Part shown: piece after piece, positions 1-40,780 of the stretch
Layout of the letters: every line of letters starts with the position of its first letter
Numbering within the stretch: the first letter of the stretch is position 1
Assembly: GCA_013388435.1 (NCBI GenBank)
Contig: JACAFE010000037.1
Coordinates: forward strand, 1-40,780
Direction of reading: 5' to 3'
DNA from: Nitrospirota bacterium
GTDB lineage: Bacteria; Nitrospirota; Thermodesulfovibrionia; Thermodesulfovibrionales; SM23-35
Length of the DNA: 40,780 nucleotides
Notes under the pieces: model-generated
Database searches by the model: none
The model's input: only the letters and a program-made list of their open reading frames with translations
Told to the model about the DNA's origin: nothing
Translations under genes and position numbers: made by a program

Positions 1-1050
1 GTAGGGATTAGGAGCGGTTTTGTCTATTTTCTACTGAGACTGATGGGTTATTCAAAGGCTTCAAATTATGATGCATCAATAATGGAATGGGCATCAGATT
101 CGTCTTTGCCAATGGAGAAGATGGCAAATTATCACGCATTGGTATATCCGGAATGGGTTAAGGATTTAATTGATGGTAAAAATCCATCGACTTATCATGG
201 GAATGGATATGTCATTCTTTATACAACATGGACCGCGCGCTATAGTGAAAATAGAACTGACTATGTTGGAACCAACTATGAATTAGGTCATATACCCGGT
301 GCAATATTTCTTGATACTTACAGTATTGAAAATGGACCTAATTCTGAGTATGGTGAGGGATATAAACATCCTTCTGAGGGAAATGTTAAACCGATACCAG
401 AACTTCAACATTTCCTTGGGAATATGGGTATATCCAAAGATAAAACTGTTATAATTTATGCAGATGATGAGATTGCAATGATGACAGCTGGCAGAGTAGC
501 GTGGGCATTACTCCTTGCTGGAGTTGATGTGCGTATTTTGAATGGTGGTTTTCAAGCATGGGTTAAAAAAGGTTATCCTATTGAGACAACACCAAATCCT
601 TGGGTTCCTGTTGAATTTGGAGATAGTCCTGGTAATCCTCAATATCTATCAACAATGGAAGATGTTAGAAATGTAGTCAATGGAACTGTTACTGATGTCT
701 TAATAGCAGATGACCGCTCGTGGGAGGAATACATTGGTGATTCCAACTCCTATTATCCATACTTTTTTGCTTTAGGTAGAATTCCAACAGCAAAATGGAT
801 AGGTGACTGGGTAGAGCTTGTGAGACCTGATGCTCAATCACTTAGAACATATACAGAGGTTGAATCAAATTGGAGAAAAGCTGGATTTAGTCCTGATAAT
901 AAGATTTATTTTTATTGTGGTACTGGATGGCGTTCTGGACTTTATACATTCTATGCATATTTGTTGGGCTGGAATGCTGCTAATTATGATGGTGGATGGT
1001 TTGAGTGGACATATTATAGTGACAATCCAATAGAAAAGGGAAACCCTTAA
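1..1050 (+). CDS. Multi-rhodanese sulfurtransferase, 5' end outside window
   Basis: The frame is open to base 1, so the gene starts upstream; the ATG at 43 is internal. The first 40 or so residues (GIRSG loop followed by FVYFLLRLMGYS) match the end of a rhodanese domain and align with the end of the last domain (GWRSG, then FYAYLLGW). A second domain (about nt 120-590) has the usual GHIPGA and GGFQAW motifs, but its active-site loop reads YADDE, with Asp where Cys belongs, so it is probably catalytically dead. The last domain (about nt 640-1040) has an intact loop CGTGWRSG with the Cys codon at 916. Thus at least three rhodanese domains lie in tandem. Family knowledge: such proteins move sulfane sulfur. 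An 11-bp terminator-like hairpin follows. Location and substrate cannot be told without the N-terminus. Confidence 0.85.
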   Translation, partial: VGIRSGFVYFLLRLMGYSKASNYDASIMEWASDSSLPMEKMANYHALVYPEWVKDLIDGKNPSTYHGNGYVILYTTWTARYSENRTDYVGTNYELGHIPGAIFLDTYSIENGPNSEYGEGYKHPSEGNVKPIPELQHFLGNMGISKDKTVIIYADDEIAMMTAGRVAWALLLAGVDVRILNGGFQAWVKKGYPIETTPNPWVPVEFGDSPGNPQYLSTMEDVRNVVNGTVTDVLIADDRSWEEYIGDSNSYYPYFFALGRIPTAKWIGDWVELVRPDAQSLRTYTEVESNWRKAGFSPDNKIYFYCGTGWRSGLYTFYAYLLGWNAANYDGGWFEWTYYSDNPIEKGNP

Positions 1051-1103
1051 TCCAGCAATATAAAAGGATTATCATCAAATATTAATTATGGATTAAATTC
1101 TCA

Positions 1104-1229
1104 TTAAGGGAAGCTGTTATTTAAAGCTTCCCTTATTCTTTCTTTTGTTACAAGTTTTTCCAGTTTTTTAAATCCGCCTTTATAATTTTTTAAAGGAGAA
1201 TTAAAAAACTGTTTAGACCATCTGTACAT
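1104..1229 (-). pseudogene. Short C-terminal fragment of an unrecognised protein
   Basis: The minus strand encodes 41 residues beginning MYRWSKQFFNSPLKNYKGG and ending REALNNSFP. It is lysine-rich with a plausible amphipathic pattern. Continuing upstream, the frame hits a stop four codons before the Met, so this reads like the tail of a longer gene that has been lost. The final codons double as the left arm of the hairpin at 1105-1135. I do not recognise the family. It could also be chance. Confidence 0.22.
1105..1148 (+). terminator. Intrinsic terminator after the rhodanese gene
   Basis: A perfect 11-bp stem (1105-1115 with 1125-1135, core GGGAAGC/GCTTCCC), a 9-base loop, then a T-rich tract (TTCTTTCTTTT). 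It sits 55 bases after the rhodanese stop codon. Confidence 0.75.
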
Positions 1230-1380
1230 ATCATAATCTTATTCCTCTGTATTTTTATTTTAACTATAAGCCATGAGCTATTTGATTTCAGATTATTTGT
1301 ATGGAGTTAAAAAAAATTTTTGAACAACATTCGTATTATCCGTGTAACTTTAAAAAATATTGTTAGCAAAAACTACTAAG

Positions 1381-1539
1381 ATGGAGAACATATTTAAACT
1401 CCTTCAAGAATTTGTTCCAAGTTCAGATATAGCCGAACTATCTAAAGGTGATGACAGATTAACTGAGGCAGTCAAAGAGGCCTTGAAGATGATTGAAGAT
1501 GGTAGATATAACGCTTCAATAGCATTTTATAATTTCTGA
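1381..1539 (+). CDS. Small hypothetical protein, 52 aa
   Basis: An ATG-to-TGA frame of 52 residues starting MENIFKLLQEF and ending ASIAFYNF, acidic and probably helical. No convincing ribosome site precedes it (only AACTACTAAG). It lies 46 bases ahead of the HD gene. The composition looks protein-like, but no family is recognised. It may be a gene remnant at the edge of the island. Confidence 0.3.
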   Translation: MENIFKLLQEFVPSSDIAELSKGDDRLTEAVKEALKMIEDGRYNASIAFYNF

Positions 1540-1571
1540 AGAAGCGTTTTATAGTTATAGGAAAGATGGGA

Positions 1572-1580
1572 TGATATAAT
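1572..1580 (+). promoter_or_regulatory. Extended -10 promoter of the HD gene
   Basis: TGATATAAT fits the extended -10 pattern TGnTATAAT and ends only 5 bases before the ATG at 1586. Transcription would start at or within a base or two of the start codon, so the mRNA would be leaderless; no Shine-Dalgarno fits in the gap. Confidence 0.5.
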
Positions 1581-1585
1581 AAAGA

Positions 1586-2851
1586 ATGTCACAGATATAC
1601 GAAATAAGAGATCCTATTCATGGTTTTATTGAAATTAATGAGTGGGAACGAGACATTATAAATCATGCTGTTTTTCAAAGACTAAGAAGAATAAGACAAC
1701 TGGGTTTAACTGATATGATTTATCCTGGGGCTATGCATACGCGCTTTGAGCACTCCCTCGGTGTCATGCATTTAGCTACAAAGATGTTTGATGAAATAGT
1801 AAAAAGAAGAATTGATTTTCTAAAGAAAGAACTCAATTACTCAGATGGAGGAATAGAAAGAGACAGAATTTTATTGCGTCTTTCATGCTTACTACATGAT
1901 ATTGGACATTCTCCTTTTTCCCATGCTTCCGAAGATCTAATGCCTAAAGACGAAAAAGGAAGGCCTTATAAACATGAAAATTACTCTGCGGCAGCAGTGG
2001 TTTATTTAATGAAAGATGTCATTGATGACCATCCATTAAATCAAAATCACCGTATTAGAGCCCAGGAGATTGCTGATTTTCTAAATAATTTTTCTTTAAG
2101 AAGGTCATTATTATGGAGAAGCTTACTGTCAAGCCAGCTTGATGCAGACAGATCAGATTATCTGTTAAGAGACTCTCATCATATTGGTGTCGCATATGGG
2201 AAATATGATTTAAACAGACTACTTGTAACTATGACCGTAGCAATAGATCCAGAATCTAATCCAACACTTGCTGTCGAAGAAAGCGGTGTTCATGCCGCTG
2301 AGGGGCTAATAGTTGCAAGATACATGATGTTTACACAAGTATATTTTCAGCATACAAGAAGGGCCTATGACTATCATCTTGCAATGTCTATGAGGTCATT
2401 GCTTAAAGAGCAGCAATTTCCACCACCAACAAATAGAAACAATATTGAAGAATATTTAAAATGGAATGACTGGTGCGTACTTGGAGAGATAAACAATGGG
2501 AATGGCGGTAAACATGGAAAACTCATATCAGAAAGAAGGCATTATAGAAAAGTTTATGAGACGCCAGAGGTCCCATCTCAGGAGGATGTCGAAGCCTTAA
2601 ATAAAATATGGGATGAAATTGGCAATGATGATGCGTTTTTAGACAAAGCAGAAAACTCTTGGTATAAATTTGATAATACCGATATACCTATTTTAGAAAA
2701 TATAAATAAATCAGATGAAAAGGTTACATATTTATCTAAACTCTCAAGTGTTGTTTATGGCTTGAAGCCTGTGGGTCAGTCAAGAATCTATGTCTCAGTT
2801 GAGAAAAAAGATGATATAAAAAAGAGGATAGAGAAAATAAAATGTAAATAA
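1586..2851 (+). CDS. HD-domain phosphohydrolase (dGTPase-like, YwfO/COG1078 type)
   Basis: 421 residues. The N-terminus IRDPIHGFIEI and the stretch FQRLRRIRQLG are typical of this family. Metal-binding HD signature: H56 (in TRFEHSLGVMHLA), H104-D105 (in LLHDIGHSPFSHASED) and D186 (in LDADRSDYLLRD). The family contains dNTP triphosphohydrolases and related phosphohydrolases; the exact substrate cannot be read from sequence. It is followed after 21 bases by a YwgA-like gene, the same order as ywfO-ywgA in Bacillus subtilis (from memory). Placed at the start of a defence-like island, it could act on nucleotides during phage attack, but that is inference; a housekeeping role is equally possible. 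The start is preceded by an extended -10 rather than a ribosome site. Confidence 0.88.
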   Translation: MSQIYEIRDPIHGFIEINEWERDIINHAVFQRLRRIRQLGLTDMIYPGAMHTRFEHSLGVMHLATKMFDEIVKRRIDFLKKELNYSDGGIERDRILLRLSCLLHDIGHSPFSHASEDLMPKDEKGRPYKHENYSAAAVVYLMKDVIDDHPLNQNHRIRAQEIADFLNNFSLRRSLLWRSLLSSQLDADRSDYLLRDSHHIGVAYGKYDLNRLLVTMTVAIDPESNPTLAVEESGVHAAEGLIVARYMMFTQVYFQHTRRAYDYHLAMSMRSLLKEQQFPPPTNRNNIEEYLKWNDWCVLGEINNGNGGKHGKLISERRHYRKVYETPEVPSQEDVEALNKIWDEIGNDDAFLDKAENSWYKFDNTDIPILENINKSDEKVTYLSKLSSVVYGLKPVGQSRIYVSVEKKDDIKKRIEKIKCK

Positions 2852-2872
2852 TAATGTGAGGAGGAGAGGAAA

Positions 2873-3421
2873 ATGGGAAAGGGAGATTTTGATATTCTAT
2901 GGAAGAGATATGGTGTTATTGCTGAATTGGCTAATAGAGCAAAAGATATTCCAACACAGTTGAGTAAAACTAAACTTCAAAAACTTATCTTTTTACTTCA
3001 AGAGATTTATGGTGTTGACTGCGGGTATGACTTCAATTTTTATATTTATGGACCATTTTGTTCCCAACTTGATGCTGACCTCTCAATCCTCGACTATTGG
3101 GGAGGCGTGAAGATTAATCCAGTTGAGTTTGGATATGATATTAGCATAGGCGAAAGGAATGAAGTTCTAAGAGAAAAGGCAAGAGACTTCTTAAGTGAAA
3201 ATTCAGACAACATTGAAAGGCTTGTTAATAAATTCGGAGGTTATACTGCAAAGGATTTAGAGTTAATATCTACAATTATTTATGTAATGCACACGGAAAA
3301 GGATACTTCAAAAGATGATTTGCTACAGATAGTGCAGTCTATTAAACCAAGATTTTCTAAAGAAGAAATATTAGATAAAATTAGTTTACTCGAAAATGAA
3401 AATTTAATACAATTTGCCTAA
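2873..3421 (+). CDS. YwgA-like / SocA-like protein
   Basis: 182 residues, preceded by a strong ribosome site (GAGGAGAGG). The N-terminal part has KTKLQKLIFLLQEIYG followed by FYIYGPFCSQLDADL, the pattern of the YwgA family, which resembles the Panacea/DUF4065 antitoxin fold. No catalytic motif is visible. Pairing with an upstream HD phosphohydrolase is conserved in Bacillus as I recall it, suggesting that the two act together, perhaps with this protein regulating or tethering the enzyme. It ends the operon: 282 non-coding, AT-rich bases follow, holding only a weak 7-bp hairpin (CTCAAGC/GCTTGGG) near 3582-3601. Confidence 0.7.
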   Translation: MGKGDFDILWKRYGVIAELANRAKDIPTQLSKTKLQKLIFLLQEIYGVDCGYDFNFYIYGPFCSQLDADLSILDYWGGVKINPVEFGYDISIGERNEVLREKARDFLSENSDNIERLVNKFGGYTAKDLELISTIIYVMHTEKDTSKDDLLQIVQSIKPRFSKEEILDKISLLENENLIQFA

Positions 3422-3703
3422 AGGACTTAAACTATGTGTGATACTAATAATATTCCACAAATAGTCTTGTTATAAAATAATAAACAATAAAATATGTAAG
3501 CAATATAAAATTCGTAATGTTGAGTAAAAATAAAGGTTTTGTGATTGTAATAATGGATATACAGCACACCAATATGATATGAAACTCAAGCTATTGCTTG
3601 GGTGATTCTTAAGAAGAAAGAAAAGTATTAAGTTTGAAAAATGGACACATATAAGGAGTAAACTAAGAGGTCTTTTGTATTTAATAACAGATATATTTAT
3701 TAT

Positions 3704-4030
3704 ATGGAACGTCTCTTTAAAATAGGCAATAAAGTCAAAGTTGGAGATAAAGTAGGTGAAATTATACGTATTGATTATAGAGGCAGTTCCACTATTGTTA
3801 AAGTCGCCTTTGAAGAAGGACCATCAAAAGACTTTGTTTGCCCGCCTACTAAAATAGAAAAAATCCTTTCTCCGCTTGAAAAAATCCAAAATAATAATTT
3901 TGATCCACCTATTCTTTTTGATCTCAATTATGAGGCAAACCGTCTGTCTCTTGCCTATGCTTATGACCATCTCCTCTCACTCTCGTTTACGAGAACAAAT
4001 TTAGAGCCTTATGTTATTAATAATGTCAAA
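3704..4030 (+). pseudogene. N-terminal fragment of a SNF2-type helicase, cut by an IS remnant
   Basis: About 109 residues: a small beta-rich stretch (IGNKVKVGDKVGEIIRI) and then FDLNYEANRLSLAYAYDHLL and RTNLEPY. SNF2-family ATPases of defence loci commonly begin this way, with the last element matching the SxIEPLPHQ segment just before the Walker A domain. Here the coding sequence stops exactly at that point, where the terminal repeat of an IS remnant begins at 4031; the open frame then runs through IS sequence to 4177. No ATPase motifs are found beyond the element, so the rest of the gene was deleted. The family assignment rests on short motifs. Confidence 0.5.
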
Positions 4031-4763
4031 TGTCACATTTTTACAAATTTGAAATGTCACATTAGATGTTCAATGAACACAAGTAATAAACCTTCTGAAT
4101 ATCTTTCCGCTCTCTTCTTAGGTATTTATTTCATCTTATATAAATTTATCTTTTTCATCTCGAATTCTTTAGCTTGAATCTTTCTCCATGGGTGGTTTAA
4201 TGGTGGAGTATAAACAGGTTTCTGCTTTCTTCTGAGCTGCAATAGTATGTATACCCTCTTATCGAGAATCTCCTTTATCTTCTTTTCACGCTGGAGGGTC
4301 TTGTTCTCCTCTGATAAGATGGACTGAGCGAGAACCTTCTCTCCATAAAGGATAAAGATTCTATTGTTTTCTAATAAACATACATCAACCTTTCTTCTGA
4401 CAAGGTTAAGCTTCTTATCTGATGGAGGTATTTGAATAATCTTTTTGTTAAAGCTGATAGTGTTATCATTATTAACAGTCCTATGTGTTTTGATACAAAA
4501 GATTAAATCCAGGTTCTTATCTTCTGGCAGAGGCATATATACACTTTCAGCCTTATGTTGGTGTAATACCAAGGAATGAATTTCTCATTTAGAAATTTAT
4601 TCGCTTCATCATAACTCTTTATATCTTTGAATATCACCCATAGTTACCATTAACTTACTCATGTGGTTATCCTTCTTCTCAGAGATAAGATGTAATCACT
4701 TATCTCTTAAGGATAAAAGAATAACCAAAATGTGACATTTCAAAATAGTAATAAAGTGTGACA
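4031..4763. mobile_element. Internally deleted insertion sequence
   Basis: Both ends begin with TGTCACA in inverted orientation (4031-4037 and 4757-4763), and each end carries a second inner copy (4055-4061; 4731-4737). Elements ending in TG...CA with repeated terminal binding sites are typical of DDE-integrase insertion sequences (IS481/IS21/ISNCY-like). The 733-bp length is about half of a normal element, matching the gutted transposase inside. No clear target duplication is visible. It adjoins the truncated SNF2-like helicase. Confidence 0.65.
4126..4662 (-). pseudogene. Transposase remnant with internal deletion and frameshift
   Basis: On the minus strand, an ATG at 4662 starts MSKLMVTMGDIQRYKEL, a normal transposase N-terminus, and then a stop. 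The next frame reads SYDEANKFLNEKFIPWY, which belongs near the end of the catalytic region. A further frameshift near 4568 leads into HKAESVYMPLPEDKNLDLIFC and ERTVNNDNTISF-type sequence (here HRTVNNDNTISFNKKIIQIP), ending in the typical NHPWR tail. The DDE catalytic core between the N-terminus and this part is missing. The C-terminal pattern resembles transposases annotated as ISNCY/IS481-like with an integrase core. Confidence 0.65.
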
Positions 4764-4889
4764 TTTTAAAATAGTAATATCAACCTGTTTGAGCCTTATT
4801 GACCATATGATATTAATGGATATAAAATTAGGCTATGGGAAGTGATCGTTATTGTAATAGATATACCCACCAAGGCTTAAGGATAATAG

Positions 4890-7800
4890 ATGAATAATGT
4901 CGAACATCTAAAACACCTTGCAAAATACTACAGAGATCTATTATTTTCACTTTCCAGTCAGGTAGGGAAACACTTTGTAGACATCAACGCAGTTTTGCGT
5001 TATGGACTAACTACTGATCTTAGTCTGTTTGTCCCAGAAATTGAAGAGCTTATTACCAGTGGGACAATTAGTTTCACTATAGACAAGGCTTCGCCTTCAA
5101 TTGTTAATAAAATCATTGAAAAAGCCAACGAAATTGAAGATAAAGAAGAAAAAGGTGAAATTTCTGAGGACATTGAAGTAAGTCTTGAGGGACAAGAAAG
5201 AAAAAAAACATCAGCCATACTCGTAGCTATATATCGAAAACAGGAATTTGATCCCTATAACCGTGAAGTTATCATTGGATTCCCATTGGTTTCTGGAAAA
5301 GTAGAAAAAAAGAAGTTTTGTGCACCGCTTTTTTACTATAAAGTACGCATTGATTTCGACCCTTTGAAAGGCTTAATAACGCTTACTAAGGATTTTGAAA
5401 TACCAGCATTAAACTTCCAACTGATAAAACATCTTGTAGAATCTGATGAAGATATCGAAATGATTCGTCAGCAAATTTTACCGCATCTTTATCGTGAAGA
5501 CTTTGGATTATCAACAATTCAAGAGATCATTCAAAGGCTTTCTGAATTGGTTGAGGGGTTCAGGGGATTATCGTATTCATTAAAACCATCTTTTTTAAGA
5601 GAAGCACTTGAGTTGAGAGAGACTGCTGGTGCCAACATTCTTGATACTTCCATTATTGTCAACGCAAGGAGAACAAATGCTTATTTGCTTGATGACCTGG
5701 CTCAATTGGCTCAGATAGAAGAAATAGATGATGAAACAATAATAAATACTATTTTGTCAGAACCCGTAGAGATCGAAAATGAAGATATTAAAAATGATAA
5801 AAATATAAGCGAAAACCAATCACTTCTTTTGTTTCCACTTTTAAACAATAAGGCACAACGACTTGCAGCAATAAAGACAGAAAAGGGCAGACTTCTGGTT
5901 ATACAGGGCCCGCCAGGAACTGGAAAATCTCAAACCATAGTTAACCTTATCTGTCATCTTGTAGCACAGGGTAAAACTGTTTTAGCTACAAGCCATCAAA
6001 ATAAGGCTCTCGAAGTCATTACCAAAATCATGCCAAACATTAATTACTTAGCTATGTCTTTGCTAAAGGGAGAAATAGAATCCATCAATGAACTTAGGAA
6101 CAAGATAGAAGGGTTCCATTCTTATGTTAGCAATGTAGATATTGGTGATTATAAAAAGTCGCTGGAAGAGCGGTGGGCTGATTTAAGTAAAAATAACTAT
6201 GATATAAATAGATTGCAAGTCAGGTTTTCGGAACTTAAAACTCTCGAAAGAGATCAATATTCGATATACCATAAATATCACAAAATAAGAGACTACGATG
6301 TAATTGACGCCTCCGATTCTGTTCCTGAAGGGACGGATTCTGCTATCTCTTCCGCTTTATCGGAGTATTCAAAACTTTTGAAAAATCTTAGAAAAGACTA
6401 TTTACGTATTGAAAACTTATTGCCTGATGATGATCCCGAAAAATTAAAGGCAAGGAGTAATTATCTTTTGTCGTTTATCAATTATTGTGAGATTTGCAAT
6501 TATGATCTAATCGATCCCGCCGATTCAATTCAGGATGGAATGGATTCCAATGTGGGTCAGGCTTTATCTGAATATTCAGCTTTGTTAAAGGGACTCAGAG
6601 ATAATTATTCAGATATAGAGAAAATCTTACCCTGTTCTGACCAAACAGAGACGGAGGGTGATTACGTTATTATAAGGTGCATATCTTGTGGTGTCCAAAA
6701 TAGGATTCCAAAAGGTAAAGTACAGCTTGCTATAAAGTGCGGGCGTTGCGGACAATCAGTTGATATCCAAGATAATAATATTGAAGTTTCAATAGAAAAT
6801 ATTGGAAAGCTCATCGATTCATATGATTGGGTTAAAAAGAATCTTTTTTCATATGCAGAGACAATAAATTTTTTTCAACAGTTTTCAAAATCAAGTCTTA
6901 AAAATGATGAAATTATATATTACCTGGATAATCTCATTAATTGGACGAGCCAACATTTCAATAAACTGATAGGCTCTTTAAAGTTACTGACTGAAGCATA
7001 TAATTTAAAAATAGATTTTCAAACTTCTAAAAACCAATGCGCAAAATATGGAGCTGAAATAGAAAATATTATTAAATGCATTGAAAACTTACAGTATAAA
7101 TTACAATCACTCAAAGAATACAAAATTAATGATGAATACCCTGAACATCCTGAAAATTCTTTGTTGGAAGAAGTGACATTACATATAAATATTTTGCGTG
7201 ATGCATCAGGTTCTTGGTGGAAGTGGTATTTATTACCAAAAGCCCAAAAAGCACGAAAATTTTTTGGGGCACAGAAATTTCCCCGAGTTACATATAAAAA
7301 TCGATTAGGATTCCTTAAAAATATTAATGCGTGGTATAGCTATTGGAAATTAAGGAATCATATAGCAAGAGACTTAAAATATCTAGCTGAAATGGATATC
7401 CCAATAAAAAACCTATCTCTAAAACCTTCCCTTGGAGAGCTTCACCAAAACGCTAATCTTGTATTACAATATTCTCATTTACTAGGTGCCATTAATTCAT
7501 TTCCAGTCACTTCAATTGATACTATTAAAGACTTTATGGAACAGCAAATAGCAAGCGTTTCATCTCCAGAAGATATTTTTAAATTTAAGGAATCTCTTGA
7601 AAAATCGAGGATCTACTTAGAAACATGCACGACCTTGGATAAACTAAAGTCTAATAGCCATTTTGCGTATTTGTGTGATAAATTGTTTTCCCCCGTTGAG
7701 GAGTCGATCTATAAATTGGTACCAAATGAAAAGGCTGATAAAATCGTTAAGAGGTTAAAAGAATTGTATCCTTATTTTCAAGATTACAAGAGAATAAAGA

Positions 7801-10007
7801 TCTTCAAGGAAACTACTTTAAAAACACTTCCCAGAACTTGCCTTAGACTGAAAAATGAGATTATTAAAGAAAATAATATCTCTTTATTTCATCCTGAACT
7901 CACTCCTAAGGCATTTAGGCTCGCATCATATATAAGAGAGAATTTAACAAAAAAATTAGATGAGCTGAATGAGACTGAAATTAAGAATTTATATCCATAC
8001 TTCGATGACTACATAAGGTTAAAAACGATCGAGCGGACAGCTTTAAAAACGCTCACAAAAACAGTTTCAAAAATAAAAAGTGTAATACTCAAAGGGATAG
8101 ATATCGCAGCATTGGAAAGGCCGGACTTAGTTGTAGATGCATTCAGACTTTCTTCATTCATCAGAGAGGATCTTTTAAAAAATCCAGATGATATCAATGA
8201 GGTAGCAAAAAAGATTAGTGAAATTAATGGAGAAACTCGAAGATTAATCTTGAAAATCTTAGATGTAAGCCGCAAATTAGCTTTAAAGGAAGCAGAACAA
8301 AGCCGCGCCACCTTGTTTTTAGTAAATAAAATGAATCAAATACTTAGAAGAAGGCGTAAAACTTATTCCTTTGTCCAATTGCGTAATCAAATTGATTACA
8401 GAAAGCTTCTATCAGTATTTCCATGTTGGATAATGAGCATTGAAGATGTTGCACGCATTTTTCCATTACAGGCTGGTTTATTTGACTATCTCATTATTGA
8501 TGAGGCCTCGCAGTGTAATCAGGCAACCGCATTGCATTTAGCATATCGTGCTAAAAGGATGATTGTCGTTGGAGATAGAAAACAGATGAAAAATCCTAAT
8601 ACACAATTCTTAAGTGATTCCGTGGTTCGTCTAAATCTTACAAAAAATAGAATGGATAAACATACTAAGGCAGAATTCTTTCATGGAAGAAATTCACTTT
8701 TAGATCTCGCTCTCGGATGCCAGGACATCAGTCCGGTATTTCTTAATGAACATTTCAGGTGTGAACCGCCCATAATAGAATTCTCCAATAAGCAATTCTA
8801 TGATGAGAATCTGAAAATACTTACGCCATTTCGTCGAAAACGTTTCAATCCATGCATGGAGATTAAAGTTATCAATGGAGCTTATGATGACCCTTACACA
8901 AAACAAAATATTGTAGAGGCTCGAGCTGTAATCGATGAATTGAAAAGAATAATAGAAAATGGCGAACTTGAAGGAGATAGAAAAGGCGAGAAACTCACTC
9001 TTGGTATTCTATCTCCTTTTAGGCAACAGGCATCGCTTCTTCAGAGTATGGTATATGAGATATTTAACGAGCGTCCACATATTATTAAAGAACATGAAAT
9101 AATTACTTCCACAGTAGACGGTTTTCAAGGAGATGAACGCGATGTAATTCTTTATTCCTTCAGGTATGCACCAAATTCAAAGCCAGGGACAATCCATGTT
9201 TTACAAAGAGAAGATGAGCATTCATTAGGACGCTTAAATGTAGCTTTTAGCAGAGCAAGAAGAAAAGTCGTATGTTTTATCTCGATGCCAAAAGATAATT
9301 TCCCAAAAGGTTTAATTAAAGAATATCTAAACCATGTTGCAATAGTACAGGGTTCTTCTTACAGCAGACTTGGCAACCCAAATGAAAGAGAAAAATGTCA
9401 GAGCGATTTTGAAAAAGATGTATTCGATGAGCTTGTAAGAAAGGGTTTAGAGGTATATTCACAGATCCCCTGCGCTGGATTTTTCATAGATTTTGTCGTA
9501 ATTGACAAAGAGGGTAGAAGAATGGCTGTTGAATGCGATGGTGAATTTCATTATGAAGAAGGCGAGCTTAGGGAAGAGGACTATCAAAGACAGGACATTA
9601 TAGAACGATATGGGTGGTTTGTACATAGAATCTCCTCACGTAAATTTTATGCTGACCCACAAAAGACCATAGAGAGACTAATAGAAGAATTACAAAAACA
9701 ACCGGTAGACAAAGAGATTTATGTCGAGAAAACAGAAGAATTAAGCCATTTTGAAAAACATTTAGAACCTACAGAAAGTTTTAAAGAATCTAAGCTTCTT
9801 TTTGATGAGAAAGCCTTTTTTGAAAAAAGCAACCGGGAAAAGATAATGGAGATCTTATCAGAAGAATCATTACCAGTATGGGCTATAGCTCAAAAACTTA
9901 AAATTCCGAAAGAAGAAACACTTATCGAACTCAGAAAACTTTTGGAAACAAAATGGGTTATCGAAATACATGAGGATGGAGTAAAAAAATGGAAGGCAAT
10001 TGATTAG
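4890..10007 (+). CDS. Giant Upf1-like SF1 helicase with zinc ribbon and C-terminal Vsr/MTES-type nuclease
   Basis: 1705 residues; ribosome site AAGGA six bases before ATG. Helicase motifs: Walker A GPPGTGKSQT (340-349), Walker B LIIDEASQ (1201-1208), VVGDRKQMKNP (motif III), LNEHFR, TVDGFQGDERDVI (motif V) and GRLNVAFSRARR (about 1447-1458). This is a Upf1/AAA_11-AAA_12 layout with about 850 residues inserted between motifs I and II. The insert has two ~50-residue repeats (466-515, 535-584; shared pattern YDxID..DS...D), a C-x2-C...C-x2-C zinc ribbon (597-620), and two ~75-residue repeats (956-1030, 1031-1105; each with LYPYFxDY). The C-terminus has a nuclease-like domain with E1508, D1534 and E1548-C-D1550, like REase_MTES_1575/Vsr, then a winged helix (about 1645-1705). 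A role in phage or plasmid defence is inferred from the domains and neighbours. Confidence 0.85.
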   Translation: MNNVEHLKHLAKYYRDLLFSLSSQVGKHFVDINAVLRYGLTTDLSLFVPEIEELITSGTISFTIDKASPSIVNKIIEKANEIEDKEEKGEISEDIEVSLEGQERKKTSAILVAIYRKQEFDPYNREVIIGFPLVSGKVEKKKFCAPLFYYKVRIDFDPLKGLITLTKDFEIPALNFQLIKHLVESDEDIEMIRQQILPHLYREDFGLSTIQEIIQRLSELVEGFRGLSYSLKPSFLREALELRETAGANILDTSIIVNARRTNAYLLDDLAQLAQIEEIDDETIINTILSEPVEIENEDIKNDKNISENQSLLLFPLLNNKAQRLAAIKTEKGRLLVIQGPPGTGKSQTIVNLICHLVAQGKTVLATSHQNKALEVITKIMPNINYLAMSLLKGEIESINELRNKIEGFHSYVSNVDIGDYKKSLEERWADLSKNNYDINRLQVRFSELKTLERDQYSIYHKYHKIRDYDVIDASDSVPEGTDSAISSALSEYSKLLKNLRKDYLRIENLLPDDDPEKLKARSNYLLSFINYCEICNYDLIDPADSIQDGMDSNVGQALSEYSALLKGLRDNYSDIEKILPCSDQTETEGDYVIIRCISCGVQNRIPKGKVQLAIKCGRCGQSVDIQDNNIEVSIENIGKLIDSYDWVKKNLFSYAETINFFQQFSKSSLKNDEIIYYLDNLINWTSQHFNKLIGSLKLLTEAYNLKIDFQTSKNQCAKYGAEIENIIKCIENLQYKLQSLKEYKINDEYPEHPENSLLEEVTLHINILRDASGSWWKWYLLPKAQKARKFFGAQKFPRVTYKNRLGFLKNINAWYSYWKLRNHIARDLKYLAEMDIPIKNLSLKPSLGELHQNANLVLQYSHLLGAINSFPVTSIDTIKDFMEQQIASVSSPEDIFKFKESLEKSRIYLETCTTLDKLKSNSHFAYLCDKLFSPVEESIYKLVPNEKADKIVKRLKELYPYFQDYKRIKIFKETTLKTLPRTCLRLKNEIIKENNISLFHPELTPKAFRLASYIRENLTKKLDELNETEIKNLYPYFDDYIRLKTIERTALKTLTKTVSKIKSVILKGIDIAALERPDLVVDAFRLSSFIREDLLKNPDDINEVAKKISEINGETRRLILKILDVSRKLALKEAEQSRATLFLVNKMNQILRRRRKTYSFVQLRNQIDYRKLLSVFPCWIMSIEDVARIFPLQAGLFDYLIIDEASQCNQATALHLAYRAKRMIVVGDRKQMKNPNTQFLSDSVVRLNLTKNRMDKHTKAEFFHGRNSLLDLALGCQDISPVFLNEHFRCEPPIIEFSNKQFYDENLKILTPFRRKRFNPCMEIKVINGAYDDPYTKQNIVEARAVIDELKRIIENGELEGDRKGEKLTLGILSPFRQQASLLQSMVYEIFNERPHIIKEHEIITSTVDGFQGDERDVILYSFRYAPNSKPGTIHVLQREDEHSLGRLNVAFSRARRKVVCFISMPKDNFPKGLIKEYLNHVAIVQGSSYSRLGNPNEREKCQSDFEKDVFDELVRKGLEVYSQIPCAGFFIDFVVIDKEGRRMAVECDGEFHYEEGELREEDYQRQDIIERYGWFVHRISSRKFYADPQKTIERLIEELQKQPVDKEIYVEKTEELSHFEKHLEPTESFKESKLLFDEKAFFEKSNREKIMEILSEESLPVWAIAQKLKIPKEETLIELRKLLETKWVIEIHEDGVKKWKAID

Positions 10008-10098
10008 GATTGTTAGAATTAAATATTTAAGAGTTAACGGTATGTTCTATAACAAACAATGAAGGCGAAGAAATAATATTACAGTCAATGCTGAGCAG

Positions 10099-10518
10099 AT
10101 GATTGAGATGAACAAGGAAAAGCAGAAGGAGATTAAGGGATTTCTTGGATGGCTTGAGAGTCAATTGAAAATTATTCCAGATGTCAAAGGAGATAAAGGT
10201 ATTGAAGTCCTTACTGGAAAGAGTCAGATTAAAAACTACCTCGGTGATTATCAAAAGGGGGAAGAATATATTCCATTTGAAGATTTCTGGAAGATTCTTG
10301 AGAAGAATAAAACAAAGATTCAGGCGAATATCAATTCCAGAGAGTTTTATGAGAACATCAAATCCGAATATGAAAAATCCCTCTCAAAACTTCTACCTCT
10401 GATGAAAGAAAAACTTCGCAAAACCGACTGGCTCATTGACCAGATTGTTTATAAACTTTATGGTTTGACTGAAGAAGAAATCAAAATCGTTGAGGGCAAA
10501 ACTGACCGTTGTTTATAA
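10099..10518 (+). pseudogene. C-terminal stub of a restriction-modification methyltransferase
   Basis: 139 residues ending LIDQIVYKLYGLTEEEIKIVEG, the typical tail of Eco57I-like and type IIG/BREX-type N6-adenine methyltransferases, where IDxxVYxLYGLTxEEIxIVE closes the target-recognition part. KEIKGFLGWLESQL also fits the region after the methylase domain. No catalytic methylase motif (NPPY) or nuclease motif is present, and the frame is closed by a stop at 10060, so only the 3' end of the gene remains. It may still be translated from the ATG at 10099, but no ribosome site is convincing. Confidence 0.55.
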
Positions 10519-10530
10519 AAAAGTATAGAT

Positions 10531-10590
10531 ATGAGATTAGAAGAATTAGAGGAACTGCATTATATGATGGTAACTGCAAATAGGGTATAA
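10531..10590 (+). pseudogene. Possible N-terminal remnant of a DarT (DUF4433) toxin
   Basis: A 19-codon frame, MRLEELEELHYMMVTANRV, resembles the start of DUF4433/DarT-like DNA ADP-ribosyltransferases, which often begin ...ELHYITxIxNVPSIL. The rest of the toxin is absent. Its stop lies 24 bases before the MNT antitoxin gene, and a DarG remnant lies just after the HEPN gene. The match is short, so this is a suggestion supported mainly by context. Confidence 0.35.
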
Positions 10591-10591
10591 T
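10586..10591 (+). promoter_or_regulatory. -10 box of the MNT/HEPN operon
   Basis: A perfect TATAAT 22 bases before the GTG start of the MNT gene. No good -35 is seen at the right distance. The expected start gives a leader of about 15 bases that contains AAGAGG as ribosome site. Confidence 0.35.
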
Positions 10592-10613
10592 TATAGAAAG
10601 TTAAGAGGTTAAA

Positions 10614-10907
10614 GTGAAGACATTTGAGGAAATTAAGGAAATAATTAAGCGACATAAGGAGGACTTGAAGAAAGAGTATGGGGTTAAAGAAATTGGTCTT
10701 TTCGGCTCCTATGTCAGAGGCGAGCAGAAAAAAATCAGCGATGTAGATATTCTTATTGAATTAGAAAAACCCATAGGTTTTGTGAAATTTATAAAACTGG
10801 AAAATAGAATTTCCGACATGCTCGGCATCAAAGTTGATCTTGTAACAAAGAATGCTTTAAAACCCTATATTGGCAAAAGGATTCTTCAAGAGGTAAAGTA
10901 TGTCTGA
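10614..10907 (+). CDS. mntA: MNT-domain nucleotidyltransferase antitoxin
   Basis: 97 residues, GTG start with AAGAGG seven bases upstream. The nucleotidyltransferase signature GLFGSYVRGEQKKISDVDILIE has the GSxxRG turn and the catalytic D-x-D pair. The size and the partner gene match the MntA antitoxin of MntA-HepT systems, in which MntA adds AMP groups to a tyrosine of the HEPN toxin and so silences it (established for the family). Its last 8 bases overlap the HEPN gene (ATGTCTGA), indicating translational coupling. Intact, with all expected residues. Confidence 0.88.
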   Translation: MKTFEEIKEIIKRHKEDLKKEYGVKEIGLFGSYVRGEQKKISDVDILIELEKPIGFVKFIKLENRISDMLGIKVDLVTKNALKPYIGKRILQEVKYV

Positions 10908-11253
10908 AGAGAGACCGTTGCAGGATTATCTTAATGATATACTGGAATCAATAACTGATATAAAAGAATTCACGAAAGGGATAACGTTTGAAAATTTTGT
11001 TCGAGATAGAAAGACCTTTAAAGCTGTAGTGAGAAGTATGGAAATTATCGGGGAGGCAGTAAAAAAAATTCCACAGAATATTTTGGAAAAATATCCAGAG
11101 GCGCCGTGGCAGGAAATAATTGGAATGCGAAACAAGCTTATTCATGAATATTTTGGTATAGACCTTAATATTATCTGGCAGACGATTGAGGAAGATTTAG
11201 TTCCATTAGAAAAAATAGTTAAAAAAATATTCAATGATTTATATGGCGATTGA
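10900..11253 (+). CDS. hepT: HEPN-domain RNase toxin
   Basis: 117 residues, HepT-like (DUF86). The signature RNKLIHEYF supplies the R-x4-H RNase motif and the nearby Tyr (R-x4-H-x-Y) which is the known site of oligo-AMPylation by MntA. The body has the expected GEAVKKIP and PWQEIIGMRN segments. It is coupled to the preceding antitoxin by an 8-base overlap, and its stop TGA overlaps by one base the old ATG of a decayed darG. The pair looks complete and functional. Confidence 0.88.
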   Translation: MSEERPLQDYLNDILESITDIKEFTKGITFENFVRDRKTFKAVVRSMEIIGEAVKKIPQNILEKYPEAPWQEIIGMRNKLIHEYFGIDLNIIWQTIEEDLVPLEKIVKKIFNDLYGD

Positions 11254-11865
11254 TGATTAAAGTTTTAGTTGGGAATTTATTTGAGTCTGAATATCAAATA
11301 CTTGTAAATACAGTCAATACTGTTTATGGGTAAGGGAATTGCCCTTGAATTTAAAAAACGTTTTCCTGAAATGTATGAAGACTATTTGAGGCGCTATGCT
11401 GAAGGAAAGGTAAAACCTGGCGAACATTATTTATATAAAAGACTCACGCCTCCGTGGATATTAAATTCCCCATCAAAAACCACTGGAGATCTATATCAAA
11501 TCTTTCAGATATAATTCGAGGTTTGAAATATCTCGAACAGCATTATAAAGAGTGGGGAATTACTTCTATTGCTCTACCTCCACTTGGCTGTGGGCATTGA
11601 CAGCTTGAATGGAATATAGGCGGCCCAACTTTATACAGGCATATTAGACAGTTTGATATTCCGGTGGAACTTTACAGGGACTCTCACAGAAGAGCTCATA
11701 CCTGAGTTTTTGTCAAGAGAGGTGCCCCAACCAGTCATCTCAGGCTCTGCTGTTAAGAACAAAATTGACCCTGGATTAATAGCAATAATTGAGGCGCTTT
11801 CACAAATCGAAAAAGAACCATATCATTGTAAAGATTTGCCAATGCAAGAGGAAACTTTATTTTAA
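11253..11865 (+). pseudogene. Decayed DarG-like macro-domain antitoxin
   Basis: Starts MIKVLVGNLFESE...VNTVNTV, the macro-domain opening of DarG, but hits a stop at 11331. The next frame continues MGKGIALEFKKRFPEMY to PPWILN. A third frame carries SDIIRGLKYLEQHYKEWG, then IALPPLGCG followed by a nonsense TGA and QLEWNIGGPTLYRHI. A last shift gives PEFLSREVPQP and IIEALSQIEKEPYH, the start of the DarG C-terminal domain, after which the frame ends at 11865. That is at least three frameshifts, one nonsense codon and a 3' truncation. DarG removes ADP-ribose from DNA placed there by DarT. The gene abutted the HEPN stop codon (TGATG). Confidence 0.75.
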
Positions 11866-12266
11866 GAGCACCAGGTGACTTGAGGAAATGAAGGCCAAAC
11901 CTTCAAAATTCATTTATAAGATAAATTTGTGTATGTTTGTTAAGAAGCATCATAAAATATCGTAGATAATCTTTTCCTTACATAATAAAAGTAGAAAATT
12001 AAGCCGCTTAATTTATAAATTTTATGCTCATTGTATTTTTACCTTTTTTATTTGATGCAAAGCGAATAAAAACAAAAATATGTCAGTTTTCAATACACAA
12101 TCAGGAATGAAAAAATAAAATGTTTTGTGGTACACTCTGTCATATAGCCAACTATTTTTGTTTGATATTTTATTCTTGCAAACTCAATAATACCAAAGTT
12201 CTCAGGATTGCTGGCTATTTTTTTAGCGAATTTTATGAATTATCCGGGTTAAAGCGATTTTATTAT
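11866..12266. other. AT-rich intergenic stretch at the end of the defence-like island
   Basis: 401 bases with no convincing gene on either strand. It contains runs of A and T and a loose inverted pair, ATAGCCA near 12143 and TGGCTAT near 12212. The frame from 12120 is open into the GNAT gene, but its first 49 residues do not resemble an acetyltransferase. Confidence 0.5.
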
Positions 12267-12770
12267 ATGATGATAACAATTACTGAAGTAACAACAAGGG
12301 AACATATAAGCATTATAGAAAAACTTGCTTATGAGATATGGACAGAACATTACATTCCTATAATCGGAATAGAGCAGGTTGAGTATATGCTGGAAAAATA
12401 TCAGTCAAATTCTGCTATTTTTTCGCAGATAAAAGATGAAGGCTATATGTATTTTTTAATGGAAAATGAAAAACAGGCAGTCGGATATATAGCAGTTTTA
12501 CCAGGGAAAGACGGTTTGTTTTTAAGCAAATTCTATGTTCATTCTTCATACCGTAAAAGAGGCATAGGCAAAAAAGCTCTGGACTTTATTGAGCAATTGG
12601 CTCGCAATATGAATCTTAAAAAGATTTACCTTACGGTAAATAAAAATAATAAAACTGCTATTACAGTTTATGAAAAATTGGGTTTTATAAATACGGGTTC
12701 GATTATAACAGACATAGGAAATGGTTTTGTTATGGACGACTATAAGATGGAAAAAGTTATTAAGCTATAA
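12267..12770 (+). CDS. GNAT-family N-acetyltransferase
   Basis: 167-168 residues. The acetyl-CoA binding motif A is clear: FLSKFYVHSSYRKRGIGKKAL, with the RxxGIGKK loop. Motif B follows with LTVNKNNKTAITVYEKLGF. The longer open frame from 12120 was rejected because its N-terminus is unrelated; the start is ATG 12267 or 12270. Acceptor unknown. Three bases separate its stop from the next gene, so the two are probably co-transcribed. No ribosome site is evident, and TATTAT lies directly against the ATG. Confidence 0.8.
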   Translation: MMITITEVTTREHISIIEKLAYEIWTEHYIPIIGIEQVEYMLEKYQSNSAIFSQIKDEGYMYFLMENEKQAVGYIAVLPGKDGLFLSKFYVHSSYRKRGIGKKALDFIEQLARNMNLKKIYLTVNKNNKTAITVYEKLGFINTGSIITDIGNGFVMDDYKMEKVIKL

Positions 12771-12773
12771 ATT

Positions 12774-15455
12774 ATGAATATAAATGTAATACCTGATATT
12801 TTTCTTGATTCAGCAGAAAAGTTTAAAGATAATGTTGCTTTTAATTACTTTGATAATGAATGGAAAAAAATCAACTATTCCGAGCTTGCTAAAAATGTAA
12901 AATCTATTGCCTCTTATCTAATTTCAATTGGCATTGAAAAAGGAGATAGAGTTGCTATCTGTTCCGAGAACCGTCCTGAATGGGGTACATCTTATCTCGG
13001 AATTTCTTTTGCAGGCTGCATAGGCGTTCCACTTGATATTCAGCTCGGTCATAGAGAGATATTAAACCTTGTCTCAGATTCAGAAGCAAAGATTATTTTT
13101 CATAGTTCAAAAACTGCTGATAATGTGAAAATTGCTATTAAAGAACTTGAAGCAAAGAATAATTTAAAGGTATCGCCTGTCAATTTTGATTCGCCTGTAT
13201 TCAAAGAAATTTTGAATACTCCTATTAAGGATGAATATCCTGATATTGATGAAGAAGATATTGCATCAATTATTTATACATCAGGCACAACCGGCAAACC
13301 AAAAGGTGTAATGCTTTCACATAAGAATTTTTGTTCTGATGCGAGAGCTCTCATGGACATTGGAATACTATCAAATAAAGACAGTGTTATAAGTGTTTTG
13401 CCTTTACACCATACTTACCCTTTTCTTGGTAATTGTCTTCTGCCTGTTTTTCTTGGGATAGCGGTCTGTTTTCCACCAAGCCTTAAAGGAACTGACATTA
13501 TGGAAACCATGAAAACTTTTAATGTTACAGTGCTTGTCAGTGTGCCACAGCTTCTTGAGCTAATAAGAAACGGTATATTCAACAAAATAAAACAACTGCA
13601 TAAACCTTTACCCAAGCTTATGTTTAGCATCCTCAATATCAGTGGTATTATTCGCAGGAAATACGATATTAATATGGGTAAATTTTTCTTTAGTTCTGTT
13701 CATAAATCTTTTGGCAAAAAATTCAGGTTTTCTGCCTGTGGCGGAGCTAAATTAGATCCTCAGGTTATGAAAGATCTTGAAGCTCTTGGTTTAACAATAC
13801 TTGAAGGTTATGGATTGACAGAAACTTCTCCAGTAGTCTCATTCAATCCTATGAAAAAGAGGAAACCCGGTTCAGCTGGAATTATTCTGCCTTCTGCAGA
13901 GATAAAGATTGTTGACCCAGTTACAGATAGAGAAAAGGGCTTAATGGAAGAAGGAGAGATTGTTATCAAAGGCCCGATGGTTATGAAAGGATATTATAAA
14001 AATCCAGAGGCAACATTGCAGGCGCTTAAGGACGGCTGGTTTCACAGCGGTGATCTTGGTTATTTTGATGAAGATGGCTATTTGTTTATAACCGGAAGGA
14101 TTAAAGAAGTTATAGTACTGAGTTCTGGCAAAAATATATATCCTGAAGAAGTTGAAAAACAATATCAAAAAATTCCGCTTATAAAGGAAATATGTGTTTC
14201 AGGAATTGAAACAAAGGGAATTGTCGAATCTTTGCATGCTGTAGTTGTTCCTGATTTCGAATATGCAGAAAAAAATAAGATAAGCAATATTAAGGATGCA
14301 TTAAACATGGAAATCAATAAGTTGTCAACTGAACTGCCTTCCTATATGACACTTAAAGGTTTCACCCTTTATAATGAACCTCTGCCGCGTACTCCTCTGG
14401 GTAAGCTTCGCAGATTTATGGTGAAGGATTTAATAAAACAATCTGTATTAAAAAAAGAAATGTCTGAAGAAGAAATTTATGCGCCAAAAGATGAGACAGG
14501 CTTAAAGATTATCGAATGTTTAAAATCCTTACAAAAAGAAAAAGTACCGATAAAAATTACTGACAGTCTTGAGCTTGATCTCGGACTTGATTCGCTCTCG
14601 AAATTAGAACTTATTGCAATGCTTGAAAAAGTATTCATGATTAAACTGCCCGAAACTTTTCTCATAGGTGTGAAGACAGTTGAAGAATTAGTCTCAAAGA
14701 TAAAAGAATCTGCCACAGGGAAAAGCAGTTCATTAAAAAAATTACCTGAGTGGAAAGAGATATTATCCGCAGAACCTTCTTTTGAAGACAGGAGAAATAT
14801 AGGGTTTCATCATAATATATTTGAGAAGATATTATTGTTTTCCGGACTTCAGTTTGTTAAAGCAATCTCAAAGATATTTTTTAGATTAAGAGTAAAGGGT
14901 ATTGAGAATATAAGTCTGAAATTTCCTTTTATAATTGCGCCTAATCATGTCAGTTATCTTGATGCATTTATAATAGCCTCAGCTATTCCTTTTGATATTT
15001 TTAGAAATCTTTATTCTCTTGGAATTCAAAAATATTTCGCGAATAAAGCCGGTAAAACATTTGCGAGACTTGCCAATGTTATTCCAATAGATCAGGAATT
15101 ATATCTTACAAAAGCTCTTCAAATGTCTGCTTATATCTTGAAAAATAAAAAATCCCTGCTTGTTTTTCCTGAAGGAAGCAGATCTGTTAATGGTGAACTC
15201 ATGGAATTCAAAAAAGGAGTCGGGATTCTTGCGGTGGAGATGAATATCCCTGTTGTGCCAGCTTATATTAAAGGTGCTTTCGAAGCTTTGCCGAGAAATG
15301 CGAAAATACCAAAATTTAAGAGTATTGAAGTAATTTTCGGAAAACCGATAATCCCTGCTGAGATTGATTTTTCAGCTAAACCCGAAGGAATTGACAGGTA
15401 TCAATATTTCGCAAATTTATTGAAAAAAGAAGTCGAGAATCTGAAAAACAGATAA
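12774..15455 (+). CDS. Fused acyl-AMP ligase / acyl carrier protein / 1-acylglycerophosphate acyltransferase (Aas-like)
   Basis: 893 residues in three parts. (1) An AMP-binding ligase, about 1-560: YTSGTTGKPKGVMLSH near 168-183, GYGLTETSP near 345, GWFHSGDLGYF near 421 and TPLGKLRR near the end. (2) An acyl carrier domain, about 575-655, with the phosphopantetheine serine S607 in LGLDSLSKLE. (3) A PlsC domain, about 680-893, with H725-x4-D730 in NHVSYLD and VFPEGSRS. It can in principle activate a free fatty acid, hold it on its own carrier and pass it to a lysophospholipid or other alcohol at the inner membrane, like E. coli Aas but in the opposite domain order and with a built-in carrier. 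The order is known from other bacteria; the acceptor is inferred. Convergent with the next gene, with a 13-base gap. Confidence 0.88.
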   Translation: MNINVIPDIFLDSAEKFKDNVAFNYFDNEWKKINYSELAKNVKSIASYLISIGIEKGDRVAICSENRPEWGTSYLGISFAGCIGVPLDIQLGHREILNLVSDSEAKIIFHSSKTADNVKIAIKELEAKNNLKVSPVNFDSPVFKEILNTPIKDEYPDIDEEDIASIIYTSGTTGKPKGVMLSHKNFCSDARALMDIGILSNKDSVISVLPLHHTYPFLGNCLLPVFLGIAVCFPPSLKGTDIMETMKTFNVTVLVSVPQLLELIRNGIFNKIKQLHKPLPKLMFSILNISGIIRRKYDINMGKFFFSSVHKSFGKKFRFSACGGAKLDPQVMKDLEALGLTILEGYGLTETSPVVSFNPMKKRKPGSAGIILPSAEIKIVDPVTDREKGLMEEGEIVIKGPMVMKGYYKNPEATLQALKDGWFHSGDLGYFDEDGYLFITGRIKEVIVLSSGKNIYPEEVEKQYQKIPLIKEICVSGIETKGIVESLHAVVVPDFEYAEKNKISNIKDALNMEINKLSTELPSYMTLKGFTLYNEPLPRTPLGKLRRFMVKDLIKQSVLKKEMSEEEIYAPKDETGLKIIECLKSLQKEKVPIKITDSLELDLGLDSLSKLELIAMLEKVFMIKLPETFLIGVKTVEELVSKIKESATGKSSSLKKLPEWKEILSAEPSFEDRRNIGFHHNIFEKILLFSGLQFVKAISKIFFRLRVKGIENISLKFPFIIAPNHVSYLDAFIIASAIPFDIFRNLYSLGIQKYFANKAGKTFARLANVIPIDQELYLTKALQMSAYILKNKKSLLVFPEGSRSVNGELMEFKKGVGILAVEMNIPVVPAYIKGAFEALPRNAKIPKFKSIEVIFGKPIIPAEIDFSAKPEGIDRYQYFANLLKKEVENLKNR

Positions 15456-15468
15456 TCCTTTTTGGAAA

Positions 15469-16716
15469 CTAATTCGTAGAAGAACCAAATTTATTTATTA
15501 CAAGTCCTGTAAGTAGTTTTGGATAGAAATAAGTGGATTTTGGAGGCATTCTTACTGATGATAAAGCAGATTTTTCCACATCCTCAACTTTAGTGGGATT
15601 AAGGAAAAAAGCAGCTTTGTATTGGCCAAGTTTTAGTTTGTCGAGAGCAAGATCAACATTCATCTCATAACCTATGTCAGCAGTATGCAATAATTCCTTG
15701 AAAATCAACTCGTGCAAAATCATTACATCAATATCCTGAAGGTTTTCGGGAATACCTGCGATTCTGCCACCTTTATACGAGAGGATATACCATTGTTTTT
15801 CACTATTTATCACAAAACCAAAGGAGTTTTTTCTTTGCCCGAGTCTTTTTACAATATCAAAGTCATTCTTTACTACCTCAAAATTAAAGTGTTCCGAGAG
15901 TAAATTTTCCATCTCAGGAGGTATTTCTTTTAAAAGTCTGTGAGTTGGAAGTATTGTGACGCCTTCATCACACATATTGGCAAGAAACATCATTACATAT
16001 CCAGAATTTAATTCTGAAGAAGGATTTTTGCCTGATATTTCTCTGTAAAATTCAAAGGCTGTTTCATAGCGGTGATGACCGTCGGCAATAAAAATTGGCT
16101 TATTTTCAAGCTCATCCTGAATTATTCTTATTTCTTCAGGATTATCAATAATCCATAATTTATGGGTATCTCCTTTAATATCTATAGCATTAATATAAGG
16201 TTTATCCTCAGTTGTTTTCTTAATTATTTCCGAAATGCCATTCTTCATGCTTTTATAAAGTGAGAAAATCGGACTTGTATTTGCTTCGCAAGAACGCATA
16301 AGATTCAGTCTGTCCTGTTTCGGCTTTGAATGGGTGCATTCATGAGGATAAATATTTCCTTTGCCAAGTTCTTCAAGTTTAACAAGACCGATTAAACCTG
16401 CAAGTTTTTTTATTTTACCGTCTATGCTGAAATCCATTTCATAAATATAAAAGGAAGGGTTATCACTCTGTATAAATATATTCTCTTTAAGCCATTTTTC
16501 AAGATAATTGCGTGCCCTTTTGTATTTATTCTCTGTTTCATTATCCTCAGGCAATTCTTTGCCAAAATCAATTCTGACAATATTATAAGGGCTCTGCATA
16601 TAGAGGGCTTCCCTGTATTCAGGCGTAATAATATCATAAGGAGGAGCAAGAACATCCTCCATAGATACTTTTGAGGTATTATAAAGAATTCCTTTGAATG
16701 GTATTATTCTTTTCAT
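15469..16716 (-). CDS. DUF1015 family protein
   Basis: 415 residues, the usual length for DUF1015. Family hallmarks: IIPFKGILYN at the N-terminus, VLAPPYDII, YPHECTHSKPKQDRLNLM and FIADGHHRYETAFEF. The family is widespread and resembles SerB/ParB-like kinases in its fold; some members have been proposed to phosphorylate small molecules, but no function is certain. No signal peptide or membrane segment. The start ATG at 16716 matches the family N-terminus; no ribosome site is evident. Confidence 0.85.
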   Translation of the reverse strand: MKRIIPFKGILYNTSKVSMEDVLAPPYDIITPEYREALYMQSPYNIVRIDFGKELPEDNETENKYKRARNYLEKWLKENIFIQSDNPSFYIYEMDFSIDGKIKKLAGLIGLVKLEELGKGNIYPHECTHSKPKQDRLNLMRSCEANTSPIFSLYKSMKNGISEIIKKTTEDKPYINAIDIKGDTHKLWIIDNPEEIRIIQDELENKPIFIADGHHRYETAFEFYREISGKNPSSELNSGYVMMFLANMCDEGVTILPTHRLLKEIPPEMENLLSEHFNFEVVKNDFDIVKRLGQRKNSFGFVINSEKQWYILSYKGGRIAGIPENLQDIDVMILHELIFKELLHTADIGYEMNVDLALDKLKLGQYKAAFFLNPTKVEDVEKSALSSVRMPPKSTYFYPKLLTGLVINKFGSSTN

Positions 16717-16792
16717 TTATTTATATTGTAGAAATACAGAGTTTATATTTTATCATGTCTAAAAAATTAATTTCAAATATACCTGTTATGTT

Positions 16793-17006
16793 TGTTACGT
16801 AAAAATCATTTATGTACTATTGGTAAAAAACATAATTGGTCAAAATAGGATTCCATTATTGATTCTCATCAATTAAATTTAAGCCATCTTAGATCTTTAA
16901 AGTATTTACAAAGATAATAAAAAGATATGGGAATATCATTTATAGAATTAAATGAATATGTGCATAAATAGTTTCCCAAATGTGCATAAATGATTTTTAC
17001 GTAACA
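16793..17006. mobile_element. MITE-like element with perfect 22-bp terminal inverted repeats
   Basis: The ends 16793-16814 and 16985-17006 are perfect inverted repeats of 22 bp beginning TGTTACGTAAAAATC; weaker similarity continues about 13 bp inward (9 of 13). The right end also holds a direct repeat (ATGTGCATAAAT at about 16958 and 16979), as in insertion sequences with several transposase-binding sites. The 214-bp element encodes nothing beyond a 14-codon frame. Its TG...CA ends fit a DDE-integrase element. It sits between the DUF1015 gene and the promoter of the next gene. No target duplication is clear. Confidence 0.65.
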
Positions 17007-17021
17007 CAAATTTAAAAAATA

Positions 17022-17051
17022 TTGACAAAATTATTTTCCTTTTATTAAAAT
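17022..17051 (+). promoter_or_regulatory. Sigma-70 promoter with long leader for the zinc-ribbon gene
   Basis: TTGACA (17022-17027), an 18-base spacer, then TAAAAT (17046-17051). The predicted transcript has a leader of about 135 bases before the ATG at 17194, with two small hairpins: CGGG/CCCG near 17083-17097 and CCTG/CAGG near 17141-17152. The MITE-like element ends 16 bases before the -35. Confidence 0.5.
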
Positions 17052-17193
17052 TAAAAGGTTTAGGTTTTTCTGTCGGGATTTTCGCCCGCATGATAAGTAC
17101 CAATCAATCCAAAAATTAAGGATTCAGTGGTATTTTGCGTGCCTGATGGCAGGAAAAATATTTTTGCATTTAAATTTTAAAGGAGGAATAATA

Positions 17194-17352
17194 ATGGCAG
17201 AAAAAGGAAAATCAAAAACAGACGTATCTGCAAGAGTTGAGGCTAAAAATAGGGTACATCTCTGCAGCAAGTGCGGAAATAAAGTAGAGGTTGTTCTTTC
17301 CGTTTCCCCTACCGGGAAAAAAAGAATGAGACGCATTTGTTGCGAGGGTTAA
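17194..17352 (+). CDS. Small basic zinc-ribbon-like protein, 52 aa
   Basis: Start chosen at 17194 because AAAGGAGG lies 7-8 bases upstream; the longer frame from 17146 adds an unlikely leader. Sequence features: a charged N-terminus (MAEKGKSKTDVS), HLCSKCGNKVEV with a C-x2-C knuckle, then KKRMRRICCEG, with two further cysteines that could complete a zinc site. Very basic, so nucleic-acid or ribosome binding is plausible. The strong ribosome site and long leader suggest high, regulated expression. The family is not identified. Confidence 0.7.
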   Translation: MAEKGKSKTDVSARVEAKNRVHLCSKCGNKVEVVLSVSPTGKKRMRRICCEG

Positions 17353-17363
17353 TATAAATACCA

Positions 17364-17394
17364 ATCTCCTGCGATGAAAACCATCGCAGGAGAT
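17364..17394. terminator. Bidirectional hairpin between two small convergent genes
   Basis: A perfect 13-bp stem (17364-17376 with 17382-17394) with a 5-base loop. It lies 12 bases after the plus-strand zinc-ribbon gene and 15 bases beyond the stop of the minus-strand gene at 17409. There is no long T run on either side, so it may block exonucleases as much as end transcription. Confidence 0.6.
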
Positions 17395-17408
17395 ATGCCC
17401 CTTTAAAT

Positions 17409-17573
17409 CTAAAAGAGGCGTGGTTCGAGATAATTTCTAAAAGCCTTACATTGCTGTTTTTTCTTGCAGTTGGCAAGACAAGCCTTTACATATCTAAAAC
17501 TTCCGGAATCATCACACCATATTTTAATGGTGTCTTCAGGTTGTTTTGGAATTTTTTCTTTTGTTTTTTTCAT
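17409..17573 (-). CDS. Small cysteine-containing protein, 54 aa
   Basis: The minus strand encodes 54 residues: a lysine-rich start (MKKTKEKIPKQPED), then IWCDDSGSFRYVKACLANC, then KKKQQCKAFRNYLEPRLF. Four cysteines (C20, C32, C36, C42) in a regular spacing suggest metal binding. The composition and dense aromatic and cysteine pattern look like a real conserved protein, although the gene is short and its ribosome site (GGACTGAG) is weak. It converges on the zinc-ribbon gene. The family is not identified with certainty. Confidence 0.6.
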   Translation of the reverse strand: MKKTKEKIPKQPEDTIKIWCDDSGSFRYVKACLANCKKKQQCKAFRNYLEPRLF

Positions 17574-17794
17574 CTAACTCAGTCCAAAATTTACAATTAT
17601 TGTTTTTTACAAACCCAAAAATACAACAGGAATAATGCAGATGGTGTCCGATAATTTATTTTAAAAGATATTTATTAGTAATGCACGAAAAAGTTCTTGA
17701 GTTCACGAACTCTCTTTATAAAAGAAAAATAGAGAAGGATTTTTTTAGAAAAAAATAGAATCTATGTTAAAATTAAAATTAAAAGGTTTATTAA

Positions 17795-18184
17795 ATGAAA
17801 TGCCCTGTTTGTGGTTTTGAGCTTGATAAAGAAAATAATTGTAAAAAATGTGGCACAACTGTCAATGGCCATTTAAAGAGAGTTGAGGTCGAATATAAAG
17901 AATTCCCTAAATCAGAATTTCTTGAAATAAGAACAAAACCTCCTGCTACACCCTCAGAATTTTATGATACAGATGAAAAAGATACGGGGATAGAATCGGA
18001 TCAGGATAGTAATTCATATTCAGAGGAACCCAAAAAGTCCGGCTTTAGAAAAAATGAACAATTATTAAAAGACTCCCATCAGAAATCCTCTATGAAAAAA
18101 ATATATTTTATTATTTTCTTTGCAGGATTTCTCGCGGGTTGTATTTTTCTTTGGTTATATTTTGTATTTAAAAGTTTTATTTAG
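17795..18184 (+). CDS. Zinc-ribbon protein with C-terminal membrane anchor
   Basis: 129 residues. The N-terminus is a zinc ribbon (MKCPVCGFELD...CKKCGTTV: C3, C6, C16, C19). A long acidic and Ser/Lys-rich linker follows (about 30-100), then a single hydrophobic helix (IYFIIFFAGFLAGCIFLWLYF, about 102-125). This suggests a cytosolic zinc ribbon held at the inner membrane by its tail. A TAAAAT box (17768-17773, preceded by TG at 17765-17766) and AAAGG before the ATG support the start. The last 8 bases overlap the convergent TPR gene. Function unknown. Confidence 0.75.
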   Translation: MKCPVCGFELDKENNCKKCGTTVNGHLKRVEVEYKEFPKSEFLEIRTKPPATPSEFYDTDEKDTGIESDQDSNSYSEEPKKSGFRKNEQLLKDSHQKSSMKKIYFIIFFAGFLAGCIFLWLYFVFKSFI

Positions 18185-18938
18185 ATTTGCTCGTAATTTT
18201 ATGAAGAATCATGCCAATATACTTATTTATGGGATTTGATCTTTTGAGATAAGGTATAGGCGGTTTTCTTCTAATTCCTAATTTTATCATCTCCCATATA
18301 ATATCTCGATTATCACTATCAAAAGAGAGTCCCTTTTCGAATGATTCCACTGCTTCTTTCTTTTTGCCCGCACTCAAATAAGCTCTCCCGAGATTAAGAT
18401 AAAAAGTAGGATAAAATATTTCCTGTCCAAATGGAGTTGTATTATTGAGAAGATCAATTGCTCTGAGACATGTTTCTATACCAAAAGCATGATTTTTTAA
18501 AATTACAGCTTCGAGGCAGCCATAATATGAAAGCAAAAAAGCATCGTCAGGATATTTCTTAAGAGCTTGTAATAATACCTTTAGAGCTTCCCTGTTTTCT
18601 TTTTTCTTCAGAAGAAATTTTACTTCATCAAGATATTTTGATGGGGTCATGTTTCTTCTTTCATTGTCTTTATTAAGCATTTTTATTATTGTTTGGTGCT
18701 GTTGATGAACAATTTCAACCATTTTCTTTTCCGGGTCAGGTGAATTAAGAACATCTTTACACTCTATGTTTCTTGAGGAAATAATTCTTCCGTTAAGATA
18801 TATTTTAGTGTTAACAAATTGTCTAAAAGGGCTTACATCTTCGGTAAGAATCAAATATTTTTTTCCATTAATTACAATATTGGTACTTATCTCTTTTTGG
18901 AGACGGGACTTAATTTTAATAGAATTTTTATCTTTCAT
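18177..18938 (-). CDS. TPR-repeat protein
   Basis: 253 residues from the ATG at 18938; an upstream TTG at 19016 would add a hydrophobic stretch, but a promoter lies between the two. N-terminal third: a charged beta-rich segment (NIVINGKKYLILTEDV, NTKIYLNGRIISSRNI). C-terminal two thirds: tetratricopeptide-like repeats, for example ALKVLLQALKKYPDDAFLLSYYGCLEA and FYLNLGRAYLSAGKKKEAVESF followed by GLSFDSDN. Soluble scaffold or binding protein; no partner can be named. It lies downstream of the ABC cassette on the same strand, after an 86-base gap. Confidence 0.75.
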   Translation of the reverse strand: MKDKNSIKIKSRLQKEISTNIVINGKKYLILTEDVSPFRQFVNTKIYLNGRIISSRNIECKDVLNSPDPEKKMVEIVHQQHQTIIKMLNKDNERRNMTPSKYLDEVKFLLKKKENREALKVLLQALKKYPDDAFLLSYYGCLEAVILKNHAFGIETCLRAIDLLNNTTPFGQEIFYPTFYLNLGRAYLSAGKKKEAVESFEKGLSFDSDNRDIIWEMIKLGIRRKPPIPYLKRSNPINKYIGMILHKITSKSK

Positions 18939-18951
18939 ACTTTTAATAATA

Positions 18952-18979
18952 ATTATACTTATAACTAAAAGTTTTACAA
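18952..18979 (-). promoter_or_regulatory. Sigma-70 promoter of the TPR gene
   Basis: On the minus strand TTGTAA (18979-18974), a 16-base spacer and TATAAT (18957-18952) lie 13 bases before the ATG at 18938. This supports the shorter start and an independent transcript. Confidence 0.5.
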
Positions 18980-19024
18980 GAATAAACAGTTTGAAATCAA
19001 AATATAATAAGATCAATGTTTATT

Positions 19025-21604
19025 TTATTCGAATGTAATGAAACGCTCGGGATCAATTTTTCTTGCAACACCTGATGGAATTAATCCCGACAGTAATGTT
19101 GTGAAAAAAAGCAAAATAGAGACTGCAGCCACATAGTGATAAGGAATGCTAAAATATATTTTCCAGCCAAACGAGAGTTTATTAACGACTTCTATTAATA
19201 TAATGCTCATAAGTGGTCCGAGCAATATGCTGTATAATATACCTGAAGTTGCTATTATCCCAGCTGATAAGAGAAATATTTGTGTAATTTGTTTCCATGT
19301 GCCGCCGAGATAACGTATTATGCTGATTTCTCTTTTTCTTTCAAAAGCAAGCGCGAGCAAGGTATTGACCACTCCTATAAGTGAAATAATGATTGAAATA
19401 ATTTCAATAACATAAGTTATTGCAAACGTTCTGTTAAATATAAAAATTATTCTATTCCTTAATTCCTGATTATTCATAATTTCAAAAGAGTAATTTAATT
19501 TAAGTGAGTCACGCAATTTTCTTATGAAAAGGTCTGCATCAACATTTTCTTTTAAATAAACGCTGAATTGGGTTGTATCATCAAGTCCCCAGTATTTTTT
19601 CAGCCATTTTCTATCTATATATACAAAACCTGATGTCGTTGAATAGCTTGAAAAAACATCATTAATTTTAAAATTAACAATACCCTCAGGAGTATAAACA
19701 GGCAGTTTATCTCCTTTCCCCAGTCCATATTTAATACTGAGAAAATCCGAGATTCCGGCTATAGGCTCATCTCCTTCCATTTCAGAGAGAATCATTTCAT
19801 AATTTTCATCTTTATATTTTTTATAAAGGTGTTCTCTTTTTACTTTAATATCAGCGAATCCTGCAATAATTTTTTTACCATATACATCAACCTGCATCCC
19901 CCTGAATTTATCAATACCTGAAACTTCGGAAAAACTTTCAACAGTTTTAATAACATTTTCGGAAACAGGATAAAAGCAGTAATTTGCCCTGCATGATGCC
20001 GGCTTTATATAAACATCAGCAGTTATATTTTTATGGATCCATTTATTTAAAGATGTCCTGAAAGAAAATATAATGGTAAGAAATGCTATAATCAAAGCAC
20101 CGCTGATAGCAACACTCATAAGGGCAACAGAAAATCTGTGTAAATTTCCATAAATATCCCCTGAAGCTATTTCTCCTATTATTCCAAAAACCTTTTTAAT
20201 TGGAATCCTGAATAATTTTAGTAAAATAAAAAAATAAAATGAAGAAGCAAGAGTGAACCCTGCAATCAACATGATAATTCCTGTATAAGCAAAAATTGGG
20301 GCTGTAAATGGTGCGTAGTAATAATCGATATAAGAGATACCAATACCTGCTAATATAAAAAAAATTCCTGATGTAAAAAACCATTTATGAAATTTTGCAT
20401 ATCTTCTTTCGAATGAGCCTTCACGTGAGCTCTCATTAGGTCTTATGTTTGACGCTTCAAAAGCAGGTATTATTGAAGCGATTAATGAGACTATTATTCC
20501 AAAAAGCAGGGAAATAACCGCGTCTTTTACATTAATTCCATAATCTGCGATTGTTATCGCAGTGTACATTGTTGATATAGTCTTTTCAACAGCAATAGTA
20601 GAAAAATACGCAGTAATCTGTCCGAGTAAAATGCCAATAATAGAACCTATTGTTCCGAGAATTAAACCGTTGGATGTAAAGAGCATAATAATAATCTTTT
20701 TGTCTGCTCCAAGACTTCTCAGTATCCCGATCTCTGTTCGCCTTTTTACGACTGAAATAAAGACTGTATTATAGAGCATGAATATGCCAACCAGGACGGC
20801 TATCAGACTCACAAATTGAAGATTATACCTGAATGATTTGACTATTGCGGTCTGGTTTTTGAAAATATTTTCTTTTCTTTCGATTCTTAGATTTGAAGGC
20901 AGTACAGATTTAATTATATTTGCATTATGTTCATCAGTGAAAATATCGATTTTCGAAAGTGCTCCTGTTTTCCCAAAGTATTCCTGAAAATTCCCGATAT
21001 CCATAATAATTGTATTTGTAATCAGAATATCAGAATCCATAATATCCACAACTTTCAAAGGATATTCTCTGTCATAAACAATAGCTTTAAAAATGTCTCC
21101 TTTTTTTATTGCATGCCTGGCAGCGAAATTTTTAGTTATAAATACAGCATTTGTTTGTCTATAAAAATCATCGAAATTATATTTTTCAAAAAATCCCCTG
21201 CTATGGCTTTCGGGATTCGAAAAATGGGCTTCAGATGGAATAAGTTTTAAAAACTGGGTTGCTTTCACAGTGAATATTCCGTTTATTTCAACAGAGTCTT
21301 TTAGTTCAGGCACATAAGCAAAAGTTTGTAATAGAGGGAAGCAGTTATCTTCTATTTCGCGTATTTTCACGTATATATTTTCGTTAAAATCAATACCTGA
21401 TATATCCACAATCTCATAATTTGAGTAAGAGATGATTCCCTGAATATTGGATTCAAAAGATGCGATGGCTTTATCAGATGCAACTTTAACGCCTGTAAAA
21501 AGTGCTATGCCAAGAGCGATTCCAAATATTGATAAGAATGTGAGAAATTTATTCTCCTGGATATTTCTAAAGATAAGAATTCTTAAAAGCTTAAAGAAAC
21601 TCAC
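19025..21604 (-). CDS. FtsX/MacB-type ABC permease (AttF-AttG-like fusion)
   Basis: 859 residues. The first helix (LTFLSIFGIALGIALFTGVKVAS) is followed by a large extracytoplasmic MacB-PCD-like domain, then three helices around 265-385, with TEIGILRSLGADKKII, the FtsX coupling motif. After a pair of helices near 410-475 the pattern repeats: a helix, a second periplasmic domain with a Cys pair (SCRANYCFYP), and a final three-helix FtsX block with KREISIIRYLGGTWKQI. One polypeptide therefore holds both permease halves. It overlaps the ATPase gene by 4 bases (ATGA). With the AttH-like protein upstream it forms an AttEFGH-type exporter. Substrate unknown. Confidence 0.88.
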   Translation of the reverse strand: MSFFKLLRILIFRNIQENKFLTFLSIFGIALGIALFTGVKVASDKAIASFESNIQGIISYSNYEIVDISGIDFNENIYVKIREIEDNCFPLLQTFAYVPELKDSVEINGIFTVKATQFLKLIPSEAHFSNPESHSRGFFEKYNFDDFYRQTNAVFITKNFAARHAIKKGDIFKAIVYDREYPLKVVDIMDSDILITNTIIMDIGNFQEYFGKTGALSKIDIFTDEHNANIIKSVLPSNLRIERKENIFKNQTAIVKSFRYNLQFVSLIAVLVGIFMLYNTVFISVVKRRTEIGILRSLGADKKIIIMLFTSNGLILGTIGSIIGILLGQITAYFSTIAVEKTISTMYTAITIADYGINVKDAVISLLFGIIVSLIASIIPAFEASNIRPNESSREGSFERRYAKFHKWFFTSGIFFILAGIGISYIDYYYAPFTAPIFAYTGIIMLIAGFTLASSFYFFILLKLFRIPIKKVFGIIGEIASGDIYGNLHRFSVALMSVAISGALIIAFLTIIFSFRTSLNKWIHKNITADVYIKPASCRANYCFYPVSENVIKTVESFSEVSGIDKFRGMQVDVYGKKIIAGFADIKVKREHLYKKYKDENYEMILSEMEGDEPIAGISDFLSIKYGLGKGDKLPVYTPEGIVNFKINDVFSSYSTTSGFVYIDRKWLKKYWGLDDTTQFSVYLKENVDADLFIRKLRDSLKLNYSFEIMNNQELRNRIIFIFNRTFAITYVIEIISIIISLIGVVNTLLALAFERKREISIIRYLGGTWKQITQIFLLSAGIIATSGILYSILLGPLMSIILIEVVNKLSFGWKIYFSIPYHYVAAVSILLFFTTLLSGLIPSGVARKIDPERFITFE

Positions 21605-22245
21605 TTATAAATGATTCCGTCTTTTATGGTTATAATTCGACCTGCATATTGTGCAATATAACTTTCATGCGTAACAATTATAATTGTTTTGCCCAGATTT
21701 CTCATAAGGCCGCAAATAAGCTCCATAATCATTGCTCCAGTTTCACTGTCAAGACTACCTGTTGGTTCATCAGCAAGAATAATTTCAGGCGAGTGGATAA
21801 GCGCTCTTGCGATTGCTACTCTTTGTTGTTCACCTCCTGATAATTGAAATGGAAAAGATTTTTCTTTGCCTTCAAGCCCTACCAGCTTAATAAAATTTTT
21901 AACTTTTTCTTCATCCATTATATTATTAAGAATTAGGGGCATTGAGATGTTTTCGAAGACAGTTATATTGGGCAATAGATTAAAAAACTGGAATATGAAG
22001 CCGACTTTTCTTCTCCTATATAGGGTTAGTTTATCATCGGAATAGGAAGATATATCCTCATTATCAACGATAACTTTTCCGCTTTCAGCTTTATCCATTC
22101 CACCTATGATATTCAGTAAAGTTGACTTTCCGGAACCTGATCTTCCAACAATGGATAGAAATTCGCCTTTGCCAACTTCAAATGAAATGTCTTTCAGAAC
22201 ATGAAAGCTGCCATAATATTTATCAACGTGTTCAAGCTTTATCAA
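21601..22245 (-). CDS. ABC exporter ATPase (LolD/MacB/AttE-like)
   Basis: 214 residues, TTG start with AAAGG five bases upstream. Walker [10 protein letters not shown] (34-42), Q-loop [18 protein letters not shown], signature [16 protein letters not shown], Walker [13 protein letters not shown] and the H-loop IIIVTHE. The [10 protein letters not shown]-like Q-loop is typical of the LolD/MacB group, which drives FtsX-type permeases without moving substrate through the membrane in the classical way. It is translationally coupled to the permease (4-base overlap) and lies 30 bases after the attH-like gene. Confidence 0.92.
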
Positions 22246-22275
22246 GTTAACCTTTATTTTAGATAATATCGTTTG

Positions 22276-23337
22276 TTAATAACCTGTCATTTCTAAATAA
22301 GCTCTGCCATTTGAAGAACCTTCCACCTTACACGTGCCTTCCCAGTAGTAATTGCCTGTTGTTTTATATGCAAGAACTTCTTGCTCTTTTACTAATGATG
22401 TAATTCTTATATTAACTTCTTCAGAAGGTATCCTGACTTCCCATTCTATCGGATATTTTGCTTTAGTTTTTCTGGAAATATAAAATGACCTCGCGGTCAC
22501 AGAAAACTCTTTAATTGACAAATTTCTATATTTGCCATTAGCATATATAAAAGTTCCTGAAGAATGAAGGTCAATTGAACCATCTTTTTTTCTTAAGATA
22601 TACAACATTATTTCTCTTTCATCATCAAGTTGAATAGAAAACCAGTCCCATCCTGAGAGTTTTGTTCCTATGAGGTTTGAAAGGAATTCTCTGTCAAACC
22701 AGCTTTTCCCTGTAACTTTGAATTTTTTATTCCTTATTTTAAGAGTGCCATGTGTATAAAGGTTAGAATATGAAAAATAATAAGATGCTATAAAAGGTGA
22801 TTCTTCCGATTTTCTGAAATAACCGTTTTCTCCATGAAGCACCAGAGGTTTCAAAGGCTTCAAAAATAATTCTAAAGCTTTTTCACTGTCCTGAGCTTTA
22901 ATATGGAATCCATTGATAATATTGTATCTTAAGCTATTTTCATCAATTCGGAAATTAAGTTCGTTTTCACTCAATTCCGCGAATCCAAAAGCGCCTGAGT
23001 CAGCTTTTTCACTAAAATAAAACTTTTCATTCAAAACGTCTGTTATAGCGAAATGCGAAATGTATATCCTGTTTACTCCAAATTTTGAATTAAATTTCTT
23101 TTTCTGCACATTTACCACAAAGAATGTAAGCTCATATCCAAATTCACTGCCTTTTTCATCATAAATATGCCCTGTAAAATACCACCATTGAATGCGAAAG
23201 TCTTTTTTGAAATTTAAATTTTCAGGAAATTTTAATTTATAATCTTTTGTGACAGAAAAGAATTCTTCTGGCAAGCAGATAGAAGAAATAGATAAGAAAA
23301 TTATTACTGAAAACAAAACCATAATATTAACTCTCAT
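22276..23337 (-). CDS. Secreted AttH/CrtC-like lipocalin-fold protein
   Basis: 353 residues with a signal peptide (MRVNIMVLFSVIIFLSISSICLP, cut near 23). Family hallmarks: QWWYFTGHIYD, FGYELTFFV, SHFAITD, GKSWFDREF and GWDWFSIQLDD, which match COG5621/AttH and the related carotenoid hydratase CrtC. The fold is two lipocalin-like barrels. AttH is the last member of AttEFGH ABC clusters and is thought to bind a lipid-like ligand outside the inner membrane. Here it is the first gene of the operon. Its promoter region (23338-23404) is shared back to back with the inositol-phosphatase gene. Confidence 0.82.
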   Translation of the reverse strand: MRVNIMVLFSVIIFLSISSICLPEEFFSVTKDYKLKFPENLNFKKDFRIQWWYFTGHIYDEKGSEFGYELTFFVVNVQKKKFNSKFGVNRIYISHFAITDVLNEKFYFSEKADSGAFGFAELSENELNFRIDENSLRYNIINGFHIKAQDSEKALELFLKPLKPLVLHGENGYFRKSEESPFIASYYFSYSNLYTHGTLKIRNKKFKVTGKSWFDREFLSNLIGTKLSGWDWFSIQLDDEREIMLYILRKKDGSIDLHSSGTFIYANGKYRNLSIKEFSVTARSFYISRKTKAKYPIEWEVRIPSEEVNIRITSLVKEQEVLAYKTTGNYYWEGTCKVEGSSNGRAYLEMTGY

Positions 23338-23382
23338 ATATATAGATTACCATCAAAGCTTTATATTTATCCTCACCAGATG

Positions 23383-23388
23383 TATAAT
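23383..23388 (+). promoter_or_regulatory. -10 box of the inositol-phosphatase gene
   Basis: TATAAT 16 bases before the ATG at 23405, giving a leader of roughly 10 bases without a clear ribosome site. No strong -35. Confidence 0.4.
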
Positions 23389-23404
23389 TTTAAATAGTCA
23401 TATC

Positions 23405-24214
23405 ATGAAAATTCATTTTTTAAAAGAAACGGGCAAAAGACTTTTCAGGGAAATTCGCTCACTTTCTGAGAAAGCAGGAGAATCTCTTGGCAGAGGTGCT
23501 TCAGGAGATATAACTTATAAAATAGATAAACTTGCGGAGGAAATTATTATTTCAGCGCTTGAATCAACTGGTGAACCCTTAACAATTATATCTGAAGAAA
23601 TCGGTATTAAAGAAATTAAAGGCGGAGGAAAGATTGTATTAATTGACCCTATTGACGGAAGTAGAAATGCAGTTTCAGGGATTCCTTTTTATTGTTCTTC
23701 AATTGCTATAGCAGATGGAGATAAAATAGGAGATATTGAAATTGCATATATTATAAATCTTATCAACGGTGATGAATTTTATGCTGAGAAAGGTAACGGA
23801 GCATTCATGAACAATAATATGCTCAAATCCCAGATGGATGATACTTTTTATACAATAGCTTATGAAGCTCAATCGCCATCGAGAGATTTAAAAACTATTT
23901 TCCCTTTGCTCTCGGAAGCAAGGAAAGTCCGTTGTTTTGGTTCAACCGCTCTTGATCTTGTATACCTTGCAGCTGGTTCTTTGAGTGTTTTTGCAAATCC
24001 TTCTCTTTCAAGATGCATTGATTTTGCAGGTGGATGGCTTATTGTCAGAGAATCTGGCGGAGTCTTTACAGATATAAAAGGTGAATCAATAGAAAATATA
24101 AGGGTAGGGATTGAAAAATCTACTTCCCTGCTTGTATCTGGCAATATTTTACTGCACAGAAAAGCGCTTAATCTGATTAACCACAAAAAGGCAGATGCTG
24201 CTCTTATAACATGA
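23405..24214 (+). CDS. Inositol monophosphatase family phosphatase
   Basis: 269 residues from ATG 23405; the longer open frame from 23249 overlaps the divergent attH-like gene and has no homology. Metal-binding motifs: E64/E65 in IISEEIG, D81-P-I-D84-G-S in LIDPIDGSRNA, and CIDFAGGWLIVRESGG near the C-terminus. The family hydrolyses inositol-1-phosphate, fructose-1,6-bisphosphate, NADP or PAP; the sequence resembles the archaeal-type IMPase/FBPase group more than CysQ, but the substrate is not certain. Converges on the sensor kinase with a 26-base gap. Confidence 0.85.
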   Translation: MKIHFLKETGKRLFREIRSLSEKAGESLGRGASGDITYKIDKLAEEIIISALESTGEPLTIISEEIGIKEIKGGGKIVLIDPIDGSRNAVSGIPFYCSSIAIADGDKIGDIEIAYIINLINGDEFYAEKGNGAFMNNNMLKSQMDDTFYTIAYEAQSPSRDLKTIFPLLSEARKVRCFGSTALDLVYLAAGSLSVFANPSLSRCIDFAGGWLIVRESGGVFTDIKGESIENIRVGIEKSTSLLVSGNILLHRKALNLINHKKADAALIT

Positions 24215-24240
24215 AAAGTAAATAGTCTGTATTTTTCTGC

Positions 24241-26055
24241 TCAAGCAACTTTTTTAATTGGTTTCAAAGGAACGATAATAGTAGCTTTTGTGCCAAATCC
24301 TGGTTTTGAATCAAATATAAAATGTCCGCCAAGATATTTGATTCTTTCATGTATTGTAAATAATCCAAACCCTTCTTTCTTGTTTGTATGAGGGTTTATT
24401 TTAATTGTATCAACACCAATACCATCATCTTCAACCTGTATCTGCATATTTTTATAGTCGCGATTTATAGAAATTTTTACATTTCTCGCTTTTGCATGTC
24501 GGGCAACATTTATCATCAATTCCCTGACAGCCTGATAGAGAAGTATCCTTGTTTCATCACTTATTGGTTTTGGTCTTAGATCATCTTCAAACCTGAAAAC
24601 AAGTCCGAGTTGTTTCTGGAATTGATACCCCAACCATTTTAGTGCAGATTCAAGTCCTTCTTCATATAAAATAGGAGTACCCAGCTGGAATGTAAGTGAT
24701 TTTGTATATTCTATTGTCTGGCTCATCAGGTCAATCAATTCATCGGTGAGTTCTTTTGATTTGTCAATTGAATCAGAGTCTCTTAGAGTTTCGAGTTTAT
24801 TTTTGCAGTAAAAAAGAGTTTGTCCAATGTAATCATGTAATTCAGAAGCAATACATCTTCTCTGTCTTTCTTCAACCAGAGATAATTCAGATGATAATGT
24901 TCTTAATTGTTCCTGATAAGATATCAATTCTTTTTCAGCTATTTTTCTAGCGGTAATATCTGTAAATACGCCGAAGCTTCCGTTAAAATTTTTGTTTTCA
25001 TCGAAAATAGGTCTTGGAGAAACCAGTGCGTAAAGCTCTTTTTTGTCTTTCCTTGATATTGTAATTTCATAAGGAGATGAATCACCTTGCATTCTTGAAG
25101 ACCAGTGCTTTTGAAATATTTTCTGATTCTCCTTGTCAAAAAGTACCATAATCTGATAGCCGATAAGTTCTTCTTTAGGATAACCTGTCATTTTACAGAA
25201 CTGTTCATTTACAAAAGTGATTATGCTATTTTTATCTATCATTGCAAGACCTTCGCTCATGGTTTCAATAAGGGTTCGGTGATGTTCTTCGCTTTGCCGG
25301 AGTGCATCTTCAGCGCGTTTTCTATCTAATATTTCCTGCTGGAGCTTCTCGTTTGCGAGAGTAAGTTCTTTTGTACGTTTTTTTACCCTTTGTTCCAATT
25401 CATCATGTGCTAATTGTAGAGCTTTCTCTACTTTTTTTCTTTTTGTAATTTCCTGATGAATATTTTCAATAGTTTCGTTGGTAACACGTTTAAGCGATTC
25501 AAGTAACTCAACTTTTGAAATACCCTTAACTCTTGTATTAAGATTACCAGTTGAAACTTTGTGAAGGACATCAAAATGTTCAGCAAGACCTATAGCTATT
25601 TCATGGGATTGATCAACTATTTCTCCTATTTCTGAAGCTGTAAGATTTATTAGTTTTTTCAGTTTTCTTATAAGCTCGATATTTGAGTTCTCGGATATTC
25701 TTACAGTTGGATCTCCTGATGAGATTTTCTTTAATGCTTCAAAAACTTCGGACATGCTCAAGGCGAGTTCCATGCTCATAGATTCAAGTTCCTTATCACG
25801 CTCAGCAATCATTCTTGAAAACTCTTTAAATTGCTTGTTTGCAACTTTAATGGTTGCTTTCAAAGCATCTATATCTTTATTTGCTTTTAACATCTCGCAA
25901 TCGAGACACATTTCTATTTTCTCAAGAAATTTGCCCTGAATTGAATCCCTGCAATGTGTTCCCGAGAATAGCCAGCATTTAAGGTCATTTGATTTATAGG
26001 CAGGACATTGAAATTTATTGCATTTAAATAATTCCCAGCATTTCATAGAGTTCAT
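24241..26055 (-). CDS. Cytoplasmic sensor histidine kinase: two-CW domain, HAMP-like helices, PAS, NarL-type kinase
   Basis: 604 residues; GGGAG eight bases before ATG. Domains: an N-terminal cysteine-rich module (about 1-58) with CWELFKCN, CPAY, CWLF, GTHC and CLDCEML, the two-CW pattern, likely binding metal or an Fe-S cluster; a long helical region with two HAMP-like repeats (ISSGDPTVRIS and VSTGNLNTRVKG); a coiled coil (about 210-260); a PAS domain (about 262-375) with MTGYPKEELIG; a HisKA_3 dimerisation part with phospho-acceptor H407 in ASELHDYIGQT; and a HATPase with N-box INVARHAKA and VEDDGIGVD. No membrane helix, so it senses an internal signal such as redox state. No response regulator is next to it. 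Confidence 0.88.
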   Translation of the reverse strand: MNSMKCWELFKCNKFQCPAYKSNDLKCWLFSGTHCRDSIQGKFLEKIEMCLDCEMLKANKDIDALKATIKVANKQFKEFSRMIAERDKELESMSMELALSMSEVFEALKKISSGDPTVRISENSNIELIRKLKKLINLTASEIGEIVDQSHEIAIGLAEHFDVLHKVSTGNLNTRVKGISKVELLESLKRVTNETIENIHQEITKRKKVEKALQLAHDELEQRVKKRTKELTLANEKLQQEILDRKRAEDALRQSEEHHRTLIETMSEGLAMIDKNSIITFVNEQFCKMTGYPKEELIGYQIMVLFDKENQKIFQKHWSSRMQGDSSPYEITISRKDKKELYALVSPRPIFDENKNFNGSFGVFTDITARKIAEKELISYQEQLRTLSSELSLVEERQRRCIASELHDYIGQTLFYCKNKLETLRDSDSIDKSKELTDELIDLMSQTIEYTKSLTFQLGTPILYEEGLESALKWLGYQFQKQLGLVFRFEDDLRPKPISDETRILLYQAVRELMINVARHAKARNVKISINRDYKNMQIQVEDDGIGVDTIKINPHTNKKEGFGLFTIHERIKYLGGHFIFDSKPGFGTKATIIVPLKPIKKVA

Positions 26056-26182
26056 TATTAAAACTCCCGGACCTTTCTAAGAATTCTCTATTTAATATAT
26101 TGTTATTTTTAATTTTATAATATTTTCGCATATTTCTAAAGATGATTAACCCAGAAGATGTACATATTGCTCAAAAATATTA

Positions 26183-26197
26183 TCCGCCAAAGGCGGA
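26183..26197. repeat. TCCGCC-AAA-GGCGGA hairpin
   Basis: A 6-bp perfect GC-rich stem with a 3-base loop in an AT-rich intergenic region. Such short dispersed palindromes are often repeated in a genome; no second copy was seen in this window. Confidence 0.4.
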
Positions 26198-26220
26198 CAG
26201 GCCCGATTAATTTTATAGTT

Positions 26221-26377
26221 ATAGCTCAATTTATGAAACAAAAACACGGGTCTATTTTTACTGAGGCTGAAGTCGAAGCGTAAGCCTCAGAGATAAAATA
26301 GGCGACAATATCAAAATATAAAATAAAGCCATGTTCTTATACTAAGGTAGTTTATTTTGTTTTATAAATTGAGTTAT
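26221..26377. repeat. Nested palindromic (MITE-like) element
   Basis: Outer arms 26221-26243 and 26355-26377 are inverted repeats matching at 21 of 23 positions (core CTCAATTTAT). Inside lies a second hairpin, CTGAGGCT (26261-26268) with AGCCTCAG (26283-26290), whose flanks TCTATTTT and AAAATAGG also pair. The 157-bp unit could fold into a long two-level hairpin. It occupies the gap between the divergent sensor kinase and LysR genes. The remainder of this 535-base gap shows no gene. Confidence 0.55.
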
Positions 26378-26575
26378 TGCCAGCAAACAACCCCCTGACC
26401 GCCTTAACAGAGGCTGAATTTGGCTCTTTGTTATTTGCTCTTCGCTCTTCGATATGTTCCCCTTAGAAAATGGGGTGAAAGGGCTTGTTATAGAAAATGA
26501 AATTTATCACAAAATCTGAATTATTTAAATTGCATTTTTTGGTAAAACAAAAGATGTCTTTTAAAAATATATATA

Positions 26576-26584
26576 TGTTAAAAT
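26576..26584 (+). promoter_or_regulatory. Extended -10 promoter of the LysR gene
   Basis: TGTTAAAAT (TGnTAAAAT) ends six bases before the ATG at 26591, so the transcript would start at or next to the start codon. No ribosome site lies in the gap. Confidence 0.4.
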
Positions 26585-26590
26585 TTACTA

Positions 26591-27499
26591 ATGGATATAC
26601 ATCATCTCAGGGTATTTGCTTCGGTTTTTAAAAATAAGAGCTTTTCTAAGGCATCTGAAGAGCTTTATTTGACCCAACCTACTATTAGCAATCATATTAA
26701 AGCTCTTGAAGATGAATTAGAATGCAACTTATTTGACAGGCTTGGCAGGACAATAATCCCCACAAAAGAAGCAGAGGTTTTGTATAATCTATCAACAGAG
26801 TTAATTGAAAAGGTTATCAATATCAAAGAAACAATAGCAAATATAAAAAAGGATGTCTCCGGAAAATTACTTATTGGTGCAAGTTCTATCCCGGGTGTAT
26901 ATTTAATCCCAAGAATTATTGCCGGCTTTAAGAAAAATCATCCCGCAATTTCTTTTCAGATAATTATTTCTGATTCAATGGAAATTTCAGAACGAATCTC
27001 CGGACATGATCTTTTAATGGGTATAGTTGGTGCTAAACTTGGCAATGAGGATATAGTATATATTCCTTTTGTTGAAGATGAACTTATAGCAGTTTCTGCT
27101 CCAAATTTTGTTAAGAAAAAAATTCTTACCCTGAAAGAATTGGTTCAATATCCCATGGTTCTGCGTGAAGATGGTTCGGGTACACGTAAGGTTACTGAAA
27201 AATTTTTTATGGAAAAAGAAATTTCACTGGATGATATTCAGATAGCAGGTCTATTTGGTTCAACAGATTCAATAAAACAGGCTGTAAAAGCAGGGCTCGG
27301 GGTATCAATATTGTCAAAGTTTTCTGTTTCCGAAGAACTCGTTCATGGAACGCTTGAGGAGATAAAACTTTCTGATATTAAAATGAGACGTAAATTTTAT
27401 ATAGCCACTCACCGCAAGAGAACTCTGCCAAGGCTTTACGCGGCATTTTTGGAACACTTAATCAGGATAAACTCAGACCGTATAGATGTACAAGATTAA
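26591..27499 (+). CDS. LysR-family transcriptional regulator
   Basis: 302 residues. The N-terminal winged helix (1-60) has FSKASEELYLTQPTISNHIKALEDEL and LFDRLGRTIIPT. The C-terminal effector domain (about 90-295) opens with GKLLIGASSIPGVYLIP, and carries LLMGIVGAK and REDGSGTRK, a pattern seen in CysL/CbbR-like regulators and in the group annotated as selenium-metabolism-associated LysR. The target is unknown; such regulators often act on a neighbouring divergent gene, here the two-CW kinase. Its 3' end overlaps bioB on the other strand by 38 bases. Confidence 0.85.
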   Translation: MDIHHLRVFASVFKNKSFSKASEELYLTQPTISNHIKALEDELECNLFDRLGRTIIPTKEAEVLYNLSTELIEKVINIKETIANIKKDVSGKLLIGASSIPGVYLIPRIIAGFKKNHPAISFQIIISDSMEISERISGHDLLMGIVGAKLGNEDIVYIPFVEDELIAVSAPNFVKKKILTLKELVQYPMVLREDGSGTRKVTEKFFMEKEISLDDIQIAGLFGSTDSIKQAVKAGLGVSILSKFSVSEELVHGTLEEIKLSDIKMRRKFYIATHRKRTLPRLYAAFLEHLIRINSDRIDVQD

Positions 27500-28457
27500 G
27501 GTCTTCGTCAGGTTTTTTACCGGGAGTCGTTAAATAATTCCCTGTAATTATACCGTCAGCTCCAGCAGCGAAAACAAGGGAGTTGAATTCAGAAAGCACC
27601 TGTAGCCTTCCACCGCATACCCTGATTTCTTTTTCCGGTAAAATAAATCTGTATAAGCTTATGATTTTTAATGCCTCAAATGGATGTAAAAGTTTTCTTT
27701 CACCCAGTGGTGTCCCTTTGATTGGAATCAAAAAGTTTAAAGGTATAGAATCAACATTAAGATATTTTAAAGTAAAAGCCATATCTATTCTGTCAGCCCA
27801 TGTTTCGCCCATCCCGAAAATCCCGCCTGAGCAGACAGATAGTCCTGCAGAAAATGCTGCATGAATAGTTTCAAGCTTGTCTTTGTAACTGTGGGTGGTG
27901 CAGATTTTTTTAAAAAAAGCCTCTGAAGTTTCAATATTGTGATGATAACGTTCAAGTCCTGCTTTCTTAAGGGATTTTAGATTCTCTTCGGATAAAAAAC
28001 CGAGACTCGCACATGGTACAAGTCCAATTTTTTTTATATCAGGGATAATTCCTGCAATCTCTGATAGATTTTTCGGACTTAGAGAACGTCCGCTTGTCAC
28101 AATAGAAAATCTCTTTGCCCCTGACCTGTATAGTTCAGAAGCCTTTTCAATTATAGTGGCTTTATTTAATAAAGGGTAGATTTCTATTTTAGCTTTGCTT
28201 TTAGAGGATTGAGCACAAAAGGCACAATCTTCAGAACATAGGCCTGATTTGGCATTTATGATAGAGCACAAACTAACATTATTTTTACGGAAGTAATTTC
28301 TTAAGTTATTTGCTGAAGCAATAAGCGCGAATATTTTATCATCAGGAATTGAAGCAATAAAATTTGCTTCTTCTTTAGATAACTCATTGCCTTGCATAAC
28401 CTTCTTCTCAAGGTCTTTAATCGCCTCCGGCACCTGATGTAAATCCATTTCCTCCAT
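27462..28457 (-). CDS. bioB: Biotin synthase
   Basis: 331 residues. Radical-SAM cluster motif C74-x3-C78-x2-C81 (CSEDCAFC). The preceding INAKSGLC and the later YHHNIETS, CSGGIFGMGET, IPLNFLIPI.GTPLG and FAAGADGIITGNYLTT are BioB hallmarks. It inserts sulfur into dethiobiotin to give biotin; the arginine ligand of the second cluster is in the IRVCGGR segment. The 5' end overlaps the upstream hypothetical by 41 bases (or 32 if the fourth codon Met is used), and the 3' end overlaps lysR by 38. No other bio gene is in the window. Confidence 0.95.
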   Translation of the reverse strand: MEEMDLHQVPEAIKDLEKKVMQGNELSKEEANFIASIPDDKIFALIASANNLRNYFRKNNVSLCSIINAKSGLCSEDCAFCAQSSKSKAKIEIYPLLNKATIIEKASELYRSGAKRFSIVTSGRSLSPKNLSEIAGIIPDIKKIGLVPCASLGFLSEENLKSLKKAGLERYHHNIETSEAFFKKICTTHSYKDKLETIHAAFSAGLSVCSGGIFGMGETWADRIDMAFTLKYLNVDSIPLNFLIPIKGTPLGERKLLHPFEALKIISLYRFILPEKEIRVCGGRLQVLSEFNSLVFAAGADGIITGNYLTTPGKKPDEDLNLVHLYGLSLS

Positions 28458-28965
28458 GATACTTCATTCTTTCTATTTCTGGTTTGAGTTTTATTATAAT
28501 TTTTACTTTACCTTCTTCCTTAGGCCAATAAGAGGTCTCAATAATATCACTGAATCCTAAATAAAAAGGTAAATATAAAGGTTTTATCTCATACCCTATA
28601 ATATCACCTGCTATGTCAATAATTTTATTTACCTGTAAGCGCCAGAAAGCAGGATGAAATGAGATAAAACTTCTGGATTCTTTAAATGCTTCATCTCCTG
28701 ATAATCCTTTTTTGATTTTAAAATCAAAATCAGGAGCAAATGGGATCAGGGTGTATATATCACCTTCTTTATCCAGAAAAGCAATGGTTTCCAAATCGTC
28801 GGCATATCTTCCGCCATAGGAAATTAGAGTGAAATACCCTGTAATTTCCTGAGGGGCTGCTTCTATAGTTTTTAGTTGACTCTCGATGCCGAAAATTCTT
28901 ATCGGAAACAAAGCCACTATTAAAACTGATAAAAGTATTGGTTTATAAAAATTTGGATATTTCAT
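28417..28965 (-). CDS. Exported hypothetical protein overlapping bioB
   Basis: 182 residues. A signal peptide is clear (MKYPNFYKPILLSVLIVALF, cut near residue 26 after IFGIES). The mature part has repeated short beta-like stretches (TGYFTLISYGGRYADDLETIA, VNKIIDIAGDIIGYEIKPLYL). The C-terminus is glycine-rich (HGGNGFTSGAGGD). No family is recognised. It is upstream of and overlaps bioB on the same strand, so the two share a transcript; whether the functions are linked is unknown. A TATAAA box lies about ten bases before the ATG. Confidence 0.65.
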   Translation of the reverse strand: MKYPNFYKPILLSVLIVALFPIRIFGIESQLKTIEAAPQEITGYFTLISYGGRYADDLETIAFLDKEGDIYTLIPFAPDFDFKIKKGLSGDEAFKESRSFISFHPAFWRLQVNKIIDIAGDIIGYEIKPLYLPFYLGFSDIIETSYWPKEEGKVKIIIKLKPEIERMKYHGGNGFTSGAGGD

Positions 28966-29015
28966 TTCTTTATTTATAAAAATAGCATTTACATCATATG
29001 TTTGTAAATCTTATA

Positions 29016-29024
29016 TGCTATAAT
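29016..29024 (+). promoter_or_regulatory. Extended -10 promoter of the HAD phosphatase gene
   Basis: TGCTATAAT is a perfect extended -10 and ends six bases before the ATG at 29031. The expected first base of the transcript is at the start codon. No Shine-Dalgarno sequence is present. Confidence 0.5.
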
Positions 29025-29030
29025 TTTTAA

Positions 29031-29678
29031 ATGTCTTTTGAATTGATTATATTTGATCTTGACGGAACACTTGTTGATACAAGTAGAGATATTACTAATG
29101 CTCTTAACTTTGCTTTAAAAGACTATGGTTATGAAGAATTGACAGTTGAAAAAACAAAAAAAATTGTGGGCGAGGGGATTACAAGACTTATTGAGAAAAT
29201 TACAAGTAAAAATAATCCAGCCATGGTGAATCAGATAGTCGAGAGATTTGTTCAATATTATTCAGAACATCCTGTTGATTATTCATATGTTTATCCAGGG
29301 GTAAAAGAAGCACTTAATATGCTCGAAAATTGTAAAAAAGCGGTTGTTTCCAATAAGAGAGAAAGCTTATCTATAAAAATTTTAGAACTACTTGATTTAT
29401 ATAGGTATTTTGATGTAATCATAGGAAGTGATACAGCCCCTGAACGCAAACCATCTCCAGTGCCAATTTTCTATGTGCTTGATAAAATGAAAATTAAACC
29501 AGAGCAAGCAATAATTGTAGGAGACAGCATTTTTGATATTGAAGCCGGGAAAAAAGCAGGAATCAAAACAGTTGCGGTTACATATGGATTCAGGGAAAAA
29601 CATGAATTATTAAGTGCTGATTTTATAATAGATGATTTAAGACAATTGCATCCTGTTATTACTAAAATTGACGTATAA
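29031..29678 (+). CDS. HAD-family phosphatase, phosphoglycolate-phosphatase-like
   Basis: 215 residues. Motif I IIFDLDGTLVDTS with D9 nucleophile and D11; motif II VVSNKRES; motif III KPSPVPI; motif IV IIVGDSIFDIEAGKKAGI. The helical cap between motifs I and II (about 16-80) and DTAPERKPSP fit the Gph/PGP branch. Likely hydrolyses phosphoglycolate or another small phosphoester. Divergent from the exported hypothetical. A tandem hairpin region follows. Confidence 0.87.
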   Translation: MSFELIIFDLDGTLVDTSRDITNALNFALKDYGYEELTVEKTKKIVGEGITRLIEKITSKNNPAMVNQIVERFVQYYSEHPVDYSYVYPGVKEALNMLENCKKAVVSNKRESLSIKILELLDLYRYFDVIIGSDTAPERKPSPVPIFYVLDKMKIKPEQAIIVGDSIFDIEAGKKAGIKTVAVTYGFREKHELLSADFIIDDLRQLHPVITKIDV

Positions 29679-29738
29679 TTGCCGGCTTTAAATGTCATAT
29701 GCTGAATCCTGCCATTTTCTAAGAACAGGTTTATTTCA

Positions 29739-29796
29739 GCCTCTCTGGTATTTGAGAGGCGTTACAGCTTTGGCTGTATTATTTTAATTGTTTCAG
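29739..29796 (+). terminator. Tandem hairpins after the HAD gene
   Basis: First stem GCCTCTC (29739-29745) with GAGAGGC (29754-29760); second stem TACAGC (29763-29768) with GCTGTA (29773-29778), then TTATTTTAATTGTTTC. The second hairpin plus T-rich tail looks like an intrinsic terminator before the tRNA gene. Confidence 0.55.
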
Positions 29797-29849
29797 TTTT
29801 AGGACAGACTAACTTGATTTTATAACCTGTTTCAATTTAATCTTAATAG

Positions 29850-29877
29850 TTAAACATCTTTTTCATTCTCATAATAT
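29850..29877 (+). promoter_or_regulatory. Promoter of the tRNA-Ser / SRP RNA unit
   Basis: TTAAAC (29850-29855), a 16-base spacer, TAATAT (29872-29877), followed by the GC-rich discriminator CGGG. The start would be 4-6 bases before the mature tRNA. Confidence 0.35.
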
Positions 29878-29889
29878 TATCGGGTGAAA

Positions 29890-29980
29890 GGAGAGATGTC
29901 CGAGAGGCCGAAGGAGCACGACTGGAAATCGTGTGTGCGCTAAACCCGCACCGTGGGTTCAAATCCCACTCTCTCCGCCA
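29890..29980 (+). tRNA. tRNA-Ser (anticodon GGA)
   Basis: 91 bases including an encoded CCA. Acceptor stem GGAGAGA with TCTCTCC, anticodon stem CACGA/TCGTG with loop CTGGAAA (anticodon GGA at 29924-29926), a long variable arm (GTGCG...CGCAC) typical of serine tRNAs, and a T arm ending GGTTCAAATCC. Discriminator base G. Reads UCC and UCU codons. Confidence 0.97.
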
Positions 29981-29992
29981 GTTTGTTTTTCT

Positions 29993-30103
29993 GCAGCCTG
30001 GGTACGGCCCTTCGCAGCAGAAGGATGTGAACCCCGTCAGGTCCGGAAGGAAGCAGCGGTAAGCATTTTTTCTGGGTGCCGGAGGTAGTCGTTCCCAGGC
30101 TGG
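29993..30103 (+). ncRNA. ffs: SRP RNA, small bacterial (4.5S) type
   Basis: The ends pair (CAGCCTGGG at 29994-30002 with CCCAGGCTG at 30094-30102), and the apical domain has the invariant GTCAGGTCCGGAAGGAAGCA block. About 111 bases, without an Alu domain. It scaffolds the Ffh protein for co-translational membrane targeting. It starts 12 bases after tRNA-Ser and its 3' end adjoins dnaX. Confidence 0.95.
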
Positions 30104-30115
30104 AGGGAAACAAAA

Positions 30116-31738
30116 TTGAGTTATCTTGTGCTTGCAAGAAAATGGAGACCGCAGAAATTTGATGACTTAATCGGTCAGGAAACAATAACTAAAATTTTAA
30201 AAAATTCCATAGAGCAGGGCAAAATAGCCCATGCTTATCTTTTTTCCGGGCCAAGAGGAGTTGGCAAAACATCTTCTGCAAGAATATTTGCTAAAGCCTT
30301 GAATTGTGTTGATGGACCAACGCCAAATCCATGTGACAAATGTTCTTTTTGTAAATCAATAACAGAAGGTTCTTCTGTTGATGTAATGGAAATAGATGGT
30401 GCATCAAATAATAGTGTCAATGACATACGGGATTTAAGGGAACGAGTCAAATATGTTCCTTCTGGCGGAAGATATAAAGTCTATATTATTGATGAGACAC
30501 ACATGCTTTCAGATGCTGCATTTAATGCCCTTCTGAAAACACTCGAGGAACCACCGCCACATGTTGTATTTGTTCTTGCTACGACCGCACCACGTAAGAT
30601 ACCTGCTACAGTTCTTTCAAGATGCCAGCATCTTCCATTCAGAAGAATATCCTTATTAAAAATTCTTGACAGACTAAAGAAAATAACCGTCTCAGAAGGA
30701 TTGAATATATCAGAACCGGCTCTTGAAATTATAGCAAGAACAGCTGACGGGAGTATGCGTGATGCTCTAACTATTCTGGATCAGGTTTCATCTTTTTCTT
30801 CAGATATAAATGAGTCCGATGTGCGGAACCTTTTGGGTATTACAGAATTCAATATTTTGTCCCTTTTTTCCAGCGCTATAATTCAGGGAAATAGAGAGGA
30901 GATATTCAAATTAACCTCCGAACTTGTTGAAAGAGGCACGGATTTCAGGACATTTATTAAAGAGTTGATATTTTTCTTCCGTAATCTTCTTGTTTCGAGT
31001 GTGGTTAAAGATCCGTCTAAAATTCTTGAATTAGCTGGTGAAGATATCTCCTTTATAAAAGAAATATTGCAGAAAACTTCTGAAGAGCAGCTTACTTTGA
31101 TAATGAATGAATTGCTCGAAGCAGAAATTGACATGAGAAATTCGTCTTCCCCACGTCTTGCTTTTGAGATGGCTCTTTTAAAAACAAGCTTTTTGAATAC
31201 CATGAAGCCGGTCAAAGAGATAATTGAACATATTGATAAATACGTAAGATTTAATAAACAGGGTATTTGCACAAAAAAGGATGAGATAAAAAAATCTGAT
31301 AGCGAATTAGAATCTACTGATTCGATGCCTCCTGCTGAACTGACAGAAAACGAGCAACATCCTCGAGAAGTTGCTTCGTTAAATGATGAAATATGGCAAA
31401 GAGCTCTGAAAAAGATGGAACCTCCTCTGGCTTCGAAACTTTCCAAAGCAGATTATTGTCTCAAAGATAATATTCTTAATATTATTCTTGATGAATGCTA
31501 TTCTGTCTTCGAGGATTCGATAAAAAAGAACTCTAATATTTTAGAGGAAATTTTTTCCGGGGAAATTGGTGCAAAAGTTAAGATAGAAGTACAAATTTCA
31601 GCTGATAAAAGAAGAATAAGTAAAAAAGACCTGAAAGAAGAGATAATGGCAGATCCTTTTATTAAGGATATGCTCGAGCTATTCAACGGCAGGATTGTTG
31701 ATATAACGCCTGTTGAAAAACAGGAAAGTTCAATTTGA
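30116..31738 (+). CDS. dnaX: DNA polymerase III tau (and gamma) subunit
   Basis: 540 residues, TTG start; GGAGG (30102-30106) lies nine bases upstream, right at the end of the SRP RNA. Walker [11 protein letters not shown] (44-53), zinc-binding cysteines C64, C73, C76 and C79, Walker B-type [23 protein letters not shown], and the SRC sensor motif. Domains I-III end near residue 370; the rest (about 395-540) is the tau-specific part that binds polymerase and helicase. It is the clamp-loader ATPase. A frameshift signal at codons 386-388 should yield a gamma form of 389 residues. Followed 25 bases later by ybaB. Confidence 0.96.
31260..31299 (+). promoter_or_regulatory. Programmed -1 frameshift signal in dnaX (two slippery heptamers)
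   Basis: AGGG (31260-31263) lies nine bases before the heptamer A-AAA-AAG (31273-31279, in the correct phase). After a -1 slip the next codons are GGA TGA, so translation ends with one extra Gly. In E. coli dnaX the layout is AGGGAG, ten bases, A-AAA-AAG, then GAG TGA. A second in-phase heptamer, A-AAA-AAA (31288-31294), would slip into ATC TGA. A weak stem (CGAAT/ATTCG) may follow at about 31303-31325. Confidence 0.7.
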
Positions 31739-31763
31739 ATTTTTCTATATAGGGAGGAAATAT

Positions 31764-32099
31764 ATGTCCAAAAAGATGCTCGGAGATATTATGCGTGAAG
31801 CACAGAAGCTTCAGACAAAAATGGCTGAGATTCAGGAAGAGGCAAAGAAAAAGACTGTTGAAGCAACAGCAGGCGGCGGCATGGTTACAGTTGTTGCAAA
31901 CGGTGCAATGGAAATTGTCTCTATAAAAATCGAAAAAGAGGTTGTAAATCCTGATGATGTTGAAATGCTTCAGGATCTTATAATAGCTGCTGTCAACGAA
32001 GCGTTAAGACGTGCTCAGGAAATGGTTAATTCCGAAATGTCAAAACTTACAGGAGGCCTTCAGTTACCCGGACTCGGGAATCTCGGTAAAATGTTTTAA
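31764..32099 (+). CDS. ybaB: YbaB/EbfC nucleoid-associated protein
   Basis: 111 residues. Start at ATG 31764 with AGGGAGG eight bases upstream; the longer frame from 31713 overlaps dnaX needlessly. Features: an N-terminal helix ([20 protein letters not shown]), [17 protein letters not shown], and the C-terminal [11 protein letters not shown] tail. Forms dimers that bind DNA. The order dnaX-ybaB is widely conserved, usually followed by recR; here recR is missing and an HNH gene starts directly after the stop codon. Confidence 0.93.
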
Positions 32100-32399
32100 A
32101 TGGAAGCTTTTATTTCTGAAGTTACAGAAGAAGATATAAAAAAGGAAAAACTAAAAGCCCGGGAGCTGAAAAAAACGAGCTGGTGGAAAAAAAAACTTTC
32201 AAGGGGTATCTGCTATTATTGTGGTAGAAAATATTCTCCGTCTGAATTAACAATGGATCACCTTGTTCCGCTTATAAGAGGCGGTAAAACAACAAAAAGC
32301 AACGTAGTTACTGCTTGCAAGGAATGCAATAACAAAAAGAAATACCTTCTTCCTTTTGAATGGGAAGAATATATGAAAAAAATTCAGGAAGACTCCTGA
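32100..32399 (+). CDS. HNH endonuclease-like protein
   Basis: 99 residues; the ATG directly follows the ybaB stop. Zinc-binding pairs C38-x2-C41 and C73-x2-C76 enclose the HNH core: TMDHLVPLIRGGKTTKSNVV (D53-H54, N68). The protein is basic and compact. Stand-alone HNH proteins of this kind are common beside core genes; the substrate is unknown. Its stop lies five bases before tilS. It may act in repair or be a domesticated nuclease. Confidence 0.82.
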   Translation: MEAFISEVTEEDIKKEKLKARELKKTSWWKKKLSRGICYYCGRKYSPSELTMDHLVPLIRGGKTTKSNVVTACKECNNKKKYLLPFEWEEYMKKIQEDS

Positions 32400-32404
32400 T
32401 TGAA

Positions 32405-33808
32405 ATGTTAACGGATAAAATCTTAAATAGCGTACTTATTACGAATAAGAAATATAAAATGTTTTTTGGGGGCGAGAAGATTTTGGTCGGCCTCTCAGGC
32501 GGTCCGGATTCTGTGTCTTTGCTACATATACTTGATAATTTTAAAGATAAATTCAGATTTACACTTTCTGCTATTTATGTTGACCATATGTTGCGGCCTG
32601 ATGAAACACCATCTGAAATTGAATTTTGCAAAAGCCTTTGCAATAAACTCTCGGTACAATTTTTTGTGAAATCTGTTGATGTTAAAAATTTTGCAAAAGA
32701 ACAAAATTTAAATATTCAGGAAGCAGCAAGACAACTTCGCTATTATGCATATGAAGAAAAAGCATGGGAAATTAAGGCTGACAAAATAGCTCTTGCTCAT
32801 ACAGCTGATGATCAGGCAGAAACCCTGTTAATGAGGCTTTTCAGGGGTTCTGGGACAACAGGACTGTCGGGCATTCCTCCTGTCCGCAAACATTTTATAA
32901 GACCTTTAATAGAAATTGAACGCAAGGAAATAGAAGAGTTTCTCGAACAGAATAAGATTGATTATATAACAGATTCTTCAAATATGAAGAAAGATTATTT
33001 GAGAAATAGGATAAGATTGACTTTAATGCCGCTTCTAAAAAATATAAACCCTGATATAACTACAGTGCTCTCGAGAACTACTGCTTTATTCAGAGATGAA
33101 GAAAGATACTTTGAAATAATTGTCACGAAATCTCTTATGAAAATGATAAGCAGAAAAACAAATGAGAGAATCGAGCTTTTTCTCTCGCCATTTGAAGTAA
33201 TGGATAAGGTGATTGCGAGGAGAGTGCTGAGGCGGGTGATTGATGAGACAAAGGGATTGCGCGGAATAAGTTTTCTTAATATAGAAGATATTATAGACCT
33301 TGTAAAAAATGGAAAAACAGGTGATAGAATATATCTTCCGAAAGGCATAAGGGTAATAAAAGATTATTCAACTCTTATACTGACATCTGAGGCACCTGTT
33401 GTTCTTGGCATATATAACGTAGAAATACCGGGTGAAACGCTACTTAAAGAATCAGGCATCTTATTGAAATCGTCGATAATTTCTAAAGAAGAAGCAGATA
33501 ATATCAGTAAATTCGGGGAAGGAATATCTTTTGGACTTTTCGATTTCGACAGATTGAAAATGCCCTTGATGATTAGACCGAGAAAAAATGGTGACTTTTT
33601 TTATCCTTCAGGTTTTGGCAGGAGAAAAAAGATCCAGGATTTTTTTGTTGACTTAAAGATACCAAGAGATGAGAGAGACAGAATACCACTACTTATTAGT
33701 GATGAAAATATTGTCTGGGTAGTCGAGCATAGAAGTGATGAAAGATTCAGAATAGATAAAAATACAAAAAAAGTTTTAAGAATAGATGTAAAAAAGGCAA
33801 GGGATTAA
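32405..33808 (+). CDS. tilS: tRNA(Ile)-lysidine synthase
   Basis: 467 residues from ATG 32405; the frame is open from 32360 but those codons overlap the HNH gene. PP-loop SGGPDS (31-36), YVDHMLRPDE, LAHTADDQAETLLMRLFRGSG and DSSNMKKDYLRNRIR are TilS hallmarks; the C-terminal region (about 360-467) contains RPRKNGDFFYPSGFG and KKIQDFFVDLKIPRDERDRIP, which match the TilS C-terminal domain. It makes lysidine at position 34 of the tRNA that reads AUA, an essential step. Confidence 0.95.
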   Translation: MLTDKILNSVLITNKKYKMFFGGEKILVGLSGGPDSVSLLHILDNFKDKFRFTLSAIYVDHMLRPDETPSEIEFCKSLCNKLSVQFFVKSVDVKNFAKEQNLNIQEAARQLRYYAYEEKAWEIKADKIALAHTADDQAETLLMRLFRGSGTTGLSGIPPVRKHFIRPLIEIERKEIEEFLEQNKIDYITDSSNMKKDYLRNRIRLTLMPLLKNINPDITTVLSRTTALFRDEERYFEIIVTKSLMKMISRKTNERIELFLSPFEVMDKVIARRVLRRVIDETKGLRGISFLNIEDIIDLVKNGKTGDRIYLPKGIRVIKDYSTLILTSEAPVVLGIYNVEIPGETLLKESGILLKSSIISKEEADNISKFGEGISFGLFDFDRLKMPLMIRPRKNGDFFYPSGFGRRKKIQDFFVDLKIPRDERDRIPLLISDENIVWVVEHRSDERFRIDKNTKKVLRIDVKKARD

Positions 33809-33821
33809 AGGAGAAGATTTA

Positions 33822-35225
33822 ATGGTAAGAGTTCGTTTTGCTCCAAGTCCAACCGGACATTTGCATATTGGAGGCGCAAGAACAGCGCTCTTCAACTGGC
33901 TTTTTGCGAGACATAATAAGGGTGTTTTTATCCTGAGAATTGAAGATACTGATAGAAGCCGTTCTACTGAAGAATATATTGATTCAATAATGGAAGGGAT
34001 GAAATGGCTAAAGCTTGATTGGGACGAAGGACCTTTCAGACAAACTGACAGGTTTGAAATTTACAGAAAATATGCGGAAAAGCTTGTCTCAGAAGGAAAG
34101 GCTTATTATTGTTATTGTTCACCTGAAGAACTTGAAGAGAGGCGCAAAAAAGCTATTTCTGAAGGAAAGTCTCCAAAGTATGATCGCAGGTGCCTCGGGC
34201 TGGATAAGCCTTCCTCTGGAAAAGAACCAGCCATACGTTTCAAGATGCCTCAAGAAGGTATTATTGTTGTTAAAGATATGGTCAAAGGAGTGGTAACTTT
34301 TGAGAATTCCCAGCTTGATGATCTTATTATAATGCGCTCGGATGGTACCCCGACATATAATTTTACTGTTGTTGTTGATGATGTAGATATGGGGATTACA
34401 CATGTTATCAGGGGTGATGATCATCTTAATAACACTCCAAAACAAATTCATATCTATAATGCTCTCGGTTATAAGACGCCTGTTTTTGCTCATCTTCCAA
34501 TGATTCTTGGCTCTGATAAAACAAGACTTAGCAAAAGGCATGGAGCCACTTCAGTTATAGCTTACAGGGATATGGGTTATCTTTCTGAAGCATTAACCAA
34601 TTACCTTGTAAGATTGGGATGGTCCTATGGGGATCAGGAGATTTTTTCGAGGGAAGAACTTATAGAATATTTTTCATTTGAACATGTTGGTAAAGCCTCT
34701 GCTGTATTTAATCCTGAGAAACTACTCTGGCTTAATAGTCAATATATAATGAGAACATCTCCTGAGACACTTGTTGAACTTGTTATTCCATTTTTGTTAA
34801 AGAAAGAAATAATAAAGAAAGAGCAGGATATTGATAAAAAATGGCTTTCAAGAGCAATTGTAACTTTGCAGGAAAGAGCAAAAACACTCGATGAACTTGC
34901 TGATTCTCTGAATTTCTATATAACAGAAAAAGTTGAATACAATCCAAAAGCAAAGTCCAAATTCCTTAAAACCGAAAACATTGAGTTTTTAAAGAGTATA
35001 AAATCAAGTCTTGAAAATACAGGGGACTTGTCACTTCATAAGTTAGAAAATATTTTCAAATCAATTGCTGAAAAATATAATGTAAAGTTAGGAAGCATTG
35101 CCCAACCTGTCAGAGTAGCATTAACAGGAAAGTCCGAAAGCCCCGGAATTTTTGAAGTAATAAACATACTCGGGAAAGAAAGAGCAATTAAAAGAATAGA
35201 AGATGCTATTAAAGAGATAGGGTAA
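33822..35225 (+). CDS. gltX: Glutamyl-tRNA synthetase
   Basis: 467 residues; AAGGAGAAG upstream. HIGH-type motif PSPTGHLHIGGART (7-20) and KMSKS-type motif KTRLSKRHG (233-241). A Cys-rich insert (YCYCSPEE...YDRRCLG, about 93-125) fits the zinc site seen in many GluRS. Ends with a helix-bundle anticodon-binding part (LGSIAQPVRVALTG). A separate glnS follows, so this enzyme may be discriminating. 13 bases after tilS. Confidence 0.95.
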   Translation: MVRVRFAPSPTGHLHIGGARTALFNWLFARHNKGVFILRIEDTDRSRSTEEYIDSIMEGMKWLKLDWDEGPFRQTDRFEIYRKYAEKLVSEGKAYYCYCSPEELEERRKKAISEGKSPKYDRRCLGLDKPSSGKEPAIRFKMPQEGIIVVKDMVKGVVTFENSQLDDLIIMRSDGTPTYNFTVVVDDVDMGITHVIRGDDHLNNTPKQIHIYNALGYKTPVFAHLPMILGSDKTRLSKRHGATSVIAYRDMGYLSEALTNYLVRLGWSYGDQEIFSREELIEYFSFEHVGKASAVFNPEKLLWLNSQYIMRTSPETLVELVIPFLLKKEIIKKEQDIDKKWLSRAIVTLQERAKTLDELADSLNFYITEKVEYNPKAKSKFLKTENIEFLKSIKSSLENTGDLSLHKLENIFKSIAEKYNVKLGSIAQPVRVALTGKSESPGIFEVINILGKERAIKRIEDAIKEIG

Positions 35226-35316
35226 AATTTATACAGAGTTGTAGTTTATTTTATGTTAGAATATTTCCATTTAAAGTCAATATTATTTTGAATTTATTTT
35301 ATTAAAAATACCAGAA

Positions 35317-37026
35317 ATGAATACAGAAATTAATAAAGAAAATGTTTTACCTGAAACTATTGAGCCCCGTGATTTTATACGTGCAATTATAGATGCGGAT
35401 ATAAAATCAGGCAGGTATGAATCCCGTGTTCATACCCGTTTTCCGCCTGAACCAAACGGGTATCTGCATATAGGCCATGCAAAATCTATCTGTCTTAATT
35501 TCGGGATAGCTCAGGAATATAATGGTTTATGCAACCTGCGTTTTGATGATACTAACCCCTCAAAAGAAGATATTGAATATGTAAATTCCATAAAAGAAGA
35601 TGTAAAATGGCTTGGATTTGATTGGGGCGACAGAGAATTCTATGCTTCTGATTATTTTGATCAACTTTATGAATATGCAGTGCAGCTTATAAAAAAAGGC
35701 AAAGCATATGTGTGCGATTTAAGTCCTGAAGAGATTAGAGAGTATAGAGGCACACTCACAACCCCGGGCAGAGAAAGTCCATATCGCAATCGTTCTGTTG
35801 AAGAAAATCTAAACCTTTTTGAGCGCATGAAAAAAGGTGAATTTCCCGAAGGCTCAAAAACACTCCGCGCCAGGATAGACATGTCTTCCGGAAATATTAA
35901 TATGAGAGACCCTGTGATTTATCGTATATTATATGCCGAGCATCACAGAACCGGGAATAAATGGTGTATTTATCCTATGTATGATTTTGCACATTGTTTT
36001 TCGGATTCTATTGAAAGGATAACCCATTCAATATGTACCCTCGAGTTTGAAGACCATCGTCCTTTATATGACTGGTTTTTGAACGAGCTTAATGTATATC
36101 ACCCGCAGCAAATAGAATTTGCGAGACTCAATCTGAGCCATACTGTTTTAAGTAAACGCAAATTAATTCAACTGGTGTCAGAGGGGTTTGTGAAAGGCTG
36201 GGACGACCCGAGAATGCCCACAATTTCGGGGTTAAGAAGAAGAGGCTATACTCCAGAAGCAATTAGAAATTTTTGTAACAGAATAGGAGTTGCAAAACGC
36301 GACAGCACTGTGGAAATAGGACTGCTTGAGCATTGCATTCGTGAAGATTTAAATAAAAGAGCACCACGTGCAATGGCAGTATTGAATCCATTGAAGGTTG
36401 TAATTGAAAATTACAAAGAAGGTTTAACAGAAGAACTCGAAGCTATTAATAATCCGGAAGATATGTCAATGGGTACAAGGAAAGTTCCGTTTTCACGCTC
36501 AATATACATAGAAAAAGAAGATTTCATGGAAAATCCACCAAAACAGTTCTACAGACTCGCTCCCGGACGTGAAGTAAGACTTCGTTATGCATATTTCATA
36601 AAATGCATTGATGTCATAAAAGACGAAACAGGTGAAATAAAAGAACTTCGATGTATTTATGACCCTTCAACACGTGGAGGTGATGCTCCTGATGGAAGAA
36701 AAGTTAAGGCAACATTGCACTGGGTCTCTGCAGAACATTCAATTGAAGCGGAAGTAAGGCTTTATAATTCTTTATTCACAAAAGAAGACCCGGATGACGT
36801 TGAAGAGGGTAAAACATTTCTTGATTATATTAATCCTGAATCTTTGATTATTCTTAATTCATGTCGTGTTGAACCTTCACTTTCAATTGTCAAACCAGGG
36901 GATATATATCAGTTTGAGAGACAGGGTTATTTTTGTGCTGACCCTGATTCAATAGAAGGAAAGCCTGTTTTCAATAGGACTGTAACATTGAAAGACACAT
37001 GGGCCAAAATCAAGAAAAAACTTTAA
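35317..37026 (+). CDS. glnS: Glutaminyl-tRNA synthetase
   Basis: 569 residues. The N-terminus [21 protein letters not shown]-type motif [19 protein letters not shown] (42-60), [11 protein letters not shown] and KMSKS-type VLSKRKL. The C-terminal anticodon-binding beta barrels contain [13 protein letters not shown] and DYINPESL. Length and motifs match bacterial GlnRS. It charges tRNA-Gln directly. A 91-base gap after gltX holds no clear terminator, so read-through is possible. Confidence 0.95.
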
Positions 37027-37142
37027 AGTTAACACTGTTTACATAGTTGAAATAAGTTAAGTATTTATAACTGAGTTAAATTTGCAAGCTGAATAAACCA
37101 AGTAAACTGAGTTAATTATGTAAGATATGAAAGGATAGGATT

Positions 37143-38138
37143 ATGAGTTACATTACAGTAATTGGCGCAGGTAGCTGGGGAACCACTCTTGCCTGTCTTC
37201 TTACGGATAAAAATTATGATGTGACTCTCTGGGCATATGAGAGAGATATTGTTGATGAAATCAATGAACAAAGAACAAATAAGACATATATGCCCGATAC
37301 AATAATTCCTGATAATCTGAAAGCTACAAATGATTTAAATGAGGCATTGAAAAAAGCTCGATTTGTTTTAAATGCTGTACCGGCGCAATTTACCCGTTCA
37401 GTATTTAAAGAAGCCGCTTCTTTTTTGAATAGCGAGGCTGTAATAATAAGCGTAGCAAAAGGCATTGAGAGAGGCTCATTATTAACTGTTTCAACAATAC
37501 TTAATGAACTTACAGGGCATCCTGTAGCAGTTTTGTCAGGGCCGAGTTTTGCAAAAGAAGTTATAAAAAAACTTCCCACAGCAGTAACTCTTGCGATTAA
37601 TGATATAAATCTTGGTTTGATTCTTCAGGAGATGTTCAATACAAATTATTTCAGAGTATATACCCACAATGATGTAATAGGAACTGAAATTGGTGGTGCT
37701 TTGAAAAATGTAATGGCAATAGCTTCAGGTATCTGCGAAAGTCTTGGACTTGGCAACAATGCTAAAGCAACCTTAATTACAAGAGGGCTCGCGGAAATGA
37801 CACGACTTGGTATTGCAATGGGAGCCTCTGAAAGAACATTCTCCGGGCTTAGTGGCATAGGAGATTTAGTTCTGACATGCACAAGCACTTTATCAAGAAA
37901 TTACACTGTTGGTATGAAAATCGGGCAGGGAATGAAATTAAAAGATATTCTTGGTCAGACAAAAAGTGTAGCAGAAGGCGTTCCAACAGCAGAATCTGCT
38001 TATGAACTTTCGAAAAAATATGGGATTGAGATGCCGATTATTGAACAGGTTTATAAAGTGATTTATGAAGAAAAAGATCCTTTGTCAGCAGTAAAAGACC
38101 TTATGGAGCGTTCTTTGAAATCTGAATTTTATAAATAA
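37143..38138 (+). CDS. gpsA: NAD(P)-dependent glycerol-3-phosphate dehydrogenase
   Basis: 331 residues; AAAGGATAGG before ATG. Rossmann motif VIGAGSWGTTLA (6-17), VLSGPSFAKEV, GGALKNVMAIASGI with the catalytic lysine, and SGIGDLVLTCTS. Makes glycerol-3-phosphate for phospholipid synthesis. The 116-base upstream gap has a 10-bp direct repeat ACTGAGTTAA (37070 and 37106, 36 bases apart). The stop codon overlaps the next start by one base (TAATG), so larB is coupled. Confidence 0.95.
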   Translation: MSYITVIGAGSWGTTLACLLTDKNYDVTLWAYERDIVDEINEQRTNKTYMPDTIIPDNLKATNDLNEALKKARFVLNAVPAQFTRSVFKEAASFLNSEAVIISVAKGIERGSLLTVSTILNELTGHPVAVLSGPSFAKEVIKKLPTAVTLAINDINLGLILQEMFNTNYFRVYTHNDVIGTEIGGALKNVMAIASGICESLGLGNNAKATLITRGLAEMTRLGIAMGASERTFSGLSGIGDLVLTCTSTLSRNYTVGMKIGQGMKLKDILGQTKSVAEGVPTAESAYELSKKYGIEMPIIEQVYKVIYEEKDPLSAVKDLMERSLKSEFYK

Positions 38139-38875
38139 TGGATGAGCTAAGAATTAAAAAAATCCTCGGGGATGTTAAAAACAATAAAATAGATATTGAG
38201 AAAGCTTTAAAGTTTCTGAAAAATCTACCGTTTGAAGACCTTTCATTTGCCAAGGTTGATCATCATAGAAATATAAGGCAGGGCATTCCTGAAGTAATTT
38301 TTGCTGAAGGTAAAAACCCTGAGGAAGTTGTTGCTATTGCAAAATCTATCTATAAAAAAAATAGAAAGTTCTTAATAACACGCGGGACAGAAAAAATTTA
38401 CAGCAAATTGAAGATTAAAGAAGCTATTTTCCATCCTGCTTCAAAGGCAATATCTGTTGGTGGGGAAAAAGAAAAAAAAGGCCATATCCTGATATTATCA
38501 GCCGGGACTTCTGATATCCCTGTGGCTGAAGAAGCTATGGTAACAGCAGAGTTTTTAGGGAATAGAGTTGAATGCGTTTACGATGTTGGAGTCGCAGGAA
38601 TTCATCGTCTATTTTATGTTCAGGAATCATTAAATATTGCTCGCGTTATTATTGTTGTTGCTGGTATGGAAGGAGCTCTGCCTTCAGTTGTGGGAGGTCT
38701 AACAAATAAACCGATAATAGCTGTTCCTGCTTCAGTTGGTTATGGCACAAATCTTGGTGGTTTAACTCCATTGTTTGCCATGCTTAATTCCTGTGTTCCT
38801 GGCATAGCTGTGATGAATATTGATAATGGGTTCGGCGCCGGATGTCTCGCACATAAAATAAATAATATCAAATAG
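38138..38875 (+). CDS. larB: LarB-like pyridinium-dicarboxylate synthase (nickel-pincer cofactor), PurE-related
   Basis: 245 residues. N-terminal helical part (LKNLPFEDLSFAKVDHHRNIRQGIPEVIFAEGKNPEEV) and a C-terminal PurE-like domain with ILSAGTSDIPVAEEAMVTAEFLG, VVAGMEGALPSVVGGL, ASVGYGTNLGGLTPL and NIDNGFGAG. LarB carboxylates nicotinic acid adenine dinucleotide in the synthesis of the nickel-pincer nucleotide. LarC and LarE are not in the window. One-base overlap with gpsA. Confidence 0.9.
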   Translation: MDELRIKKILGDVKNNKIDIEKALKFLKNLPFEDLSFAKVDHHRNIRQGIPEVIFAEGKNPEEVVAIAKSIYKKNRKFLITRGTEKIYSKLKIKEAIFHPASKAISVGGEKEKKGHILILSAGTSDIPVAEEAMVTAEFLGNRVECVYDVGVAGIHRLFYVQESLNIARVIIVVAGMEGALPSVVGGLTNKPIIAVPASVGYGTNLGGLTPLFAMLNSCVPGIAVMNIDNGFGAGCLAHKINNIK

Positions 38876-39015
38876 CATATCAATAATAATTCTCATATTG
38901 ACAAATTTTGTTACAAGAAAATGACAGAAAAAGTTCAATTAATGTAACTTCTCATGTATCCATATCTAACTTACTGAATTAAAAGAATATTTTATATGCA
39001 ATTACTATTATACTG

Positions 39016-39031
39016 TGGCATAAAGATTGCT
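39016..39031 (+). promoter_or_regulatory. Sigma-54 (-24/-12) promoter
   Basis: TGGCATAAAGATTGCT fits the RpoN consensus TGGCAYRNNNNTTGCW at every defined position. The start would be near 39041-39043, 20 bases before the ATG of the inhibitor gene. Upstream, GTTACA (38910-38915) and TGTAAC (38943-38948) form an inverted pair that could be part of an activator site, but this is weak. Confidence 0.75.
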
Positions 39032-39060
39032 TCTTAATAATTGATAAAATTGGGGAAATT

Positions 39061-39483
39061 ATGATTACAGGGAACAATTATATAACAGATTCAACTTCGA
39101 AATTATTTTTTTTAACGCTTCTTCTACTAATTGTTATAAACATAACAGAAGGGGAAACTATGAATAAGGTTTTAATTACAAAAGATGATAATAATAAAGA
39201 AATAACTATCAAATCAGGTGACATAATCTGGATTGAGCTTGAAATATTTGGAGCTGCAGGTTATACATGGCATATTGATAAATTAGATGAAGAATATTTG
39301 CTCGTAATCTCAAAAGGCACCAAAGATAATTCAATGGGGAAAGTTGGTGCACCGCTTGTTGAATACTGGCAGATAAAAGCTGTTAAAAAAGGGGTTACCG
39401 GACTTAGAATGCTTTATTTCAGGCCATGGGAAGGGGCTGAAAAATCAGCAGAAAAGTTCGAAGTTAAACTGAATATAAATTAA
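39061..39483 (+). CDS. Chagasin-family (I42) cysteine-protease inhibitor
   Basis: 140 residues in the long form. Chagasin loops: GAAGYTWHI (loop like NPTTGYxW), GAPLVEYWQIKA and YFRPWEGAEKSAEKFEVKLN (RPW loop). An N-terminal hydrophobic helix (LFFLTLLLLIVINI, 15-28) serves as signal peptide or anchor. A second in-frame ATG at 39160 starts a 107-residue form (MNKVLITKDD) without this helix; both starts follow nearly identical sites (GGGGAAATT-ATG and GGGGAAACT-ATG). The gene lies 12 bases before a papain-family protease, its likely target. Family members block C1 proteases by inserting the three loops into the active-site cleft. Confidence 0.82.
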   Translation: MITGNNYITDSTSKLFFLTLLLLIVINITEGETMNKVLITKDDNNKEITIKSGDIIWIELEIFGAAGYTWHIDKLDEEYLLVISKGTKDNSMGKVGAPLVEYWQIKAVKKGVTGLRMLYFRPWEGAEKSAEKFEVKLNIN

Positions 39484-39495
39484 AAGGGGGACAAA

Positions 39496-40780
39496 ATGTT
39501 CAAGCGTAAATTTATATTTTTGGCTACTGCTATAATAGCATTCCTTTTCTTTGCAAATTCGTATGTAATTGCAGGAGACCTCTACAAAATACAAACAAAA
39601 ATAAAATCTCAAAAAGCAGGCTGGATTGCAGGTGAGACATCTATTTCAAAGTTACAACCAAATGACAGACAGAAACGTCTTGGACTTTATTTTCCCGAAA
39701 AAGCACCTGATGACATGATGGTAACAGCCAATATGTTATCTTTAATAAAAACTCAAGTTATAATTCCATCATCTCTTGATTGGCGAAACAATGGAGGCAA
39801 TTTTGTCACACCTGTTAGAAATCAGGGTAATTGTGGAAGCTGTTGGGCATTTGCAACGGCTGGAGCACTCGAATCAGCAACTTTGATTGCAAATAATACT
39901 CCCGGACTTGACTTGAATCTTGCTGAACAGATTCTCGTTTCATGTAGTGGAGCTGGTGATTGTGGAGGAGGATATATTGACTCTGCTTCAGACTTCATTC
40001 AGTCTATAGGTCTTCCTCCTGAATCTTGTTACCCTTATGTTGCGCAGAATGGTTATTGTGGAAATGCTTGTTCAAACTGGGAATTAAACACATTCAAAAT
40101 AAATAACTGGCAATGGATTGCAACACTTTATCCAACAGTTGAAACTCTTAAGGCTGCACTTAATGCATATGGCCCACTTGTTACCACCATGAATGTATAT
40201 TATGATTTCTATTACTACAGAAGTGGTATTTACAGATATGTTTCGGGTGGTTATCAAGGAGGACATGGCATATTACTAGTCGGTTATGATGACTCAGGTC
40301 AGTATTTTATTGCAAAAAATAGCTGGGGTACAGGTTGGGGTGAATCAGGGTTTTTTAAAATTGCTTATTCTGAAATCTCGAGTGTTGTGAATTTTGGAAG
40401 ATGGACTATAGCATATACTGCTTTATCTAATACCACTGAATCATCAATAAGTGTTACATCACCGAATGGCGGAGAAACTTTATCTGCAGGTACTAATAAG
40501 ACAATTAAATGGACATATACAGGAGACCCTGGATATTTGAAGATAGAACTCTTAAAAGGCTCCTCAGTCGTAACTACAATAGCTTCAATGGCTAATAAAG
40601 GAGTTAATGGTTCTGGTTCTTATATATGGACAATTCCTATTTCAATTTCAACAGGGTCAGATTACAGAATAAAAATAACAAGCAATTCAAATAGTTCTGT
40701 TAGTGACATTAGTGATGATTATTTTACAATTAACGGCCCATTTGTAACAGTCACATCACCAAATGGCGGAGAAACATGGA
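39496..40780 (+). CDS. Secreted papain-family (C1A) protease with Ig-like repeats, 3' end outside window
   Basis: At least 428 residues, open at the right edge; AAAGGGGGA before ATG. Signal peptide about 1-26 (LATAIIAFLFFANSYVIAG). A propeptide-like region runs to about 93, then SLDWRNNGG. Catalytic residues: Q110 and C116 in VRNQGNCGSCWAFA, H257 in GGHGILLVGYDD and N275 in AKNSWGTGWGESGFF. After about residue 314 comes an Ig-like repeat starting SVTSPNGGETLSAG, with IKWTYTGDPGYLKIELLKG and YRIKITS; a second copy begins VTVTSPNGGETW at the edge. The repeats match the Kre9/KNH-type Ser-Thr-rich family common in bacterial surface proteins. Probably exported and perhaps cell-surface bound. Confidence 0.92.
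   Translation, partial: MFKRKFIFLATAIIAFLFFANSYVIAGDLYKIQTKIKSQKAGWIAGETSISKLQPNDRQKRLGLYFPEKAPDDMMVTANMLSLIKTQVIIPSSLDWRNNGGNFVTPVRNQGNCGSCWAFATAGALESATLIANNTPGLDLNLAEQILVSCSGAGDCGGGYIDSASDFIQSIGLPPESCYPYVAQNGYCGNACSNWELNTFKINNWQWIATLYPTVETLKAALNAYGPLVTTMNVYYDFYYYRSGIYRYVSGGYQGGHGILLVGYDDSGQYFIAKNSWGTGWGESGFFKIAYSEISSVVNFGRWTIAYTALSNTTESSISVTSPNGGETLSAGTNKTIKWTYTGDPGYLKIELLKGSSVVTTIASMANKGVNGSGSYIWTIPISISTGSDYRIKITSNSNSSVSDISDDYFTINGPFVTVTSPNGGETW

Follow-up and report, generated by a model that had tools for sequence, protein, structure and literature searches.

A giant Upf1-like helicase-nuclease from a Nitrospirota bacterium, with two duplicated segments and a zinc ribbon in its helicase insert

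The gene, its domains and its neighbors

The window (the whole 40,780-nucleotide stretch that was analysed, contig JACAFE010000037.1 of assembly GCA_013388435.1; its genome is called G000 below) carries a single open frame at 4890..10007, on the plus strand as are all the gene segments and neighboring ORFs given below, which encodes a 1705-residue Upf1-like SF1 helicase with a Vsr/MTES_1575 nuclease. The N-terminal region (residues 1–320, 4890..5849) is present in all four copies of the subfamily, including a core-deleted copy in the genome Kmv42, and residues about 110–320 can be aligned to the wider family. Helicase motif I, or Walker A (GPPGTGKS, residues 340–347, 5907..5930), is separated by a large insert from motif II, or Walker B (DEAS, residues 1204–1207, 8499..8510), which is followed by the second RecA domain (AAA_12, residues 1268–1462, 8691..9275) with motifs up to GRLNVAFSRARR. 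The Pfam matches above cut-offs were a split AAA_11 (E 6.2e-17), AAA_12 (E 5.3e-22) and MTES_1575; the AAA_11/AAA_12 core, together with its intact SF1 motifs, is that of an Upf1-like SF1 helicase. The MTES_1575 (Vsr-like) nuclease (PF18741, E 1.1e-25) spans residues 1507–1601 (9408..9692), in full agreement with a preliminary description that placed such a nuclease near the end of the protein; its catalytic residues D1534, E1548, C1549, D1550 and G1551 are intact, and their equivalents are invariant in 23 relatives. The winged helix proposed for the very end (residues 1649–1705, 9834..10004) is probable: the stretch is conserved in two other carriers, G039 and Kmv42, but its match to the Pfam profile PF0610-like_N was weak (E 0.0036, under the cut-off). 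The dN/dS of about 0.07 between the helicase-nucleases of G000 and G039 indicates strong purifying selection.

Upstream of the gene is an HD-domain (dGTPase-like) ORF, followed by an ORF resembling the C-terminus of DarG (both within 1586..3421); the latter (2873-3421), directly behind the HD-domain ORF, matches only DarG residues about 167–325 and is without a macro domain. Downstream are a fragment that matches type IIG restriction enzyme-methyltransferases at their C-terminus (10099..10518) and a toxin-antitoxin pair of MntA/HepT type (10614..11253). The locus had been described as an island of decayed defence genes; this holds for the DarG-like ORF and the type IIG fragment, whereas MntA and HepT both appear to be of full length.

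Giant proteins of the MTES_1575 type, which join an SF1 helicase, a Vsr REase and wHTH domains, were described in 2013 and proposed to recognise and cut invading DNA (PMC3710099). The window protein resembles them in joining the same kind of Vsr-like nuclease to the end of an SF1 helicase, with a probable wHTH at the C-terminus and no attached modification genes; it differs in having one such wHTH rather than two, and in duplicated arm segments and a ribbon which are not described there, and Pfam gave no match in it to the HEPN and transglutaminase domains of the MTES_1575 type protein. The best named matches were all to anti-phage or candidate defence families, Mokosh helicases among them. 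ProA (NF058533) was the best NCBIfam match (E 1.4e-87, motor and nuclease covered), but it scored 294.7 bits where the cut-off is 1500, and the insert and N-terminus lie outside the best stretch; no paper describing ProA was found in the literature. Hhe (NF042953; PADLOC Hhe) aligned over the helicase and the nuclease part (E 1.2e-64 in NCBIfam, 5.6e-49 in PADLOC), but its 218.5 bits fall short of the cut-off of 2000, and its DUF4011 domain gave no Pfam match in the window protein at E 0.01. The best PADLOC match, PDC-S37 (E 2.3e-83), came in two stretches, the best of which pairs residues 1174–1648 of the protein with 914–1386 of 1550 in the model, about one third of the profile; PDC-S37 is a computed candidate without a curated cut-off, not experimentally defined, and was matched as well by 23 of 23 canonical relatives.

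Repeats, zinc ribbon and the four copies of the gene

Two pairs of repeats lie within the insert: A1 (residues 456–513, 6255..6428) and A2 (residues 525–582, 6462..6635), offset by 69 residues, and B1 (residues 953–1029, 7746..7976) and B2 (residues 1030–1105, 7977..8204), offset by 75–76. Ungapped self-alignment of the A repeat (463–515 against 532–584, offset 69) scored 138, and that of the B repeat scored 106 and 81 at offsets 75 and 76 (one indel); the shuffle maximum was 38 in both cases. Gapped scores were 139 and 164 for A and B, respectively, compared to shuffle means of 25–28. The two repeat families are unrelated (cross score of A versus B 31, shuffle mean 33). The self-alignments and shuffles, taken with the motifs and Pfam matches, confirmed the overall description of a giant Upf1-like helicase-nuclease with two unrelated internal duplications and a ribbon. 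The copies within a pair share 56–57% identity in DNA and about 47% in protein; an apparent 33-bp identity between the A copies, and one of 18 bp between the B copies, was due to overlapping query windows and was discarded. It had been considered that the repeats might be absent in all homologues and result from recent slippage. Both duplications are found in the G039 homologue, at about 66% protein identity, and recent slippage was therefore rejected as their source. The outer copy of each pair (A1, B2) is better conserved between G000 and G039, the other copy diverging faster. Searches of relatives with HMMs of A and B turned up no convincing unit (for B the top match, E 0.0016, falls outside the insert), and repeats and ribbon of the window type were absent from the 40 other relatives surveyed.

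Next to A2 is the zinc ribbon (residues 587–623, 6648..6758; Cys 597, 600, 616 and 619 in a CxxC/CxxC arrangement), a 37-residue insertion relative to G039, absent in both G039 and G424. Its match to Pfam Zn_ribbon_Thio2 (E 0.0012) was below the curated cut-off, and its GC is 0.43, compared with 0.34 for the gene. Within the order the ribbon matches the C-terminal ribbons of short proteins (e.g., L018, FCISCGTKNKVPKAKLHMGPRCGNCKSGL versus RCISCGVQNRIPKGKVQLAIKCGRCGQSV) that look like PilZ-domain proteins, an assignment made by reading their sequences with no profile behind it. The simplest account of the ribbon would be capture of this lineage-local module into the arm, a case of an existing enzyme acquiring a zinc ribbon inside one bacterial order. 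The PilZ-like short proteins (L018, L020, L002 and G000:C43 were read) end in one or two TrxC-like zinc ribbons and occur in many genomes of the order; a ComF-like ORF adjoins the ribbon-bearing PilZ-like gene in three of the loci read.

A search with residues 1–319 against 176 genomes of the order detected the subfamily in four of them, and four copies are known in all. G424 has one A unit, one B unit and no ribbon, with a spacing of 676 residues between motifs I and II; G039 has two A and two B units without the ribbon (spacing 829); and the window gene has two A units, the ribbon and two B units (spacing 864). In Kmv42 (G015; L022:9995-11260, JACUUX010000002.1) residues 1–320 are joined to about 1607–1705, through a short filler at the deletion junction (L022 about 10953-10968), as a single open frame of 421 codons; about 1286 codons comprising helicase and nuclease are gone. 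This remnant could be a decay product or a regulator-like remnant, or it could represent a mis-assembly. The G424 copy is lesioned as well: its wHTH region, after the nuclease, is out of frame and has two TGA codons where relatives have Trp (L058:5939-6100). These lesions, which affect two of the four copies, could in part be assembly errors because both assemblies are draft.

The single-copy state is most likely ancestral, because the outgroup spacing is near 677 and 40 relatives lack such repeats; both duplications would then be derived and would predate the split of G000 and G039. The converse, that the common ancestor had two A and two B units and that recombination between repeats removed one A and one B from G424, would fit the unit trees, which are compatible with either rooting and do not by themselves root the series, and the single B of G424 is nearest to B2. 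We give this little credence, since the G424 spacing of 676 is the family mode, no such repeats were found in the 40 other relatives, and copies about 47% identical in protein are a poor substrate for recombination.

The insert as a helical arm

The family survey covered 40 loci from genomes of the phylum and 22 from viral contigs, and a relative at E 1e-20 was present in 54 of 396 genomes of the phylum. Among the 58 sequences with both motifs I and II, the spacing between them was 660–705 in 33 (family mode near 677), other classes lying near 340, 450, 640, 900–943 and 1219. The gap of about 850 residues to which the preliminary description drew attention is thus real (spacing 864) but an insert of such a size class is normal, a property of the family with the window protein inside its range. 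The sequence of the insert (about residues 400–1190, 6087..8459) is hardly alignable among relatives with plain HMMs despite this near-constant length, and between G000 and G039 it is about 40–60% identical, compared with 70–94% for the motor.

AlphaFold modelling of residues 430–1110 of the window protein alone gave a pLDDT of 37 and the model was discarded. A canonical relative on a viral contig, L100 (11-row alignment A3), was modelled at pLDDT 76.6, with an insert that is all helical and mostly at 80–95. The longest helices of this model are H140-175, which starts about 80 residues past motif I, and H640-676, which ends about 71 residues before motif II. By a profile alignment of subfamily to family (17% identity) A falls at about 183–247 and B at about 563–653 of the L100 model. 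Each lies immediately to the distal side of one of the two longest helices, A on the outgoing strand and B on the returning one. In G424 the A unit follows motif I at a distance of about 117–174 residues, the B unit precedes motif II by about 98–175, and the residues added by the duplications are 69 for A and 75–76 for B. From the model of the relative we infer that A and B may lie side by side in one antiparallel helical arm that was lengthened on both strands. The insert and its repeats had been supposed to be DNA-reading modules; this was unsupported, the helical arm being present also in relatives without repeats or ribbon, and the ribbon being a lineage-local addition.

A second subfamily (L076 and L082, spacing 943) has its own, older 85-residue internal repeat in the same insert (in L076 about 793–877 versus 953–1037, with the equivalent in L082; hhalign E 5.5e-5, control segments 0.18–0.67), so that internal duplication has probably enlarged the insert on more than one occasion. 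In Foldseek searches SMC/Rad50 proteins were the top matches by E-value and were rejected as homologues at TM-scores of about 0.1. SMC/Rad50-type ATPases are alike in layout only, a P-loop NTPase with a long helical arm between Walker A and Walker B; the core of the window protein is an SF1 helicase, and the two are not homologous.

Two readings of the insert were weighed. Speculatively, the arm could serve as a lever or ruler of fixed length, lengthened by strand-paired duplications at an equal level, grown independently in the spacing-943 subfamily, and later altered in its contacts by the ribbon graft. If true, the reach of these defence helicase-nucleases would itself be open to evolutionary change. 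The alternative, a serious contender although we give it less than an even chance, is that duplications and ribbon are neutral additions to a tolerant, fast-evolving region, with no strand-matched antiparallel arm and no functional consequence of length; the low identity of the insert relative to the motor, the lack of second copies and ribbon in G424, and the faster divergence of one copy in each pair would all be expected on this account. Neutrality is less easily reconciled with an insert whose sequence defeats alignment by plain HMMs and whose length nevertheless stays at 660–705 in 33 of 58 relatives, or with two duplications that co-occur in mirror positions, are nearly equal in added length and were already retained before G000 and G039 split. 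Upf1-like defence helicases (Hhe, ProA and CnuH types) carry a large insertion. For this insertion the subfamily offers a natural length series (676, 829 and 864), along with one copy that has lost the entire helicase-nuclease core, in contrast to the near-constant length in relatives; this opens the role of the arm and the importance of its length to a direct test.

Movement of the gene and its predicted function

At the DNA level, gatA is 70.7% identical between G000 and Kmv42, two genomes from different genera, and its synonymous sites are saturated. The two copies of the subfamily gene are, in DNA, 95.6% identical over the N-terminal 953 bp and 82.7% identical in the tail. These values, compared to that of gatA, show recent movement of the gene, with parts that have different histories, and thus horizontal transfer between genera as judged from the sequences. 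The copy in Kmv42 lies between PIN-like and DUF1016-like ORFs, and between gatA and gatB (ORF names read from sequence); that of G424 is behind a MerR-type regulator (likewise named by reading); and that of G039 is beside ABC transporters, a PHP protein, S-adenosylmethionine synthetase and tRNA-synthetase genes. Homologues in mostly housekeeping contexts would have spoken against a defence role, but the four copies have four different surroundings. Among 83 neighbors of 17 wider relatives were mad3, mad8, methyltransferases, Cas1, Cas6, AriA and integrases, with many ordinary genes mixed in.

The splitting of gatA and gatB in Kmv42 by the PIN-like ORF, the core-deleted copy and the DUF1016-like ORF (L022:7258-13514) may mark an insertion hotspot. 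A tRNA-Ser and the genes following it (dnaX, tilS and others) run in the same order at window positions 29890-36940 and at L022:13858-21251, so that the gene has the same broad neighborhood in the window and in Kmv42; it lies upstream of the tRNA in both, by about 20 kb in the window and 2.6 kb in Kmv42.

We considered if the protein could be a housekeeping or conditional DNA-repair helicase-nuclease, similar to Dna2 and without a special role against invaders. Its core of Upf1/Dna2 type and the ordinary neighbors of the G039 copy would suit such a role, which we nonetheless judge quite improbable for a gene found in 4 of 176 genomes of the order, transferred between genera, lesioned in two copies and differently placed in each carrier. 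The patchiness, transfer, different surroundings, lesions, purifying selection and neighbors of the wider relatives, taken together, favor an accessory mobile system over a core repair gene.

The explanation that we favor, with moderate confidence, is a mobile accessory helicase-nuclease acting against nucleic acid that invades the cell, with phage or plasmid DNA as the likeliest target, and with an arm that couples its parts and that grew by strand-paired duplication. The SF1B motor would load on exposed DNA and translocate; the long helical arm between Walker A and Walker B would pass its movement to the wHTH/Vsr-nuclease end or to a partner; and the Vsr-type nuclease would cut the DNA. In this subfamily the arm would have grown by tandem duplication of segment A on the outgoing strand and segment B on the returning strand, at distances from the motor that match. 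The zinc ribbon of the window gene would have been inserted next to A2. The enzyme probably unwinds and cuts foreign DNA; we infer the coupling of arm, motor and nuclease, DNA as the substrate and defence as the function. The stand-alone anti-phage or anti-plasmid effector suggested previously remains the best reading of its predicted role, in agreement with the 2013 proposal (PMC3710099) and with a patchy, mobile gene. ApsAB was considered for anti-plasmid activity, and dropped because its helicase is SF2 (PMC11096173).

An RNA target has to be weighed against DNA. CnuH helicases of the CoCoNuT systems, described in 2024, form an Upf1-like clade with a large helical insertion after Walker A; in type III-B a Vsr-like nuclease is fused to the helicase, and the authors argue for RNA targets (PMC11090510). 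Their modelling suggested that a wHTH contacts the helical insertion, coupling motor to nuclease (PMC11090510), and by analogy a similar wHTH-arm coupling may operate in the window protein. The likeness lies in the large insertion after Walker A (spacing 864 here, helical in the modelled relative) and in the fusion to a Vsr-like nuclease; a difference is that the probable wHTH of the window protein is C-terminal. An RNA-directed effector comparable to CnuH, acting on phage transcripts or translation intermediates with the Vsr-like nuclease as an RNase, would be consistent with the insertion and fusion shared with CoCoNuT helicases and with the best solved relatives by sequence, which are mainly RNA helicases (Sen1, Upf1 and IGHMBP2). 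We regard it as unlikely: the DNA enzyme Dna2 is also among those relatives, Vsr and MTES_1575 are classed as DNases (PMC3710099), and no McrB/McrC partner (McrB GTPase, CnuB) turned up among those window ORFs that were scanned with Pfam.

What was already known is the union of SF1 helicase, Vsr and wHTH, published in 2013, together with the helical insertion that follows Walker A, published in 2024. What is added here is the ordered step series, the near-fixed length of the arm, the hypothesis of strand-matched growth, the capture of a ribbon and a natural core-deletion allele.

Plasmid records gave no match to the N-terminus or the insert, and a first scan of viral contigs with a two-row alignment gave no matches. 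Relatives of the family were found on IMG/VR viral contigs (L100-L120), several of them full length, indicating that phages or proviruses carry members of the family.
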